From Bacteroidia bacterium (GTDB lineage Bacteria > Bacteroidota > Bacteroidia > Flavobacteriales_D > Cryomorphaceae): a DNA stretch of 64,000 nucleotides. Shown in pieces: positions 1 through 64,000 of this stretch (position 1 is the stretch's first letter; the number at the start of each line of letters is the position of its first letter). The DNA is taken from positions 744,001 to 808,000 of the forward strand of contig JAUICL010000001.1 in the NCBI GenBank assembly GCA_030427905.1, given 5' to 3'. Both the position numbers and the translations under genes were made by a program. Under the pieces are notes generated by a model, which ran no database searches, had not been told where the DNA came from, and worked only from the letters and a program-made list of their open reading frames with translations.

Positions 1-44
1 GACGAAACGAACTAATTGCTGAACAATAGTTGAAAGAAAAAATT

Positions 45-1832
45 ATGTCTGCTACAGCTGAATCACACGAACACGCGCACGCACACCACCACGAGAAAGA
101 GAGTTTCGTGTCGAAATATATCTTTTCGCAAGATCACAAGATGATCAGTAAGCAATTCTTGGTGACTGCGGTATTCATGGGGATTATCGCCATGATGCTT
201 TCAATCTTCTTTAGATTGCAACTCGCTTGGCCGGGAGAGAGCTTCGAAATTTTGAACTTTTTCCTAGGTGATAAGTGGGCTCCAGACGGAGTTCTAGATC
301 GAAACATGTATCTCTCATTGGTTACCCTACACGGTACCATTATGGTATTCTTCGTGTTGACAGGGGGACTGTCTGGTACGTTTAGTAACCTTTTGATTCC
401 ATTGCAGATTGGAGCGCGTGATATGGCTTCAGGAATGCTGAACATGCTATCATACTGGTTCTTCTTTGTTTCGAGTGTCATTATGGTGGCATCTCTATTT
501 GTAGAAACTGGTGCTGCTGGTGGTGGATGGACTATTTACCCGCCTTTGAGCGCCTTGCCACAAGCTATGCCATCTTCGGGATTGGGTATGACTCTTTGGT
601 TGATTAGTATGGCAATCTTTATTGCTTCATCGCTTCTAGGATCGCTAAACTACATTGTTACCATTCTAAACCTTCGTACGAAAGGAATGAAAATGACACG
701 TCTTCCATTGACCATCTGGGCTTTCTTTATCACCGCAATTCTTGGTGTATTGTCGTTCCCAGTTTTGTTCGCAGCCGTGTTGTTGTTGATCATGGACCGA
801 TCGATGGGTACCAGCTTTTACCTGAGCGATATCTACATCGGAAGTGAAGCTCTAGATCCTGTTGGTGGTAGCCCAATTCTCTATGAGCACCTTTTCTGGT
901 TCCTCGGTCACCCTGAAGTATATATTGTACTTCTTCCAGCCCTTGGTATTACTTCTGAAATCATTGCTACGAATGCACGTAAGCCTATCTTTGGATACCG
1001 TGCGATGATTGGTTCTATTCTGGCAATCGGATTCCTTTCGTTCATTGTTTGGGGTCACCACATGTTCCTTTCGGGAATGAATCCATTCCTCGGGTCTGTG
1101 TTTGTATTTACAACCTTGTTGATCGCCATTCCATCAGCTGTAAAGGCGTTTAACTACATCACTACCATTTGGAAGGGTAATGTGATCTTTACACCGGGGA
1201 TGCTATTCTCAATTGGTCTCGTATCTACATTCGTAACGGGTGGATTGACTGGTATCATCCTTGCTGATTCAGCATTGGACATCACCATTCACGATACCTA
1301 CTTCGTAGTAGCTCACTTCCACATTGTAATGGGTCTGTCGGCTATATTCGGGATGTTTGCTGGTGTTTACCACTGGTTCCCTAAGATGTTTGGTCGAATG
1401 ATGAACACCAAGCTTGGGTACGCGCACTTCTGGCTTACAATTATCGGTGGATACGGAGTATTCTTCCCGATGCACTTTGTTGGGATGGCTGGAGCGCCAA
1501 GACGTTACTATCAATACACCGACTACGCTATGTTTGACGGAGTGGCAGATTTGAACGTACTGATCACTGGTTTTGCTATAATGGCTGCCGCAGCACAAGG
1601 TATTTTCTTGTTCAACTTCTTCTACTCGGCGTTCAAAGGACAGAGAGCAGTTCAGAACCCTTGGAAATCGAATACGCTTGAGTGGACTACACCTGTTGAG
1701 CATATCCACGGAAACTGGGAAGGAGCTCTTCCTGAAGTTCACAGATGGCCTTACGACTACTCTAAGGATGGATGGGATGAAGACTTCGTTCCACAAACAG
1801 TTCCACTGAGAAGCGACGAAGAAGAGCATTAA
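45..1832 (+). CDS. ctaD: Cytochrome c oxidase subunit I (A1-type heme-copper oxidase)
   Basis: This is the catalytic subunit of the terminal oxidase: it reduces O2 to water at the heme a3-CuB centre and pumps protons in the inner membrane. About 12 hydrophobic segments are visible. The ligands are present: the low-spin heme His in VTLHGTIM (about residue 96), GHPEVY (about 289-293, with the Tyr cross-linked to His and the Glu of the D-channel, so A1 type), WGHHM (338-339) and AHFHIV (424 and 426). The N-terminus carries a His-rich tract (HEHAHAHHH). I chose the ATG at 45; an in-frame TTG at 30 would add five residues. Subunit II and the alternative complex III genes expected upstream lie outside the window, and the remaining oxidase genes are 29 kb downstream. 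Confidence 0.97.
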
Positions 1833-1852
1833 GCTTTTTTGAAAATAATTCT

Positions 1853-1886
1853 AAAGCCCTCCGAATCTTCGGGGGGCTTTTTTATG
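1853..1886 (+). terminator. Rho-independent terminator after ctaD
   Basis: The stem pairs AAAGCCCTCCGA with TCGGGGGGCTTT across a 4-5 nt loop and is followed by a T-run. It lies 20 nt past the ctaD stop and ends the oxidase operon before the ruvB promoter. Confidence 0.9.
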
Positions 1887-1896
1887 GATGTAAGTG

Positions 1897-1904
1897 TATC
1901 TTTG
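1897..1904 (+). promoter_or_regulatory. Bacteroidota -7 promoter element for ruvB
   Basis: TATCTTTG matches TAnnTTTG exactly. It ends only 5 nt before the ruvB ATG, so the transcript probably has almost no leader. No convincing -33 TTTG is seen; the upstream sequence is the terminator. Confidence 0.6.
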
Positions 1905-1909
1905 AGCAC

Positions 1910-2929
1910 ATGGATGAAGAATTTGATCTAAGAGAATCAGCAGCTTTTTCAGACACTGAATTTGAACGCGCTTTGCGTCCCAAGAAGTTTGCGGACTTTT
2001 CGGGGCAAGAGAAAGTGTTGGACAACCTTCAAGTGTTCGTAGCAGCTGCCAAAAACCGTCAGGAAGCCCTTGATCACGTCTTACTTCATGGCCCCCCTGG
2101 TTTGGGAAAAACCACACTGGCCAATATTATTAGTCAAGAATTGGGAGTGGGATTTCGCGTTACATCTGGGCCAGTGCTCGACAAGCCAGGTGACTTGGCC
2201 GGCTTATTGACCAATCTCGAAGAGAATGACGTTCTTTTCATTGATGAGATCCATCGACTCTCGCCGATTATCGAAGAGTATTTGTACTCGGCGATGGAAG
2301 ATTACAAAATAGACTTGGTCATCGACACAGGACCCAATGCAAGGACTGTGGAGATCAGTTTGAACCCATTTACGCTAATTGGTGCCACCACGCGCTCTGG
2401 ATTGCTCACATCGCCTCTGAGAGCACGATTTGGAATCAATTCAAGGCTCTCGTACTATACATCTGATGTACTTGCGCAAATTGTAATGCGCAGTGCCCAT
2501 ATTCTCAATGTCCCGATTGAAAAGAATGCCGCTTTGGAGATTTCGCGTAGATCGAGGGGAACACCGCGTATTGCAAACGCCTTGCTCAAGCGGGTAAGAG
2601 ATTTTGCCCAAATAAAGGGAAATGGTACAATAGATCTGGAAATTGCCAACCACAGCCTTGAAGCGCTCGATGTAGATACCCACGGCCTCGATGAGATGGA
2701 CAATAAAATCTTGGCTACTATCATCGATAAGTTCAAAGGTGGGCCAGTAGGACTCGGCACCATTGCAACGGCCGTTGGTGAAGACGCCGGAACCATTGAA
2801 GAAGTATATGAACCCTTTTTGATCCAAGAGGGCTTTTTGATGCGAACTCAGCGCGGTAGACAGGTCACCGAAGAGGCGTACCGACATCTAGGCAGGTCAC
2901 CACGAGCATCTCAAGACACATTGTTTTAA
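1910..2929 (+). CDS. ruvB: Holliday junction branch-migration ATPase RuvB
   Basis: RuvB is the hexameric AAA+ motor that, with RuvA, drives branch migration of Holliday junctions in recombination repair. The 339-residue length is normal. The Walker A motif GPPGLGKTT is at residues 61-69, Walker B DEIH at about 112-115, a sensor 1 region GATTRSGLL follows, and the C-terminal winged-helix domain ends with [17 protein letters not shown]. The N-terminus is 20 residues ahead of the conserved [10 protein letters not shown] stretch, in line with relatives. ruvA is separated from it by about 8 kb and sits beside sprA. The gene appears monocistronic, between a terminator upstream and convergent genes downstream. 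Confidence 0.98.
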
Positions 2930-2936
2930 ACAAAAA

Positions 2937-2960
2937 AAAGCGCTTCTAAAAAGAAGCGCC
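2937..2960 (-). terminator. Terminator of the small minus-strand gene, overlapping its stop codon
   Basis: On the minus strand GCGCTTCT pairs with AGAAGCGC and is followed by eight T residues. The left arm of the stem encodes the last codons (Gly-Ala-Ser) of the ORF ending at 2946 and the TAG stop lies inside the hairpin. It may also block antisense reading from ruvB. Confidence 0.8.
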
Positions 2961-3137
2961 TATGTTTGATTCAAATACTTCGATGATTAAATCTCTATAA
3001 ACAGTGCCAAATGTAGCTAGGCACCAAAGCTTTAACTGTACGTGTTCATGAGGTTTAATCCATCTGAGTGATTTCTTGAGTTCCTTCTTAAACAGCTTCC
3101 TATCGAAGCTGACCTTTTGAAGGATCTGCTTGCTCAT
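2946..3137 (-). CDS. Small conserved Bacteroidota protein of unknown function
   Basis: This is a 63-residue basic, soluble protein starting MSKQILQKVSFDRKLFKKEL. I recognise the pattern (LQKVSFD..LF.KELKK...W..P.E...LK.WC...FG) from small uncharacterised proteins common in Flavobacteriia, but no function is known to me. Trp and Cys near residues 41-42 (LKLWCLATFG) are part of that pattern. An in-frame ATG at 3146 would add MLE. No signal peptide or membrane segment is present. It is transcribed alone, convergent to ruvB, with a strong terminator that overlaps its last codons. The alternative, a chance ORF, is unlikely given the composition and the terminator. Confidence 0.75.
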   Translation of the reverse strand: MSKQILQKVSFDRKLFKKELKKSLRWIKPHEHVQLKLWCLATFGTVYRDLIIEVFESNIGASF

Positions 3138-3210
3138 TTCCAACATAACTTGCGGTTTCTATAGTTTAGGTTTCGTTCCTTGAATATACTAGATAAACGC
3201 CTATGAAATT

Positions 3211-3248
3211 AAAATGTTATTAACCGTTTCGATCTATTAACATTTTTT
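3211..3248. terminator. Possible AT-rich hairpin terminator
   Basis: AAAATGTTA (3211-3219) and TAACATTTT (3238-3246) are perfect inverted repeats with an 18 nt loop, followed by a T-run on the plus strand. No plus-strand gene ends here, so its role is unclear; it sits between two minus-strand genes. Confidence 0.35.
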
Positions 3249-3280
3249 CTCGTCGAATCGAATAACCCCTAGCGAGCCGC

Positions 3281-3922
3281 CTATTTGATGGTGTAGATCA
3301 GGTAGGCACCGAGACTCGTATTATACTGCTTGCCTATCAACCAATTGACATCGCTATCGCCTTTGGTTCGGATGGGAAGAAGAGATTGATCCAACCGAAC
3401 TTCGGCCGAAAAAGATTTCGATAAGTGATATTTCGCACCCAAAATGCCCGAAAACTCTAATGAATTAAAAGCGGGGTCACTGTCGTATTTGCCGTAGAGA
3501 TCTTCTTCTTGGCTACTCACTAATACGCCAATAGCAGGACCAACCAAGGCACTAAATTTATCGGAAATGCGGTAGTTGAAGTACAAGGGTATTTGAATGT
3601 AGTTTAAGCTCATTTTGTACTTCTCACGATCGCCTGCTTCTGGATTCGGGTTTCTCTTACTCCCTTTCTGAACGAAGTTCATCTCAAATCCCAGGCGATG
3701 TTTTCCAGCGTCCATTTCCACTCCAATTCCGGCCATAAGTCCGAGTTTATCAAAGCCTCCAAGCCCATCGCCTTGAACCTGGGTTCCGGACAGACCGAGG
3801 TGTCCGAAAAAAGAAAAAGTTCCATCATCCTGTGCTTGCGCTACAGAACGGATGGAACTCATTGTCAATAATAGAAGGAGTATGCTACTCCAATAAGTGT
3901 GTTTCTTCAACTTGAACAACAT
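3281..3922 (-). CDS. Outer-membrane beta-barrel protein (PorT/OMP_b-brl_2-like)
   Basis: The 213-residue product has a signal peptide (MLFKLKKHTYWSSILLLLL ending near VAQAQ), then repeated amphipathic strands typical of small outer-membrane barrels: a start with FSFFGHLGLSGTQ, a middle of YIQIPLYFNYRISDKFSALVG and a closing strand of NTSLGAYLIYTIK. The pattern YIQIPL.....K....VGPAIGVL is typical of the PorT-like outer membrane protein family of Bacteroidota. The start at 3922 lies inside the preceding Omp28-like gene, overlapping by 38 nt, which suggests translational coupling; longer in-frame starts up to 3985 would bury the signal peptide. It is the last gene of the tlpA-DUF6029-omp28 run. 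Its substrate is unknown. Confidence 0.75.
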   Translation of the reverse strand: MLFKLKKHTYWSSILLLLLTMSSIRSVAQAQDDGTFSFFGHLGLSGTQVQGDGLGGFDKLGLMAGIGVEMDAGKHRLGFEMNFVQKGSKRNPNPEAGDREKYKMSLNYIQIPLYFNYRISDKFSALVGPAIGVLVSSQEEDLYGKYDSDPAFNSLEFSGILGAKYHLSKSFSAEVRLDQSLLPIRTKGDSDVNWLIGKQYNTSLGAYLIYTIK

Positions 3923-4802
3923 TAAGTGACTGCTCGTCGCTTGCATAAACGATGACCTCACAATTCTCACGAACCCAATCATCATTTATTTCAACCAAAA
4001 GTTCAAACGCGAGAGCCTGATTTGTTGCTAAAGATACATCTCCTGTGAATGCCGGAATACCAAAAGGGCCATATCCTGAGTATCGAAGTACGTGGTTGTG
4101 CACGTAGTCTAAGATTTCACCCCCTGGAGAGTCCGAATTCTTTTGGGCTTCTTGAATACCGTCTTCGGTAATGGCTACGTTGAGCAAATAGCTCTTTGTA
4201 GAACTGATCAAAGGTTTTGCAATCAAGTGTACAGAGGCTTCGGTAGAATCTTCGTTTAAGACCACATCCTGGATATCGATGTACACTTCCGGATTGTTTG
4301 TGGAAAGTAAGCTTTCTACTCTTCCTTCCCATTGAGAAAAAGGAATGGTGCTCGTAGACTCGGTTCCCTGCCTGTTGATAACACCTGTAGGAAGACCTGC
4401 GATTTGATAGTGATTCACATACTCTTCACCTTCTGGGGTCCTAAAGTCGAGGTAGTACGGCTCATCTGGATTGTCGGTGAGTGGAGCTGCAAAAAAAGAT
4501 GTGCAATGCACCCCCATAATAGTGAGCCTGTCCGGATAAAATTCCTTCAAGTTTTGAGCTGTCACTGTCGCGGGAAGGCAATTTGTGCATCTAAACCCCG
4601 TGAAATCTTCGAGCATTACCTTCGAATCGTAATTACTTACATTTCCTGAGAATTCAACGATACCTCTACCGATATCTCCACCGTTAAAATCTGGATCACA
4701 GAAGCGTTCATCCTGATATATGCAATCAGTTTCTTTGGGATCATTGCATCCCGCTATACCAACTGCCAATCCAATAATTACTAGTCCAAATATTCTTTTC
4801 AT
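3885..4802 (-). CDS. Omp28-related lipoprotein with thioredoxin-like CxxC
   Basis: The protein is a predicted lipoprotein: MKRIFGLVIIGLAVGIAGC places the lipidated Cys at residue 19. Residues about 60-110 resemble the Omp28/thioredoxin-like fold, with a CxxC pair (FRCTNC, Cys72 and Cys75) placed as in thioredoxins after a strand-loop (VMLEDFTG) and a later cis-Pro-like segment (AGLPTGVI). The remainder is a beta-rich domain. It follows the DUF6029-like gene by 11 nt and overlaps the barrel gene downstream. The cluster suggests a redox or disulfide role at the outer membrane; the exact reaction is not known. An in-frame start at 4808 would add MV. Confidence 0.8.
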   Translation of the reverse strand: MKRIFGLVIIGLAVGIAGCNDPKETDCIYQDERFCDPDFNGGDIGRGIVEFSGNVSNYDSKVMLEDFTGFRCTNCLPATVTAQNLKEFYPDRLTIMGVHCTSFFAAPLTDNPDEPYYLDFRTPEGEEYVNHYQIAGLPTGVINRQGTESTSTIPFSQWEGRVESLLSTNNPEVYIDIQDVVLNEDSTEASVHLIAKPLISSTKSYLLNVAITEDGIQEAQKNSDSPGGEILDYVHNHVLRYSGYGPFGIPAFTGDVSLATNQALAFELLVEINDDWVRENCEVIVYASDEQSLNVVQVEETHLLE

Positions 4803-4813
4803 TACCACTGAAA

Positions 4814-6550
4814 TTAAAAGCTACTTGTGATACTTACAGTAAGACCATTAGATGCAGGAACTACCCTACACACACCACCAACACAGAATACTCCGGCACG
4901 CTGTCTTCCATAGGTTACACTTATACGACTAGAGTTCTTAATATATCCTAAGCTAGCAGAGGGGAAGTGAAACTTGTCGCCATCTGCATTACCGTAGTTC
5001 CATTGGTCAATTACAGTAAAGAACCAATGCGGAGAAACGGTATACTCAATTACACCAGCCACCCAGTCTTGTAGGTGTTGGTCGGTAAACAAGGCCTGTG
5101 CTTCAAAGCGGACATTGTTCTTTTTGTTGAATTTAATATTTCCTTCAAAAACGAATAGATCGGCGTAAACCGTGCCCTTTGTCGGAATGTTTTGGTAATC
5201 GTAGGCACCAAGTATCACGTCGTTGTTGTACACAATGTGTTGGTAGAATAGCGATCCCTTAAATTTCTTATTGAACTTACGGGTTAGTCGAGCATTAAAG
5301 TCGGCGAAGTAGAGCTCATCGCCGGGTTTGAAGAGCGACATTTCCACACCATTTCGGCTCGTGTTCAAATCATTTACCTCAGTTATTTCTGGCGAATTGA
5401 TGTGAGTATAACTCACTTCGAGCTTCATTCCGTACTTTCCACCAAGAGCAGTATTTCGCTTAAAGTTATAGAACAAATCAGCGCGATAGGCCACTTCTCC
5501 ATTCGGTTGGGTAGCATACGGGTACAATTGTGAAAGCAGGTAGGTCTGCAGTACGCTCGTAGCTGGGAGGTAGTTAATCCAAGAATCAAAGGCTCCCGCT
5601 TCTCTCTGGCTTTGAAACGACATATTGGCGAGCGAAGAAGCTGTAAGAGAGAGTCCAAATCCTCTGACCGAATAGGTGGCGTTCAAATTGATTCCTTCGC
5701 CCGTTGCCCAGAGTCCAACGCTTGGGTCGAGGGAATCGGGAATGTTCACAATCTGCGAGTTCATCGAAGAAGGATTCTCACCGATCCAGGTGTACTCTCC
5801 TGAGAATTGGAATCCTCCAATGTTGTACTTAGCTCTGGCCGATCCAGCCCCAACATTTTCAGGGAAGGCATAGCGCGAACTGAAATTGTCCTGAAATTTA
5901 CTCACGAAGCTACCACCAATGCTCAACTGGCCGGGAATATTGACCACCGAGTCGAGAAGGCTCGTGACATCAAAGTCACCGTTGATTCCTCGAACAATTC
6001 CTTGCCCCAAGTCTTCAGACACGAATTGAGTCCCGTTGTTGAAGTTATATCGTTGTTTACCGTAAATAGCGGTCATTTCCGCCCATTTGAACGGGCGTGC
6101 TTTAACGCGAATTCCATCGAGCATATAATCTACTCCGAGCCCACGGTCTTCCCATGTTCTCATGATCTGGCCGTTACCAAATTGTTCGTAGAAGTTACCG
6201 ACAGTAATATCGAAAAGCTCATCGGAGTATTGCGCGAATCGGTAACCAATTCCTGTCCCACTCCAGCTCGCTCCAGCCGGATAACCTACAGGAGCAGGTA
6301 GGTAAGTTTCAAAACGCATTCCAGCGGTGAATTTCCCTTTTCTGTAAAGAATATTCCCAAAGCCACTCAAGGCCATGTTTTGGTCGGGAACCACTGCGCT
6401 GATGGCGGTGTCTTCAACGTAATACTGCCCGTCGAGTTGGAAGTTTCCGGTGATGATGGCCTTATTGTCATCATCTTGGGCAAAACCAGTGGTTGAAACG
6501 AAGGTGGTGCCAAGAAAGAGCACCAACAGTCTTAATACTTTAAAATTCAT
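4814..6550 (-). CDS. DUF6029-like outer-membrane beta-barrel protein
   Basis: This is a 578-residue protein with a cleavable signal peptide (MNFKVLRLLVLFLGTTFV, ending near GFAQ) followed by strand-rich sequence with regular aromatic-glycine alternation and a terminal strand ending in Phe (LTVSITSSF), as expected of an outer-membrane barrel. I assign it to the DUF6029 family by resemblance and by context: in Bacteroidota this family is commonly found between a TlpA-like thioredoxin and an Omp28-like lipoprotein, as here. The spacing to tlpA is 7 nt and to the lipoprotein gene 11 nt, so they form one operon. No enzymatic motif is visible; it may be a channel or docking barrel for the redox proteins. 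Confidence 0.7.
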   Translation of the reverse strand: MNFKVLRLLVLFLGTTFVSTTGFAQDDDNKAIITGNFQLDGQYYVEDTAISAVVPDQNMALSGFGNILYRKGKFTAGMRFETYLPAPVGYPAGASWSGTGIGYRFAQYSDELFDITVGNFYEQFGNGQIMRTWEDRGLGVDYMLDGIRVKARPFKWAEMTAIYGKQRYNFNNGTQFVSEDLGQGIVRGINGDFDVTSLLDSVVNIPGQLSIGGSFVSKFQDNFSSRYAFPENVGAGSARAKYNIGGFQFSGEYTWIGENPSSMNSQIVNIPDSLDPSVGLWATGEGINLNATYSVRGFGLSLTASSLANMSFQSQREAGAFDSWINYLPATSVLQTYLLSQLYPYATQPNGEVAYRADLFYNFKRNTALGGKYGMKLEVSYTHINSPEITEVNDLNTSRNGVEMSLFKPGDELYFADFNARLTRKFNKKFKGSLFYQHIVYNNDVILGAYDYQNIPTKGTVYADLFVFEGNIKFNKKNNVRFEAQALFTDQHLQDWVAGVIEYTVSPHWFFTVIDQWNYGNADGDKFHFPSASLGYIKNSSRISVTYGRQRAGVFCVGGVCRVVPASNGLTVSITSSF

Positions 6551-6557
6551 CTATGAT

Positions 6558-7049
6558 TTATTCGATCAATGAGAGTATTTGCTCATATAGCTCATCTTCA
6601 TCGCCTGGGCTATAATTGTTGTGTTGCCAAACGATTTTGCCGTTTCCATCCACCAAGAACGTGTGAGGTACGTTGTTTACACCCATCGCTCGCTTAAGAT
6701 CCTGGTTAGTATCCACATAAACCTCGTAGTCCCAAGAAGATCCGTTTACGTAAGGTAGTACTCTTGCTTGGCTACGTGCGTCATCGATTGAGATAGCAAT
6801 AAGCTTCACACCTGTTTCATCTTGCCAATCTGGATATACTTCAGCAATGGTGTTGAGCTCGCGCTTACACGGCGAACACCAAGTAGCCCAAAAGTTGATG
6901 ATCATTGGCTTTCCGTCATTCGAAAACTCAGAAGTGTTAACAGACTTTCCAGTCAAGTCTTTGACCACAACGCTGGGAACAGGGTCTTGGGCAAAGGATT
7001 GAGTGGTTGCGATTAAAAACAGGGCGAATAGAATTGAAATTGGTTTCAT
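6558..7049 (-). CDS. TlpA-like thiol-disulfide oxidoreductase
   Basis: The 163-residue protein has a signal peptide (MKPISILFALFLIATTQSFA) and a single thioredoxin/TlpA domain. The redox motif WCSPC has its cysteines at 58 and 61, preceded by INFWATW; the cis-proline is in NNVPHTFLVD. Proteins of this type reduce or isomerise disulfides in the periplasm, for example during cytochrome c or copper-site maturation. It is the first gene of a four-gene minus-strand run with the DUF6029-like barrel, the Omp28-like lipoprotein and a small barrel. A terminator lies just upstream, so it needs its own promoter within 7050-7120 or partial readthrough from the gene before it. Confidence 0.92.
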   Translation of the reverse strand: MKPISILFALFLIATTQSFAQDPVPSVVVKDLTGKSVNTSEFSNDGKPMIINFWATWCSPCKRELNTIAEVYPDWQDETGVKLIAISIDDARSQARVLPYVNGSSWDYEVYVDTNQDLKRAMGVNNVPHTFLVDGNGKIVWQHNNYSPGDEDELYEQILSLIE

Positions 7050-7067
7050 AGTAACAGGATTTAGAAA

Positions 7068-7103
7068 AAAATAACGTCCGAGGCTGAGCCCCGAACGTTA
7101 TTT
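7068..7103 (-). terminator. Terminator of the T9SS Omp28-like gene
   Basis: AATAACGT and ACGTTATT pair, with additional pairs toward the loop, and on the minus strand the hairpin is followed by a T-run. It separates the 7121-8905 gene from the tlpA operon. Confidence 0.8.
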
Positions 7104-7120
7104 GAAAATTGTAAGTCAAA

Positions 7121-8905
7121 TTAGTTCTTAAGAACCAATTTAGTAGTGATAGCTTCATCACCTACGTTAACTGTAATCAAGTAGATTCCGCTATTCAAGT
7201 GTCCAACGTTAAGCTCTTGGATAGTCTGACCAGCAGACATTGTACCAAAGTCTAGCGCTTCCACTCTTTTACCTACCATATCGTAGATATCGATAGAAAC
7301 TTTCTGAGCAGTCAACAAACCAAGTTGAACGTTAACCGATCCAGTTGCAGAAGGGTTAGGGAACAAGTTGAATGTGCTAACTAGTTTAGAGTCTTCGATG
7401 CTAAGAACATCATTTGTTTTCATGGCGTTCTCTTCAGTTTCAGAACCGAAAGGAAGCGGAGCATTACCAGTTTCACCGAGGTAATCAATAACTGGGTTTC
7501 CAAAACCATCAAGGACTTCATAACCCATTGCTAAACCTGCTGAAGGTCCATACTGCATTCCATCACCAAAAGAGTCATACAATACAAAAGTATGGCAGTC
7601 AAACTCGTCTTCTAACTGAACTACATGTGTTTTAGTTGTGTTGGCGTCAGGGCCACCACCACCCCATTGGTCTTCAGTACCAGCTTCGTAAGGACCACCG
7701 CTAGCAACTACTTGACCGGCTTCATTTCTGATTTGCCATGAAGTTTCGCTTGGGTAGAAGTCTGTATAGATATTTACAGTGATACCTAGAGTCGTTTCTG
7801 GAGCAACAGGAACTGGAATTTCCAATTCATCATTTTCGATGTTCTCATCAGAAGCACCATTTGGGTTTTCCAATGTAACAGTCATGATGTTCTCATCTTC
7901 TGAAGTAAACGTAATTTCACCTAGATCTACCATTTCAGTTTCGTAGAAATCTAGAGAACCAGTCCAAGCAATAGTACCTGTAGTACCATTGATGTCGTAG
8001 TTGATGTCAACTGAAGTCAAAGTCTCAGATCCATTGTTTCTAATTTCAACGGTTGGGCTTACTACACTTTCGCAGCTAATTCCTAGTGGGCTTGATGCAA
8101 TTGGTGCAGCATCTACATTGTATACAGCTTCAAAAACGCCATCATCAGCCATAGCGGCCTGTAGGATTTCTTTCGTGTCGTTATTTTGAACAAAAGCAAC
8201 AACAGCAACTTCGTTCATGTCGTAAACAGTTGAAAGATCCCAAGACTGAGTTGAAGTAGCAGATTCTCCTACTGTGTACTCACTTGCCATGGCCATTCCT
8301 GTTGGAGATGGGAGCATTTTTTTCATTACGTGGTAGAAAGAAGTCTCGCCATTAGTTCCAGGAGAAGAATCCCAGTTGATGTGCTTCTCGATAACTACAA
8401 CATGTAGAGCCAGGTTACCAGAAACATCTTGAGTACAAGTAGCCGTTGCTTCGATATTGATTCCGTCAGGGTTGTAATCGTAATCGATTTCAATGTCAAA
8501 AGACGCAGGTACAGCATAGGCATCATCAATTACAGTTTGTGAATACCCACCCGGAGCTCCGTTGTACCATGCTGGATCAAATCCATTCGTTGCGCCTGTA
8601 GGAGCTACTCCATCTATGATAGCTGTTGGAGCTCCTTCAATTGCTGGATAATAAGGAATACGAGCGTCAACATCTGCAGTGTTATCTTCATACATCGGGT
8701 CAAATCCTGGCCACCAAACCTGATACATAATTGATACTACCTTATCAGAGTTATCTTCCAATAGAGCGTGGAAGTCCGGGTTTTGTGCGGCACATGGACC
8801 ACAAGAAGCGTTCGTAGCTTCTTCTATAAGGACCATTCTTTGTGATTGTCCAAAGCTTAAGGATGCAAATCCTACAGCTGCCAAAAGAGTAAAAATTCTT
8901 TTCAT
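7121..8905 (-). CDS. T9SS-secreted protein with N-terminal Omp28/thioredoxin-like CxxC domain
   Basis: The 594-residue product has a signal peptide (MKRIFTLLAAVGFASLSFG), then a thioredoxin-like start with a CGPC motif (Cys35 and Cys38 in NASCGPCAAQNPDF), an Omp28-like segment with GAPTAIIDGV as the likely cis-Pro loop, beta-sandwich-like repeats, and a C-terminal T9SS type A sorting domain from about residue 512 (FNLFPNPSATGSVNV to the basic end TTKLVLKN). It should be exported through the SprA translocon and attached to or released from the cell surface. A surface protein with an active-type CxxC next to a TlpA-like protein suggests extracytoplasmic thiol chemistry, but the substrate is unknown. 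Confidence 0.88.
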   Translation of the reverse strand: MKRIFTLLAAVGFASLSFGQSQRMVLIEEATNASCGPCAAQNPDFHALLEDNSDKVVSIMYQVWWPGFDPMYEDNTADVDARIPYYPAIEGAPTAIIDGVAPTGATNGFDPAWYNGAPGGYSQTVIDDAYAVPASFDIEIDYDYNPDGINIEATATCTQDVSGNLALHVVVIEKHINWDSSPGTNGETSFYHVMKKMLPSPTGMAMASEYTVGESATSTQSWDLSTVYDMNEVAVVAFVQNNDTKEILQAAMADDGVFEAVYNVDAAPIASSPLGISCESVVSPTVEIRNNGSETLTSVDINYDINGTTGTIAWTGSLDFYETEMVDLGEITFTSEDENIMTVTLENPNGASDENIENDELEIPVPVAPETTLGITVNIYTDFYPSETSWQIRNEAGQVVASGGPYEAGTEDQWGGGGPDANTTKTHVVQLEDEFDCHTFVLYDSFGDGMQYGPSAGLAMGYEVLDGFGNPVIDYLGETGNAPLPFGSETEENAMKTNDVLSIEDSKLVSTFNLFPNPSATGSVNVQLGLLTAQKVSIDIYDMVGKRVEALDFGTMSAGQTIQELNVGHLNSGIYLITVNVGDEAITTKLVLKN

Positions 8906-9363
8906 ATTTAAGATTTAGTTAAGATTTACTGAAAGAAACTCCAGCGTGATGACTTCAAAAATAATCAGTTCAAGATATTCTTCGACGTTTTGATCAAGAA
9001 GAATTAATCTAATATTAAGTCTCAAGTTGGAGTTTCATAAAACAATTGAGTTCAAAACTTCTTCAAAGAAATTTCAACTTGCTTGAAATTGGCAGGAGTG
9101 ATTGCCTGAAAAACATGTTGATTCAACTTCGTGAGTCGCAAGGTTGTTCATCATTGAAGCTGTTGTTTAACTGGAATCCATGAATTCTGAACTACTTATG
9201 ATGGTGATTGTAAATCTACTTGTTCAAGTTGGCAATGTCCTAGTAAGCATATGGGATATACCACGGAAATGAGAATTGGAATCCTAATCATCAAGTGATT
9301 TTTATTCAACCGGTTTTTATCTCTTGAAGCTATTATCTTTGTTAGGCAAGAAAAATAATTGAT
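8906..9363. other. Divergent intergenic region rich in TTCAA/TTGAA
   Basis: This 458 bp stretch separates two divergently transcribed T9SS cargo genes and holds no supportable gene. It is AT-rich and contains eleven TTCAA or TTGAA pentamers between 8954 and 9328, including the inverted pair TTCAACTTGCTTGAA at 9073-9087. The density is well above what base composition predicts, so these may be binding sites for a shared regulator. Only the promoter element at 9334-9341 is otherwise recognisable. Confidence 0.5.
9334..9341 (+). promoter_or_regulatory. Bacteroidota -7 element for the 9364 gene
   Basis: TATCTTTG matches TAnnTTTG and lies 22 nt before the ATG at 9364. No good -33 TTTG stands at the usual spacing. 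Confidence 0.55.
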
Positions 9364-10035
9364 ATGAAGAAAATTTACTTAGTTCTATTGCTGTTTGTGA
9401 GTCATTTTAGTTTTGCTCAAATAGCAATCAACCCTGATGCAGTATACGTGGATGGAGTGACAGCAGATATGTTTGAAGGAGTAGGATATGCTGATGTTAC
9501 AAATGGATATGGCGAAGAGCTTAATCTTACATGGCAAAGAACAATAATTGAAATGACTGAAGGTTGGACCGTTGCTGTATGTGATTTGGTACAGTGCTAC
9601 TTAACGCACGTTTCAACTCAGAGTTTCGATATTCCAGCTGGCGGTTCAGGTGATATGGATGTACACGCTTACCCTAATGATGTAGATGGAAGTGCCATCA
9701 TACAAGTAGACGTGTTTAAAACAGATGACCCGGATAATACTGATTACCACGCATCAGCTATATATTACTTCAATCAACTATCGGGCGTTGCTGAAAGACT
9801 CAATGAAGCAATTACCGTTTTCCCGAACCCTACGGTTAACTTTTTTGAAATTGGTGCTCCTGAAAAAGTGGCGCTTGTTGATATCTATTCTGTAGATGGA
9901 AAACTAGTGCGACGAGTTAAAACTGCAGGAAACAGCCGTGTAGATGTTTCCGATCTTAACTCAGGTAATTACATTCTTAGATTGATGGATGCTGAAGAAA
10001 ACATCGTTTCTTCAAATATTCTTTCCAAGAACTAA
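9364..10035 (+). CDS. Small T9SS type A-sorted secreted protein
   Basis: The 223-residue protein has a signal peptide (MKKIYLVLLLFVSHFSFAQ), a short beta-rich central domain (about residues 20-140) with two nearby cysteines (VAVCDLVQCY), and a C-terminal T9SS type A sorting domain from about residue 150 (ITVFPNPTVNFFEI, then VDIYSVDGKLV and GNYILRL). The central part resembles an immunoglobulin-like or cupredoxin-like fold rather than an enzyme; I do not recognise it. The gene is monocistronic, with a promoter element upstream and a terminator downstream. It will depend on T9SS for export. Confidence 0.85.
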   Translation: MKKIYLVLLLFVSHFSFAQIAINPDAVYVDGVTADMFEGVGYADVTNGYGEELNLTWQRTIIEMTEGWTVAVCDLVQCYLTHVSTQSFDIPAGGSGDMDVHAYPNDVDGSAIIQVDVFKTDDPDNTDYHASAIYYFNQLSGVAERLNEAITVFPNPTVNFFEIGAPEKVALVDIYSVDGKLVRRVKTAGNSRVDVSDLNSGNYILRLMDAEENIVSSNILSKN

Positions 10036-10057
10036 GAGCGCGATTCTCAAAATATTT

Positions 10058-10086
10058 AAGGCCAGTCATTGACTGGCCTTTTTTAT
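10058..10086. terminator. Bidirectional terminator between convergent genes
   Basis: AAGGCCAGTCA pairs with TGACTGGCCTT and is followed by T-rich sequence on the plus strand. It overlaps the last codons of the sirtuin gene and likely serves the 9364 gene. Confidence 0.85.
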
Positions 10087-10781
10087 TTGAAGGTGTTCGA
10101 TAGTATCGAGTCCAGTTCTTCTATGGCTTCTGTTGCCGGTTTTTGAATATGATGGAAGGGTTTGGTGGATGCAAAAGAAATAGGGCTTGGATCTACCAGT
10201 ACTATCGGACAGTTTTCGCGTGTGATGTAAGCCAAACCTGCTGCAGGGTATACATTAAGTGACGTGCCTATAACAATGAGCATATCAGCATTTCTGACAA
10301 TTGGTTCGGCATCTGCAATAGCTGGAACCATTTCACCAAACCATACAATGTTAGGGCGTAGTTGGTATTTTTTTGGACTCAATTGCCCTAGCTCCAATCC
10401 ATTTTCAGGCATGGGGGCTATATAGCTTGCATCATACTCGCATCGGCAAGTGGTCAAGCTGCCGTGTAGGTGAAGGATGTTGGAAGATCCACCGCGTTCA
10501 TGGAGATCGTCCACATTTTGTGTGATGATTTGAACATCATACCGGTCTTCTAAGGCTGCTAGAAATAGATGAGCACGGTTGGGCTCTACTTCTCGAAGCT
10601 GAGCAAAGCGCGCGTTATAAAAATCGAGAACCATCTGCGGATTCTGCCTCCAAGCTTCGGGTGTCGCAACTTCTTCAATTCTGTATTTTTCCCACAGACC
10701 GTCGTTGTCGCGAAAAGTGCTCAAACCACTCTCAGCGCTGATTCCCGATCCGGTCAGAATGGCAATCCTTTTTTTAGCCAT
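10083..10781 (-). CDS. SIR2-family NAD-dependent protein deacylase, lacking the second zinc Cys pair
   Basis: The 232-residue protein carries the sirtuin NAD-binding motifs: GSGISAESGLSTFRDNDGLW at about residues 11-30, QNVDDLHERGG with the catalytic-region His of HLHG, and IVIGTSLNVYPAAGL near the C-terminus. It would remove acyl groups from lysines using NAD. The usual two CxxC zinc pairs are not intact: only CRC is present after the His and no second pair is found before RPNIVWFGE. Flavobacterial relatives I know of also lack these cysteines, so this is probably a lineage variant and not damage. The gene stands alone, convergent to a T9SS cargo gene and divergent from ruvA. Confidence 0.93.
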   Translation of the reverse strand: MAKKRIAILTGSGISAESGLSTFRDNDGLWEKYRIEEVATPEAWRQNPQMVLDFYNARFAQLREVEPNRAHLFLAALEDRYDVQIITQNVDDLHERGGSSNILHLHGSLTTCRCEYDASYIAPMPENGLELGQLSPKKYQLRPNIVWFGEMVPAIADAEPIVRNADMLIVIGTSLNVYPAAGLAYITRENCPIVLVDPSPISFASTKPFHHIQKPATEAIEELDSILSNTFK

Positions 10782-10808
10782 AATTCATTTGATTTTAAGG
10801 ATGCTATC

Positions 10809-10816
10809 CAAAAGTA
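10809..10816 (-). promoter_or_regulatory. Bacteroidota -7 element for the sirtuin gene
   Basis: On the minus strand TACTTTTG matches TAnnTTTG and lies 27 nt before the ATG at 10781. Confidence 0.45.
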
Positions 10817-10901
10817 GATTTTTACATTTAGGCCCCCTTAAAAAAAGCAAATTTAGGCTGAGAGCACATTTAACTTTTCTAAATGTGGCAAATACGATTT
10901 C

Positions 10902-11486
10902 ATGATTGAATATATAAAAGGGCAGCTCGTGAGCAGAACGCCCACATCTGGTGTGGTAGAAGTGCAAGGAATAGGATATACGTTTCAAAATAGCTTGCAC
11001 ACATTCGAAGAACTATCCCAGCAAAAGACGGTACAGGTTTTTATCCATACCGTTATTCGCGAAGACGCGCATACGTTGTTTGGATTTGCCAATGAAGTAG
11101 AGCGAACGATGTTTCGTCACTTGATATCGGTTTCGGGTATTGGACCTTCGTCGGCTATGGCAGCTCTTTCGAGTTTTAGGCCTTCCGAACTACAAGATGC
11201 TATCGTTCAGGGCGATGTAGGTAGTTTGAAGAAGATCAAAGGAATAGGCGCAAAGTCTGCCGAGCGAATAATCGTGGATCTCCGAGATAAAATTGGTGTC
11301 GGGGAAATGAATTTTGATATTTTTGGCGGCCAAAGCAATACCTTGAGGGCCGAAGCGTTAAAGGCACTGGGAAATTTAGGTTTCGATCAGCGCAAAGCGC
11401 AAAAAGTGGTTGATAATATACTCGCCGAATCGGATGATTCTCTGAGTATTGAAGAATTAATTAAGCAAAGTTTAAAGAGCTTATAG
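10902..11486 (+). CDS. ruvA: Holliday junction DNA-binding protein RuvA
   Basis: RuvA is the tetramer that holds the four-way junction and recruits RuvB. At 194 residues it is the normal length. The N-terminal OB domain (MIEYIKGQLVSRTPTSGVVE) is followed by two helix-hairpin-helix motifs (ISVSGIGPSSAMAAL and IKGIGAKSAERIIVDL) and the C-terminal domain III that contacts RuvB (AEALKALGNLGFDQRKAQ). The start ATG matches the conserved N-terminus. sprA begins 16 nt after its TAG stop, in the same reading frame, a ruvA-sprA arrangement that I believe recurs in Bacteroidota. Confidence 0.97.
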   Translation: MIEYIKGQLVSRTPTSGVVEVQGIGYTFQNSLHTFEELSQQKTVQVFIHTVIREDAHTLFGFANEVERTMFRHLISVSGIGPSSAMAALSSFRPSELQDAIVQGDVGSLKKIKGIGAKSAERIIVDLRDKIGVGEMNFDIFGGQSNTLRAEALKALGNLGFDQRKAQKVVDNILAESDDSLSIEELIKQSLKSL

Positions 11487-11501
11487 CTCATTAGCTGGGA
11501 T

Positions 11502-14500
11502 TTGAGTTTACGGTTTCGAAATAGCTGGCGGCTGGTCGCTGTTGCTGCCTTGGTGTTTTTGGTGTGGTCTAGTGATGCGGGTAAACCTGCGCTCAACCCC
11601 AATGTGGTCAACCTGCCAGAATTTGTCGTGCTTCCGGTGGATTCACCCGAAGTAGATCTTCCTTTTCCAATCGAAGATGGTGTGAACCCCTACGCTTCAG
11701 GTAGTGGAAGAATCAATCTCACCGATCCTAATAATGTTGAGAATGTGATAGAGTACGATCCCGAAACGGGGAAGTACTACTTCTATCAGCGCATTGGTAA
11801 TTCGATCGATTATCGTAACCCGACGGTTATGAACTTCGATGAATACATGGCTTATGTCAACCAAAAATCGGTTAAGGAGTATTGGGATCAAATGCGGGTT
11901 GATGATCAAGTTGCAAATGACGAATCTTCGGGACCTGATCCATTTCGTCCGAGTATCCAAATAAACAACAAGGCTTTCGACCGAATATTTGGTGGAAATA
12001 CTGTTGACATCCGTCCGCAGGGTACAGCCGAACTTACTTTTGGTGCAAACATCAATAAGAACGAGAATCCACAGATACCGGTTAATCAGCGAACGATTAC
12101 CACCTTCAACTTCGATCAAAGGATTCAGTTGAATGTAGTTGGGCATATTGGTGATAAGCTCAAGTTGAGTACCAATTACAACACAGAAGCGACCTTCGAC
12201 TTTGAAAACCAAACCAAAATTGAATACACCGGTTACGAAGACGAGATCATCCAAAAGATAGAAGCCGGTAACGTGAGCATGCCTTTGAACAACTCTCTGA
12301 TCTCAGGATCGCAGAGTTTGTTTGGTATTAAGACAGAGCTCAAATTCGGTCGATTGACGGCAACTACCTTGTTCTCACAAGAAAGAGGTCAGAAAAAGGA
12401 AATCAACGTTCAAGGTGGAGCGCAAACCCAGGATTTTGAAATATCGGTAGACAACTACGAAGCCAACAGGCACTACTTCCTGAGTGGGTACTTTAGAGCA
12501 AACTACGATCGCGCCATGCGTAATTTGCCCGTAGTAAACTCGGGAGTTCAGATTACGCGTATTGAAGTATGGGTCGTTAACCAGACGGCAAATGTCGAAG
12601 AGACCAGAAACGTAATTGGTTTTACGGACCTTGGGGAAGACGAAGACTATCAGAATCCAGCTAACAACCTGCCCATAGGTGATAATCCGCTTAACGATTA
12701 TCCTAACAACGCTCAAAACCAGTTGTACTCGATCATGAATGGCGACCCGCAGATTCGTGGGTTTTCGCAATCATCCCAAGCATTGGCCAATTTGGGTTTG
12801 ATTAACGGGCGAGACTTCGAGCGTTTGAGCAATGCCCGTCAGCTTAGCCCAAATGAGTATACCTTCAACGAAAGACTCGGTTTTATCTCCCTAAATCAGG
12901 CGCTGAACAATGCTGAGGTTCTAGCGGTTTCATACCAATATACCTTGAATGGCGCCACTTACCAAGTTGGAGACCTTTCTAATGATGGATTTACATCGCC
13001 AGATGCGCTTTACTTGAAACTCTTGAAATCTACGGTAGTTGACGTGAAAAACCCCATGTGGGATTTGATGATGAAAAACGTCTACTCATTGGGTGCGTAC
13101 CAGGTAAATAGCCAGGAGTTTAGATTGAATGTATGGTACAACGACCCTCAAGAAGGGGTGGAAGTGCCGGTGATTCCAGAACCAGAAATTCAAGACACAC
13201 CTTTGCTACAAGTGTTTGAGCTTGATAAGTTGGATCAGAACGGAAACTCACAAGCAGATGGGCGTTTTGACTTTGTAGATCAAGCTGCAACCGAAGGGGG
13301 TACCATCAATTCCCAAAATGGTAGGGTGTACTTCCCTGTCATAGAACCGTTCGGTTCCCACCTTGAAGAAGTGCTTTCGGATGCAGGCGTATCCGATAGC
13401 CGTATTGAATCAATAGCCTATCCACAGCTTTATGACTCTACGAAAGTTGTGGCCCAGCAAAACTTTCTATACCTCAATCGGTTCTCGCTGAAAGGAAGTT
13501 ACCGATCGGCATCGTCAGATGAGATTGCCTTGAATGCCCTGAACATTCCACAAGGAGCTGTACAAGTAACCGCTGGTGGTGTGGCTTTGGTGGAAAACCA
13601 AGACTTTACAGTAGATTACAACTTGGGGCGTGTGAAAATCTTGAATACGGGGCTCCTGGAGTCGCAAACACCAATCAAGATTACTGTAGAATCCAACACC
13701 TTATTTAGTATCCAGACAAGGAGGTTGATGGGAGCCCGCTTTGATTATCGATTCAACGATGATTTTGTGATTGGGGGTACCATTATGAACTTAAATGAGC
13801 GGCCTCTGACCCAAAAAGTAAATATTGGTGACGAGCCAATGAACAACACTCTTTGGGGTCTTGATGCACATTACCAAGATGAGTCTCGCTTTTTGACCGA
13901 TGTGGTAGACGCCTTACCATTCATAAGCACAAAGGAAAAGTCTACCATTGACGCCAGCGTTGAATTTGCCCACCTTATACCGGGCCACAACAAAGCCGTA
14001 GGTAGAGAAGGTAATGCCTATATCGACGACTTTGAAGGAACTGTAAGTTTGATCGACCTGAGAAACTTTGCTTCATGGGGACTCGCTTCTATTCCACAAT
14101 TCCAACCCGACTTATTTCCAGAAGCGTCGCTTACGAATGATCGAGTGCAAGGCTACAACAGAGCAAAAATGGCTTGGTACGTGCTCGACCCGCTCTTCTT
14201 TAGAAACGACAACATCACCCCTGACAATATCAACCCCGACAGGCACTACCAAAGGGAAGTAACCGAAAATGAAGTCTTCCCAGACAGGGAGCTGCCAGCG
14301 GGCACACCAGCCAACATCGCAACCCTTGATTTGAGCTTCTTCCCGAACGAGAGGGGGCCGTATAACTACGACGCCGAGGGATCAGCTTTTTCGGATGGTA
14401 TCGATCCAGGTACAGGAGAATTAAACTCGCCTGAGTCAAGGTGGGGTGGTGTGCAAAGAGCCATCAACACCACTGATTTTGAGCAGACCAACGTTGAGTT

Positions 14501-17500
14501 TATCCAGTTTTGGATCATGGACCCGTACAACACCGACAACAGAAACTTTCTGGGTACATCGGGTAACAATGATGGGAAGTTGATTGTAAATATTGGTAAT
14601 GTTTCGGAAGATGTGCTCCGAGATGGACAGATGTCCTTTGAGAATGGACTGCCTATTGATCCAGCTAATCCAAATGGGCTACTCACTGATACAACCAATT
14701 GGGCTCGAGTACCGATCACACAGAGCATTGTAAATGCCTTTGACAATACCACAAATTCCAACGCTACTCAAGATGTTGGTTTTGATGGATTTGACGATCC
14801 AGGTGAGCGTGCCTACTTCGATGAATTCCTTCAGCGAATGGCGGCTCTGCCGGGTATCGATCCAGCCGTATTGAGCGCTGCTACCAGTGACCCATCAACC
14901 GATAACTTCCACTACTACCGTGGATCAGATTACGACAATCAAGGACTTGATATCCTTGAGCGATACAAGCGGTTTAATGGATTTGAAGGAAACTCGATCA
15001 CCACGCAAGATAGTCCGGAAGATTACCCTACTCAGGCTACCACACTTCCTACTACCGAAGATGTAAACCAAGACTTGACACTGGGTGAAGCAGAATCGTA
15101 TTTCCAATATGAGATTGACATGCCTGATCCGCAAGGAGATCCAGGAAGCTGGCAAGTTGGAAATAACTATATCACCGATGTAGTCGATGGAATTGCTTCG
15201 GATGGAAGACAGGTAAAGTGGTATCAGTTTAAGATTCCCGTGCGAGAAGGGAAATCTGTAAACAACATCCAAGACTTACGATCTATTCGTTTTATGCGTC
15301 TGGTTACCACTGGATTTGAAACCCCAGTAGTTCTGCGTTTTGCGCGTCTTGAATTGATTAGAGGGGAGTGGAGACGCTACTCTGAATCACTGCGCGAAGG
15401 AGAGTTTATTCCGGGTGGGCCTGGAGAAACAGAGTTTGACATTTTAGCTGTTAACATTGAAGAGAACAGCCAACGGGTACCGCTTAACTATGTAACTCCT
15501 CCTGGAATATCTCGAGAAATAGATGCGGGTACGGCTAACTTGAGAAGTTTGAATGAGCAGTCGCTGGTATTGCGTGTTCGTAACCTAGGAGATGGTGATG
15601 CGCGTGCAGCCTTCAGGGCCTTGAATATTGACATGCGACAGTACGGAAATCTCGAAATGTTTATTCACGGCGAATCCCTTGATTTAGACAATTTGATATC
15701 CTTCGCAGACGTGACAGTTTTCGTCCGTCTAGGATCGGATTTTGATCAGAACTTCTACGAATACGAGATTCCAGTTATTCCAACTGACCTGAATGCTTCG
15801 AGCACCCCAGATAATATCTGGCCCGAAGGCAATAACATGAAGATAGAGTTCGATAAGTTGCAGAGCGCCAAAAACAGAAGAAACCAAAATGGATTTCCCG
15901 ATAATCAGATTTATCACGAAGCTGATGGCGATAGAAGAATCCGAATAAAAGGTAACCCCGTACTGAGCTCAGTTCGAACCATCATGATCGGAGTCAGAAA
16001 CCCGAACTCAAATGGTAATCCAACAAGTGGAAATATATGGGTACCAGACGATGGGTTGGCTGAAAGTGCCGAGATTTGGGTTAATGAGCTTCGGTTGACT
16101 GACTTTAATAAAGAAGGTGGATGGGCTGCCGTGGCAAGAATGAATGCTCAGCTCGCTGACTTTGGTACCCTCTCTCTCGCAGGTAATATCAGCACCCCAA
16201 ACTTTGGGTCTCTCGAAAGTCGAGTATCAGAACGGCCTCAAGAACAAACTATGGGGTACGATGCCAGCTCGAACTTGAATCTCGGGAAATTTCTTCCTGA
16301 AGAAAGTGGCGTAAAGATACCGATGTATATTGGTCAAGCTGAGCAGGTCATTATACCGAAGTTCGATCCGCTCGCGCCAGACCTGGAGCTCGAAGAAGTT
16401 TCAGAAGGCATGAGTAAAGACGAGAAGAAAGAGCTTCGCAAGAGATCGCAAACGTACACCAAGCGCCGAAGTATAAACTTTACCAATGTCCGTAAAGAGC
16501 GTACCAATCCCGACAAGAAACCTAAGGTTTACGATGTCGAAAACTTGAACGCCACCTTTGCATATAGTGACCGACATTACTACGATGTCAATACGGCATT
16601 TGATAATCAACGACAATACCGATTTGGTATCGGGTACAATTTCAACGCCAAGCCGAAGAATTACAAACCATTTGCTACAAGTAAGTTCCTTAGGAAGTCT
16701 GATTATTTCGCATTGATCCGAGATTTCAACTTTACCTTACTTCCTAAAAATCTTTCGTTCCGTTCGGAAATAAACCGAATGTATAACGAGCAACAGTTCC
16801 AGAACAGCAGCGACGTTTTCGAATTTGAACAACCTGTTCTATTTACCAAAACCTTCAACTGGACGCGTACCTACGACGTTCAGCACGATCTTACCAAGTC
16901 TATCCGCTTAACCTATAGTGCAAACAATCTCTCTTTCATTGAAGAAGGTTATGGGCGAGTAGATCGGGATGATAGATCATCCTACCGGGCGCACCGAGAT
17001 ACCATCTGGGAAAGTATTTTGAAGTTCGGTGAGAACGTCAATTTTAATCAAGCTGTATCTGCAAACTACAAAGTTCCAATCGATAAGATTCCGGCACTCG
17101 ATTGGGTAAGTACCGATTTGAGATATACGGGAAGCTACAATTGGCAGCGCGCACCTTTCAGCCAAGATACCCTTGGAAACACAATTCAGAACGCCCGCAC
17201 CATGTCTATTAACGGGCAGCTGAATATGATCACGCTGTATAACAAGATAGGTTACTTCAAAGAAGTCAACCAGAAGTTCCAGCGGATGAGCCGGTCGAGT
17301 GGACGGAGCCTGACGCAATCGAAATCCGGTAAGAAAGGAGATGATGACGACGATCAGGATGCTGTCAAAAAAGAAGATGACAAGGACCGGATCAATCCAG
17401 TAGATTATCTAGCCAAGTTGCTGATGAGTTTTAAAAACTTAAGTGTTGTATATACCCAGAATGAAGGAACCATGCTGCCAGGATACAACCAAGGAAGCAA

Positions 17501-18776
17501 TATTCTAGGGATGAATCCCGGATTTACAGCGCCTGGATTTGGTTTTGTTATGGGGCATCAATACGACAATTTTAATCAACAGGCTGCGCTGAACGGTTGG
17601 TTGGTCGATAACCCCTACATCAACCAGCAGTACATGACCACCTATACGGAAGACTTCAATATCCGGTTGAATTTGGAGCCGCTTCCCAACTTTAGGATAG
17701 AATTGAATGCCCTTCGAAGCAAGAGTCTAAACGATGGTTCTTTCTTCCGATTCAATGATGATCTCCAACAATATCTCGAAGAAAGCCGATTTGAATCGGG
17801 TAGTTTCAGTATTTCGATGCTTGCTTGGAATACGATCTGGGAGAAAGATGTGAACAATATCAGTCCGGTTTTCGAACAGTTTAAGGATTACCGAAGCGAA
17901 ATCTCGAATAGACTGGCTGAAGAAACGGGCTATAGTGATGTAAACTCAGGTGTGGATGGGGTTTATGCGGATGGTTTTGGACCCAACTCGCAAGCTGTTA
18001 TTATCCCTGCTTTTGTTGCTGCCTATTCTGGCCAAAGTCCAGATGAAGTACACCTGAATATTGATGATTACACTATTTGGGACGCCATGAAGAACCCAAA
18101 CTGGTCAGCTAGTTATGATGGGCTCACAAAGTTCAAATTCTTCAGAAAGTTTGCACGAAACATTACGCTCGCCCACGCTTATCGATCTACCTTTAGCGTC
18201 AATAACTTTACAACCAACCTAAACGCTGGTACGGACGTAAACGGAACGCCGAACAGAGATAATTCTGAAGAGCAAAACTTCATCGCCGAAAGGCAGATAA
18301 ACACCATTACCATATCAGAGCAATTGAGTCCGCTTATTCGAGTGGATATAACATGGAACAATGCCCTGATTACCAATTTCGAGATCAACAAGAACAGAAC
18401 CCTTGCCTTCAGTACCACAAACTTCCAGCTTACAGAAAACCGAAGTGACGAAATAGTCATGGGACTCGGATACCGCTTCCCTAACGTTGGAATCAAGATT
18501 GGTGGTAAAACCCGTAAGTCTGATTTGAATGTACGTGCCGACTTGAGTATCAGAGATACCGAAGTTATAGCGCGACGTACGGATGAAGGAACAAACCAGA
18601 TCACATCAGGTCAAAACCTGATCTCGATCAAGACCGCCATTGACTACGTTATATCAGATCGGTTGAATATTCGGGCGTTCTACGATCACCAGATCAATAA
18701 GCCGAAAGTTTCTATATCATTCCCTACGTCCAATATAAATACTGGTATATCTTTGCGCTTTACTCTAACACAATAA
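11502..18776 (+). CDS. sprA: T9SS outer-membrane translocon protein SprA
   Basis: SprA forms the giant single-chain outer-membrane pore through which T9SS cargo, including gliding adhesins, leaves the periplasm. The 2424-residue length fits the family. It begins with a signal peptide-like stretch (SWRLVAVAALVFLVW), continues with the SprA plug/barrel sequence (DPFRPSIQINNKAFDRIFGG, VDIRPQGTAELTFG, TFNFDQRIQLNVVGHIGDKL) and ends in a barrel strand (INTGISLRFTLTQ). A charged Asp/Glu/Lys loop lies around residues 1945-1965. The only plausible start is TTG at 11502, because the stop of ruvA is in frame 16 nt upstream. Four T9SS cargo proteins in this window would use it. Confidence 0.97.
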   Translation: MSLRFRNSWRLVAVAALVFLVWSSDAGKPALNPNVVNLPEFVVLPVDSPEVDLPFPIEDGVNPYASGSGRINLTDPNNVENVIEYDPETGKYYFYQRIGNSIDYRNPTVMNFDEYMAYVNQKSVKEYWDQMRVDDQVANDESSGPDPFRPSIQINNKAFDRIFGGNTVDIRPQGTAELTFGANINKNENPQIPVNQRTITTFNFDQRIQLNVVGHIGDKLKLSTNYNTEATFDFENQTKIEYTGYEDEIIQKIEAGNVSMPLNNSLISGSQSLFGIKTELKFGRLTATTLFSQERGQKKEINVQGGAQTQDFEISVDNYEANRHYFLSGYFRANYDRAMRNLPVVNSGVQITRIEVWVVNQTANVEETRNVIGFTDLGEDEDYQNPANNLPIGDNPLNDYPNNAQNQLYSIMNGDPQIRGFSQSSQALANLGLINGRDFERLSNARQLSPNEYTFNERLGFISLNQALNNAEVLAVSYQYTLNGATYQVGDLSNDGFTSPDALYLKLLKSTVVDVKNPMWDLMMKNVYSLGAYQVNSQEFRLNVWYNDPQEGVEVPVIPEPEIQDTPLLQVFELDKLDQNGNSQADGRFDFVDQAATEGGTINSQNGRVYFPVIEPFGSHLEEVLSDAGVSDSRIESIAYPQLYDSTKVVAQQNFLYLNRFSLKGSYRSASSDEIALNALNIPQGAVQVTAGGVALVENQDFTVDYNLGRVKILNTGLLESQTPIKITVESNTLFSIQTRRLMGARFDYRFNDDFVIGGTIMNLNERPLTQKVNIGDEPMNNTLWGLDAHYQDESRFLTDVVDALPFISTKEKSTIDASVEFAHLIPGHNKAVGREGNAYIDDFEGTVSLIDLRNFASWGLASIPQFQPDLFPEASLTNDRVQGYNRAKMAWYVLDPLFFRNDNITPDNINPDRHYQREVTENEVFPDRELPAGTPANIATLDLSFFPNERGPYNYDAEGSAFSDGIDPGTGELNSPESRWGGVQRAINTTDFEQTNVEFIQFWIMDPYNTDNRNFLGTSGNNDGKLIVNIGNVSEDVLRDGQMSFENGLPIDPANPNGLLTDTTNWARVPITQSIVNAFDNTTNSNATQDVGFDGFDDPGERAYFDEFLQRMAALPGIDPAVLSAATSDPSTDNFHYYRGSDYDNQGLDILERYKRFNGFEGNSITTQDSPEDYPTQATTLPTTEDVNQDLTLGEAESYFQYEIDMPDPQGDPGSWQVGNNYITDVVDGIASDGRQVKWYQFKIPVREGKSVNNIQDLRSIRFMRLVTTGFETPVVLRFARLELIRGEWRRYSESLREGEFIPGGPGETEFDILAVNIEENSQRVPLNYVTPPGISREIDAGTANLRSLNEQSLVLRVRNLGDGDARAAFRALNIDMRQYGNLEMFIHGESLDLDNLISFADVTVFVRLGSDFDQNFYEYEIPVIPTDLNASSTPDNIWPEGNNMKIEFDKLQSAKNRRNQNGFPDNQIYHEADGDRRIRIKGNPVLSSVRTIMIGVRNPNSNGNPTSGNIWVPDDGLAESAEIWVNELRLTDFNKEGGWAAVARMNAQLADFGTLSLAGNISTPNFGSLESRVSERPQEQTMGYDASSNLNLGKFLPEESGVKIPMYIGQAEQVIIPKFDPLAPDLELEEVSEGMSKDEKKELRKRSQTYTKRRSINFTNVRKERTNPDKKPKVYDVENLNATFAYSDRHYYDVNTAFDNQRQYRFGIGYNFNAKPKNYKPFATSKFLRKSDYFALIRDFNFTLLPKNLSFRSEINRMYNEQQFQNSSDVFEFEQPVLFTKTFNWTRTYDVQHDLTKSIRLTYSANNLSFIEEGYGRVDRDDRSSYRAHRDTIWESILKFGENVNFNQAVSANYKVPIDKIPALDWVSTDLRYTGSYNWQRAPFSQDTLGNTIQNARTMSINGQLNMITLYNKIGYFKEVNQKFQRMSRSSGRSLTQSKSGKKGDDDDDQDAVKKEDDKDRINPVDYLAKLLMSFKNLSVVYTQNEGTMLPGYNQGSNILGMNPGFTAPGFGFVMGHQYDNFNQQAALNGWLVDNPYINQQYMTTYTEDFNIRLNLEPLPNFRIELNALRSKSLNDGSFFRFNDDLQQYLEESRFESGSFSISMLAWNTIWEKDVNNISPVFEQFKDYRSEISNRLAEETGYSDVNSGVDGVYADGFGPNSQAVIIPAFVAAYSGQSPDEVHLNIDDYTIWDAMKNPNWSASYDGLTKFKFFRKFARNITLAHAYRSTFSVNNFTTNLNAGTDVNGTPNRDNSEEQNFIAERQINTITISEQLSPLIRVDITWNNALITNFEINKNRTLAFSTTNFQLTENRSDEIVMGLGYRFPNVGIKIGGKTRKSDLNVRADLSIRDTEVIARRTDEGTNQITSGQNLISIKTAIDYVISDRLNIRAFYDHQINKPKVSISFPTSNINTGISLRFTLTQ

Positions 18777-18795
18777 AGCTTAAACCTGAACAATT

Positions 18796-19173
18796 ATGAA
18801 TATCCCAGCAGAGCTTAAGTATACAAAAGACCACGAGTGGGTTAAAATTGAAGGAAACGTTGCAACTGTAGGAATTACAGACTACGCTCAAGGCGAGCTA
18901 GGAGACATCGTATTTGTTGAAATCGAAACGGAAGGCGAAGAGCTTGAAAGTGGTGAAGTTTTCGGCACGATCGAAGCTGTAAAAACGGTTTCTGACCTGT
19001 TTATGCCAATCAATGGTAAGGTAATCGAGTTTAACGAAGAACTCGAGTCGTCGCCCGAAGGAGTAAACGAAGACCCTTACGGAAAGGGGTGGATGATCAA
19101 GATTGAGTTTGGCGACGATGCCGACCTTTCTGAACTACTTGACGCTTCAGCGTACGAATCAGTAATCGGATAA
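18796..19173 (+). CDS. gcvH: Glycine cleavage system H protein
   Basis: GcvH carries the aminomethyl group from glycine on a lipoyl arm between the P, T and L proteins. The 125-residue length is normal. The lipoylated lysine is Lys63 in [15 protein letters not shown], and the flanking signature GDIVFVEI and [13 protein letters not shown] are present. It starts 20 nt after sprA and is followed 14 nt later by a VanZ-like gene, so all are probably co-transcribed. The genes for the P, T and L proteins are not in this window. Confidence 0.97.
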
Positions 19174-19186
19174 TCTACATTTCCGA

Positions 19187-19564
19187 ATGCTACGACAATA
19201 TTGGGCGGCTCTCTTATGGGCCGCCTTTATTCTTTTTATCTGCGGCATCCCCGTTACCCACATCCCCAAAGTCGATTTTTGGGAGATCAATATCGAAGAT
19301 AAAATTGCGCACATCGGCGTCTTTTTTGTTCTGGGATTAACCCTGGTTTGGGGCTATTCAAAAGGCTCGCCATCCTATTCTCTCAGGGCAATGTTTTGGA
19401 TTATGGCCATTGGAATTCTCTACGGGGGCTTAACCGAGTTATTGCAGGGAACCCTTTTCCCTACTCGGTATCCGAGCTTCGGAGACCTTATCGCTGACAG
19501 TATTGGGTCCGTTTTCGGCACAGTGTTTGCCTTTTTCTATTTCAAGAAACGAAGCCCTCACTAA
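19187..19564 (+). CDS. VanZ-like family membrane protein
   Basis: The 125-residue protein has about four membrane segments and the VanZ-like layout: an N-terminal LLWAAFILFICGIP, a short loop with DKIAHIGVFFVLGL (Asp-Lys-..-His as in the family), and a C-terminal FGDLIADSIGSVFG helix. VanZ of enterococci gives teicoplanin resistance by an unclear mechanism; distant chromosomal members like this one have no proven role. It lies between gcvH and a tonB gene, and the close spacing suggests one transcript. Confidence 0.85.
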   Translation: MLRQYWAALLWAAFILFICGIPVTHIPKVDFWEINIEDKIAHIGVFFVLGLTLVWGYSKGSPSYSLRAMFWIMAIGILYGGLTELLQGTLFPTRYPSFGDLIADSIGSVFGTVFAFFYFKKRSPH

Positions 19565-19606
19565 TCACAAAAGCGCGCATGTGAGAGGGCTAAAAACCCA
19601 ATTCAC

Positions 19607-20293
19607 ATGAAAGCGAAAAAAAGTAAACAAGCAAACTTGGAACGATTGCGCGTTCCCTTTATTCTGATGGGGCTGGCCTGCTCGGCTGCCCTTGTTCTCA
19701 CAGCATTTGAGTGGAGAACTTTCGAACATGAAGAGTTGAGCCTAGAAGATGGCCTGGTCATAACGCCGCCGTTAGAAGATGAAACCATTTTCACAGCTGA
19801 AGTCATGAAACCACCCACCAAGCCCAAACCTCGTGTGATGAGACCCGTGGTAGATGATTATGTCGCGGTCGATGATGATCAACGAATAGATATTCCGCTT
19901 GACATACCAATTTTTGATGATGAAGATGAGCCGGTAGTGGAAGAGTTTGATTTTGGAGCAGAAAATGTGGTTGAAGAGAAAATCTTTACCATCGTTGAGG
20001 AAATGCCTGAGTTTCCAGGCGGGCAAGTTGAGTTACTAAAGTTCCTTTCGTCAAACACAAAATACCCAGATATGGCGTTGGATGCACGGATAGAAGGGCC
20101 TGTTAAGGTGACGTTTTTAATTGATGAAGAAGGGAATATAAGTGATATAAAGGCGGAGTCCAGAATGGGGGGTGGTCTAAAGGAAGAATCGATAAGAGTT
20201 GTGAGTATCATGCCTAAGTGGACACCAGGTAAGCAGCGGGGCAAACCAGTTAAGGTGAGATTTACCCTTCCATTCACCTATTCACTTCAATAA
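19607..20293 (+). CDS. TonB-family energy transducer (first of tandem pair)
   Basis: The 228-residue protein has one N-terminal membrane anchor (about residues 16-35), an acidic, Asp-rich linker (about 60-120) and a C-terminal TonB domain of about 90 residues (FPGGQVELLKFLSSNTKYPD through KVRFTLPFTYSL). TonB links the proton motive force of ExbB/ExbD to outer-membrane receptors. The linker has KPKPR but no long proline run, unlike its neighbour. The N-terminus MKAKKSKQANLERLRVPFIL is closely similar to the next gene, showing tandem duplication. It starts 42 nt after the VanZ-like gene. Partner exbB and exbD are not in the window. Confidence 0.92.
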   Translation: MKAKKSKQANLERLRVPFILMGLACSAALVLTAFEWRTFEHEELSLEDGLVITPPLEDETIFTAEVMKPPTKPKPRVMRPVVDDYVAVDDDQRIDIPLDIPIFDDEDEPVVEEFDFGAENVVEEKIFTIVEEMPEFPGGQVELLKFLSSNTKYPDMALDARIEGPVKVTFLIDEEGNISDIKAESRMGGGLKEESIRVVSIMPKWTPGKQRGKPVKVRFTLPFTYSLQ

Positions 20294-20405
20294 GATTTAA
20301 CACTTTTAGGCACGGAACTTGCCTTTAATGAAATCAAAGGTCGCAATTGACGATCTTCTCATTTAACTTTTATATTTTCGCCGTTACGGTACAAAAAACT
20401 GAACC

Positions 20406-21074
20406 ATGGAACCAAAAAAGAGTCCAGAAGCCAACTTAGAAAACAAGCGAATTCCATTAATCATCATGGGGCTTTTGTTTTCGACGGCTTTCGTCTTAGT
20501 CGCTTTTGAATGGAAAGCGTATGAAAAAGAAGTACAGAGCTTAGGTTCGTTGTCGCAGGACATGATGGAAGAAGAGATCATTCCGATGTCGCAGCAACAA
20601 CCACCACCCCCGCCACCCCCACCAGCACCTACTACAGTTATCGAGATTGTAGAAGATGAAAAGGAAATCGAAGAAGAGCTAATCATCGAAGACCTCGAGG
20701 TGGATGAAGAAACGGAGATTGAGATCATCGAAGAAGTGGAGGAAGAAGTAGTGGAAGAAGAAATCTTCACGATCGTTGAGCAGATGCCAACTTTTCCCGG
20801 TGGTGAAGCGGAGTTGATGAAGTACCTTGGAAAGAACACAAAGTATCCAGCTATCGCAAAAGATGCCGGAATCCAAGGAACCGTATTCGTAACCTTCGTT
20901 GTTGATACCGATGGAAAAGTAAAAGACGTCCGAGTACTGAGATCTATCGGTGGTGGATGTGACGAAGAAGCAATTCGAGTTGTAGAGAATATGCCAGACT
21001 GGTCTCCAGGCCGTCAGCGTGGTAAAAACGTAAAAGTACAGTACAACTTGCCGATACGCTTTACCCTTCGATAA
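20406..21074 (+). CDS. TonB-family energy transducer (second of tandem pair)
   Basis: The 222-residue paralogue of the previous gene has the same basic N-terminus and single anchor (IPLIIMGLLFSTAFVLVAFE), then a linker with a PPPPPPPPAP run (about residue 62-71) and a very acidic Glu-rich stretch (about 76-120), and a TonB domain (FPGGEAELMKYLGKNTKYPA to NLPIRFTLR). The proline run is the usual rigid spacer across the periplasm. The gap of 112 nt before it has an AT-rich stretch TTTTATATTTTCG resembling a weak promoter, so it may be expressed separately from the first copy. Confidence 0.93.
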   Translation: MEPKKSPEANLENKRIPLIIMGLLFSTAFVLVAFEWKAYEKEVQSLGSLSQDMMEEEIIPMSQQQPPPPPPPPAPTTVIEIVEDEKEIEEELIIEDLEVDEETEIEIIEEVEEEVVEEEIFTIVEQMPTFPGGEAELMKYLGKNTKYPAIAKDAGIQGTVFVTFVVDTDGKVKDVRVLRSIGGGCDEEAIRVVENMPDWSPGRQRGKNVKVQYNLPIRFTLR

Positions 21075-21105
21075 GAAGATTTTAAGCTAAAACGAAATAG
21101 AAGAG

Positions 21106-21137
21106 ACCCCGACGAATTAGATCGTCGGGGTTTTTTT
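21106..21137 (+). terminator. Strong rho-independent terminator after the tonB pair
   Basis: ACCCCGACGA (21106-21115) pairs with TCGTCGGGGT (21122-21131) and a run of seven T residues follows. It closes the ruvA-sprA-gcvH-tonB run. Confidence 0.95.
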
Positions 21138-21159
21138 ATTCCTCCCGAGGGGTTTGTAC

Positions 21160-21167
21160 TATATTTG
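21160..21167 (+). promoter_or_regulatory. Bacteroidota -7 element for the deoC operon
   Basis: TATATTTG matches TAnnTTTG and lies 22 nt before the TTG start of deoC, directly after a terminator. Confidence 0.6.
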
Positions 21168-21189
21168 AAATCAACTAAACTCGCTCGTA

Positions 21190-22077
21190 TTGTTAGAACA
21201 TTTTAAGCCAGTAGATCAAACGGCTATCGAAGAAAGGTGTGCTCGAATCCGTACACGGAGCATAAAGAAAGGAGCCAAAATTGAAGGGCTCAAAATGGCT
21301 TTGGGTATGATTGACCTGACCACACTCGAAGGGAAAGACACTCCCGGCAAGGTAACTCAGCTTTGTTATAAGGCCACTCATCTTCACGATGAATTACCAA
21401 ATTTGCCACATGTTGCTGCCGTATGTGTGTACCCAACATTTGTGGAGCAGGCAGTTAGTCTGCTCAAAGGATCGGGGGTGAAAGTGGCATCGGTAGCCAC
21501 AGGGTTTCCTGCAGGACAAACCAGTCGAGAGGTGAAGCTTGCCGATGTTAAGATGGCCGTTGATGCCGGAGCCGACGAAGTAGATATGGTCATCTCGCGA
21601 GGAGAGTTCTTGAAGGGAAATCATCAATTCGTTTTTAATGAAATTGCCGCCGTCAAAGAAACTTGTGGAGATGCCCGTCTCAAGGTGATTCTTGAAACAG
21701 GTGAACTCGGGACACTAGATAATGTGGCTAAAGCAAGCCAAATAGCCATTCAGGCCGGAGCCGACTTTATCAAAACATCTACCGGAAAGATTAAGCCAGC
21801 TGCTACGATGGAAGTCACCTTAGTGATGCTCGAAGTTATTCGCGATCACTACTTCGAAACGGGTAGAATGGTAGGAATGAAACCCGCGGGAGGTATCTCC
21901 AATGCTAAACTAGCACTCCATTATTTGGTCATGGTCAAAGAGATTTTAGGCGAAGCCTGGCTAGACAATCATTGGTTTAGATTCGGCGCTAGTTCATTGG
22001 CTAACGATCTTATCCTACAGCTAATGAAACAAGAAACAGGGGTGTATCAATCAGGAAATTATATCGCTTTAGACTAG
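21190..22077 (+). CDS. deoC: Deoxyribose-phosphate aldolase
   Basis: DeoC cleaves 2-deoxyribose 5-phosphate to acetaldehyde and glyceraldehyde 3-phosphate. At 295 residues it belongs to the longer, eukaryote-like group (KMALGMIDLTTLEGKDTPG near the N-terminus). The Schiff-base lysine is Lys195 in DFIKTSTGKI, the proton-relay lysine Lys231 in MKPAGGIS, and DEVDMVIS supplies the acidic residue. The start is the TTG at 21190: no ATG or GTG lies between the promoter element and the conserved region. The following two genes encode aldehyde dehydrogenase-type proteins at 2 and 4 nt spacing, which points to oxidation of the acetaldehyde formed. Confidence 0.95.
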   Translation: MLEHFKPVDQTAIEERCARIRTRSIKKGAKIEGLKMALGMIDLTTLEGKDTPGKVTQLCYKATHLHDELPNLPHVAAVCVYPTFVEQAVSLLKGSGVKVASVATGFPAGQTSREVKLADVKMAVDAGADEVDMVISRGEFLKGNHQFVFNEIAAVKETCGDARLKVILETGELGTLDNVAKASQIAIQAGADFIKTSTGKIKPAATMEVTLVMLEVIRDHYFETGRMVGMKPAGGISNAKLALHYLVMVKEILGEAWLDNHWFRFGASSLANDLILQLMKQETGVYQSGNYIALD

Positions 22078-22079
22078 TT

Positions 22080-23528
22080 ATGGGAAATCAAACGAACTGG
22101 AATTGGGATCCGGCACCTGAGAGTACCGATCACGTTAAGATTAAAGAGCAGTATCAGCTATTTATTGGTGGGCGCTTTGTGAAGCCCGCAAATGGCGAAT
22201 ATTTTGAAACGGTAAATCCAGCCAATGAGAAAGTACTTGCAAAGGTAGCGCTTGCAGATGCTGCCGACGTTGATAAAGCGGTGAAGGCAGCTCGAAAGGC
22301 ATACAGCAATGTTTGGTCCAAGATGTCGGGAGCCGAACGCGGAAAGTACATCTTTAGACTGGCTAGATTGATTCAAGAACGCGCTCGTGAATTCGCTGTA
22401 ATTGAGTCACTTGATGGGGGAAAGCCGATCAGAGAATCGAGAGATGTTGATATCCCACTGGTTTCGGCGCACTTTTTCTACCACGCGGGGTGGGCTGATA
22501 AGCTCGAGTATGCTTTCCCGAATAAAAAGCCTTCGCCGATTGGTGTCGTGGGGCAAATTATACCGTGGAACTTTCCCTTGCTCATGGCAGCGTGGAAAAT
22601 AGCTCCAGCGCTGGCTTGTGGAAATACGGTGGTTTTGAAACCCGCAGAGTCTACTCCACTTACCGCATTGAAGCTCGCCGAAGTCATAAAGGACGCTGGA
22701 TTTCCTGATGGCGTAGTCAATATTGTCACAGGTGATGGTGGTACGGGCGAAGCAATAGTCAACCACCCGGGGATCGACAAAATCGCCTTTACTGGAAGCA
22801 CTGAAGTTGGCAAGAAGATCATACGAGCTACCGCTGGGACCAATAAGAAATTGACGCTCGAACTGGGCGGAAAGGCAGCAAATATCGTTTTCGAAGATGC
22901 CGCGCTTGACCAAGCCGTTGATGGAATCGTAGAAGGAATTTACTTCAATCAAGGCCATGTCTGTTGCGCAGGGTCACGGCTCTTCGTTCAGGAAGGGATA
23001 GCCGAAAAACTGTTCAGAAGACTCAAGCACCGCATAAACCAACTAATTGTAGGAGACCCTCTCGACAAGAACACAGACATTGGAGCTATCAACTCCAAGG
23101 GCCAGTTGAAAACGATACAGGCCTATATCAAGCAAGGAAAGAAGGAAGGACTCGAAATGTTCCAGCCCGAAATTGCCCTTCCTAAAAAAGGGTATTGGTG
23201 TGCTCCAACCTTGTTTTTTGATGTAGCCCAGAGCAGTGTCCTCGCCAAAGAAGAAATTTTTGGGCCAGTGCTCGCCATTCAGACTTTTAGAACTGTGGAT
23301 GAAGTGATCGCAAAGGCCAACAATACGCCTTATGGCCTTTCGGCAGGTGTCTGGACAGACAAAGGGTCTAAAGTGTTTAACCTGACATCGCAACTCAAGG
23401 CCGGCGTGGTTTGGGCGAACACCTACAATAAATTCGACCCAACATCTCCATTTGGTGGATACAAAGAATCTGGCTTCGGAAGGGAAGGGGGCGTTCATGG
23501 CTTGGAAGCTTATCTAAATTTGAACTGA
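22080..23528 (+). CDS. NAD(P)-dependent aldehyde dehydrogenase
   Basis: The 482-residue enzyme should oxidise an aldehyde, most likely the acetaldehyde from DeoC, to the acid. The catalytic Cys is Cys295 in QGHVCCAGSR, the general base Glu261 in LELGGKAANI, and the NAD-binding loop is FTGSTEVGKKI with IIPWNFPLLM upstream. The C-terminal PFGGYKESGFGREGG signature is present. It starts 2 nt after deoC and is followed after 4 nt by a second, incomplete ALDH. Together the two resemble the two halves of the two-domain ALDH16 proteins, in which the second half lacks catalysis. Confidence 0.93.
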   Translation: MGNQTNWNWDPAPESTDHVKIKEQYQLFIGGRFVKPANGEYFETVNPANEKVLAKVALADAADVDKAVKAARKAYSNVWSKMSGAERGKYIFRLARLIQERAREFAVIESLDGGKPIRESRDVDIPLVSAHFFYHAGWADKLEYAFPNKKPSPIGVVGQIIPWNFPLLMAAWKIAPALACGNTVVLKPAESTPLTALKLAEVIKDAGFPDGVVNIVTGDGGTGEAIVNHPGIDKIAFTGSTEVGKKIIRATAGTNKKLTLELGGKAANIVFEDAALDQAVDGIVEGIYFNQGHVCCAGSRLFVQEGIAEKLFRRLKHRINQLIVGDPLDKNTDIGAINSKGQLKTIQAYIKQGKKEGLEMFQPEIALPKKGYWCAPTLFFDVAQSSVLAKEEIFGPVLAIQTFRTVDEVIAKANNTPYGLSAGVWTDKGSKVFNLTSQLKAGVVWANTYNKFDPTSPFGGYKESGFGREGGVHGLEAYLNLN

Positions 23529-23532
23529 GAAG

Positions 23533-24396
23533 ATGGAAGTAATGAAGACCTATAAAATGTTCATCGGCGGTGCATTCCCGCGCACGGAGAGTGGTCGGTA
23601 CTACGAGCTCACTAATCCAAAGGGAGAATTCGTGGCTAATATTTGCCGAGGCTCTCGAAAGGATTTTCGAAATGCCGCAGTAGCCGCTCGGGCTGCTCAG
23701 AAGTCTTGGGCTGGAAAGTCTGCCTACAATCGCTCACAGATCATATACCGCATAGCCGAAATCATGCAGCAGCGCAAGAGCCAGTTTGTAGAAGAGCTTA
23801 CGAAACTCGGATATACAGCTGCCAAGGCTAACAAGGAGTTTGATGCGGCAATTGATCTCCTGGTGTACTATGCCGGATGGTGTGATAAGTACGTTCAGGT
23901 GAGCAGTGCTGTCAATCCGGTTGCTAGTTCGCATTTCAATTTTTCCATACCCGAGCCCACTGGACTTGTTTCCGTGATAGCCCATCAAGATGGGCCTTTA
24001 GTTGGTTTGTTGCAGGCCTTCGTTCCGGCCATTGTTGGGGGCAACGCGGTAGTTGTTCTCGCTTCTGAGAAGTATGCGATGTCTGCTGTGAGCTTGGCCG
24101 AAGTTCTGGCTACATCAGATGTTCCCGGTGGCGTTGTCAATATTCTCACCGGTTTTGCGAGTGAATTGGCACCTATCATGGCTTCTCATATGGATGTGAA
24201 TGCACTGGTGACTTTCGGATTGGACAGGCCTTTGATTACGTCTATTGCGGAAGCATGTGCCGACAGTGTTAAACGTCTTCGTATTCACCCAGACATTCCC
24301 ACCAAAGGCAGCCTGGATCTGATCATGGAGCTCCAGGAAATTAAAACAACCTGGCACCCAATCGAAAAAATATCGAGTTCCGGATCGGCTTATTAG
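23533..24396 (+). CDS. Catalytically incomplete ALDH-like protein
   Basis: The 287-residue protein aligns with the N-terminal, NAD-binding part of aldehyde dehydrogenases (KMFIGGAFPRTESGRYYE, AARAAQKSWAGKSAYNRSQI, PAIVGGNAVVVLASE, DVPGGVVNILTG) but ends shortly after. It has no equivalent of the catalytic Cys loop or the C-terminal catalytic domain, and the usual PWNFP is replaced by AHQDGP. The reading frame is intact and codon use matches its neighbours, so it seems a maintained gene and not a decaying one. By analogy with the vestigial second domain of ALDH16 it may be a partner subunit of the preceding enzyme; this is inference. Confidence 0.8.
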   Translation: MEVMKTYKMFIGGAFPRTESGRYYELTNPKGEFVANICRGSRKDFRNAAVAARAAQKSWAGKSAYNRSQIIYRIAEIMQQRKSQFVEELTKLGYTAAKANKEFDAAIDLLVYYAGWCDKYVQVSSAVNPVASSHFNFSIPEPTGLVSVIAHQDGPLVGLLQAFVPAIVGGNAVVVLASEKYAMSAVSLAEVLATSDVPGGVVNILTGFASELAPIMASHMDVNALVTFGLDRPLITSIAEACADSVKRLRIHPDIPTKGSLDLIMELQEIKTTWHPIEKISSSGSAY

Positions 24397-24418
24397 TGGA
24401 ACTCTTCATCTTATCTTA

Positions 24419-24426
24419 TACTTTTG
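24419..24426 (+). promoter_or_regulatory. Bacteroidota -7 element for the gmd-fcl operon
   Basis: TACTTTTG matches TAnnTTTG and ends 15 nt before the gmd ATG. No -33 TTTG is seen at the usual distance. Confidence 0.5.
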
Positions 24427-24441
24427 CAAAAACTTCGCTGA

Positions 24442-25533
24442 ATGTCAAAAAAAGTCGCCCTAATAACTGGAATCACAGGACAAGATGGGGCTTACCTATC
24501 AGAATTACTACTGAACAAAGGGTATGAAGTACACGGTATTAAGCGCCGTAGCTCCCTCTTCAATACCGACAGAATCGATCACCTTTACCAAGATCAACAC
24601 GAAGAAAAAGTGAATCTCTTTCTTCATTATGGTGATTTGACTGATTCGACCAATATTATCCGAATCATTCAGGAAGTTAAGCCGGATGAGATCTATAATC
24701 TCGCGGCCATGTCTCACGTTCACGTTTCATTCGATACACCAGAGTATACGGCAAATGTAGACGCGATGGGAACGCTCAGAATCCTGGAAGCCATCCGTAT
24801 CTTGAATATGGAGAAGCAAGTGAAGGTATACCAAGCTTCTACCAGTGAGCTTTACGGAAAAGTGCAGGAAGTGCCTCAAACCGAAACGACTCCGTTTTAT
24901 CCGAGAAGTCCCTACGGCGTTGCCAAAATCTATGCGTACTGGATTACGCGAAACTATCGCGAAGCATACGGCATTTTTGCCTCAAACGGGATTCTTTTCA
25001 ACCACGAAAGTCCTTTGCGTGGAGAAACATTCGTAACGCGAAAAATTACCCGCGCTGTAGCCCGGATCAAACTTGGCCTTCAAGACAAGGTGTACATGGG
25101 TAACCTCGACGCCAAAAGAGATTGGGGTCACGCCAAAGATTATGTAGAAGGCATGTGGCGCATTTTGCAACACGATGAGCCAGACGATTTTGTTTTGGCA
25201 ACAGGAGTGACCAACACCGTGCGCTATTTTATCGAAAGAGCCTTCGCAGAAGTAGGAATCGAAATTGAGTGGAAAGGAGAAGCTGAGAACGAAAAAGGTA
25301 TCAACAAGGAGAACGGAAAAGTGGTAGTGGAAGTAGATCCAAAGTACTACCGTCCTACCGAGGTAGACTTGCTTATCGGCGATCCTTCAAAGGCCAAAGA
25401 AAAGCTTGGCTGGGAGCACACCTACAAGCTCGACGAGTTGATAGCCGAAATGGTAGCCGCCGACATGAAATTATTCAAACGCGACAAGTACCTCTTGGAA
25501 GGTGGGCACAAAGTCATGAACTACAACGAGTAA
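24442..25533 (+). CDS. gmd: GDP-mannose 4,6-dehydratase
   Basis: Gmd converts GDP-D-mannose to GDP-4-keto-6-deoxy-D-mannose, the first step to GDP-L-fucose. The 363-residue length is normal. The Rossmann motif [15 protein letters not shown] is at residues 9-23, the substrate region [15 protein letters not shown] follows, and the short-chain dehydrogenase YxxxK motif is in [15 protein letters not shown]. The downstream [14 protein letters not shown] is also conserved. fcl begins 3 nt after its stop. Confidence 0.98.
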
Positions 25534-25536
25534 GTC

Positions 25537-26478
25537 TTGGAGAAATCGAGTAGAATATTTGTAGCAGGGCATCGCGGAATGGTGGGTAGCGCCATCGTAA
25601 GAGCGCTGAAAGACGCCGGATTTGAGAATATCATTACCCGACGATCATCAGAACTCGACTTGAGAGACCAACGGGCAGTTCGCGAATTTTTTAAGACTGA
25701 GAAGCCCACCCATGTATTTCTGGCTGCTGCCAAGGTGGGGGGAATTCACGCCAACAACGTGTACCGTGGTGAGTTTCTTTACGACAATCTGATGATCGAA
25801 GCCAACGTGATTCATGCTGCGCACGATTTTGAAGTCGAGAAACTTCTCTTCTTGGGCTCATCTTGCATTTACCCAAAGATGGCTGAGCAACCCCTCCGCG
25901 AAGATGCTTTGCTTACTGGCCTGCTCGAACCGACCAATGAGCCCTATGCCATCGCAAAGATTGCGGGAATCAAGCTGTGTGAAGCCTATTGGGATCAATA
26001 CGGCGACAAGTTTATCTCGGCTATGCCAACCAATCTATACGGGCCCAACGACAATTACGACTTGAATAACTCACACGTCCTGCCCGCATTGCTGCGCAAA
26101 TTTCACGAAGCGAAGGAGCGCGGTGACGATCAAGTGGAAATCTGGGGTTCTGGAAAACCAATGCGTGAGTTTTTGCATGTGGATGACCTGGCACAGGCCT
26201 GTCTGTTCTTGATGAATTCTTACAACGAAAAACAATTCGTCAACATCGGTACAGGTGAAGATGTGACCATCAGTCACTTGGCATCGACCATCAAAGACAT
26301 TGTGGGCTTTGAAGGTGATTTGGTTTACGATTCATCAAAACCCGACGGTACGCCACGAAAGCTCATGGATGTCTCGAGAATTCATACATTGGGCTGGAAA
26401 CATACCATTGAACTAGAAGATGGTATTCGTGAAGTTTATAAAGAATATCGAGATCAAGCGCCAAAAGTGGAGTCCTAA
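25537..26478 (+). CDS. fcl: GDP-L-fucose synthase
   Basis: Fcl (WcaG) is the epimerase-reductase that turns the Gmd product into GDP-L-fucose using NADPH. The 313-residue protein starts with the motif [15 protein letters not shown], has [11 protein letters not shown] and the catalytic [15 protein letters not shown], and [20 protein letters not shown]. The start must be TTG at 25537 because no ATG or GTG precedes the nucleotide-binding motif. The next gene begins about 50-59 nt inside its 3' end in another frame. With gmd it supplies GDP-fucose for the surface polysaccharide locus. Confidence 0.97.
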
Positions 26479-28012
26479 AGCGCTGTGCCATGCGCTGGCG
26501 CTGGCTTTTCTGCTTTGTCCATTCTGGCTCCTAGCTCAGGACTATTACCTTCCTTTCAATAATCTCTCCGACATTCGCATAGAGCGGAGTGGGGTGTATG
26601 AGCAACCAGGGGTTCACGGTGGGATCAAACCCGTGTATCGGGTAGGGACCGACGTCAGCAACGTGAGTGGCCTTGGTCCAGATACAGCAAAGTATTATTA
26701 CAAGTTTGTAGAAAAGATATTCTCAGAGCACCTTATAGAGCTTGATAAGGGCGGCTTGAAACTCAATGCAGATTTCATTTTCGATTTTGGATATGGTCAG
26801 GAAATGGAGACTTTCAATGATGATGGTGACGACCTTTTTGTAAATACCCGTGGTTTTGCCATCTCGGGACAGATCGGAGACAAGGTGTTTTTCTACACTG
26901 ATTTGAGGGAAAATCAGGCTCGGTTTCCTTCATATCTTGACGCCTTTGTTGATTCACTCGAAGTGGTACCCGGTAATGGACGTATAAAACCCTTTAAGGA
27001 TACGGGCTACGACTTTAGCATGGCCAACGGTTATGTGGGGATCAACGCGGCCAAGTGGCTTCAGATTCAGTTTGGTCACCACAAGAGTTTCGTTGGACAC
27101 GGGTATCGCTCAGTTCTCTTGAGCGACAATTCATTCAACATGCCATTCGCGGGCTACACCATCAACCTGTTTGAGAATAAGCTGAAGTACACCTACCAAA
27201 TCAACTTACTTCAGAACTTAGAAAGACTACCCGTTGGTGAAGCTCCTGAGTCCCTTTTTAAGCGGAAGTATATGAGCTATAGCTACCTGAGCTGGGAGCC
27301 TTTTGAGAAGCTTGAGCTGGGCTTGTTTGAGTCAGTAGTTTGGAAACAATTTGACGATAGTACGGGTACAGAGCCATTCCAGGCACAAGCACTCAACCCA
27401 ATTCCATTGCTAAACTCGGCTGTTTTGGGGCTGGATGATCCGGACAATAATGCACTGGTGGGATTCAACATTGGTTATCGCCCTACCAATTGGCTTAAAT
27501 TATACGGACAAGCTATGCTCGACGATTTGGATGGTGAGCGCTATGGTTATCAGGTGGGTGCTAAATTTATCGAAGCCCTTCCACGCATTGATATCCAGTT
27601 GGAGTACAACGCCGTCTCGGAAGGAGCCTACGCTTCTTCAAATGCTTTACAGGGCTATACCCATTTCAATCAACCTTTGGCACATCCGTTGGGAGCTGGA
27701 TTTGAAGAAGTGCAAGCGGTGGCAACTTATTTGCACAAACGCTGGTATGCACAGGCTCGCATAGCCTATTCCACCTATAGCGATAGGGGGCGTGATCCCC
27801 TTTCTTCTGCCGATCTGGATCAGATGTATGATCTGGAAAATGTCTTTTACCAGGATTACCAATGTGCCTACATTTTTAACCCGACCACCAATATGCAGCT
27901 CTACGCTGGAATCACATCCAGAACAGCTGATTACCTGGATTACAATACCGATAACCTGTTTTGGTATTTCGGATTTAGAACCCGTTTGGCGAATGTGTAC
28001 CGCGATTTTTGA
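26429..28012 (+). CDS. Outer-membrane barrel, capsule-assembly (Wzi)-like, copy 1
   Basis: The product of about 527 residues has a signal peptide ([15 protein letters not shown]) and a strand-rich body that resembles the Wzi-like capsule-assembly barrels of Bacteroidota: [52 protein letters not shown] and [18 protein letters not shown]. It ends in NVYRDF, a terminal Phe typical of outer-membrane barrels. It may anchor or organise surface polysaccharide. GTG at 26429 or ATG at 26420 could be the start; either overlaps fcl by 50-59 nt. A related gene lies at 29124, on the other side of the glycosyltransferase. Confidence 0.75.
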
Positions 28013-28036
28013 TATTTGTAGTCTAAAGCAGATGCT

Positions 28037-29143
28037 GTGAAGGAGATTATACTCGGTTTTATTACTTCGTTTTTTGTCGTGCTGCTGGCCACACCTTCTC
28101 TGATTAAGGTGGCCAAGATGAAGCATTTGGTGGATGAGCCGTCCGAAGAGCGCAAGACGCACAAAACGAGCGTACCTACCATCGGTGGAATCATTCTCTT
28201 TGCGGCCAGCGTTTTTGCCTACGCCCTTTGGTTTCCTTCAGATAATATGTCCTACTTCGGGAGTTTAGTGGAGTTCTCGGAATCAGTTAAGGAGTTTAAG
28301 TTTCTGATAGCAGCGGCTATTCTCATCTTCTTTATGGGGGTGAAGGACGATATCATAGGCGTGGCACCAGTTAAGAAATTGGTCAGCCACATCATCGTAG
28401 GTTTCATCCTTGTGGTTATGTCAGATATCCGCATTACGGGTATGCACGGCGTATTCGATTTGTATGAATTGCCGTACTGGGCTAGCGTTTTGCTCTCGGT
28501 GTTTACTTATATCGTTGTCGTGAATGCCTTTAACCTAATCGATGGAAGCGATGGCCTGGCTGCAGGAATAGGCTTGATTACTTCCTGCTTTTTGGGGATT
28601 TGGTTTTACACTTCCTATCAATACGATATGAGTTTGCTCGCCTTTGTGCTTGCAGGATCCCTAAGTGCTTTCCTAGTCTTTAATTTTAATCCGGCGCGGA
28701 TCTTTATGGGCGATTCGGGCTCACTTTTTATTGGAGCTTTCACCTTCGTGATGGCCATAAAATGCATCGAAACAGATACCAAAGTAGTTCCCACCCTGGT
28801 AGATGGTATGTCGGCACCAGTATATGCGATGGCCGTTTTAGCATATCCACTTATAGATACGCTTCGCGTATTCTCGATCCGCATTGTGAATGGACTCTCT
28901 CCCTTCGCTGCCGATCGGAACCACATCCACCACAAGCTTATCGACAAAGGATATAGCCACGCCCAAACGGCTCTGATTTTATACGCCGTTTCGATCTCAT
29001 TGCCTCTGATCAGCCTTTGCTTCGCGGGGATATCACCAACCATTACATTCTTTGCGATGTTTGGTTTGAGTTGGTTAGTTGTTCACGTCGTCTTTCTCTT
29101 TAGGATGAAAAAACCCAGTCCAATTGCATCGGCTACTGAATAG
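28037..29143 (+). CDS. MraY/WecA-type undecaprenyl-phosphate sugar-phosphotransferase
   Basis: The 368-residue membrane protein transfers a sugar-1-phosphate (in the family usually GlcNAc-1-P) from UDP-sugar to undecaprenyl phosphate, starting a surface glycan. Family motifs are clear: RKTHKTSVPTIGGI, GVKDDIIGV with the Asp-Asp pair, NAFNLIDGSDGLAAGI, ARIFMGDSGSLFIG, and the substrate loop ADRNHIHHKLI, which marks the WecA/TagO branch and not MraY. About ten membrane segments are seen. The start is GTG at 28037; an ATG five nt upstream is out of frame. It sits between two Wzi-like barrels and overlaps the second by 20 nt. Confidence 0.92.
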   Translation: MKEIILGFITSFFVVLLATPSLIKVAKMKHLVDEPSEERKTHKTSVPTIGGIILFAASVFAYALWFPSDNMSYFGSLVEFSESVKEFKFLIAAAILIFFMGVKDDIIGVAPVKKLVSHIIVGFILVVMSDIRITGMHGVFDLYELPYWASVLLSVFTYIVVVNAFNLIDGSDGLAAGIGLITSCFLGIWFYTSYQYDMSLLAFVLAGSLSAFLVFNFNPARIFMGDSGSLFIGAFTFVMAIKCIETDTKVVPTLVDGMSAPVYAMAVLAYPLIDTLRVFSIRIVNGLSPFAADRNHIHHKLIDKGYSHAQTALILYAVSISLPLISLCFAGISPTITFFAMFGLSWLVVHVVFLFRMKKPSPIASATE

Positions 29144-30683
29144 GCTTTTACTGGTTATTCTCTGGGGTGCTGCGGCATCTTCTTTTGCTCAGTCTGGACA
29201 TTATTGGGAGAATGATCTCCTCCGCATGGAAATGGAACGCAAAATGGTCGCCGATAACAAGGCCGATCATTTGGCCGTAAGGCCATGGGCCATTCGCGAT
29301 TTACCCGAGTTAGATCTTGACTCAGCCATAGTATTGCCAGGATGGGGGCAGGATTTTTGGCAGGCCACCGACTCTGATGCGGTTGAGTTAAGCTTTCTTC
29401 CCTTGGTCGATTTGGGCGTTGGGTATATGAACGACGGGAATAACTTCTCTTTTCTGTCTGGAATTGGAATGGCTACCAATATTCGCTTCGGAAAGAAACT
29501 CAGTCTCTACGCCGACTTTATGGGGGGCGGACTAAACGCACCCGATTATTGGCTCCACATCGAAGATTCAACCGGGGTTATTCCTTCGCTTGGAAAAAAC
29601 CGCGCTGACCTGGGGAATCCATCTTTCTTCACCCCAACAGCTCGACTTTCCTATGCGCCATCAAAGTATTTTCAATTTGAGTTGGGGTATGGCCGAAATT
29701 CCTTTGGCTACGGATACCGTTCGCTAATGTTGAGCGATGGAACCTTTGCCTATCCATATTTGAAAATAGAAACCGACGTTTGGAAGATCAAGTACACCAA
29801 TCTCTACTCCATGCTTCAGGGCACGCGGCCCGAAGTTGACCCCCGATCCTTTGAGACCAAATATAGCACTACGCACTACTTGAGTTGGGCCGTTTCACCG
29901 CGGTTTAATGTGGGGTTTTTTGAAAGTATTTATTGGCAAGCCGAAGACAGCCTTTCAGATCGTGGGTTCGACCCAAATTACCTGAACCCTATCATTTTTT
30001 ACCGTACAGTCGAGTTCTCGCTCGGTTCACCCGATAATGCGATGCTTGGGATTGATCTCAGTTTTAAGGCATCCAAGAAGCTCATGCTCTACGGCCAGCT
30101 ACTGCTGGATGAGTTTCTTCTCGAAGAAATCAGAGATCGGTCAAAATGGTGGGCCAACAAGTACGGCGTTCAGCTCGGAGCCAAGTGGTACGATCCCTTC
30201 CAGGCCGAAGGGTCGTGGATTCAAATAGAAGGTAATCTAGCGCGACCTTTCACCTATACCCACGGAAGTGTGCTACAAAATGTAGGGCACTACAATCAGC
30301 CACTCGCCCACCAATGGGGTACCAATTTCTTTGAAGGAGTTTTGAGAGGCTATTACGAAAAGGGTGATTGGTTTGGAAAGGCGGAGTTCGTGTACGGGCT
30401 GTATGGCCGAGATCCCGACTCGCTCAATATGGGTGGGAACATCTATAAAAGCTATGAGAACCCCGCAATGCAATACGGGAACAAAATAGGGCAGGGTATT
30501 GCTACGCATTTGTATTACCAGGAATTGGAAGGCGGGCTGATCTTAAATCGTAAATTGAACCTGAGAGCGAGCCTAACCTATGTTTTTAGGCATGACAATA
30601 CCCGTGGCGAAGATCCGGAGTCAACACATTGGATTGGTGTACGTTTAGCCACCAGAATATCCAATCTGTACCGCGACTTTTAG
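29124..30683 (+). CDS. Outer-membrane barrel, capsule-assembly (Wzi)-like, copy 2
   Basis: The 519-residue protein is a diverged paralogue of the 26429 gene. It has a signal peptide (RLLLVILWGAAASSFAQ) and shares the segments FELGYGRNSFGYGYRSLMLS, KYSTTHYLSWAVSPR, LNPIIFYRTVEFSLGSPDN, HYNQPLAHQWGTNFFE and the same C-terminus, NLYRDF. It overlaps the WecA-like gene by 20 nt, so the three are coupled. The role in export or attachment of the fucose-containing glycan is inferred from context. No transporter (Wzx, ABC) is present in the window. Confidence 0.75.
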   Translation: MHRLLNRLLLVILWGAAASSFAQSGHYWENDLLRMEMERKMVADNKADHLAVRPWAIRDLPELDLDSAIVLPGWGQDFWQATDSDAVELSFLPLVDLGVGYMNDGNNFSFLSGIGMATNIRFGKKLSLYADFMGGGLNAPDYWLHIEDSTGVIPSLGKNRADLGNPSFFTPTARLSYAPSKYFQFELGYGRNSFGYGYRSLMLSDGTFAYPYLKIETDVWKIKYTNLYSMLQGTRPEVDPRSFETKYSTTHYLSWAVSPRFNVGFFESIYWQAEDSLSDRGFDPNYLNPIIFYRTVEFSLGSPDNAMLGIDLSFKASKKLMLYGQLLLDEFLLEEIRDRSKWWANKYGVQLGAKWYDPFQAEGSWIQIEGNLARPFTYTHGSVLQNVGHYNQPLAHQWGTNFFEGVLRGYYEKGDWFGKAEFVYGLYGRDPDSLNMGGNIYKSYENPAMQYGNKIGQGIATHLYYQELEGGLILNRKLNLRASLTYVFRHDNTRGEDPESTHWIGVRLATRISNLYRDF

Positions 30684-30727
30684 AATCATTCCACCCAGTT
30701 TCTCATTCTTCTTGAGTGGAGATTGAC

Positions 30728-30735
30728 TATCTTTG
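30728..30735 (+). promoter_or_regulatory. Bacteroidota -7 element for the ctaB-cox operon
   Basis: TATCTTTG matches TAnnTTTG and overlaps an upstream in-frame TTG at 30733. That TTG therefore cannot be the start, which supports ATG at 30751. Confidence 0.65.
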
Positions 30736-30750
30736 CCCCCAAATTTTAGT

Positions 30751-31644
30751 ATGATCGCAGAAGTGGCAGATACCAATTTTATGGGCCGGATTAAAGCCAA
30801 GGTTTCGGCATACATTGCCTTTACGAAGCTGAGGTTGACGCTGCTCGTTGTAATCTCTTCAGCCATTGGGTACGCCATTGGGGTGGAGTCTTTTCTTTGG
30901 ATTGATGTGGCCTGGCTTTCGCTAGCTGGCTATTTCACCACGGGTGCGAGCAACGGGTTCAATCAGATCATAGAGCGCGATATCGATAAGCTGATGAAGC
31001 GAACCATGTCTCGCCCTATCCCAACAGGAAAGATGAGTATCGGTGAGGGCATTGTGCTCTCGTCGGTTCTGGGAATCGTAGGACTTGCCATTCTCTACTA
31101 CCATTTTAATTTGCTCGCAGCTACCCTCGGATTCTTGGCGCTTTTCTCTTATGTGGCGCTTTACACGCCTATGAAGAAGCACAGCTCTTGGGCTGTATTT
31201 GTGGGTGCATTTCCCGGAGCCATCCCACCCATGCTAGGCTATGTGGCGGCTACCAATGATTTTGACCTCTACGCCGGACTTTTATTTGCCGTGCAGTTTG
31301 TATGGCAGTTTCCACACTTCTGGGCTATCGCCTGGGTAGCCGACGAAGATTACAAGAAAGCTGGATATCACCTTCTCCCGTCCAAAGGGGGCAAGGATGA
31401 TCGATCTGCATTTTTGATTCTGATCTATACCTTGTTTTTGATTCCAGCGGGTATCCTACCGTGGGTGTTCGATTTAATCGGATTGGTGCCAGCCATTCTC
31501 GCAGCCGTAGCAGGAGCCCTATTCTCAATCCCCGCTTGGAAATTTTACATGAGCAAATCCGATAAAGGCGCGAAATCGGTCATGTTTGCTTCATTCTTTT
31601 ACCTCCCGGTTATATTACTGATTTACCTTTTTAGCGCAGTTTAA
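30751..31644 (+). CDS. ctaB: Protoheme IX farnesyltransferase
   Basis: CtaB (CyoE) adds a farnesyl group to heme b to make heme o, the precursor of heme a for cytochrome oxidase. The 297-residue protein is a UbiA-family prenyltransferase with nine membrane segments and the aspartate motifs NGFNQIIERDIDKLMKRT and, later, DEDYKKAGYHLLPSKGG. Its ATG at 30751 is fixed by the promoter element just upstream. It starts an operon with two subunit III genes, a subunit IV-like gene, a SCO protein and a DUF420 protein, all oxidase-related. Confidence 0.95.
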   Translation: MIAEVADTNFMGRIKAKVSAYIAFTKLRLTLLVVISSAIGYAIGVESFLWIDVAWLSLAGYFTTGASNGFNQIIERDIDKLMKRTMSRPIPTGKMSIGEGIVLSSVLGIVGLAILYYHFNLLAATLGFLALFSYVALYTPMKKHSSWAVFVGAFPGAIPPMLGYVAATNDFDLYAGLLFAVQFVWQFPHFWAIAWVADEDYKKAGYHLLPSKGGKDDRSAFLILIYTLFLIPAGILPWVFDLIGLVPAILAAVAGALFSIPAWKFYMSKSDKGAKSVMFASFFYLPVILLIYLFSAV

Positions 31645-31647
31645 TCT

Positions 31648-32382
31648 ATGGAAGCACAAGCAACAATCCATACTGACGTTCGGACCGAAAAAGAAAGCTC
31701 GTTTCGTACGAGTAAACTGGTGCTTTACGTTGGAATCTTTAGCATTGTCATGCTATTTGCAGGTCTGTCGAGTGCCTATCTCGTCAGTTCGTACGGCGAG
31801 CTCTGGGTAAATCTCTCGATGCCGCAAAGCTTTTTTGTGAGCACGGTTATTATTCTTCTCAGCAGTTTGGTGATCAAATTAGCGGTGGGTGCCGCTCAAG
31901 CGGGCAACCGCGGGAAAGCAATGGGAATGCTAATTGGAACCATTGTTCTAGGCCTTGCTTTTAGCTATTTCCAGTACCAAGGATGGCAAGAGCTCATCGG
32001 TAAGGGTAGCTACCTTTCTGGCCATGTCGACAACTTGAATGGAGTGTACGGTGAAGATTATACCATCACCTACCAAGGTCGAGACTTAGTGATGGAAGAC
32101 GGTTCCTACTATTTTGACAATGACAATCTCAGGGAAAAGCCACTCAACGACGAAATTGCCATTTACAACAACTCGGCGAGTAGCTACATGTACCTATTGA
32201 GCTTTGTTCACTTGCTACACGTTTTGGGTGGGTTGCTCTTTCTTATTGGCTTGTTAATCAGTGCACAATTCAGAAAGGACGGCCTATTGAACGTGAAGCG
32301 GTGGCGGCTCGGTTCCATCTACTGGCATTTTGTAGATGGACTATGGGTTTATTTGTTCCTGTTTTTACTATTAATTCACTAA
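31648..32382 (+). CDS. Cytochrome c oxidase subunit III-like (first copy)
   Basis: This is a 244-residue protein of the heme-copper oxidase subunit III family with about five membrane segments. Family signatures are the C-terminal SIYWHFVDGLWVYLFLFL and SFVHLLHVLGGL; a hydrophilic insert (about residues 125-175) separates the second and third groups of helices. It is 3 nt after ctaB and 21 nt before a second subunit III gene. Bacteroidota commonly encode two such proteins in tandem; which one is in the mature complex cannot be told from sequence. Confidence 0.9.
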   Translation: MEAQATIHTDVRTEKESSFRTSKLVLYVGIFSIVMLFAGLSSAYLVSSYGELWVNLSMPQSFFVSTVIILLSSLVIKLAVGAAQAGNRGKAMGMLIGTIVLGLAFSYFQYQGWQELIGKGSYLSGHVDNLNGVYGEDYTITYQGRDLVMEDGSYYFDNDNLREKPLNDEIAIYNNSASSYMYLLSFVHLLHVLGGLLFLIGLLISAQFRKDGLLNVKRWRLGSIYWHFVDGLWVYLFLFLLLIH

Positions 32383-32403
32383 ACTTGCACAAAATTTTAA
32401 GAA

Positions 32404-33255
32404 ATGGCAGGAGAAGCTACAAAAGCTATTGACAAGTCAGTTCTCTGGGGTGGAGGACGTTCACCATTCAGCGTGAGTTATGGAAAAATGATGATGTGGT
32501 TTTTCCTCGTATCTGATGCTTTGACCTTTTCTGGTCTGCTTGTAGCTTACGGATACGCCCGTCACTCATACACTGGCCAATGGCCAATTGGTGAAGAAGT
32601 ATTCCATTCGCTTCCTTTCCTACACGGAAATTACCCATTGATCTACGTTGCTTTGATGACGTTTATCCTGATCATCTCTTCTGTCACCATGGTACTTGCC
32701 GTAGAAGCAGGGCACCGCATGGATAAGAAAGGTGTTACCAAATGGTTGGCTTGGACTATCGTTGGAGGATTTTTCTTCCTTGGTTCTCAAGCTTGGGAAT
32801 GGAGTCACTTCATTCACGGCTCTGCTGGATATATCGTTACGGAGAGCAATGAAAAGCTTTGGTTGGTAGAAGAGATTCCGCATGGAATGACTGCTGCCGA
32901 CGTGGAAGGATTCGCTTTGACACCAGAGTACAAAAAAAGCGATGAATCACAGTTTATTAAGGGATCTGAAGCATTGTCTCTTTACGCTTCGCGTCTTGAT
33001 CACGTGCAAGGAGCTAATATGCAGATTAATGAGTACGGGCCGCCTTCTTACGCCAACTTCTTCTTCTTCATTACAGGATTTCACGGATTCCACGTATTTA
33101 GTGGGGTTATAATCAATATTATTGTTTTCCTTGGAGTAATCAAGGGAACTTACCACAAACGTGGACACTACGAAATGGTTGAGAAAACCGGTCTTTACTG
33201 GCACTTTGTAGACCTCGTTTGGGTATTCGTATTTACATTTTTCTACCTCGTTTAA
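32404..33255 (+). CDS. ctaE: Cytochrome c oxidase subunit III (second copy)
   Basis: The 283-residue protein has the fuller subunit III features: MMWFFLVSDALTFSGLLVAYGY near the N-terminus, FITGFHGFHVFSGVIINI and a closing GLYWHFVDLVWVFVFTFFYLV. Between them is a soluble insert of about 70 residues (SNEKLW to PPSYANFF) typical of the Bacteroidota form. Subunit III stabilises proton uptake and prevents turnover inactivation of subunit I. Subunit I is far away at the start of the window. The next gene begins 11 nt after its stop. Confidence 0.93.
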   Translation: MAGEATKAIDKSVLWGGGRSPFSVSYGKMMMWFFLVSDALTFSGLLVAYGYARHSYTGQWPIGEEVFHSLPFLHGNYPLIYVALMTFILIISSVTMVLAVEAGHRMDKKGVTKWLAWTIVGGFFFLGSQAWEWSHFIHGSAGYIVTESNEKLWLVEEIPHGMTAADVEGFALTPEYKKSDESQFIKGSEALSLYASRLDHVQGANMQINEYGPPSYANFFFFITGFHGFHVFSGVIINIIVFLGVIKGTYHKRGHYEMVEKTGLYWHFVDLVWVFVFTFFYLV

Positions 33256-33266
33256 TCGGAATTAGC

Positions 33267-33644
33267 ATGGAACGCGACGATCTTATAGTTAACGATTCAT
33301 ACTCTGTAATGGCCAACCATGACGAAGCTCATGGAAAGGACATCCGCAAGAAAATCTGGAAAGTAACCGCTATCCTTTCGATTATCACGATTATCGAAGT
33401 AGGTTTGGGTATCATGGTAAAGCAAGGAACCGACCTTTGGCCATTTGTCAAGTGGGGATTTATCCTTATGACTTTGGTTAAGGCTGGGTACATCGTTGCC
33501 ATCTTCATGCACCTTGGCGATGAGCGCAAATCATTCCGCAATGTGATTTTGATCCCTTATGCGATTTTTATCGTGTACCTGATCGCGATCTGCTTGCAGG
33601 AGTCTACTGTACTCAACGGTATCTGGGATACTTTCCGACCTTAA
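33267..33644 (+). CDS. Cytochrome c oxidase subunit IV-like protein
   Basis: The 125-residue protein has three membrane segments (IWKVTAILSIITIIEVGLGI, LWPFVKWGFILMTLVKAGYI and VILIPYAIFIVYLIAICL) and the family signature KAGYIVAIFMHLGDE. It is a small structural or assembly subunit of the oxidase. I use the ATG at 33267; a longer in-frame start at 33219 would overlap subunit III and add an unrelated N-terminus. The spacing to the SCO gene is 13 nt. Confidence 0.9.
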   Translation: MERDDLIVNDSYSVMANHDEAHGKDIRKKIWKVTAILSIITIIEVGLGIMVKQGTDLWPFVKWGFILMTLVKAGYIVAIFMHLGDERKSFRNVILIPYAIFIVYLIAICLQESTVLNGIWDTFRP

Positions 33645-33657
33645 TTTCTATTAAAAT

Positions 33658-34353
33658 ATGAAGCCGGAGACGCGCAAGATACTCATCCTGCTCCTCCTAC
33701 TTATAGGACCTGGTTTGGTGTTGATTTATCTCTCCAAAGCAGATCATAAGTTTCAGTTGCTGCCTTATTACGGTGAGAGCGATGTGGTTTGGAATGAAGC
33801 CACCCAAACTTCCGATACCATCCTTCACACGGTTCCCGATTTTCGCTTTCTGAATCAAGATAGCGTTGAGGTAACTTTTGACGATTTCGAAGGAAAAATT
33901 CTGGTAGCTGACTTCTTTTTTACCACTTGCCCGACCATTTGCCCGATCATGACCAAGCAGATGACACGACTGCAGTGGATGCTTGACGACAAGGCTTACC
34001 AAGACGTTCACTTTCTCTCGCATACGGTAAACCCATCCAATGACACACCATCGGTATTGAAGCAATACGGTGAAGAGCAAGGAGCCGAATTTGACCGTTG
34101 GACTTTCGTGACTGGAGATCAACAAACCATTTTTGATCAGGGTTTCGAAGGATACCTTCTCAGCACACAAGAAGATGCCGGAGCGCCCGGTGGTTTTTTG
34201 CATTCGAGCATGTTTGTTCTGGTAGATCGCGACCGTCATATCCGTGGTTTTTACGACGGCACGAGTACATCTGAAGTCGACGATTTAGTCACCGATATCA
34301 AAATGCTTCTCAAGGAAGAAGTCATGAAAGAATCTGAGAAAATCCCATCATGA
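33658..34353 (+). CDS. SCO1/SenC-family copper-delivery protein
   Basis: SCO proteins deliver copper to, or reduce the cysteines of, the CuA site in oxidase subunit II. The 231-residue protein has an N-terminal membrane anchor (KILILLLLLIGPGLVLIYL) and a thioredoxin fold with the copper-binding CPTIC (Cys91 and Cys95) and the third ligand His182 in GGFLHSSMFV. The stop overlaps the start of the DUF420 gene by 4 nt (ATGA). It belongs to the oxidase operon. Confidence 0.95.
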   Translation: MKPETRKILILLLLLIGPGLVLIYLSKADHKFQLLPYYGESDVVWNEATQTSDTILHTVPDFRFLNQDSVEVTFDDFEGKILVADFFFTTCPTICPIMTKQMTRLQWMLDDKAYQDVHFLSHTVNPSNDTPSVLKQYGEEQGAEFDRWTFVTGDQQTIFDQGFEGYLLSTQEDAGAPGGFLHSSMFVLVDRDRHIRGFYDGTSTSEVDDLVTDIKMLLKEEVMKESEKIPS

Positions 34354-34877
34354 GCGAATTAAATGCTGTAGAGAAGAAGTATAAACCGTGGATCATCGTT
34401 TTGTCCATTGTCATTCCCATTGCAGTTGCACTTCTCTTTTCAGTGCGCATCGAAGGGTACAACACTTCTTTTCTCCCGCCTATCTACGCTACCATAAACG
34501 GAATCACTGCTATCATACTGGTTCTTGCGGTTATGGCTGTAAAGAATGGTAAGGTTGAGCGACACCGCAAGTTGATGACGACGGCCATCGTTTGCTCGGT
34601 GATGTTTTTGCTGCTCTACGTGGCCTATCATGCCACTAGCGATAGCACATCTTACGGCGGCGAAGGCGCTATGCGGTACGTTTACTTTTTCCTGCTGATT
34701 TCTCACATCCTGCTTTCAATAGGGATCATCCCACTGGTTTTGATCACCTATGTTCGCGCCCTAGCAGAGCGTTTTGACAAGCACAAGAAAATCGCCAAGA
34801 TCACCTTCCCACTATGGCTCTACGTAGCCGTTTCTGGAGTGCTGGTTTATGTGATGATTTCGCCTTACTACGCATAA
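34350..34877 (+). CDS. DUF420 membrane protein (CtaM-like)
   Basis: The 175-residue protein has about five membrane segments and matches the DUF420 family: INGITAIILVLAVMAVKNGK, ERHRKLMTTAIVCSVMFLLL and RYVYFFLLISHILLSI with conserved His residues. Its Gram-positive counterpart CtaM is needed for maturation of heme a3 oxidases. It overlaps the SCO gene by 4 nt and ends the main oxidase run. A 1.24 kb repeat-rich region follows before the next gene. Confidence 0.88.
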   Translation: MSELNAVEKKYKPWIIVLSIVIPIAVALLFSVRIEGYNTSFLPPIYATINGITAIILVLAVMAVKNGKVERHRKLMTTAIVCSVMFLLLYVAYHATSDSTSYGGEGAMRYVYFFLLISHILLSIGIIPLVLITYVRALAERFDKHKKIAKITFPLWLYVAVSGVLVYVMISPYYA

Positions 34878-34896
34878 GGATTCTATCAAGTAAAAA

Positions 34897-34913
34897 GTAC
34901 TAAGTATTAAGAA
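34897..34913 (+). repeat. Left 17 bp inverted repeat
   Basis: GTACTAAGTATTAAGAA here is the reverse complement, with one mismatch, of 35947-35963. The pair brackets 1067 bp. The sequence is AT-rich and self-similar, so the pair may be ends of a former element or interspersed repeats. Confidence 0.5.
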
Positions 34914-35017
34914 GGTGCCCTTCCCGCTATAATAAGGCTTACCGTTTTATTTTCAGAAGTAGGAACATCGATGCTAGTGAATAGTTAGAAACGAAAAACT
35001 CTTCTCAATTCGAGTTA

Positions 35018-35049
35018 CTGAACCTGAACAGTCAACGCTAATCAGGGAA
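35018..35049 (+). repeat. Direct repeat, copy 1 (32 bp)
   Basis: The last 19 bp, GTCAACGCTAATCAGGGAA, are identical to the second copy at 35843-35874; the first 13 bp differ at four positions. The copies are 825 bp apart in the same orientation. Confidence 0.8.
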
Positions 35050-35142
35050 GTTCGAGCCCTAAAGGGGTAATGACCCAGATATTGGCATCCCTAGGTTATT
35101 TCGAGACCATGTAGTCATATAATATTCAGGTCATGGGTCCTA

Positions 35143-35200
35143 TTGGCTCACAGCTTGCAGAATTGGAGTCTGACAGTTCGCAAAGGGAGTCGTGAGCCAA
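35143..35200. repeat. 9 bp inverted repeat with 40 nt loop
   Basis: TTGGCTCAC (35143-35151) and GTGAGCCAA (35192-35200) are perfect reverse complements. The loop has weak internal pairing (TTGC with GCAA). No T-run follows, so it is not a typical terminator; it could be a structured RNA or a protein site. Confidence 0.5.
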
Positions 35201-35620
35201 CTCTCGGCCTTAATTTTACTTTCTCAGAAACTCAGAAATAAACGGAAGTCCGCCGCACCCTTGCAGAGGTCAGGCATCGAAAGCTGTGCTTTCGCTAATG
35301 CCGTTTCCGAGTTTGGGTAAGGCGCTGAAGTGTTTTCAAGAGTTTCAAGAAATAAAATTACAGCCCTGATCTTTTGTTCCTTTTGCATCAAGGTAAAAGG
35401 AAGATGAAAAGTCAAACTTTTACCAATAAGTGAGATCGCTGCCTTCATCTCGGTCATCACCCCTGAAGGATGCGATCTAATGGGAAGCCCTGTAAAGGCG
35501 ACCAAGCGGATTGATAATGGACAAGTGCTAAGTGATAACGTTTGAGCAGCGGTCAACTGTATTTAGGTCAGTACCCCTATAATAGGTAAACCAACAGTTA
35601 AGTGCTACCAAAATAATCTC

Positions 35621-35708
35621 ACGGTCTCCTTACGGTCTTATGACGGTCTAGTGACGGTCTTCAGACGGTCATAATACGGTCTGAAGACGGTGATAATACG
35701 GTAAAATG
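35621..35708 (+). repeat. Eight-copy, 11 bp-period ACGGTCT array
   Basis: ACGGT begins at 35621, 35632, 35643, 35654, 35665, 35676, 35687 and 35698, exactly 11 bp apart. Seven positions (ACGGTCT, varying to ACGGTCA, ACGGTGA and ACGGTAA) are kept while the four spacer bases differ between most copies. The period is close to one DNA turn and is not a multiple of three, so the array is not coding. GTCTTCAGAC (35658-35667) and GTCTGAAGAC (35679-35688) within it form a 10 bp inverted repeat. It looks like a helically phased set of protein-binding sites. Confidence 0.85.
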
Positions 35709-35842
35709 GCGCTCTCACTCTATTATTAGAAAGAATCAGAGCCGTGAATGCATAGGAGACACCTTTCTCTTATCACTTTAAATCTCAATACGAATGTGGT
35801 ATGGCTCGGATCCAAAGCCTCTTAAATCGCTAAACTCAGGTC

Positions 35843-35874
35843 CTGAAGTGGAACGGTCAACGCTAATCAGGGAA
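35843..35874 (+). repeat. Direct repeat, copy 2 (32 bp)
   Basis: This is the second copy of the 35018-35049 repeat. It contains ACGGTCA, the same heptamer core as the 11 bp-period array 150 bp upstream. Confidence 0.8.
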
Positions 35875-35946
35875 ATAAAGTCTCTGCATCGCTACCGCGC
35901 GATTTCAAGGCGAGACAATACAATCGCCAAACATCTTTGTACTTAA

Positions 35947-35963
35947 TTCTTAATACTTGGTAC
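35947..35963 (-). repeat. Right 17 bp inverted repeat
   Basis: TTCTTAATACTTGGTAC is the inverted partner, with one mismatch, of 34897-34913. Confidence 0.5.
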
Positions 35964-36004
35964 AATCAATGGAAAAAATAGCATTTAACCCCAAATTGAG
36001 ATAA

Positions 36005-36084
36005 ACCCAATACCCTATTTATCCGCCATAGCTACAGCGAAGGCGGAATACCCTATACCCAATACCCAATACCCACTACCCACA
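36005..36084 (+). repeat. 7 bp-period TACCCAA tract containing a 26 bp hairpin
   Basis: Units of the form AATACCC or TATACCC repeat every 7 bp from 36047 to 36081 (five units) with one or two further units at 36005-36015. Between the two blocks lies a 26 bp hairpin at 36022-36047, with arms TCCGCC and GGCGGA, which reads like an insertion into the tract. I recall similar CCGCC/GGCGG hairpins as dispersed repeats in bacteria. Confidence 0.7.
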
Positions 36085-36105
36085 CCTCAAGACCAATTTT
36101 CATAC

Positions 36106-36113
36106 TATCTTTG
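36106..36113 (+). promoter_or_regulatory. Bacteroidota -7 element for the 36118-metH genes
   Basis: TATCTTTG matches TAnnTTTG and ends 4 nt before the ATG at 36118, so the transcript would be leaderless or nearly so. Confidence 0.6.
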
Positions 36114-36117
36114 TACC

Positions 36118-36387
36118 ATGTCAACAATACGTCGATACGGGCTACTGATTCTAGCCATTTTCTGCCTCGGTTTTCTGCAAGATGTAGATGCGCAATGTGC
36201 CATGTGCAAGGCAGTAGCAGAGCAAGGCGTCGACGAGAATGGATACGGCGTAGCTGCTGGTCTCAACAGTGGAATCATCTTCTTGATGGGAATTCCCTAC
36301 GTGCTACTAGCCATTCTGGTATTGGTGTTTTTCAGAAAGCAGTTTATGGGCTTTTGGAAATCATTCAACAATATCCACTCACATTAA
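36118..36387 (+). CDS. Small CxxC membrane protein, probably linked to oxidase biogenesis
   Basis: The 89-residue protein has a signal peptide or anchor (LLILAIFCLGFLQDVDA), immediately followed by QCAMCK with Cys27 and Cys30, a short polar stretch and one C-terminal membrane segment (IIFLMGIPYVLLAILVLVFF). I recognise this small family from flavobacterial genomes, where it tends to lie near SCO and DUF420 genes; its function is not known. The CxxC exposed just outside the membrane would suit a thiol or copper-handling role. It is separated from the oxidase operon here by the repeat region and is followed 24 nt later by the first metH gene. Confidence 0.82.
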   Translation: MSTIRRYGLLILAIFCLGFLQDVDAQCAMCKAVAEQGVDENGYGVAAGLNSGIIFLMGIPYVLLAILVLVFFRKQFMGFWKSFNNIHSH

Positions 36388-36411
36388 GCTCAACTTCATT
36401 TACTTCGCATT

Positions 36412-37449
36412 ATGAGAACGCTAACAGAGCGCGGAAAGCGACTACAGGAAATTTTGAAGGATCGAATCCTTATTCTCGATGGAGCCATGGGAACCATGAT
36501 CCAGGATCGGAAGCTGGAAGAAACGGATTTTCGCGGAGAGCGATTCGCCGATCATCCCCACGATTTGAAGGGAAATAACGACATTTTGAGCATCACCCGC
36601 CCGGATGTGATCACAGATATCCACCGTGCTTATCTCGAAGCGGGAGCCGATATAATCGAGACCAATACGTTTTGTTCGACATCCATTGCCCAAGCAGACT
36701 ACCACTTAGAGTCAGCTGTTCGAGACCTGAATGTTGATAGCGCCAGGATAGCCCGCGAAGTAGCTGATGAGTTTACCGCCAAGAATCCCGCAAAGCCGCG
36801 CTTTGTTGCTGGCTCTATTGGTCCCACGAATCGATCAGCTAGTATTTCACCCGATGTAAACGATCCGGGATTTCGCTCGGTGACATTCGACGAATTAGTG
36901 AAAATGTACGGAGAGCAGGTCGAAGCGTTGATAGATGGTGGAGCCGACATCCTTTTAGTCGAGACGGTTTTTGATACGCTCAATGCCAAAGCCGCCCTTT
37001 TTGCCATTGACGAACTATTTGATCAGCGAAATATAGAAGTCCCTGTGATGATTTCGGGTACCATAACCGATGCCAGTGGCCGAACCCTTTCAGGACAAAC
37101 CACCGAAGCATTTTTGATCTCGCTAGAGCATTTTCCATTGCTCAGCATTGGCCTGAATTGTGCGCTGGGAGCCAAGCAGCTTCGCCCTTACATCAAGGTA
37201 CTTGCCGAGAAGGCACCATTTGCTGTGAGCGCACATCCCAATGCCGGCTTGCCCAACGAGTTTGGAGAATACGATCAAACACCCGAAGAGATGGCCGCCG
37301 AAGTCGAAGACTTTGTTTCAAGCGGTTTTCTCAATATAGTTGGTGGATGCTGCGGTACATCTCCAGCGCACATCCGCGCTCTTGCCGAAATGGCTGCCAA
37401 ATACCAACCGCGAAACGCATTCAATAAGGAAGTACAAGAAAGAGTTTAA
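36412..37449 (+). CDS. Methionine synthase, homocysteine-binding part (split MetH)
   Basis: The 345-residue protein is the homocysteine S-methyltransferase domain, which in many bacteria is the N-terminus of cobalamin-dependent MetH. It has the start [12 protein letters not shown], the first zinc Cys in [13 protein letters not shown] and the Cys pair in [12 protein letters not shown], all needed to bind zinc and activate homocysteine. The remaining MetH domains are in the next gene, 4 nt downstream. This split arrangement is common in Bacteroidota, and the two proteins should work as one enzyme. Confidence 0.94.
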
Positions 37450-37453
37450 TTCG

Positions 37454-40123
37454 ATGATGAGACTTAGTGGGCTCGAAAGCCTAACCATATTTCCACACTC
37501 CAATTTTATCAATGTCGGTGAGCGAACCAACGTGACCGGGAGTCGGAAGTTCCTGCGATTGATTCAGGAAAATAAGTACGAAGAAGCTGTAGAAGTAGCC
37601 TTGGATCAGGTGAACGGTGGGGCTCAGGTGATCGACATCAATATGGATGAAGGGATGCTCGATGGTGAAGAAGCGATGACTCGCTTTCTCAATCTCATTG
37701 CTGCCGAGCCCGAGATCGCGCGAGTCCCTATCATGATCGACTCATCTAAGTGGAGCATCATCGAAGCTGGGCTCAAGTGTGTGCAAGGAAAGGCCATCGT
37801 AAACAGCATCAGTCTCAAAGGAGGTGAAGCTGAGTTTCTCTGGCAAGCCAAGCGAATAAGGCGTTACGGTGCAGCCACCGTCGTGATGGCTTTTGATGAA
37901 ACTGGTCAGGCCGACAATTACCAACGCCGCATTGAGATCTGCGAACGGTCTTACAACCTTTTGACACAGAACGGTTTTCCTGCCGAAGACATCATTTTCG
38001 ATCCGAATATATTTCCAGTGGCTACGGGAATGGAAGAGCACCGGCGAAATGCCCTAGACTTCTTTGAAGCAACGCGCTGGATCAAAGACCACCTGCCAGG
38101 AGCGAAGGTGAGCGGGGGAGTGTCCAATGTTTCATTCTCCTTCCGCGGAAACAACGTGGTTCGTGAAGCCATGCACTCAGCATTCCTCTACCACGGCATT
38201 AAGGCGGGTATGGAAATGGGTATTGTAAATCCGACCATGCTCACCGTTTACGACGATATCGAACCAGAGCTTCTCGAACGGGTAGAAGATGTACTGCTAG
38301 ATCGGAGAGATGACGCTACCGAGCGATTGCTCGAGTATGCTGAAGAAGTAAAGGGAACTGGCACAGCTAAAAAAGTTGAAGACGAAGCCTGGCGACAAGA
38401 AAATGTGAAGCAGCGGCTCTCACACGCTCTGGTTAAAGGAATTGACAAATACATCGAAGGCGATACCGAAGAGTGTCGCCAGCTCTTTGAGCGTCCGCTC
38501 CAAGTGATTGAAGGCCCACTGATGGACGGGATGAATGTGGTAGGAGACCTATTTGGTGCGGGAAAAATGTTCTTGCCCCAAGTGGTCAAAAGTGCCCGGG
38601 TTATGAAAAAAGCCGTGGCTTACCTGCTCCCCTACATCGAAGCTGAGAAAGCAAAGAACAACGATACATCCACCGCCGGAAAGATACTTCTCGCAACGGT
38701 GAAAGGTGACGTCCACGACATCGGTAAAAACATCGTAGGGGTAGTGCTAGCATGCAACAATTACGAAGTCATCGACCTGGGAGTGATGGTTCCAGCCGAT
38801 AAAATCATTGACAAAGCCATTGAAGAAAAGGTGGATGTGATTGGGCTGAGTGGACTGATCACGCCAAGCCTGGAAGAGATGGTGAACGTGGCTCGTGAGA
38901 TGGAACGGCGAGAAATAGATATTCCGCTACTCATTGGTGGTGCTACTACATCTAAGGTACACACGGCGGTGAAAATCGAGCAGAACTTCCGGATGAATCA
39001 GACCATTCACGTGGCCGATGCATCGCGGAGTGTTACCGTAGTAGAGCGCCTGCTGAGTACGGAGAAGAATGAGTTTATCGGAGAGATCCAAAAGGACTAC
39101 GAGAGAATCAGAACCTACCACGAGTCAAAGAAAAAGACGAAATCGTATTTGAGTTTCGAAGAAGCTCAGGCCAATAGGCTAGAGATCGATTGGGAGAATC
39201 AGAAGATCGTGAAGCCACAGTATACAGGAGTAAAGGTCTTTGAAGATTACCCACTGCGAGAAATTTCTCAATACATCGACTGGATGCCCTTTTTCCAAAC
39301 CTGGGGGTTGGCCGGACGATTCCCACAGATTCTCGACGACAAGGTGGTTGGTGCAGAAGCGAAGAAGCTCTATGCCGACGCGGGCGAAATGCTCAAAGAA
39401 ATTGTGACAAACAAGTGGTTGAAAGCCAAAGCGGTGGTCGGAATATGGCCGGCCAACACATCAGACCCGGATACCATCGAAGTCTATGCCGATGATACGC
39501 GCACCGAAGTAATCCATCGGTTTGAATCAATGCGTCAGCAATCCAAGAAGGTAGCTGGCCAGCCTAATTTGAGCCTGGCAGATTTTATCGCGCCTAAAGC
39601 TTCTGGTAAAGAAGATTACATCGGTGGGTTTGCCGTCACTTCTGGTCAGGGAATTGAAGCGCATATAGACCGGTTCAAAAGCCAAAACGACGATTACAGC
39701 GCCATCATGATCAAGGCGCTCGCCGATAGATTGGCCGAAGCGTTTACCGAATTGATGCACGAAAAGGTCCGTACAGAACTGTGGGGCTACGCCAAGTCCG
39801 AAAACTTGACAAACGAAGAGTTGATCAGCGAAGCCTACGTTGGAATCCGTCCGGCGGCTGGATATCCTGCTTGTCCGGACCATACTGAAAAACCCGGCTT
39901 GTTTAAATTGCTCGATGCTACCGAACATACCGGTATTTATCTGACGGAGTCGAATGCCATGTATCCGGCTTCATCGGTTTCTGGCCTGTATTTTGCATCC
40001 GAACATGCTAAGTATTTTGGAGTTGGCCGCGTAGGCAAGGACCAAGTCGAAGATTTAGCTCGACGTAAGTCTATGGAATTTAGTGAGATGGAAAGATGGT
40101 TGGCTTCAAACATAAATTATTAG
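37454..40123 (+). CDS. metH: Methionine synthase, folate/B12/activation part (split MetH)
   Basis: The 890-residue protein carries the rest of cobalamin-dependent methionine synthase: a pterin-binding domain ([20 protein letters not shown] near the start, then [15 protein letters not shown]), a helical cap, the B12-binding domain with His421 in [14 protein letters not shown] as the lower cobalt ligand, and the C-terminal activation (AdoMet) domain with [17 protein letters not shown]. It transfers methyl from methyltetrahydrofolate via cobalamin to homocysteine. I use the ATG at 37454 (the next codon is also ATG); the frame stays open upstream into metH-N. No B12 riboswitch is seen upstream. 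Confidence 0.96.
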
Positions 40124-40166
40124 TCTGAATCCCTATTTTAGTAGCCCTAGACAGGCGCATAACCCT

Positions 40167-41411
40167 ATGGTTAGAAACTTTCTTATCGTCTTACTCTCTA
40201 TCCTTGTTTTGTTTGCAAAGGCACAAGACAAGCCCGTCCAATTAGGAGCTACTGCTTCTGATTGTCTCGGGGCATTGATGTTGAACGATACGATGATCGG
40301 CCCTGTGTATTCACCAAAAGGTTTTGGAAAGAAGCTGGAAATCAATGGGTATGAGCTGGGCGACCCATACTACATTGAGCGAGAGCACAATACGGTTTGG
40401 TACAAGTTTGTGGCACCTTACGATGCTATTCTCTCTTTCGACCTAATTCCTAAGGTGGCTGAAGACGACTTTGACTTCTTGCTTTATCAGTACGATGGCC
40501 CCAATTTCTGTGCTGATATTTCAGCAGGTAGAAAGATCCCAATCCGAACCAATATCTCCCGAAAGAATATCTACATGGGTGGTATGACCGGACTGTCGGA
40601 AGGATCGATTGATGAATACGTACCTTCAGGCCCAGGGAGTTCATACTCCAAGCCCGTAAAGGTCGAGAAAGGAGAGCTCTACTATATTTTGGTCGACAAC
40701 CCCTTTAAAGAAAATGAAGGACACAGCATTCACCTTCACTTCAGAAGGGTAGGTGAGGAGCGAATGGAAGTAGAGAAGATTTCTCAAGAGCGAAAAATAC
40801 CGTACCGCAAGCTCGAAGTCATCGTGAAAGATGCGAGCAATGGTGAACGGATTCCTTCGGAGATTCACGTGATGGGCCTACCCGACTCAGTCCAATCTCG
40901 TTATCCTGCCGTTTCAAGAGTGGCGCTAGACGTGATTAGCTACCGCACCTATCAGGTAAACGTGGTGAAGAAGGGTTATCTCTTTTCGACGATCCCCTTC
41001 ATCCCTAAGAATGATTCGCTCTACACCATCAATGTAGATCTGAAACCTATGAAGTTGGGCGATCGGATCAATCTGGAGAATATCAAGTTTGAAGTAGACG
41101 ATACTCAAATTCTCGAGAAAAGCTTGCCTGCTCTCGATCAACTTGTTGATTTTATGCAAGTAAACCCTACCACTCAGGTCGATATCCAGGGCCATGTGAA
41201 TGGGGAAGGTGGCAAGAATAAAAAGAGTCATATCAAGCTAAGCGAAGAGCGTGCTAAGGCGATCTATGATGAGCTTGTGAAACGGGGCGTTTCAGGTGCC
41301 CGAATGACTTATCAAGGCTTTGGTAGCGCCAACATGAAGTACCCAACCCCGGTGAATAATAGCCAGGCCGAAGCCAATAGAAGGGTTGAGATCGAAATTA
41401 CAGCGCTCTAA
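40167..41411 (+). CDS. OmpA-family outer-membrane protein
   Basis: The 414-residue protein has a signal peptide (MVRNFLIVLLSILVLFAKAQ), an N-terminal beta-sandwich-like domain of about 170 residues with an EREHNTVWYKFVAPYDAIL stretch, a short carboxypeptidase-regulatory-like segment (KLEVIVKDASNGERIPSEI) and a C-terminal OmpA domain (about 300-414; IKFEVDDTQILEKSLPALDQ and LSEERAKAIYDELVKRGV) ending with NRRVEIEI. The OmpA domain should bind peptidoglycan. It resembles Bacteroidota OmpA proteins associated with surface structures. It stands 43 nt after metH and is probably transcribed separately. Confidence 0.9.
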   Translation: MVRNFLIVLLSILVLFAKAQDKPVQLGATASDCLGALMLNDTMIGPVYSPKGFGKKLEINGYELGDPYYIEREHNTVWYKFVAPYDAILSFDLIPKVAEDDFDFLLYQYDGPNFCADISAGRKIPIRTNISRKNIYMGGMTGLSEGSIDEYVPSGPGSSYSKPVKVEKGELYYILVDNPFKENEGHSIHLHFRRVGEERMEVEKISQERKIPYRKLEVIVKDASNGERIPSEIHVMGLPDSVQSRYPAVSRVALDVISYRTYQVNVVKKGYLFSTIPFIPKNDSLYTINVDLKPMKLGDRINLENIKFEVDDTQILEKSLPALDQLVDFMQVNPTTQVDIQGHVNGEGGKNKKSHIKLSEERAKAIYDELVKRGVSGARMTYQGFGSANMKYPTPVNNSQAEANRRVEIEITAL

Positions 41412-41502
41412 CCATTTAGCCAGCTTCCATACCGCTCGTACTTTATTCGGTTACATCACTTTCTTCCTTCCTTACATTTACCCTGGCTAAGTTTTACTAA
41501 AC

Positions 41503-42939
41503 ATGACTAGAAGATTTTCTTTCCTGGCTTTGATGACGATGATTTCCATCCAGGCCTTCTCTCAAGATCAATGGGATTTGCAGCGGTGTATTGATTATGC
41601 CATGAAGAACAATATCACGGTTCAGCAAAGCAAAAACAACATCGTAACTTCTGAAATAAATCATCAAGAGAGCAAGTTGAGTTTGCTCCCAGATTTGAAT
41701 GCTCAGGCCACATACGGGTACAATTTTGGACAGAGTATTGACCCGTTTACAAACGAGTTTGCAACGACACGGGTAGGAACAAGTAACCTGTCGGTTTTCA
41801 CGAGTCTAGACCTGTTCAACGGTTTTTCGAAGATGAACAATATGAAAATGAACAAGGCCAACGTACTTGCTTCGAAATACGACCTTGAGAAAATTCAGAA
41901 CGACATCTCACTTCAGCTATGTCTTGCCTATCTCCAGATTTTGCTCGGTAAAGAGAATGTGTTGATCGCTGAGCAGCAAGTGGCCATTACGCAAGAGCAA
42001 GTCAATCGGATGCAAAAACTGGTTGACGCTGGACAGGAGCCGCAGGGAACCCTTTACGACACCGAAGCGCAATTGGCTCAGGAAGAGTTGAATCTTACCA
42101 CCGCGCAGAACAATGTGGCTATTGCCATGCTTAATCTAACTCAGCTATTGCAGCTTCCACCAGAAGAAGCCGAAAACTTCGATATTGAAAAGCCAATACT
42201 CACAGATGAAGGGACTGAACTTTTGGATAATTCGGCTCAAGACATTTACCGTGTGGCTAAATCGACGATGCCCGAGATCATGGCTGCAGACCAAAGACGA
42301 ATTTCTTCCGAGTACGCCCTTTCTATGTCGCGTGGTAACTTATACCCATCACTCCGATTGAGTGGAACCTTGGGGTCGGGGTATTCTGGTAACAACACAG
42401 TGCCTGTAGGCGACCCGATAACAGGCCAAGTGCCCATTGGTGAAGTGCAAGGTAGTGGCGAAACGGTCCTTTCTCTTCAAGAACAATCGTTTTACCCAGA
42501 CGGGTTTGAGACCAAGAGTTTCGGAGATCAGCTCGAAGACAACTTCTTTCAAAACGTTCAATTGACGCTTTCGGTACCCCTTTTTAATGGGTATACCGCA
42601 AAATCGCAGGTGAAGCGAGCTCAGATCAATCAACTTCAATCAAACTTGGAGTATCAACAGATTTCCAATCAGCTGCGCTTTGATATAGAGCAGGCCTACA
42701 CCGATGCCAAAGCGGCCATGAATAGTTATATCTCAGCAGAAAAAGCCGTGAGATCGCTCGGAGAATCGTTTAAATACGCCGAGGTACGGTACGAGCAAAA
42801 CGTAATTAACTCAGTTGATTACAACAATATCAAAACGAATTATACCCGAGCCCAAAGCAATCTGGCCACCGCTAAGTACGACTTTGTGTTCAGGACCAAA
42901 ATACTCGACTTTTACATGGGGAACCCCATTACCCTATAA
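41503..42939 (+). CDS. TolC-family outer-membrane efflux protein
   Basis: The 478-residue protein has a signal peptide (RRFSFLALMTMISIQAFSQ) and the two-fold TolC architecture: helical coiled-coil halves (INHQESKLSLLPDLNAQATY and again SALSMSRGNLYPSLRLSGTL) with barrel strands (FTNEFATTRVGTSNLSVFTS, LTLSVPLFNGYTAKSQV). TolC proteins form the outer-membrane duct of tripartite export systems. A periplasmic adaptor follows 27 nt later, but no inner-membrane pump or ABC protein is seen with them. A near-consensus promoter element (TACATTTA) lies at 41473-41480. Confidence 0.93.
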   Translation: MTRRFSFLALMTMISIQAFSQDQWDLQRCIDYAMKNNITVQQSKNNIVTSEINHQESKLSLLPDLNAQATYGYNFGQSIDPFTNEFATTRVGTSNLSVFTSLDLFNGFSKMNNMKMNKANVLASKYDLEKIQNDISLQLCLAYLQILLGKENVLIAEQQVAITQEQVNRMQKLVDAGQEPQGTLYDTEAQLAQEELNLTTAQNNVAIAMLNLTQLLQLPPEEAENFDIEKPILTDEGTELLDNSAQDIYRVAKSTMPEIMAADQRRISSEYALSMSRGNLYPSLRLSGTLGSGYSGNNTVPVGDPITGQVPIGEVQGSGETVLSLQEQSFYPDGFETKSFGDQLEDNFFQNVQLTLSVPLFNGYTAKSQVKRAQINQLQSNLEYQQISNQLRFDIEQAYTDAKAAMNSYISAEKAVRSLGESFKYAEVRYEQNVINSVDYNNIKTNYTRAQSNLATAKYDFVFRTKILDFYMGNPITL

Positions 42940-42966
42940 AAGTCCAAAGCCAAAATCTGATTAACC

Positions 42967-44289
42967 ATGAATAAAAAGACCATTTTTTGGGTGCTTGGGA
43001 TTGCTATTGTTGCACTAGTGATTGTAGCGATATTCAACAACAAAAGTAAGGATGAGTACCGCGTTTCGGTTGCCAAACCAGAAGTTCGGACACTTGTTGA
43101 GACAGTCGTTGCCAACGGTCGCATTCAGCCTGAAACCGAAGTAGTCATTTCGTCGGAAGTATCGGGAAAGATTCTCGAGCTACCGTTTCGCGAAGGGGCA
43201 AAGGTGAAAAAAGGTGATTTGCTGGTGAGAATAAATCCCGATTTGTCGCAAGCGGCACTAGACCGTGCTGAAGCAGCCCTGAATAATGCCAAAGCCAACA
43301 AGGCCAGTGCCGATGCCCGCGTGCTGCAAGCCGAAGCGCAATTCAAGAATAATAAGCTCAACAAAGACCGTAATGAACGGCTCTATGAGGATGGAGCTAT
43401 TTCAAAAGCAGACTACGACAATGTGATGGCTCAGTATGAGAATGCTGAAGCCGAAGTAATGGCCGCACAAGAAAGTGTGAAAGCCGCTACTTACTCTATT
43501 AGATCGGCTGAAGCGAGTGTGAAAGAAGCCCGTGACTCTTACTCGAGAACCACGATATACGCACCGATGGATGGAACCATTTCTAGCCTAAGCGTTGAAG
43601 AAGGAGAGCAAGTAGTAGGTGCAATGCAGATGACTGGGACAGAAATTATGCGAGTGGCTAATCTGGACGTGATGGAAGTGCTGGCCGATGTAAACGAAAG
43701 CGATATTGTAAGAGTGGCATACAACGACACAGCATCTATTGAAGTAGATGCCTACATCGATCGCAAGTTTCAGGGACTGGTGACGGAAATTGCCAACTCG
43801 GCTACCAGTACTGGGCTCAGCGCTGATCAAGTGACCAATTTTGAAGTGAAAATCAGGATACTGCCATCTTCGTATCAGGACTTGATAGAGAACTCGAGAT
43901 CAGGCATGGCGCCCTTCCGGCCGGGAATGAATGCCACAGTAGATATCACCACTTCCACCAGAGAAAATACCATTTCGGTACCGCTTGCCAGTGTTACAAG
44001 CCGAACTGATACTACATCTGCAGAGCGCTCGAGTGTGGAGCGACTCGTTGGTAAGAAGTCGGAAGGTGAGCAGGAGCCCGTTACTTGCGTTTTTGTAGTG
44101 GAGAATGAGAAGGTGCGGTTGGTTCCGGTAGAAACTGGCGTTCAAGATGATCAATTCATTGAGATCAAAAGTGGGTTGGACGAAGATATGGATGTTGTTT
44201 CCGGTCCCTTTGATATGGTCACCCAAACGCTAGCGCCCGGCGATAAGGTGAAAGTTGTGTCAAAAGACGATCTTTACAAAAAGGATTAA
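42967..44289 (+). CDS. Periplasmic adaptor subunit (HlyD/MacA-like) of an efflux system
   Basis: The 440-residue protein has an N-terminal anchor (TIFWVLGIAIVALVIVAIF), a barrel-sandwich hybrid/lipoyl domain split around a coiled coil (VISSEVSGKILELPFREGAK, then long Ala-Glu-Lys helices of about 90 residues, and YSRTTIYAPMDGTISSLSVE), a beta-barrel domain and a C-terminal membrane-proximal part. It resembles MacA/RND adaptors. It follows the TolC gene and its TAA is immediately followed by the GTG of tsaB. The inner-membrane partner is not in the window. Confidence 0.92.
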   Translation: MNKKTIFWVLGIAIVALVIVAIFNNKSKDEYRVSVAKPEVRTLVETVVANGRIQPETEVVISSEVSGKILELPFREGAKVKKGDLLVRINPDLSQAALDRAEAALNNAKANKASADARVLQAEAQFKNNKLNKDRNERLYEDGAISKADYDNVMAQYENAEAEVMAAQESVKAATYSIRSAEASVKEARDSYSRTTIYAPMDGTISSLSVEEGEQVVGAMQMTGTEIMRVANLDVMEVLADVNESDIVRVAYNDTASIEVDAYIDRKFQGLVTEIANSATSTGLSADQVTNFEVKIRILPSSYQDLIENSRSGMAPFRPGMNATVDITTSTRENTISVPLASVTSRTDTTSAERSSVERLVGKKSEGEQEPVTCVFVVENEKVRLVPVETGVQDDQFIEIKSGLDEDMDVVSGPFDMVTQTLAPGDKVKVVSKDDLYKKD

Positions 44290-44964
44290 GTGGCGAAGAT
44301 TCTCTGTCTCGAAACATCGACAAAAGTTTGCTCTGTTTGCCTGGCCATCGATGGCAGGGCGGAGCATATCTCAGAATTCGATTCTGATGGATACTCCCAT
44401 GCGGAGAAACTCAGTGTGCTCATAGCCGAATCGATGGAAAAGGCTGGTTTGGCATTCGATGAGCTCGACGCTGTTGCCGTTAGCAAGGGGCCTGGCTCCT
44501 ATACGGGGTTGCGCATAGGCGTTTCGGCGGCTAAGGGGTTCGCTTTCGCTGGTGGAATTCCATTGATATCAGTCAATTCGCTGAGAGCGTTGGCAGAACA
44601 GTTACCCGATGAGCGAGAAGAGCACCTGCTGATGCCGATGATTGATGCGCGGCGCATGGAAGTGTATGTGGCTGGATTTTCGGGTGGTGGGCAGACCATT
44701 TTCCCGACTAGAGCCGAAATCGTGGAGCCAGAAAGCTTTCCTGAAATGGATGGATTCGAGCGAATTTCCATTTTTGGCGATGGTGCAGAGAAGTGTTTAG
44801 ACTCACTTCGTACACGCGGCGCCACATTTGTTGCTATCAAGGCTTCAGCCAGTGGAATGGCAGCTATAGCCGAAAAGAAGTTTCAAGCAAAAGACTTTGA
44901 AGACACCGCCTATTTTGAGCCATACTATCTCAAAGATTTCGTGGCGGGCCCCAAGAAAAAATAA
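44290..44964 (+). CDS. tsaB: tRNA N6-threonylcarbamoyladenosine biosynthesis protein TsaB
   Basis: TsaB is the inactive Hsp70/actin-fold partner of TsaD in making the t6A modification at position 37 of tRNAs reading ANN codons. The 224-residue product has the usual start ILCLETSTKVCSVCL, the loop KGPGSYTGLRIGVSAAKGFA and the region LMPMIDARRMEVYVAG. The start is GTG at 44290, directly after the stop of the adaptor gene, so translation is likely coupled. The efflux neighbours are unrelated in function. A hairpin follows the stop and separates it from the convergent peptidase gene. Confidence 0.95.
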   Translation: MAKILCLETSTKVCSVCLAIDGRAEHISEFDSDGYSHAEKLSVLIAESMEKAGLAFDELDAVAVSKGPGSYTGLRIGVSAAKGFAFAGGIPLISVNSLRALAEQLPDEREEHLLMPMIDARRMEVYVAGFSGGGQTIFPTRAEIVEPESFPEMDGFERISIFGDGAEKCLDSLRTRGATFVAIKASASGMAAIAEKKFQAKDFEDTAYFEPYYLKDFVAGPKKK

Positions 44965-44994
44965 ACGGCCCAAGTCCAGAGACAAGGGCCGTTT
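44963..44994. terminator. Bidirectional hairpin between tsaB and the S46 peptidase gene
   Basis: AAACGGCCC (44963-44971) pairs with GGGCCGTTT (44986-44994). It follows both convergent genes; only short T tracts flank it. Confidence 0.75.
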
Positions 44995-45014
44995 GAATGG
45001 AATTAATTCTGAGA

Positions 45015-47264
45015 TTAGTTCATCACTGGAGTTTTCTCCACTTCATCAACTTTCTTCTCAACTTTCTCCGGGTGCTCAGTCATCATATCTGCCTTTTTCA
45101 TTGGCTTCTCTTTCACCAATGTCATTTCATCGATAAGGTTTGATGCCCCCGCAAATTTGTCAACTACAAAAAGTACGTAGCGAATATCAACTGAGATCGT
45201 TCTTTGAACAGAAGGCTCAAAATTGATGTCACCACTCATCGCTTCCCAGTTTCCATCGAAAGCCAGCCCGATCAGCTCACCATTTCCGTTGATAACGGGA
45301 CTTCCAGAGTTACCACCAGTGATGTCGTTTGTGCTGATAAAGTTTACGTGAAGCGTTCCGTCTTTGTCGGCATACTGCCCGTAGTCTTTTGCTTCGTAGA
45401 GCTCTTTCAACTTAGCTGGAACAATAAATTCATCATTGTTTGGATCTTCCTTAGCCATCAATCCTTCCATCGTTGTAAAGTACTTGTACTTCACTCCGTC
45501 TTTAGGGAAGTAAGATTTCACGTTTCCGAAAGAAGCTCTCATCGTTGAGTTTGCATCTGGGTAGAAATCTTTGTCAGGGTTCATTTCGATCAGACCAGCT
45601 TGGAAAAGGCGGTTTCCTTTGTCCATCATGGCTTCAGCTCCAGCGCTGGCTTGAGCACTTCCTCGGTACACGGTGAATAGGTCGTTTGCAACCTGAATCA
45701 TCATATCCTTTTCGAGCGTCTTTGCTTTTGGCTTTTCGATAAACGCGATCAATCGCTCTTCGTTTGTGAAAATACTTTGATCGTATACCTTCTCTGCATA
45801 GTCATCCCACTTTCCTTCGTACTTATCACCTAAGTCTTGGAGGTATTGTGGTTGCTGATCTGTCTCAACATTTTTGCTGTAAAGTTCATTAGTCACAGCA
45901 AACAAGCTCATGTCGGTAGGTACATTCACTTCAGTAAAGTGCTGCTTTGCGGCTTCGATCAACTCGGCCTTTACCGCATCCTTTTCAGCCCCTTCTTCCA
46001 TTTGCATGTAGGCATCCAACCTTCTGTTGAATCGGAATGTGAAAAGGATAGCATCTGCACCTAGAAGTCCAGCTTCTACTACGTAAGTATTACCAATCAC
46101 GCGAGCGTCTGTATCAGCGTACCCCTGCTTGATCATAGAAAGCGCTTCGCCGTACTTGGCTTTTCTATTTGGATCGGCATCAGCCCAGGCTTGGAATGCT
46201 GCTTCGAGCTCACGCTTCTGATCGGCTACGTTCAGACGTTTTAGCTGCTCCGTTTGTCCGATAAAGTACTTCCAGTAGTTGGCAATTTGAGCGTATTTAG
46301 AAGCATACATGATACGCACAGCATCACTTTCTTTCATGTCCTTTCTCAAAGCGGCCAACTTGGCGTCTCTGATCTCAACAATTGTTGGGTTCTTCTTCTC
46401 TAGCGCTTGATCTACTCCATAAGAAGTTAGGTAGCGGTCAGTGCTTCCCGGGTATCCAAATGTCATGGTGAAATCACCGTCTTCGATACCAGCGATGTTT
46501 ACAGGTAGGTGGTGCTTTGGCTTAAGTGGCACGTTGTCTGTGCTGTATTCTGCCGGCTTTCCATCGGGGCCTGTGTACACTCTGAAAAGTGAAAAGTCAC
46601 CCGTTTGGCGAGGCCACATCCAGTTATCAGTGTCTCCACCGTATTTTCCAATGGAAGATGGAGGAGCTCCTACCAATCTCACATCGGTAAACGTTTCGTA
46701 AACAAACATGTAGAACTCATTTCCTTTGTAGAAGCTTTTTACTTGTGCTGTATAATGAGTCCCAGCTTGGGCTTCTTCAGCGATCATAGTTCCTACTTCA
46801 GATGCTTTAGCTTGACGTTGAGCTTCGTCTTCGATTCCTTCCAATTCGCTCAATACACGCTCAGTAACATCTTCCATGCGAACGAGGAATGACACGTAGA
46901 GACCTTCATTTGGAAGCTCCTGGTCAAGGCTTTTGGCCCAAAATCCATCGGTGAGATAATCGTGTTCTACAGAAGAATTTGTACGAATGGCATCGTATCC
47001 GCAGTGGTGGTTTGTGAGCATCAATCCATTCGAAGAAATGATTTCACCTGTACAGAATCCACCCATCGAAACAATAGCGTCTTTCAAACTTGAATTGTTA
47101 ACGCTGTAAATCTCTTCAGGTGTCAATTGAAGACCCATCTCTTGAAGGTCTCGTTGGTTCAATCTCTTGATGAGCATAGGCAGCCACATTCCCTCATCGG
47201 CTTTGAGTGGCAAAGAACTGATCAAAGCTAGCGCCAAGGCCAGAACGGTACACTTTTTTATCAT
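45015..47264 (-). CDS. S46-family dipeptidyl-peptidase (DPP7-type)
   Basis: The 749-residue periplasmic exopeptidase removes dipeptides from N-termini. A signal peptide (VLALALALISSLPLKA) is followed by the chymotrypsin-like domain: TNHHCGY (His86/87 pair), GGDTDNWMWPRQTGDF for the Asp region, and Ser653 in TGGNSGSPV. At the position 18 residues after the catalytic Ser, where DPP11 of Porphyromonas gingivalis has an Arg that selects acidic P1 residues, this protein has Gly671 (AFDGNWEAMSGD). That predicts a DPP7-like preference for hydrophobic and uncharged residues. It is the usual partner of a proteolytic, peptide-using Bacteroidota lifestyle. No promoter match was found upstream. Confidence 0.93.
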   Translation of the reverse strand: MIKKCTVLALALALISSLPLKADEGMWLPMLIKRLNQRDLQEMGLQLTPEEIYSVNNSSLKDAIVSMGGFCTGEIISSNGLMLTNHHCGYDAIRTNSSVEHDYLTDGFWAKSLDQELPNEGLYVSFLVRMEDVTERVLSELEGIEDEAQRQAKASEVGTMIAEEAQAGTHYTAQVKSFYKGNEFYMFVYETFTDVRLVGAPPSSIGKYGGDTDNWMWPRQTGDFSLFRVYTGPDGKPAEYSTDNVPLKPKHHLPVNIAGIEDGDFTMTFGYPGSTDRYLTSYGVDQALEKKNPTIVEIRDAKLAALRKDMKESDAVRIMYASKYAQIANYWKYFIGQTEQLKRLNVADQKRELEAAFQAWADADPNRKAKYGEALSMIKQGYADTDARVIGNTYVVEAGLLGADAILFTFRFNRRLDAYMQMEEGAEKDAVKAELIEAAKQHFTEVNVPTDMSLFAVTNELYSKNVETDQQPQYLQDLGDKYEGKWDDYAEKVYDQSIFTNEERLIAFIEKPKAKTLEKDMMIQVANDLFTVYRGSAQASAGAEAMMDKGNRLFQAGLIEMNPDKDFYPDANSTMRASFGNVKSYFPKDGVKYKYFTTMEGLMAKEDPNNDEFIVPAKLKELYEAKDYGQYADKDGTLHVNFISTNDITGGNSGSPVINGNGELIGLAFDGNWEAMSGDINFEPSVQRTISVDIRYVLFVVDKFAGASNLIDEMTLVKEKPMKKADMMTEHPEKVEKKVDEVEKTPVMN

Positions 47265-47324
47265 TGTTTTTGAATTTAAATTCAGGAGTCGCGAATTTAA
47301 TGAGAATAAGCCGTTTTTCGGGTA

Positions 47325-48236
47325 TTATCGCGCTACGTATTCGTAGTTTGTGATGACTATTCTTGAAAGCTCATCTTCGCGTTTTAATTCGGCTCTCACG
47401 CGCATGGTGTCTTGATTGTACACGTATTCTACTCGGTGCTTTTTTTTACCCTCTACCCAGTAGCCTTCTTCAAGCATGTTCCCGATGCTGTCGTATTCAT
47501 AAGTGCGTTGTGTTTTTCTCGCACCATCGTCTAGTTCCAACTTCACGAGCCAGCCGCCTTCATTGTATTCATAGGTCTCAAAATGGCGGGCGCTACTCAT
47601 AACATAGTTTTGCCTGAATGACACGAGGTAGCCGTTCTCATCAAAATACCGGATCTCTTTGATATAGGGTCTTCCGGCTGAATTGAACAAGGTGGAGTGG
47701 AGTTGGTTTTCAAGACGGACGTGCTTGTATGTCTCGGTGTTCACTTCTTTGATTCGGTCCGGGCTCACGGATGCTGTGATCGAAGCAAAGCGTGGCGCAC
47801 GGCCGTACTTTCGCTCGGTTGGAAGCCCATTTTCGCCGTAAACATAGCAGTAACTGTACATCCCAGCGGCATCGTTCTTGACTTCACAACCCATGCGTTC
47901 GCCCACATACTCAAAGAATGTAATGGATGTGTCTCTTCGTTTCAAGTTGATCAAGGAGTGCATCTGTAGCCTTCCGTCAGGATAGAATCGGTACACTTCT
48001 TTTTCTTGTGTTTTTCTGATTCGGTCGCCATCGCGCTTAATCTCTTTAATACAGTGAATCTCTAAAATCTCTTGTGCAGCAATAAAAGATGGATTGAACT
48101 TTTGGTTCACTTTAAACTCTCGTCCAGCTGGCGGCATCATCATCTGCCCGTATGCGAGGGTGTTCAGGCACAGGTAGATGAGAGTCGCTAAGAAGGGTTT
48201 TAAACTAATTTGGAGAAAGTGTACGGATAGCTTCAA
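47325..48236 (-). CDS. Secreted protein with YD-like repeats, function unknown
   Basis: The 303-residue protein has a signal peptide (FLATLIYLCLNTLAYGQ) and several units of the YD/RHS-like or MORN-like kind: YRFYPDGRLQM, YVYGENGLPTE, IRYFDENGYLVSFR, YEYNEGGWLVKLE, YEYDSIGNMLEEGYW, VEYVYNQDT. Such beta-hairpin repeats usually form an elongated sheet on a periplasmic or surface protein. I do not recognise a more specific family. It overlaps the preceding DUF255 gene by 32 nt and is the last of a four-gene minus-strand run. A MMMPP tract follows the signal peptide. Confidence 0.7.
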   Translation of the reverse strand: MKLSVHFLQISLKPFLATLIYLCLNTLAYGQMMMPPAGREFKVNQKFNPSFIAAQEILEIHCIKEIKRDGDRIRKTQEKEVYRFYPDGRLQMHSLINLKRRDTSITFFEYVGERMGCEVKNDAAGMYSYCYVYGENGLPTERKYGRAPRFASITASVSPDRIKEVNTETYKHVRLENQLHSTLFNSAGRPYIKEIRYFDENGYLVSFRQNYVMSSARHFETYEYNEGGWLVKLELDDGARKTQRTYEYDSIGNMLEEGYWVEGKKKHRVEYVYNQDTMRVRAELKREDELSRIVITNYEYVAR

Positions 48237-50190
48237 TGGCCTGTTTCAGATTATGGATAGGTGCGAGGCAGGTTTTATTTTGGCAAATATATACTTGGGT
48301 TTGATCTCTTGAAAACCGATTTCGAAAAATTGGGAGATTCGAAGGGCTCTCTGTTGCCGCAACGAGAAAACTTGGGTGAATGTGTAGGCTTATTTGGCGA
48401 TGCCAGTCTATGGCTTCTGGTCCTGTGACTGCAATTTCGACATGGCCCAGTACTCTACTCAAAATTTGGGAGCCTATCATAGCGAAGGAGTCGGGGTGTT
48501 GTATCCACTGCTCCTTCATGCCGAGAACAATGCGGTCAGCCATTTCGGCAAACCGGGGTATTTCAAAGATCTGCGAAAGCGTACTCAGGTTCTGAACCAT
48601 ACCCGAGTTTGGCGATGGCATCACAGAATCGTGTATGTCAATGGGGCGGCTTATCAAGCCACTTTGATCGGAAGTGGAGTAAAACAAGCCTACGGACGGG
48701 TCATAGAATCGGTCGATCGCTACCAGCGCTAGTGATTTAGCTAAGCTCAATCTGCTGGGATCTAGATACACTGAATACGATTTCAGAAGTGCTGCGATTA
48801 CCCATGTGTAGTCTTCCAGAAAGCTTTCGGTTCTGGTTTCTACACCATAGGCTACATGGCTCAGGTGATAGTTTTCAGGGTCGAGAAAAACACCGATTAA
48901 GGTGTCGAGCAGACCTTCGGCCTTTTTCTTCAGAATCTCATCTTTGAGCGCAAGTCCAGCATCAAAGTAACCAATCACAGCCAATGCATTCCACGAGAGT
49001 ATATGCTTCTCGTCGGTGGCCGGTTTAGTACGGCGTTCTCGAAGGCGAAGTAAGGCCTGATTGATCTCACCAGCTCCACGGCTAGCCTTGTCTTTGCGAA
49101 TGGGAATAATTCGACCTTCCCATATAGCTTCATCTCCAGAATAGTAGACCGCATTGAAAGGATCAAAGAGTTTAGCGTCTTGCAATTCAGTCTCTGTCCA
49201 AGTGTAGTAAAGTCCTTCTTTCCCTTCCGAATCGGCGTCTTGCGCAGCGTACAGCAGCCCTGTTTCTGCCTTCATTTCTCGCGAAAGCCAAGCGTCAATT
49301 CCTCTTATTATTTCTTCGTGAAAATCATTTGGCGAGCCTTTGTAAGATTGAGCATAGAGACTCATCAGCTGAGCATTGTCGTAGAGCATTTTCTCAAAAT
49401 GCGGCACTTTCCATTGGGAGTCTGTGGAATAGCGAGCAAAGCCTCCGCCAACTTGATCGTAAATGCCGCCCATAGCCATTTTGTCGAGGGTCAACTGGAT
49501 AAAGTCTTCAACCTTGGGCGAAGGTTTAACCTGAATGAATTCCAATAGGAATTGGTAGAGTACCGGTACGGGAAACTTTGGGGCTCGTTCCAATCCACCA
49601 TCTACCAAATCGGCTTGCTTCATGACTTTTTGAAGCGCTAGGTCCAGATCGTCCATAGTCCAGGGAGAATCAGTGGTGATCAATGGCAAGGAAGCTTTAT
49701 GGTTGAGCGCAGTTTTCATCTGGTCACCATACTTCAAAATTTCATCTGGCTTATTGGCCCATAGATCCTGGATCTGCGTCAGCACATTGATCCACTGCTG
49801 CTTTGGGAAGTACGTTCCAGCAAATACAGGCGTACCATCGGGAAGAGCGATACAGTTCAATGGCCATCCACCCTGCTTATTCATCATGTGGGTGGCATCC
49901 ATATACACCTGGTCTATATCAGGTCTTTCTTCGCGATCTACCTTGATGCTGACGTAAAAGTCGTTCATAATGGCGGCAACTTCGATGTCTTCGAAGCACT
50001 CTTTCTCCATCACATGGCACCAATGGCAGGCTGCGTATCCGATGCTTACAATAATGAGTTTTTGTCCTTTCTCGGCTCTTTCCAGAGCGGGTTTCCCCCA
50101 AGGCATCCACTTCACGGGATTGTGGGCGTGTTGGCGCAGGTAAAGGCTATTTTCTTTTCCTAAGTCATTTTGAAAGGACGGCGATGTCAT
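48205..50190 (-). CDS. Thioredoxin-domain protein of the DUF255/YyaL family
   Basis: The 661-residue cytoplasmic protein begins with a DUF255 thioredoxin-like domain (LYLRQHAHNPVKWMPWG, then CHWC with Cys55 and Cys58, VKVDREERPDIDQVYM) and continues as an alpha/alpha-barrel related to glycosyl hydrolase-like epimerases (VGGGFARYSTDSQWKVPHFE and LLYAAQDADSEGKEG). This matches the YyaL/SPATA20 group found in all domains of life, whose reaction is unknown. The start overlaps the stop of the LEA14-like gene by 4 nt and its end overlaps the YD-repeat gene by 32 nt, so all are co-translated. Confidence 0.9.
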   Translation of the reverse strand: MTSPSFQNDLGKENSLYLRQHAHNPVKWMPWGKPALERAEKGQKLIIVSIGYAACHWCHVMEKECFEDIEVAAIMNDFYVSIKVDREERPDIDQVYMDATHMMNKQGGWPLNCIALPDGTPVFAGTYFPKQQWINVLTQIQDLWANKPDEILKYGDQMKTALNHKASLPLITTDSPWTMDDLDLALQKVMKQADLVDGGLERAPKFPVPVLYQFLLEFIQVKPSPKVEDFIQLTLDKMAMGGIYDQVGGGFARYSTDSQWKVPHFEKMLYDNAQLMSLYAQSYKGSPNDFHEEIIRGIDAWLSREMKAETGLLYAAQDADSEGKEGLYYTWTETELQDAKLFDPFNAVYYSGDEAIWEGRIIPIRKDKASRGAGEINQALLRLRERRTKPATDEKHILSWNALAVIGYFDAGLALKDEILKKKAEGLLDTLIGVFLDPENYHLSHVAYGVETRTESFLEDYTWVIAALLKSYSVYLDPSRLSLAKSLALVAIDRFYDPSVGLFYSTSDQSGLISRPIDIHDSVMPSPNSGMVQNLSTLSQIFEIPRFAEMADRIVLGMKEQWIQHPDSFAMIGSQILSRVLGHVEIAVTGPEAIDWHRQISLHIHPSFLVAATESPSNLPIFRNRFSRDQTQVYICQNKTCLAPIHNLKQAIEAIRTLSPN

Positions 50191-50648
50191 TTCTTGAAGG
50201 CTTTATCTTCAAACTCAAAATCTACCTTTTTAGAAATAAGACCAGACCGAGCTTTGATGGTTCCTTTCACTTTTATTTCAATGGGTTTTCCCATCGACAC
50301 TTGAAGGGCAATGGGCAGCATCATCACGCTGCCTCCTGAGAATTTCGCTTCAATTTCAGTTTCAAGGTAGTCGTTAAAATTGGCTGGAATAACGATTTCG
50401 CGAACCAGATCGGCTTCTCCAGCCATCGTGCCGTTGATAAAGATCTCTGCATCGGTAGACTTGACCTTGATCTTATAGTCATTGGGGTTGTGAACGCGGA
50501 GTGATGCCTTGAGTGTGGCACCACTTCCGCTAATCTCTTGAAGATTAAATTCACCAACATCCACAATTTCCACGTCGCTATAATCGCACGAAGTGAGTAC
50601 AGCTAGGGAGATGACGATCAGAAAAAAACTATTTAGAAAGCTCCGCAA
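50187..50648 (-). CDS. LEA14-like (WHy-domain) lipoprotein
   Basis: The protein of about 153 residues has a lipoprotein signal (FFLIVISLAVLTSC) and one LEA type 2/WHy-like beta-sandwich domain: VGEFNLQEISGSGATLKASL, VHNPNDYKIKVKSTDAEIFI and an ending IKVKGTIKARSGL. WHy domains occur in stress-related proteins; a role in the envelope is inferred from the lipobox only. The start is uncertain: the TTG at 50648 gives a normal signal peptide (MRSFLNSFF...), while the first ATG at 50714 would add 22 residues. Either overlaps the M20 peptidase gene. It overlaps the next gene by 4 nt. Confidence 0.78.
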   Translation of the reverse strand: MRSFLNSFFLIVISLAVLTSCDYSDVEIVDVGEFNLQEISGSGATLKASLRVHNPNDYKIKVKSTDAEIFINGTMAGEADLVREIVIPANFNDYLETEIEAKFSGGSVMMLPIALQVSMGKPIEIKVKGTIKARSGLISKKVDFEFEDKAFKK

Positions 50649-51999
50649 AGTTCTTGTAGAATAATGGAATCGTTTCGATTCCCTTGTAGTAGTTGAATAG
50701 GCCAAAATTTTCATTCGGCGAATGGATTTTATTCGAATCCAGACCGAAGCCCATCAAGATGGTTTTTAGTCCGAGCAATTCTTCAAAAAGTGCTACGATT
50801 GGAATAGACCCCCCGCCGCGCATTGGAATGGGTTTCTTTCCAAAAGCTTCTTCCATAGCCTGACTAGCCGCCTGATAAGCTATAGAGTCTGTAGGAGTTA
50901 CAGCTGGCTCTCCGCCGTGATGTGGCTTTACCTTTACCTTCACATACGGAGGGGCAATTCGCTCGAAGTGCTTGACAAACTTTTCAGTGATCTCCTCCGA
51001 GCTTTGATTTGGTACCAAGCGCATGCTGATTTTTGCGTATGCTTTTGACGGGAGAACCGTTTTGGCTCCAGGTGCGGTGTATCCACCCCAAATTCCATTC
51101 ACATCGAGTGTGGGTCTGATGCTGGCTCGCTCAAGAGTGGTGTATCCTTTCTCGCCATGTACCGCGTCGATACCCAGATCTGATTTGTACTTCTCTTCAT
51201 CAAGCGGAGCCTTGTTCATCTCTGTGCGCTCAGCATCCGAAATGGTCGCCACATTGTCGTAAAATCCTTCAACGGTAATTCGATTGTCTTCATCCGTAAG
51301 GGATGCAATCATTTTTGAAAGCACGTTGATAGGATTGGCTACGGCACCACCGTAAATTCCGCTGTGCAAATCTCTATTGGGTCCCGTTACTTCCACTTCT
51401 ACGTAGCTCAATCCACGCAGACCCATTGTTATACTCGGGTTTTCATTTGAAAGCATAGCTGTATCCGAAACCAAAACCACATCGGCAGCAAGCTTTTCTT
51501 TGTTAGCAGCGATAAACGGGCCGAGATTATCCGATCCGATTTCTTCTTCACCTTCGATCATAAACTTGACATTGCATGCCAGTGTATCAGTTTTCATCAT
51601 GGATTCAAAAGCCTTGATATGCATGTACATTTGGCCTTTATCGTCTGAAGCGCCACGAGCTATGATCAAATCATCCTTTACTTGGGGCTCGAATGGTGGT
51701 GAATCCCAAAGCTCAAGCGGATCGGCCGGCTGTACATCGTAGTGGCCGTACACCAAGACGGTAGGCAATGCGGGGTCAATAATTTTTTCACCGTAAACAA
51801 TCGGGAGTCCGCCTGTCTCGCAGATTTCGAGATTATCTGCTCCAGCTTCTTCCAGTTTTGATTTGATGAACTCCGCTGCTCTTCGCACATCCCCTTCAAA
51901 TGACTTATCGGTACTGACCGATGGGATTCGAAGCAAATCGACTAGCTCGTTTAGAAATCGGTCTTTATTCTGATTTAGATAGTTTGTAGTAACTGACAT
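50629..51999 (-). CDS. M20-family dipeptidase (PepV/CNDP-like)
   Basis: The 456-residue cytosolic zinc dipeptidase has the metal ligands of family M20: VYGHYDVQP, GASDDKGQMYMH, EGEEEIGSDN and VSDTAM, with RGGGSIPIV near the C-terminus. It should hydrolyse dipeptides such as those released by S46-type enzymes. The start is ATG at 51999: a GTG at 52023 overlaps the -7 promoter element found just upstream. It is the first gene of a run with the LEA14-like, DUF255 and YD-repeat genes. Confidence 0.92.
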   Translation of the reverse strand: MSVTTNYLNQNKDRFLNELVDLLRIPSVSTDKSFEGDVRRAAEFIKSKLEEAGADNLEICETGGLPIVYGEKIIDPALPTVLVYGHYDVQPADPLELWDSPPFEPQVKDDLIIARGASDDKGQMYMHIKAFESMMKTDTLACNVKFMIEGEEEIGSDNLGPFIAANKEKLAADVVLVSDTAMLSNENPSITMGLRGLSYVEVEVTGPNRDLHSGIYGGAVANPINVLSKMIASLTDEDNRITVEGFYDNVATISDAERTEMNKAPLDEEKYKSDLGIDAVHGEKGYTTLERASIRPTLDVNGIWGGYTAPGAKTVLPSKAYAKISMRLVPNQSSEEITEKFVKHFERIAPPYVKVKVKPHHGGEPAVTPTDSIAYQAASQAMEEAFGKKPIPMRGGGSIPIVALFEELLGLKTILMGFGLDSNKIHSPNENFGLFNYYKGIETIPLFYKNFAELSK

Positions 52000-52022
52000 T
52001 CGTTCAATGTTATTTTGGCCCA

Positions 52023-52030
52023 CAAATATA
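52023..52030 (-). promoter_or_regulatory. Bacteroidota -7 element for the M20 dipeptidase operon
   Basis: On the minus strand TATATTTG matches TAnnTTTG and ends 23 nt before the ATG at 51999. It excludes the in-frame GTG at 52023 as start. Confidence 0.6.
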
Positions 52031-52159
52031 AGGAATTGCCTTCCCCATAAAACCCCACAAAATCTGGCATAGGAAAACTATTTTTTTACTTTTATGATTG
52101 GGCAACTTTGTAAGTGCCTATGCGTCAAACCAACATAACCACTCAGAAATAGTTCTCGA

Positions 52160-54826
52160 ATGTTGCGAAGAATACTCCCTATAGTGCTCATTATGATGAT
52201 GGTGAGCACCTTCAACGTTTCTGCTCAGATTGCAGTAGACAATACAACCATGACGGTTGAAGAACTGGTTCAAAATGTCTTGCTAGGAAATGGAGTCAGT
52301 ATCTCGAATGTGACTTTCAATGGCGCCCCAGCTAATGAAGTGAATATCCAGGCTGGAAGGTATACGGGTGGAAGTAATGTGATCGAGTTTCCTGAAGCGT
52401 TGGTGCTTGGTACGGCAGATGTAAACAACCTTGTAACGGGTGAAATGGGTGGTTTTATTACCGATTCTTATCAGAATGATCCGGATCTGATGCAAATTTC
52501 AGGCTTCAACATTAATGATGGGGCCGTGCTCGAGTTTGATTTCATTCCGAATGGTGATTCGTTGATATTTCGATATGTCTTTGCGTCTTATGAGTATCCA
52601 AGCTTTACCTGCAGTAACTACAACGATGCATTTGGATTTTTTATTAGTGGTCCTGGGATTAATGGACCATTTTCTAATGATGCCATCAATATCGCACTAG
52701 TTCCTGATACGGATATCCCGGTTGCCATCAATTCGATCAATTCAGGTAGCCCACCAAACGACCCAGACTGTCTTGCAGTAAACCCGAACTACATGGACGA
52801 TTCGATTTACTTTGTTGATAATCAGGGTGCGCCGGAAGAAGAAACAAATTTTCCTGGAATGACGGTCACCTTAACTGCCTATGCAGAAGTGATTTGCGGT
52901 GAATTGTACCACATGAAGCTGGGGATAGGCGATGCGGTAGATTCATCTCTAGACAGTGGAGTTTTTCTTGAGGCGGGTTCTTTCCAATCCAATAGTGTTG
53001 TAGAGGTGAGCCTTGATGTTCCGGTCGGAGTGAACGACTCGACCCTTTACGAAGGCTGTGGCGAAGCTTATCTGCAGTTTATCCGTCCAAATGATACGCA
53101 GGGTATCCAAGAAGTGGCTTACATAGAAGTAACAGGAACAGCGACTAATGGTGTTGACTTCATTCCTGAATTACCTGATAGTATTGTTTTCGCTCCTGGA
53201 GTTGATACGGTGTTTTTCGCACTTAGTGGTGTGCCTGATAATGAAGTAGAAGGACAGGAGTTTGTCAATGTAGAGATTACCAATATCGCATCCAATTGTA
53301 GTGGGGCTGTTTTAACATCCGATTTTCAGTTTTATCTGAATGAAGCTGATCCGCTGGAAGTTTCTGGTTTTGATGGCGCTTTAGCTGATTGCCACGATGA
53401 GATACAGCTCTACCCTACGATAACAGGGGGGTATGGCGAGTATAGTTACCAATGGTCGACGGGTGAACAGACCGATACCATTTATGCATCACCTGGTTTC
53501 ACTTCAACGATTTTTGTAACTGTCTCGGATACTTGTAGTGTCCCTGATGAACAGGCTGCATTTGAAGTTGAAGTACCAGTGTACCCACCTGTATTAGTCG
53601 ATTTAGGAGAAGATTTTGTTATTGAAGAATGCGATGTCACTGTTGATATCGTGCCGACGGTGAGTGGCGGTTTTGGCGCTTATGCCTATAACTGGCGTGA
53701 AGAAGGTGAAACTATTTCTACGGATCCTGCACTTGTCTATTTCGTTGAAAACTCAACCAGTATAGACCTTGTGGTGACCGACGACTGTGGAGCGACTGGA
53801 ATGGATGAAGTGATGATTACAGTGCCGCCAATTGAAGTGACTGCTTTGCTGCCCGATGTGTTTAGCGCGGAAACATGTCTCGATGATGTGATGCTCCCCG
53901 TTATTTCGGAAGGAGGGATTGGTCAAAAGTCATACCGATGGTACGTAGATGGTGAGCTCCAGTCTGAAAGCTATAGCTTGTTTTTTATGTACAACCCTGC
54001 AATGGGGCAGAACGTTGTGATAGAAGCTGAAGATGAATGCGAAAACATCGGAACCGACAGTACGGTTGTAGAATTTAATTTCCCGGAAGTGAGTTTGGAG
54101 TTGAGTCCAGACACAGCGATTTGTGAGAATACACCGGTAATGATGCGGGCATATGCCAGCGGTGGTTCAGGTGGGTTTAACTACGCATGGGATGGGATTC
54201 CTTCGCCAAGTGGCGTGAATGTGGATCTTCCCCGTGGGAGTCGATCCTATGTTGCTACTGTAGTAGATACTTGTGGTATGGTGGCCCAAGAGAATTTCAA
54301 CGTTGAGATCAGAGATGTTCGCGCCGATTTTGATTACCAATACCAAGATTATTACGCCATCCAATTTACGGAGTATGCTAGAGCTGAGAACCCGACGTTC
54401 TTCTGGGATTTTGGGGATGGTGAAACCAGCGACAAGCCCAATCCACTTCACTACTTTGATGGATTTGATCCCTATCAGGTAGTGCTTACCGTTACCGACG
54501 ATATAGGCTGTACCGATACAGCGCACTACAATACCATTCCGCCACTCGAGATTTACATTCCAAATTCATTTACACCAAATGGAGATGGAATCAATGATCT
54601 CTTTGGTGTCGTGGCTGTAGATGTTTACGAGTTTGAAATGTGGATTATGGACCGCTGGGGTAAGCAGGTGTTCCACTCTACAGATATAGGTGATAAATGG
54701 AATGGCTCGAACGCAGGAAATGAGTATTTCTCGGGTACGGCAGTCTACCACTATTTAATAAAGTACAAGGGCAAGAAGGAAGAAGATGCGCATGAAATAA
54801 CCGGCTTTGTGACGGTTACGCGATAA
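52160..54826 (+). CDS. T9SS type B surface protein with choice-of-anchor L domain, copy 1
   Basis: The 888-residue protein has a signal peptide (ILPIVLIMMMVSTFNVSAQ) and a choice-of-anchor L domain in the first 300 residues (GVSISNVTFNGAP, DFIPNGDSLIFRYVFASYEY, FGFFISGPGINGP, LKLGIGDAVDSSLDSGVF-like segments). Immunoglobulin-like repeats with PTVSGGFGAYAYNW-type units follow, then a PKD domain (FFWDFGDGETSDK) and a gliding-motility-type C-terminal domain, T9SS type B (YIPNSFTPNGDGINDLFGV, MWIMDRWGKQVF). It should be secreted by SprA and attached to the surface as an adhesin-like protein. The PorP/SprF-like partner often found beside such genes is absent here. Confidence 0.92.
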   Translation: MLRRILPIVLIMMMVSTFNVSAQIAVDNTTMTVEELVQNVLLGNGVSISNVTFNGAPANEVNIQAGRYTGGSNVIEFPEALVLGTADVNNLVTGEMGGFITDSYQNDPDLMQISGFNINDGAVLEFDFIPNGDSLIFRYVFASYEYPSFTCSNYNDAFGFFISGPGINGPFSNDAINIALVPDTDIPVAINSINSGSPPNDPDCLAVNPNYMDDSIYFVDNQGAPEEETNFPGMTVTLTAYAEVICGELYHMKLGIGDAVDSSLDSGVFLEAGSFQSNSVVEVSLDVPVGVNDSTLYEGCGEAYLQFIRPNDTQGIQEVAYIEVTGTATNGVDFIPELPDSIVFAPGVDTVFFALSGVPDNEVEGQEFVNVEITNIASNCSGAVLTSDFQFYLNEADPLEVSGFDGALADCHDEIQLYPTITGGYGEYSYQWSTGEQTDTIYASPGFTSTIFVTVSDTCSVPDEQAAFEVEVPVYPPVLVDLGEDFVIEECDVTVDIVPTVSGGFGAYAYNWREEGETISTDPALVYFVENSTSIDLVVTDDCGATGMDEVMITVPPIEVTALLPDVFSAETCLDDVMLPVISEGGIGQKSYRWYVDGELQSESYSLFFMYNPAMGQNVVIEAEDECENIGTDSTVVEFNFPEVSLELSPDTAICENTPVMMRAYASGGSGGFNYAWDGIPSPSGVNVDLPRGSRSYVATVVDTCGMVAQENFNVEIRDVRADFDYQYQDYYAIQFTEYARAENPTFFWDFGDGETSDKPNPLHYFDGFDPYQVVLTVTDDIGCTDTAHYNTIPPLEIYIPNSFTPNGDGINDLFGVVAVDVYEFEMWIMDRWGKQVFHSTDIGDKWNGSNAGNEYFSGTAVYHYLIKYKGKKEEDAHEITGFVTVTR

Positions 54827-54830
54827 AAAC

Positions 54831-54838
54831 TATATTTA
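54831..54838 (+). promoter_or_regulatory. Possible -7 element for the second T9SS gene
   Basis: TATATTTA differs from TAnnTTTG only in the last base and has a TTTG 21 bp upstream (54806-54809). It lies 22 nt before the ATG at 54861. Confidence 0.3.
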
Positions 54839-54860
54839 GCCCTCCGATTAAACCAAGATT

Positions 54861-57170
54861 ATGAAATTAAAATCAATTTGCTTTGCAGCCCTAGGAGTAA
54901 TAGCTATGGGTAGTTTAAGTGCTCAAGTTACTGTTGACAATACGATCACAGCTGAAGATCTGGTAAACAATTATTTATTGGGTGAAGGAGTTGTTGCTTC
55001 CAATATTACTTTCAACGGTCAACCCGCGAGTGAACTGAACGTGCAAATTGGTCTCTATGATGGGCCGAGCAACTACGTTAGTTTTGATCAGGGAATTGTC
55101 ATGGCAACATATGATGTTGTGAATGTTGCTGGAGGTTTTGGAGGAGGTCTCACCAACTCTATAACGAATGATCAAGATCTACTGGATTTATCAGGACAAC
55201 CCAATATGAATGACTGTGCTATTTTGGAATTTGACTTTATAGCAACGAGCGATTCTATTCGGTTTAATTATGTTTTTGCGTCTAACGAGTACCCAAACTA
55301 TACTTGTACCCAATTTAATGACGCATTTGGTTTCTTCTTGAGCGGTCCTGGGATTTCTGGCCCTTATTCAAACGGCTCTATCAATATGGCACTTGTGCCT
55401 AATTCTGATATTCCAGTAGCAATTAACACTATCAATGGCGGAGTTCCTACAGGTTCAGGAACTGTTGAAAATTGTGAGAACGCTAACCCAAACTGGGTAG
55501 AGGACAGTCAGTATTTTGTAGATAACAATCCAACTGAAGTAGGTGATGTACAATTCCCTGGTATGACAGTTACTTTGGTCGCAGAAGCTGAAGTTCAGTG
55601 TGGAGGTGAATACCACATTAAAATGGCAATTGGCGATGCGATCGACGGTGGCTTGGATTCCGGAGTGTTTATAGAAGCCGGCTCTTTTGCGGCCTTTGGT
55701 GATGTGCTTGTTAATGTCTCTCCTGATATCGGAGGGGTAACAGTAACTGATCCGCAATATTCGGATGTTGTAGTAGCGGGATGTAGCAATTTTGGAATTG
55801 AGATTGTACGACCTGAAGGAACGACAGTTGACTCGGTATATGTAGATTTTGGAGGAACTGCACAAGAAGGACAAGACTATATTCTAACAGGTAACGATAG
55901 CCTCTTTGTCTTTTCAGATGGAATTGATACCCTTAATTACTCAATTGAGACACTATATGATGGAACTCCAGATGAAGATGAATATTTGACAATCGAGATC
56001 TTTTGGTACAATGGCTGTGGAGACCTTCAGTCGTCGTCTGATTCGATATTTATGGTAGATCCTTACGTGCTCGATCTTGCGGTATCGGATGATGAAGTGC
56101 TTTATTGCCCAACGTCTACAGCGCTTTTGGAAGCAGAAGGTTCAAATGGAATAGAACCATACACCTATACGTGGTCTTGGATAGACAACGATGGAAATGT
56201 TCAGACGGCAACAGGTTCGAACTATACTGTTGTCATTCCACCCGATGACGAAACGTACTACACCGTTTCGGTAACAGATCCATGTGGATTTGAACCCTAC
56301 ACCATGGACAGCATACTGGTGACCAATTCAATTCCAGAACCATTGGAGGGAATAATTGCTGATTTCGCCCAGCCTACATGTCCTAATGAACCTATCACCT
56401 TTGTTGCTGACGCGGCAAATGGAACCCCACCATATAGCTATGTCTGGGAAAAGAACTTTGCAGTAGAAGGCAATGATCAGACTTTTGAAGATGTCGATTT
56501 CTTTGATCACTCTATAAATCTGAGAGTGACTGATGAATGTGGCGAGACCGTTCGCGATACCGTGCAGGTAGTCTACCCAGCCTATGAGCCAATGGTAGCT
56601 TGGATGGAACCATTAGAAGACAACTGTCCGGAAGGGCCAATTCCACTTCAGGCGTTCTCTTCAGGAGGAGCTGGAGAAACGGAATACACGTGGTCTCAGA
56701 CACTAGGTGAAGGTGAATTTGTACTTCCTCCTGTGTCAGCATCGTCTTCGATCGCATTGAGTGGTGGAGTGAATGTCGTGCAGATTCAAGCAACAGACCG
56801 ATGTCATAGACTCGGGTTGATCAACCCATTGGTTCCTGGTCAGGCCACAGGTACAGATACCCTTCTGGTTATCAATATCGATAAACTTCAAAACATCTTA
56901 ACACCAAATGGAGATGGAAAGAACGATGTATTCGTAATAGAAGGAGCTCACGCCTTTGACGCAGCTCAGCTTATTGTGTACGACAGATGGGGTACCATCG
57001 TCTACGAAACCGATAATTATGAAGTTGGATTACCCGATGCTTCATTGACATACGACAATCCATTTGATGGAAAGGATTTAGAAGATGGAACTTACTTCTA
57101 CGTGATCTCGATCGATAATGGAGATTGTACAGAGTCGGGATCGCTTGAAATAATTAGTGCCGACAATTAG
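54861..57170 (+). CDS. T9SS type B surface protein with choice-of-anchor L domain, copy 2
   Basis: The 769-residue paralogue of the previous gene has a signal peptide (ICFAALGVIAMGSLSAQ), a choice-of-anchor L domain (VVASNITFNGQPASELNVQI, FNYVFASNEYPNYTC, FGFFLSGPGISGPYSN, GDAIDGGLDSGVFIEAGSF), Ig-like repeats (EAEGSNGIEPYTYTWSW, VADAANGTPPYSYVWEK, AFSSGGAGETEYTWSQ) and the type B C-terminus (LTPNGDGKNDVFVIEGA, IVYDRWGTIVYE). It lacks the PKD domain of copy 1 and is somewhat shorter. The two genes are 34 nt apart. Copies sharing domain order suggest tandem duplication with later divergence of the repeats. Confidence 0.92.
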   Translation: MKLKSICFAALGVIAMGSLSAQVTVDNTITAEDLVNNYLLGEGVVASNITFNGQPASELNVQIGLYDGPSNYVSFDQGIVMATYDVVNVAGGFGGGLTNSITNDQDLLDLSGQPNMNDCAILEFDFIATSDSIRFNYVFASNEYPNYTCTQFNDAFGFFLSGPGISGPYSNGSINMALVPNSDIPVAINTINGGVPTGSGTVENCENANPNWVEDSQYFVDNNPTEVGDVQFPGMTVTLVAEAEVQCGGEYHIKMAIGDAIDGGLDSGVFIEAGSFAAFGDVLVNVSPDIGGVTVTDPQYSDVVVAGCSNFGIEIVRPEGTTVDSVYVDFGGTAQEGQDYILTGNDSLFVFSDGIDTLNYSIETLYDGTPDEDEYLTIEIFWYNGCGDLQSSSDSIFMVDPYVLDLAVSDDEVLYCPTSTALLEAEGSNGIEPYTYTWSWIDNDGNVQTATGSNYTVVIPPDDETYYTVSVTDPCGFEPYTMDSILVTNSIPEPLEGIIADFAQPTCPNEPITFVADAANGTPPYSYVWEKNFAVEGNDQTFEDVDFFDHSINLRVTDECGETVRDTVQVVYPAYEPMVAWMEPLEDNCPEGPIPLQAFSSGGAGETEYTWSQTLGEGEFVLPPVSASSSIALSGGVNVVQIQATDRCHRLGLINPLVPGQATGTDTLLVINIDKLQNILTPNGDGKNDVFVIEGAHAFDAAQLIVYDRWGTIVYETDNYEVGLPDASLTYDNPFDGKDLEDGTYFYVISIDNGDCTESGSLEIISADN

Positions 57171-57189
57171 TAGAACTGAACTTTATGTG

Positions 57190-57221
57190 AAAGCCTCTCG
57201 ATTTTTCGGGAGGCTTTTTTT
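57190..57221 (+). terminator. Rho-independent terminator after the T9SS tandem genes
   Basis: AAGCCTCTCGA pairs with TCGGGAGGCTT and is followed by a run of T residues. Confidence 0.93.
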
Positions 57222-57343
57222 GTGTTCAGATACGCAACGCTTTCTGATAACTTGTTACTGGAAGATGTGTTTTTTAGAGGGATTGTATTTCGAAAAGCCG
57301 ATGGACATGACAAGTACTCACCTTGAAATAAGGATAGCGAACT

Positions 57344-58252
57344 TCAAAATCTGATTTCAAACCGAGTTCCGGTCGGCTGGTTGTCAGTGATACGAATAGT
57401 ACCGTTGTACATGGATACCAATTTTGAGACAATATACAGACCGAGACCAGTACCCTTCTGCGTACGGGTATCTTCGTTGCCAATTCGGTAGAACTTTTGA
57501 AAAACGCGTTTTCTGTATTCCGAAGCTATTCCAGAACCATTGTCTGATACGCACAGGACTAGTCCGTTTCTTGATTTGCTCAGATTAATTTCCACTTCGC
57601 CATCACCATACTTTATAGCATTCTCAATCAGGTTTCCGATGATGCTCTCAAAATGCACTGCATCGATACTCAATTGTAAATCGGGCTCGATGTTCGAAGT
57701 AATTTGAATGTTGGGGTAGGTGATTTTGAACTGTTCGATAACTTCTTCTGAAATCTGTGAAAGGATAATGGGAGTCCGAATTTCTTCGCTTTCAAGACTA
57801 CTGTTTTCAATACGAGTAGCGAGCAAAACCTTATCGATTAGGTTGTGGAGTCTCTCGGTGCTTTGCAGCGCATTGCGTTCAAGCGGTTCTCGTTGATCTG
57901 AACTGAGATCTTTTCGCTTTGACAGCGTTTCAATGCAAAGTTTTATCGCTGCTAAGGGGGTCTTAAGTTCGTGGGTAATCGAAAGAAGAAAATTTCGTTG
58001 TTGTCGCACCAGGGTCATTTCCTTTCGAATAGCGCGCTGCATGATATAAGCTCCAGCTAATAAAAACGCGATAAAAACGGCTCCTTCGCCAAGAACCATC
58101 CAAACTTTTGTAGAGAATACTTCACTGTCGCCATAGAGCTCTTTCATTAAGCGCAAGAGGCTATAAGCCCACCAGACAAACTGAAGTGTGATGTAAAAAA
58201 TAAGCAGATAGAAGAGAATCAATACCCTTCTATCTACTCTATTTAAATCCAT
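57344..58252 (-). CDS. Two-component sensor histidine kinase
   Basis: The 302-residue membrane kinase has two membrane segments (about residues 9-30 and 52-72) bracketing a very short periplasmic loop of about 20 residues, then a HisKA domain with the phospho-accepting His94 in SITHELKTPLAAIKL, and an HATPase domain with the N box ENAIKYG, the G1 box DNGSG and G2 GTGLGLYIVSKL. The short loop suggests it senses something in the membrane or is controlled by a partner. No response regulator gene lies next to it. It follows the 58265-58741 gene by 12 nt and is probably transcribed with it. Confidence 0.94.
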   Translation of the reverse strand: MDLNRVDRRVLILFYLLIFYITLQFVWWAYSLLRLMKELYGDSEVFSTKVWMVLGEGAVFIAFLLAGAYIMQRAIRKEMTLVRQQRNFLLSITHELKTPLAAIKLCIETLSKRKDLSSDQREPLERNALQSTERLHNLIDKVLLATRIENSSLESEEIRTPIILSQISEEVIEQFKITYPNIQITSNIEPDLQLSIDAVHFESIIGNLIENAIKYGDGEVEINLSKSRNGLVLCVSDNGSGIASEYRKRVFQKFYRIGNEDTRTQKGTGLGLYIVSKLVSMYNGTIRITDNQPTGTRFEIRF

Positions 58253-58264
58253 TCTGGAGTAAAA

Positions 58265-58741
58265 TTAGTTTTCTTTTCGCTTTCTCAAGTAATACTTGGC
58301 AGCTGTGTTTTTTCCTTCAGTAACGGGTACGACTGAGATAAGTTCAAAATCCAGATCAGCTAAAAAATGGATGAAGTCAAGCTCAGTTTGGAAGCTCAAA
58401 CCACCGGTATCTGCCTTTTTCATTGCCCCCACTAATTGCACATCTGATGATAAAAACCCAGAATTATCACTCGAGCGTTCGAAAGTAGGAACGTACCCCG
58501 TTCCTTTACTCTGGAGCATTACGATTGCATAATCCCATTTGATAATTTCAACTTCATCTTCACTTTCGTCGTCTGTGTTTTCAGAAGCCTTATCGTCATC
58601 AGTCGATTTGCTTGCCATTTTAGCAGTTTTCTGACTCTTCTTTTTACCAGTTGAAATGGTTGTTTGGGCATCGGCTTGTGAGAAACAGAATACGAGTCCA
58701 AAAAGGAGTAAAAACGATTTAAATAAAGTTGACTTTGTCAT
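58265..58741 (-). CDS. Small secreted protein with Lys/Asp-rich linker, upstream of the kinase
   Basis: The 158-residue protein has a signal peptide (LFKSFLLLFGLVFCFSQADAQ), a charged linker (about residues 30-65, rich in Ser, Thr, Lys then Asp and Glu) and a globular C-terminal domain of about 90 residues (KWDYAIVMLQSKGTGYVP, TELDFIHFLADLDFELISVV, TAAKYYLRKRKE) that I do not recognise. The start is ATG at 58741; a longer version would begin at 58789. A promoter-like pair, TTTG and TATCTTTA 18 bp apart, lies at about 58764-58795 on the minus strand. Being directly upstream of a kinase with almost no sensor loop, it could be a ligand or sensory partner; this is inference. Confidence 0.7.
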   Translation of the reverse strand: MTKSTLFKSFLLLFGLVFCFSQADAQTTISTGKKKSQKTAKMASKSTDDDKASENTDDESEDEVEIIKWDYAIVMLQSKGTGYVPTFERSSDNSGFLSSDVQLVGAMKKADTGGLSFQTELDFIHFLADLDFELISVVPVTEGKNTAAKYYLRKRKEN

Positions 58742-58814
58742 AATGGTATTTGAGTTTTTGTAAAGATAGTCAAATGGGAATGTACCCAAAAGTTTACTCT
58801 GTACGCAAAATACC

Positions 58815-58822
58815 TACATTTG
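58815..58822 (+). promoter_or_regulatory. Bacteroidota -7 element for the methyltransferase gene
   Basis: TACATTTG matches TAnnTTTG and lies 16 nt before the ATG at 58839. Confidence 0.6.
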
Positions 58823-58838
58823 GTTTAAGTTTAAAGTA

Positions 58839-59603
58839 ATGAGTTTATACCGATTTGCCCTTCACAATTTGCCCAGGCCTTTGCTTATAAAGGCGAGTTA
58901 TGTCTTTAGAAAGATTGCGCCGCTTATGTATAAGGGTGATCAAGTAAAATGCCCAGTCTGCGATAGGTCATTCAGCAAGTTTTTATCCTACGGTTCTAAC
59001 GTGGCTTTGCGCGATAATGTCCTCTGCCCGCATTGTCTATCGCTTGAGCGGCATCGGTTGTTGTGGCTGTTTTTAAAAGAGCGCACAGATTTTTTCACAG
59101 CAAATCATAAGTTGTTACACATTGCGCCCGAGCAGTGTTTTCACGAGCGGTTTTTAAAGCTTGAGAATATTACCTACGACACGGGAGATCTGGAATCGCC
59201 GTTGGCCAAATATCATTTTGACCTACACCAAGTTCCCTTTGAAGATAATTCATACGATATCGTGATTTGCAACCACGTCATGGAGCACGTAGCCGACGAT
59301 CATCAATGTATGAAAGAACTATATCGGGTATTGAAGCCTGGTGGATGGGCTATTATGCAAGTCCCAATTGACTATACCCGTACCGAAACGTATGAAGACT
59401 CATCCATTACATCGCCCGAAGAAAGAGAGCGAGAGTTTTGGCAGAAAGATCACGTCAGACTCTACGGTAAAAACTATCCCGAAGTATTGGCTGAAGCGGG
59501 CTTTAAAGTGGAGTCGGTTGATTTTGTGAATTCAATACCTGAGGACTTAAGAGCTAAGTACAGGCTACAAGATGAAGAAATAATATACCTGTGCAGAAAA
59601 TAA
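58839..59603 (+). CDS. SAM-dependent methyltransferase with N-terminal zinc-ribbon-like motif
   Basis: The 254-residue protein starts with a small module with two CxxC pairs (KCPVCDRSF and LCPHCLSLERHR) that likely binds zinc, followed by a class I methyltransferase domain: LLHIAPEQCFHERFLKLEN (degenerate motif I), VPFEDNSYDIVICNHVMEH (motif IV with Asp/His) and LYRVLKPGGWAIMQVPIDY. The last part (HVRLYGKNYPEVLAEAGFKV) is also typical. Substrate unknown; I have seen this domain order near polysaccharide genes in Bacteroidota. It is transcribed alone, with the tRNA-Phe gene convergent 35 nt downstream. Confidence 0.85.
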   Translation: MSLYRFALHNLPRPLLIKASYVFRKIAPLMYKGDQVKCPVCDRSFSKFLSYGSNVALRDNVLCPHCLSLERHRLLWLFLKERTDFFTANHKLLHIAPEQCFHERFLKLENITYDTGDLESPLAKYHFDLHQVPFEDNSYDIVICNHVMEHVADDHQCMKELYRVLKPGGWAIMQVPIDYTRTETYEDSSITSPEEREREFWQKDHVRLYGKNYPEVLAEAGFKVESVDFVNSIPEDLRAKYRLQDEEIIYLCRK

Positions 59604-59632
59604 AAAAACCCAACGCAAATACGCTGGGTTTC
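59603..59632 (-). terminator. Terminator of tRNA-Phe
   Basis: On the minus strand AACCCAGCGT can pair, with two G-U pairs, with GCGTTGGGTT, followed by seven T residues. It lies 6 nt past the tRNA 3' end and also overlaps the region after the methyltransferase stop. Confidence 0.8.
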
Positions 59633-59637
59633 TTCTG

Positions 59638-59710
59638 TGGTGATGGACGGAATCGAACCGCCGACACAAGGATTTTCAGTCCTTTGCTCTACCGACTGAG
59701 CTACATCACC
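59638..59710 (-). tRNA. tRNA-Phe (GAA)
   Basis: The reverse strand folds as a complete 73 nt cloverleaf: acceptor arms GGTGATG and CATCACC, D-arm with AGCTCAGTCGGTAGAGC, anticodon loop CTGAAAA with anticodon GAA, and T-arm with GGTTCGATTCC. The 3' CCA is not encoded. It is transcribed toward the methyltransferase gene and away from coaX. Confidence 0.97.
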
Positions 59711-59771
59711 GCCTTAGCAGGGCGCAAATATAAATATATTTTCCATATGCAATCAAACTCTTCTCGCGGGA

Positions 59772-60512
59772 ATGAAAAATATTGACATGGCCATAGATAT
59801 TGGCAATACGCGCATGAAGGTTGCGCTATTTGTCGGAGGAGAGTTAGATGGGGTTCTCACGTTTTCTAATCGCGCCCATCGTCAGGTGGCCCAACTCATT
59901 GATAAGGCTGGTGTTAAGCGTGGTGTTATTAGCAATGTATCCAAGCTTAATCAGCCCTTGGCCGATGTCTTTGAAGAGCATTTGGAGCTCGTTCATGTCA
60001 ATTCAGACACCATCCTTCCGATCGAAATTGATTATAAAACGCCGAAAACTTTAGGAGCCGATCGGGTTGCAAATGCCATCGCTGCAAAAAAATTCTACCC
60101 AAATAAGAATGTTTTAGTCATTGATTTTGGAACGTGCATCAAATACGATGTGGTGCGTTCAGATGGTAGATATATTGGTGGAGGTATTGCACCGGGCTTG
60201 CAAATGCGATTTAAAAGTATGCACCTAATGACCGGGAAACTGCCGTTAATAAAGGAGTGGGAAGAAGATGAAGAGAACTGGCCAGGCTACGATACGCGAT
60301 CGAGTATGATAAGTGGAGTCATTCAGGGAATACATGCTGAAATACTCCGTTATATCGATATTGGACAAGAACATTACAAAAATTTAACGGTCATTGCTAC
60401 AGGAGGAGACTACGGCTTTTTTGATAAAGCGTTTAAAAATATCATCTTTGCACACCCTTATCTTACCTTATGGGGATTGCATGAAATTCTTCAATCAAAT
60501 CTCAAGCAATAA
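59772..60512 (+). CDS. coaX: Type III pantothenate kinase
   Basis: CoaX phosphorylates pantothenate in the first step of coenzyme A synthesis. The 246-residue ASKHA-fold protein has the phosphate-binding MAIDIGNTRMKVALF at the start, GADRVANAIAAKKFYPN, DFGTCIKYDVV and GGGIAPGLQMRFKSMH, and ATGGDYGFF near the end. The next gene begins 32 nt before its stop, in a different frame, so the two are coupled. It is divergent from the tRNA. Confidence 0.96.
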   Translation: MKNIDMAIDIGNTRMKVALFVGGELDGVLTFSNRAHRQVAQLIDKAGVKRGVISNVSKLNQPLADVFEEHLELVHVNSDTILPIEIDYKTPKTLGADRVANAIAAKKFYPNKNVLVIDFGTCIKYDVVRSDGRYIGGGIAPGLQMRFKSMHLMTGKLPLIKEWEEDEENWPGYDTRSSMISGVIQGIHAEILRYIDIGQEHYKNLTVIATGGDYGFFDKAFKNIIFAHPYLTLWGLHEILQSNLKQ

Positions 60513-61860
60513 AGCGCTTGTTCTTATTGCTTTAATTACTTCTATGTCAGCTGTCTATGGTCAGGCTGATTTGACATCCCCATATTCACTTTTTGGGCCT
60601 GGTCTTCCTTTTCAAAGACAAACCGTAAGTCAGGCCGGTGTAGGAGGTAGTGGTATTGCCCTTTTTGATTCCTACAAAATGAACTTGGGTAACCCCGCTA
60701 CGGTTGCCCTTCATTACGAGCCCATTTTTGAAACTTCTGGAAAGTCTACTATCTCGACGTACAATACCAATGCAGGTAGTTTTGATAATAAGAGTTTTAT
60801 TCTGAATAACTTATCCTTGAGCTTTCCAATCAAGCGTGGTATTTGGGGTCTATCTATCGGGTTGGTGCCATACTCAGTGGTTGGATATTCGGTGCAGTCA
60901 AATATCACGGACGAAGAAGTTTCGTCTGGATACAATCTAGAATACAGCGGAGACGGTGGGATCTCTCAAGGGTATCTGGGAATGGGTTACCGAATTTGGA
61001 GCCATACCGATACACTAGGCAATTTATCAGCTCTATCACTTGGGGGAACGTTGAATTTCAATTTTGGAACCATTGATAGCAACCGGAAAGTAGACTTCCC
61101 AGATGATATTAACGCCCTAGGTATTAATATTCAAGAGACTGTCCTAGTTCGGGATGTGAGTTTTGATTTAGGGGTGCATTTTCAGAAGAACATTTTACGT
61201 CATACCCACCAGAGCGGGCGCTACATGAAACTAATGCTTGGTGCAGTCTATACCATGGGTAATGATTTAAAAGCAGATCGAAGCGAGTTTGCTTATTCTT
61301 TTCGAGACGACTTTGGCCTAGTACCGCGAGATACTATAATAAACACTGAAGCTGAGCGTGGAAGAATCCATATGCCTCAGCGTCTATCATTTGGAGTTGG
61401 CCTTGATTACGTCACAGCGCAGAAGGCCCGTTACCGATTCTCGGCTGATTATGCGCAAGAAGCGTGGTCTGATTATACTGTGTCTTATCAGGATGATGCC
61501 CTCGACTTTGATTTCAACGATGCCAGTAGGCTGAGCGCTGGGATAGAGTACACACCTATGATGGGTTCAAGAAAATACTTTAAGGTAGTGGAATACCGTG
61601 CTGGGGTCTATTACGATAAGTCAAATCTGAACTTGGAAGGAGAAGATATTGTGGATCGTGGCATGAGTTTTGGTTTAACTATGCCGATTAATCACAGAAG
61701 AGCCATTTCGCGCTCTTCGGTTAGTATCAGTACCCAGTATGGACAGTCGGGTACAACGAATAAAGGATTAATTGAAGAAGATTATTGGAGAATTTACATC
61801 GGTTTTAGCTTTACACCACATGTTAGAAACCGATGGTTTATCAAGCCTAAATATGATTAA
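60481..61860 (+). CDS. Outer-membrane beta-barrel protein (FadL/OMPP1-like)
   Basis: The 459-residue protein has a signal peptide (ALVLIALITSMSAVYGQ) and then the N-terminal pattern of Bacteroidota outer-membrane transport barrels: SPYSLFGPGLPFQRQTVSQA, GVGGSGIALFDSYKMNLGNP, followed by strands and a final IYIGFSFTPHVRNRWFIKPK. I chose the ATG at 60481 (MKFFNQ); longer in-frame starts would add an unrelated stretch inside coaX. It resembles small-molecule or lipid-type barrels of the OMPP1/FadL group but could be an unclassified barrel. It overlaps coaX by 32 nt and is followed after 13 nt by the TPR gene. Confidence 0.75.
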   Translation: MKFFNQISSNKALVLIALITSMSAVYGQADLTSPYSLFGPGLPFQRQTVSQAGVGGSGIALFDSYKMNLGNPATVALHYEPIFETSGKSTISTYNTNAGSFDNKSFILNNLSLSFPIKRGIWGLSIGLVPYSVVGYSVQSNITDEEVSSGYNLEYSGDGGISQGYLGMGYRIWSHTDTLGNLSALSLGGTLNFNFGTIDSNRKVDFPDDINALGINIQETVLVRDVSFDLGVHFQKNILRHTHQSGRYMKLMLGAVYTMGNDLKADRSEFAYSFRDDFGLVPRDTIINTEAERGRIHMPQRLSFGVGLDYVTAQKARYRFSADYAQEAWSDYTVSYQDDALDFDFNDASRLSAGIEYTPMMGSRKYFKVVEYRAGVYYDKSNLNLEGEDIVDRGMSFGLTMPINHRRAISRSSVSISTQYGQSGTTNKGLIEEDYWRIYIGFSFTPHVRNRWFIKPKYD

Positions 61861-61873
61861 ACAAGTTAGATCA

Positions 61874-63193
61874 ATGAAAAAGTTAGTTTTCGCATTGGTA
61901 GGAGTCTTGCTGATGACAGCAAATGGATTTTCACAAGATAAGTACGGTGATACACCGGAACAACAGCAAACATGTAAAGAAAATCTCTCGCTCTACAGAG
62001 AGTACAGAGATCAAAAACTCTACGACGATGCGCTTCCATTCTGGAGAGTGGCATTTCAGACATGTCCTAAGAGTAGTAAGACCCTTTACATCGATGGAGC
62101 TAAGTTTTACGGCGATATCCTAGATGAGATTTACGAAGATTCAACCAAAATTGATGTGCGCAACGCATATATCGATACTTTGATGATGGTGTACGATAAG
62201 CGTATTGAAAATTTTGGAGAAGAAGGAAAAGTGCTTGGGTACAAAGGGGCTGATTTGTTTCAATACGACCGCTCTAGATCTTCTGAAGCCAACGCTATCT
62301 TAAAGCGTTCGATGGAGTTACAGGGTAATGATACGGATGCTAAGGTGGCTTCAAAATACTATCAGTCACTATATGAGATGTACAAGATGGATGAAGCTAC
62401 AAAGTCTGATTTGCTTGTAGAATACATGCCTGTACTAGAAATTTTGGATTACAATATCCTTAATACGGAAGATGAGAAACAAAGAAGCCGTTTCGAAAAA
62501 GCCAAAGGCAACCTCGACGCATTCTTCATCAAAATCGCTGAATGTGATGACATCTACCGCATCCTTGGTGAGCGAATTGCCGAGTCGCCCAACGATATTG
62601 AATTAAACAAGAAGGCACTCGCCGTAATGAATAAGCGTGACTGCTCAGACAATGAGCTTTATCTACAAGTAGCTGAACGCGTTTATGCAGATGAGCCTAC
62701 TCAAGTGGCTGCCTACTCTATTGGGATTCAGAAATTGAAAGTAAAGGAGTATGCCGATGCTCTGAAGTACTTCGAAGAAGCTGTTGAACTCTGTGGAGAT
62801 TGTGCGTACAGCAGTCAAATCCACCTGCGAGCAGGTCAAGCTGCTACGATTCTTGGAAGAGTGAGTACGGCAAAGTCTCACGCCAATAGCATCCTAGCAA
62901 AAGAGCCCAAAAACGGAGAAGCCTATATTCTGATTGGTGATGCTATCGTAGGATCAGCTGCATCATGTGGAGATAAGCTTGGTTCTGGGGCTGTTTATTG
63001 GGTCGCAACCGACTACTACAACAAAGCAAAATCTGTTGATTCATCAGTAGCCGACAAAGCAAATCAGAAGATTGCTGGTTACAAAAAATACTTCCCAGAC
63101 AAGCAAGCCATCTTTTTTAATAACTTAGAGATAGGCGGAAAGTACACAGTAAGCTGCCTTGGTGAAACAACGACGATACGATCAAGTGACTAA
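61874..63193 (+). CDS. TPR-repeat secreted/periplasmic protein
   Basis: The 439-residue protein has a signal peptide (VFALVGVLLMTANGFSQ) and a mostly helical body with tetratricopeptide-like pairs, clearest at about residues 270-360 (VAAYSIGIQKLKVKEYADAL, KYFEEAVELCGDCAYSSQIH, RAGQAATILGRVSTAKSH). It may be a scaffold in envelope or lipid-A related assembly given its neighbours. The ATG at 61874 gives a normal signal peptide. It is followed by lptC, whose likely start overlaps its stop by 8 nt. Confidence 0.8.
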   Translation: MKKLVFALVGVLLMTANGFSQDKYGDTPEQQQTCKENLSLYREYRDQKLYDDALPFWRVAFQTCPKSSKTLYIDGAKFYGDILDEIYEDSTKIDVRNAYIDTLMMVYDKRIENFGEEGKVLGYKGADLFQYDRSRSSEANAILKRSMELQGNDTDAKVASKYYQSLYEMYKMDEATKSDLLVEYMPVLEILDYNILNTEDEKQRSRFEKAKGNLDAFFIKIAECDDIYRILGERIAESPNDIELNKKALAVMNKRDCSDNELYLQVAERVYADEPTQVAAYSIGIQKLKVKEYADALKYFEEAVELCGDCAYSSQIHLRAGQAATILGRVSTAKSHANSILAKEPKNGEAYILIGDAIVGSAASCGDKLGSGAVYWVATDYYNKAKSVDSSVADKANQKIAGYKKYFPDKQAIFFNNLEIGGKYTVSCLGETTTIRSSD

Positions 63194-63761
63194 ATTCTCT
63201 AAGAGATATCGATTCTTATTCAAACTAACACCGGTTGCACTTGTGGCCGGTGTTTTGTTTTCGTGCTCGTCTAACGACTTGGAAGAAGTGCTCGAGTTTT
63301 CGGAAGGGCAGCTACTTCCGGTGCAAACCACCCGAAATGTGACCTACACCTACACCGATTCGGGACGAGTCAAAAATACCTTGGAAGCTGCTTTGATGGA
63401 GAGATTCCAACAAGGCGATTCTACATACAGCAATCTTTCTGGTGGGTTTGCCCTAACTTTTTATACTGCCAATGGCAATTTTGATGGCAGATTGACGGCT
63501 AAGAATGGAATGATCTCCAACAACAACGGCTTGATGGTGGCGCGAGATTCAGTGGTGTTTGTCAATCGAGATGGCGAAACCCTGCATACCGAAGAGCTGA
63601 CTTGGTACCAGGATAGCGCTAAGGTATTTACAGATAAATTTGTGACCATAGAGCGAAAGGAAGCCGTGATATACGGAAAAGGCTTGGAGTCAAATCAGAA
63701 TTTTACGAACTATGTGATTAATGAAGTCACAGGATTAATTAATATTGACGAAGATGAGTAA
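63186..63761 (+). CDS. lptC: LPS export periplasmic protein LptC
   Basis: LptC is the single-anchor periplasmic protein that passes lipopolysaccharide from the LptBFG transporter toward the outer membrane. The product of about 191 residues has a lipoprotein-type signal (LTPVALVAGVLFSC, with Cys as likely lipidation site) and an LptC-like jelly-roll (GRLTAKNGMISNNNGLMVAR, VVFVNRDGETLHTEELTW, VTIERKEAVIYGKGLESNQ). The start is probably GTG at 63186, overlapping the TPR gene by 8 nt; GTG at 63162 or TTG at 63159 are alternatives. The next small gene overlaps its stop. Confidence 0.88.
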   Translation: MTKFSKRYRFLFKLTPVALVAGVLFSCSSNDLEEVLEFSEGQLLPVQTTRNVTYTYTDSGRVKNTLEAALMERFQQGDSTYSNLSGGFALTFYTANGNFDGRLTAKNGMISNNNGLMVARDSVVFVNRDGETLHTEELTWYQDSAKVFTDKFVTIERKEAVIYGKGLESNQNFTNYVINEVTGLINIDEDE

Positions 63762-63993
63762 GGAAAAAGATCAAAAGCGATTTCAAACGGTGAGCAAAGT
63801 GATGGAGAAGTTTTGGCTCGCAACGGCTATCGTTTCCTTTGTCTTTGTACTGTACGTGTTCTACCAGAGTGGTGGAATTAATGGACAGAACGTTCAATAT
63901 TTGGTTTTTCCGTTGCTCGCAGGTGTCATGTATGCATTTAGGAAGACCTTTCGAACCCGAATGGAAAAACAGCAAAAATCTGATTCAGAATAA
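63754..63993 (+). CDS. Small two-helix membrane protein downstream of lptC
   Basis: The 79-residue protein has a charged N-terminus (MSKEKDQKRFQTV), two membrane segments (about 20-40 and 45-63) and a basic C-terminus. I do not recognise a family; similar small proteins follow lptC in other Bacteroidota. The ATG at 63754 overlaps the lptC stop by 8 nt, so it is probably translated with it. Seven bases remain after its stop, so any further gene of this operon lies outside the window. Confidence 0.7.
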   Translation: MSKEKDQKRFQTVSKVMEKFWLATAIVSFVFVLYVFYQSGGINGQNVQYLVFPLLAGVMYAFRKTFRTRMEKQQKSDSE

Positions 63994-64000
63994 TCGTGAT

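What the first reader, a model, noticed from the sequence alone, without database searches (positions are those of the whole stretch)
35621..35708. Eight heptamers (ACGGTCT-type) phased at exactly 11 bp in a gene-free region
Seven conserved bases followed by four mostly variable bases repeat eight times with no length variation. The 11 bp period approximates one DNA turn, so all cores face the same side of the helix, and it cannot be coding because it is not a multiple of three. Core bases change mainly at positions 6-7 (CT, CA, GA, AA), suggesting decay at the 3' end, while spacers differ, unlike a recent slippage repeat. Two adjacent units also form a 10 bp inverted repeat (35658-35667 and 35679-35688). 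The pattern suggests cooperative binding of a protein to a fixed side of DNA; the binder is unknown.
Basis: partly seen in the sequence, partly recalled or inferred. Interest (0 to 1): 0.75.

Follow-up and report, generated by a model that had tools for sequence, protein, structure and literature searches.

The report
Dispersed arrays of 11-base DNA repeats
The string of 11-base repeats is real and is one of nine related copies scattered between genes in this bacterium; some other Bacteroidota carry the same kind of array, often with a different core sequence, and it is not known what reads them.

Summary
In detail: eight ACGGT-N6 units at exactly 11 bp (35621-35708). They are not unique: the genome has nine such arrays (no further place with 3 mismatches; reversed control 0). 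The nine share unit order and flanks, so they are copies of a dispersed, non-coding repeat. Between truB and queA this genome has about 400 extra bases with an array, where 8 of 8 relatives with both genes found have a short gap. ACGGT is kept better than N6, and units come and go whole.

Arrays of the same build occur patchily in other Bacteroidota (42 loci in one 2.3-Mb genome), but in 0 of 59 relatives here and 0 of 295 in a phylum sample. ACGGT is not universal: unselected Bacteroidales have 11-bp arrays with other cores (CGGACCA, nine loci in 100 kb), though periods 7, 8 and 9 are about as common there.

In two other genomes arrays show no orientation or promoter preference. RNA folding, arm pairing, RAYT linkage and a shared neighbour gene were tested and not supported. 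Best reading: a dispersed repeat carrying a phased series of protein-binding sites, binder unknown. A neutral minisatellite inside a dispersed repeat is a serious rival.

The parts
35621..35708 (+). array of eight 11-bp units, ACGGT + 6 variable bases
35709..35719 (+). degenerate ninth unit (GCGCTCTCACT); several other copies have GCGGT-type units at this end
   Evidence: read
35573..35829 (+). part of the dispersed element shared with the copy at G000:C8:220745-220989 (73% identity), array included
35657..35688 (.). 10-bp inverted repeat (35657-35666 / 35679-35688) between units 4 and 6; not shared by the other copies
   Evidence: read
35074..35462 (.). separate dispersed repeat family in the same intergenic region, not part of the array element

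Best explanation
The array is the central part of a dispersed, non-coding repeat element present in nine copies in this genome. Shown: the copies are related, at one place about 400 bases with an array are present that relatives lack, units are added or lost whole, and ACGGT is conserved above the spacers. Inferred: the 11-bp units are sites for a DNA-binding protein that reads about five bases per unit and lines up head-to-tail on one face of the duplex. The element spreads or is kept because of this binding, either through mobilisation of the element or through a chromosome-wide role. It does not work as the promoter operator of particular genes. In other Bacteroidota the same design exists with other cores, which would fit a binder whose specificity changes between lineages while its 11-bp stacking stays.
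For: Nine arrays in the genome, reversed control 0; with 3 mismatches still the same nine places; none of the nine lies in an ORF of 100 aa or more. Shared unit order and flanks. Units aligned only on the variable bases show identity 0.86-0.98 at core columns against 0.53-0.83 at the six others, over 267 unit pairs. In loci of six genomes 390 of 413 successive ACGGT spacings of 30 bp or less are 11, 0 are 10, 1 is 12 and 7 are 22. truB-queA gap 496 nt here against 76-119 nt in 8 of 8 relatives where truB was found beside queA (one of them by its second aligned piece, 192 by its first). In 40 array loci of two other genomes, neighbours that share a direction run with the array in 10 and against it in 10; of 37 classifiable gaps 9 are divergent and 8 convergent. 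In nine foldback arrays of G356 the variable bases of the two arms match no better than shuffled (11 of 25; 11.7 expected), so the sites, not base pairing, seem to matter. Unselected relatives of G360 show period-11 arrays with other cores.
Against: No binder was identified, and no informative gene family is shared by array neighbours. Tandem duplication by itself keeps an 11-bp spacing until indels occur. Finding units by their ACGGT match inflates core conservation, only partly removed by aligning on the other bases and counting degenerate end units. The alignments show no sharp shared ends, and I ran no dedicated search for target-site duplications. Periods 7, 8 and 9 are about as common as 11 in the unselected Bacteroidales stretches (5, 5, 6 and 6 loci), so a general tandem-repeat process is at work there. 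Seven of the ten period-11 arrays of G531 overlap mechanical ORFs of 100 aa or more, so their intergenic position is open.
Confidence: 0.46

Rival explanations
1. Neutral minisatellite: a short repeat arose inside a dispersed repeat and changes by slippage and unequal recombination; the spacing is kept only because whole units are copied, and nothing binds it.
For: Whole-unit gain and loss between copies; arrays with many different cores and with periods 7, 8, 9 and 11 in related Bacteroidales; patchy distribution.
Against: Core columns conserved above the other columns; almost no off-period spacing even where units differ strongly; in unselected stretches periods 10 and 13 have no locus while 11 has six with different cores, and in the three genomes followed further period 11 has 17 loci against 4 for period 10 and none for 13 (genomes chosen for having period-11 hits).
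Confidence: 0.34
2. Operator array of a transcription factor of the OmpR/PhoB kind (tandem 11-bp half-sites), controlling the genes beside it.
For: 11-bp direct repeats with a 5-base core are the known layout of pho-box-type sites (recalled); the nine own arrays lie outside ORFs of 100 aa or more.
Against: Arrays also sit in convergent gaps (5 of 20 in G360, 3 of 20 in G358; one of nine here), show no orientation preference in those two genomes, and share no informative neighbour gene family; sigma70-type promoter matches in this region are at shuffled level (2 against 2.8), though that scan does not cover Bacteroidota promoters.
Confidence: 0.1
3. RNA element: the array is transcribed and acts as a small RNA or as a long hairpin.
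For: Fold z-scores of -3.1 (plus strand), -4.2 (minus strand) and -2.3 (longer plus-strand stretch) for the window array; G358 copies carry a loose sigma54-like match upstream (13 of 20, control 1 of 20; strict form 7 of 20, control 0); G356, G369 and UBA5614 arrays are inverted pairs.
Against: Over 13 arrays on both strands (26 tests) unit-order permutations fold at least as well in more than 5% of cases in 24, and core-scrambled versions do so in 18 to 60 of 60; arms of G356 do not covary (11 of 25 against 11.7 expected); the promoter match is absent in this genome (0 of 7 loci; L062 with two arrays not included) and at control level in G360 (2 and 2 of 20); no Rfam family except tRNAs.
Confidence: 0.06
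4. REP-like sequences moved by a RAYT (Y1 transposase).
For: A Y1_Tnp gene lies between two arrays in this genome (L062).
Against: Of 23 Y1 loci fetched from array-bearing genomes only that one has an array within about 1.5 kb; of 11 array genomes searched, G357 has no Y1_Tnp match.
Confidence: 0.04

Closest known systems
Heptamer direct repeats (TAACTGA in Beggiatoaceae, cyanobacteria, some Bacteroidetes; PMC4679880, abstract and passages seen) and cyanobacterial STRR repeats (recalled)
   Same: Many sets of short direct repeats, largely between genes, patchy across lineages including Bacteroidetes, no known mover
   Different: Period 7 against period 11 with variable positions; one sequence across lineages there, lineage-specific cores here; in the best-studied genome TAACTGA sets mostly sit just before start codons
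BrickBuilt, a MITE with a minisatellite, in Porphyromonas gingivalis (PMC4596501, abstract and passages seen)
   Same: Dispersed intergenic non-coding element (19 copies in one strain) in Bacteroidota, with a tandem array between flanking segments
   Different: 23-nt units (AGAYCATARTATCCTCTCRTRTG) and terminal repeats like those of IS5-family elements; neither seen here
Pho box and similar OmpR/PhoB-family sites (recalled)
   Same: 11-bp direct repeats with a 5-base core followed by 6 bases
   Different: Those lie at promoters in short runs; these lie in gaps of every orientation, with up to 17 units counted leniently in one array
parC of plasmid R1, bound by ParR (recalled)
   Same: Clusters of 11-bp direct repeats bound cooperatively
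   Different: Single plasmid locus beside parM/parR; here many chromosomal copies without a shared neighbour gene family
STAR elements of staphylococci (PMC3532100) and REPINs (PMC3116915), both seen in a search listing only
   Same: Interspersed or dispersed short repeats
   Different: Not compared in sequence; a RAYT link was tested and not supported here

Membership tests
BrickBuilt-type MITE | dispersed intergenic copies with shared flanks around a tandem array | tested here: met
BrickBuilt-type MITE | 23-nt unit of the published consensus | tested here: not met
   units are 11 bp, ACGGT-type; consensus seen
BrickBuilt-type MITE | terminal inverted repeats of an insertion sequence | tested here: inconclusive
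   no shared sharp ends in the alignments; a 17-nt inverted repeat encloses the window gap, but among the other own array loci only L066 has a copy, a single one
TAACTGA / heptamer direct repeats | 7-bp period | tested here: not met
   390 of 413 spacings are 11
OmpR/PhoB-type operator | 11-bp direct half-sites with a short core | tested here: met
   (layout of the family recalled)
OmpR/PhoB-type operator | position upstream of promoters of regulated genes | tested here: not met
   8 of 37 classifiable gaps in two other genomes are convergent; one of nine here
OmpR/PhoB-type operator | binding by a response regulator | not testable with these tools
   needs binding assays
REP/REPIN with RAYT | adjacent RAYT | tested here: not met
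   1 of 23 Y1 loci has an array nearby; one of 11 array genomes lacks Y1
Structured RNA | fold depends on unit order or core, or arms covary | tested here: not met
   (2 of 26 order tests below 5%)
ParR/parC centromere | adjacent parM/parR genes | tested here: inconclusive
   no informative shared neighbour family; par genes were not searched for by profile

The most novel reading that the evidence does not exclude
Several lineages of Bacteroidota (and a Cloacimonadota genome) carry an unrecognised class of selfish or structural DNA: tens of arrays with an invariant 11-bp pitch whose core is specific to each lineage, read by a fast-evolving DNA-binding protein that stacks head-to-tail, so that element and protein change specificity together.
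Probability: 0.22. Interest if true: 0.82.

Novelty: new variant of a known kind. Interest (0 to 1): 0.57.

Why it matters
If the arrays are protein platforms, they give a simple, testable system for how a DNA-binding specificity and its many sites evolve together, in genomes where the sites can be counted. If they are neutral, they still define a recurrent class of dispersed repeats, not covered by Rfam in the loci searched, with a pitch that is held for reasons not understood.

Tried and rejected
Rejected after the unbiased scans showed other cores. The x4 pattern against its reversal gave 7 of 149 against 0 (family of G354), 5 of 60 against 0 (relatives of G360; two of the five, G369 and G353, were already known), 1 of 58 against 1 (relatives of G359) and 0 of 295 against 0; the x3 pattern gave 0 of 59 against 0. 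The and sets share some genomes.

2. Spread by phages: 50 viral contigs carry the pattern, but the reversed pattern gives at least 120, spacing N7 at least 120 and N5 22, so the viral hits are not above background.

3. RAYT/REP, shared neighbour gene (88 loci), RNA structure, sigma54-driven small RNA, Rfam: not supported.

4. Divergent-promoter preference: in the loci with one-way arrays divergent gaps outnumbered convergent ones, but the 40 loci do not confirm it (9 divergent, 8 convergent, 20 co-directional, 3 with a neighbour missing).

5. Literature: searches listed no paper that I recognised as describing 11-bp-phased dispersed arrays in Bacteroidota; the library holds only open-licence papers, and this is no proof of absence.

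Locus counts were recounted to 42 (G360) and 26 (G358). I had wrongly taken some matches for heptamer copies; the query ended before the heptamers.

Full report
OBSERVATION. The window holds eight units of ACGGT plus six bases at exactly 11 bp from 35621 to 35708 (also found by TRF). The region lies between a DUF420 gene (ends 34877) and a small ORF without Pfam match (36118) followed by a homocysteine S-methyltransferase gene (36412). The only ORF of 60 aa or more inside the gap has no Pfam match, and Rfam has no match. The quoted inverted repeat is exact over 10 bp at 35657-35666/35679-35688 and joins units 4 and 6.

THE OWN GENOME. The genome (G000, 3.81 Mb, 13 contigs) has nine arrays: C1:185894, C5:151904, C5:154577, C5:409502, C5:570106, C5:779621 (this one), C5:985248 (minus), C8:220793 and C8:306675; 43 three-unit hits against 0 for the reversed pattern. 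Allowing three mismatches over four units adds no new place. None of the nine lies more than half inside an ORF of 100 aa or more. The copies share unit types in a similar order (CTCCTT, CTAGTG, CTTCAG, CATAAT, CTGAAT in one subtype) with whole units gained or lost, and they share flanks within at least two subtypes. Of 77 units that I delimited, 62 have exact ACGGT, with 30 different six-base remainders. Aligned on the remainders only, core columns are 86-98% identical and the other columns 53-83% (267 unit pairs). The 3' end of the arrays decays (GCGGT, ACAGT and similar).

INSERTION. One array lies between truB and queA. Of ten relatives searched with queA, eight have truB beside it on the fetched stretch, with 76-119 nt from the last aligned truB residue to the queA start (for G002 this is by its second aligned piece; 192 nt by its first); here it is 496 nt. 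In two relatives truB was not found on the stretch. About 400 bases were therefore gained here, or lost in all eight.

OTHER GENOMES. Many hits outside Bacteroidota are simple near-identical repeats, but several Bacteroidota and one Cloacimonadota genome carry several loci with varied units. In 20 genomes chosen from these hits, three-unit counts range from 2 to 210, with 2 reversed-control hits in all. With four exact units G360 has 42 loci, G358 26, and Chitinophaga E66 (G359) at least ten; each has its own remainders, and unit order is largely kept between copies. Two genomes (G356, G369) carry foldback forms, with arrays facing each other. Of 70 array loci taken from these five genomes, 62 lie outside ORFs of 100 aa or more: 18 of 20 (G360), 18 of 20 (G358), 10 of 10 (G359), 10 of 10 (G369) and 6 of 10 (G356). 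The ORFs are mechanical and were not checked.

PREVALENCE. The trait is patchy: 0 of 59 relatives of this genome, 0 of 295 in an even phylum sample, 7 of 149 in the family of G354, 5 of 60 relatives of G360 (two of them known beforehand), 1 of 58 relatives of G359; the reversed control gave 0, 0, 0, 0 and 1.

THE CORE IS NOT UNIVERSAL. I scanned fetched stretches for any 5-mer kept in at least four units. In 266 kb from 20 relatives of G360 without ACGGT arrays, period 11 has 6 loci in 5 genomes, period 10 none, 12 one, 13 none, and periods 7, 8 and 9 have 5, 5 and 6; one shuffle of each stretch (blocks of two bases) has none. Following three of these genomes further, G531 has 10 period-11 loci in 100 kb, nine of one family (CGGACCA plus 4), G522 has 3 in 160 kb and G524 has 4 in 200 kb; period 10 has 0, 3 and 1. 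These three were followed because they had hits, and 7 of the 10 G531 arrays overlap mechanical ORFs of 101-710 aa, so their coding status is open. A phylum sample of 40 genomes (637 kb) and five genomes of the own family (214 kb) have no period-11 locus. So period 11 recurs with lineage-specific cores in part of the Bacteroidales, and ACGGT is one of them.

MECHANISM TESTS. Spacing: 390 of 413 successive ACGGT spacings of 30 bp or less are 11, none 10, one 12. Orientation: among 40 loci of G360 and G358, 10 lie with and 10 against co-directional neighbours; 9 gaps are divergent, 8 convergent and 3 unclassified. Base pairing: opposing variable bases in nine G356 foldbacks match in 11 of 25 cases, 11.7 expected; a tenth lacked a second arm. 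Folding: the window array has z of -3.1 and -4.2 on its two strands and -2.3 for a longer stretch, but over 13 arrays and both strands only 2 of 26 tests are below 5% against unit-order permutations (C8_220 plus 2 of 300, C5_409 minus 13 of 300; next C1_185 plus 16 and G358_L612 minus 18), and core-scrambled versions fold at least as well in 18 to 60 of 60. Promoters: sigma54-like matches are frequent upstream only in G358 of the six groups tested. Neighbours: no informative shared gene family in 88 loci; the largest cluster is an ABC ATPase-like family in 6 loci (that name is my reading of its sequence). RAYT: 1 of 23.

CONCLUSION. Shown: a dispersed element, outside genes in this genome, with a strictly 11-bp-phased array whose core is conserved above the rest of the unit. 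Inferred: the array is a multivalent protein-binding platform. The nearest published cases that I saw are heptamer direct repeats (PMC4679880) and BrickBuilt (PMC4596501); neither has this unit or pitch. The neutral minisatellite remains a serious rival.

Noticed in passing
window 35074-35462: A second dispersed repeat family in the same intergenic gap, with more than 20 related stretches (72-97% identity) in this genome; no Rfam match.
   Followed up: partly
window 36047-36082: Heptamer array (AATACCC, period 7), so this gap holds a period-7 and a period-11 array; similar 14-mers (up to 2 mismatches) occur in own loci L063 and L064. Its spread over the genome was not searched.
   Followed up: partly
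window 35013-35049 and 35838-35874: Repeat pair around GTCAACGCTAATCAGGGAA; similar motif near the arrays at C1:185894 and C5:985248.
   Followed up: partly
window 34897-34913 and 35947-35963: 17-nt inverted repeat, 94% complementary, about 1 kb apart, enclosing the array gap; the same pair lies about 250 bases apart near C1:192400-192716 (L030), a place not among the nine arrays, and the right-hand stretch (35930-35990) matches about nine other places: perhaps ends of another small element.
   Followed up: partly
L062 4550-5122: Y1 (REP-type) transposase gene between two arrays, beside a SUKH-family gene.
   Followed up: yes
L063 4140-4874: 244-aa ORF without Pfam match directly downstream of an array; its start is repeated beside the array at C5:154577.
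   Followed up: partly
L607-L626 (G358): Array elements there carry a loose sigma54-like match upstream (13 of 20) and, by eye, a hairpin with a T-run downstream in several; my terminator scan counted none (0 of 20).
   Followed up: partly
L638, L667-L673 (G522): Nineteen period-7 array loci in 160 kb with several different heptamers.
   Followed up: no
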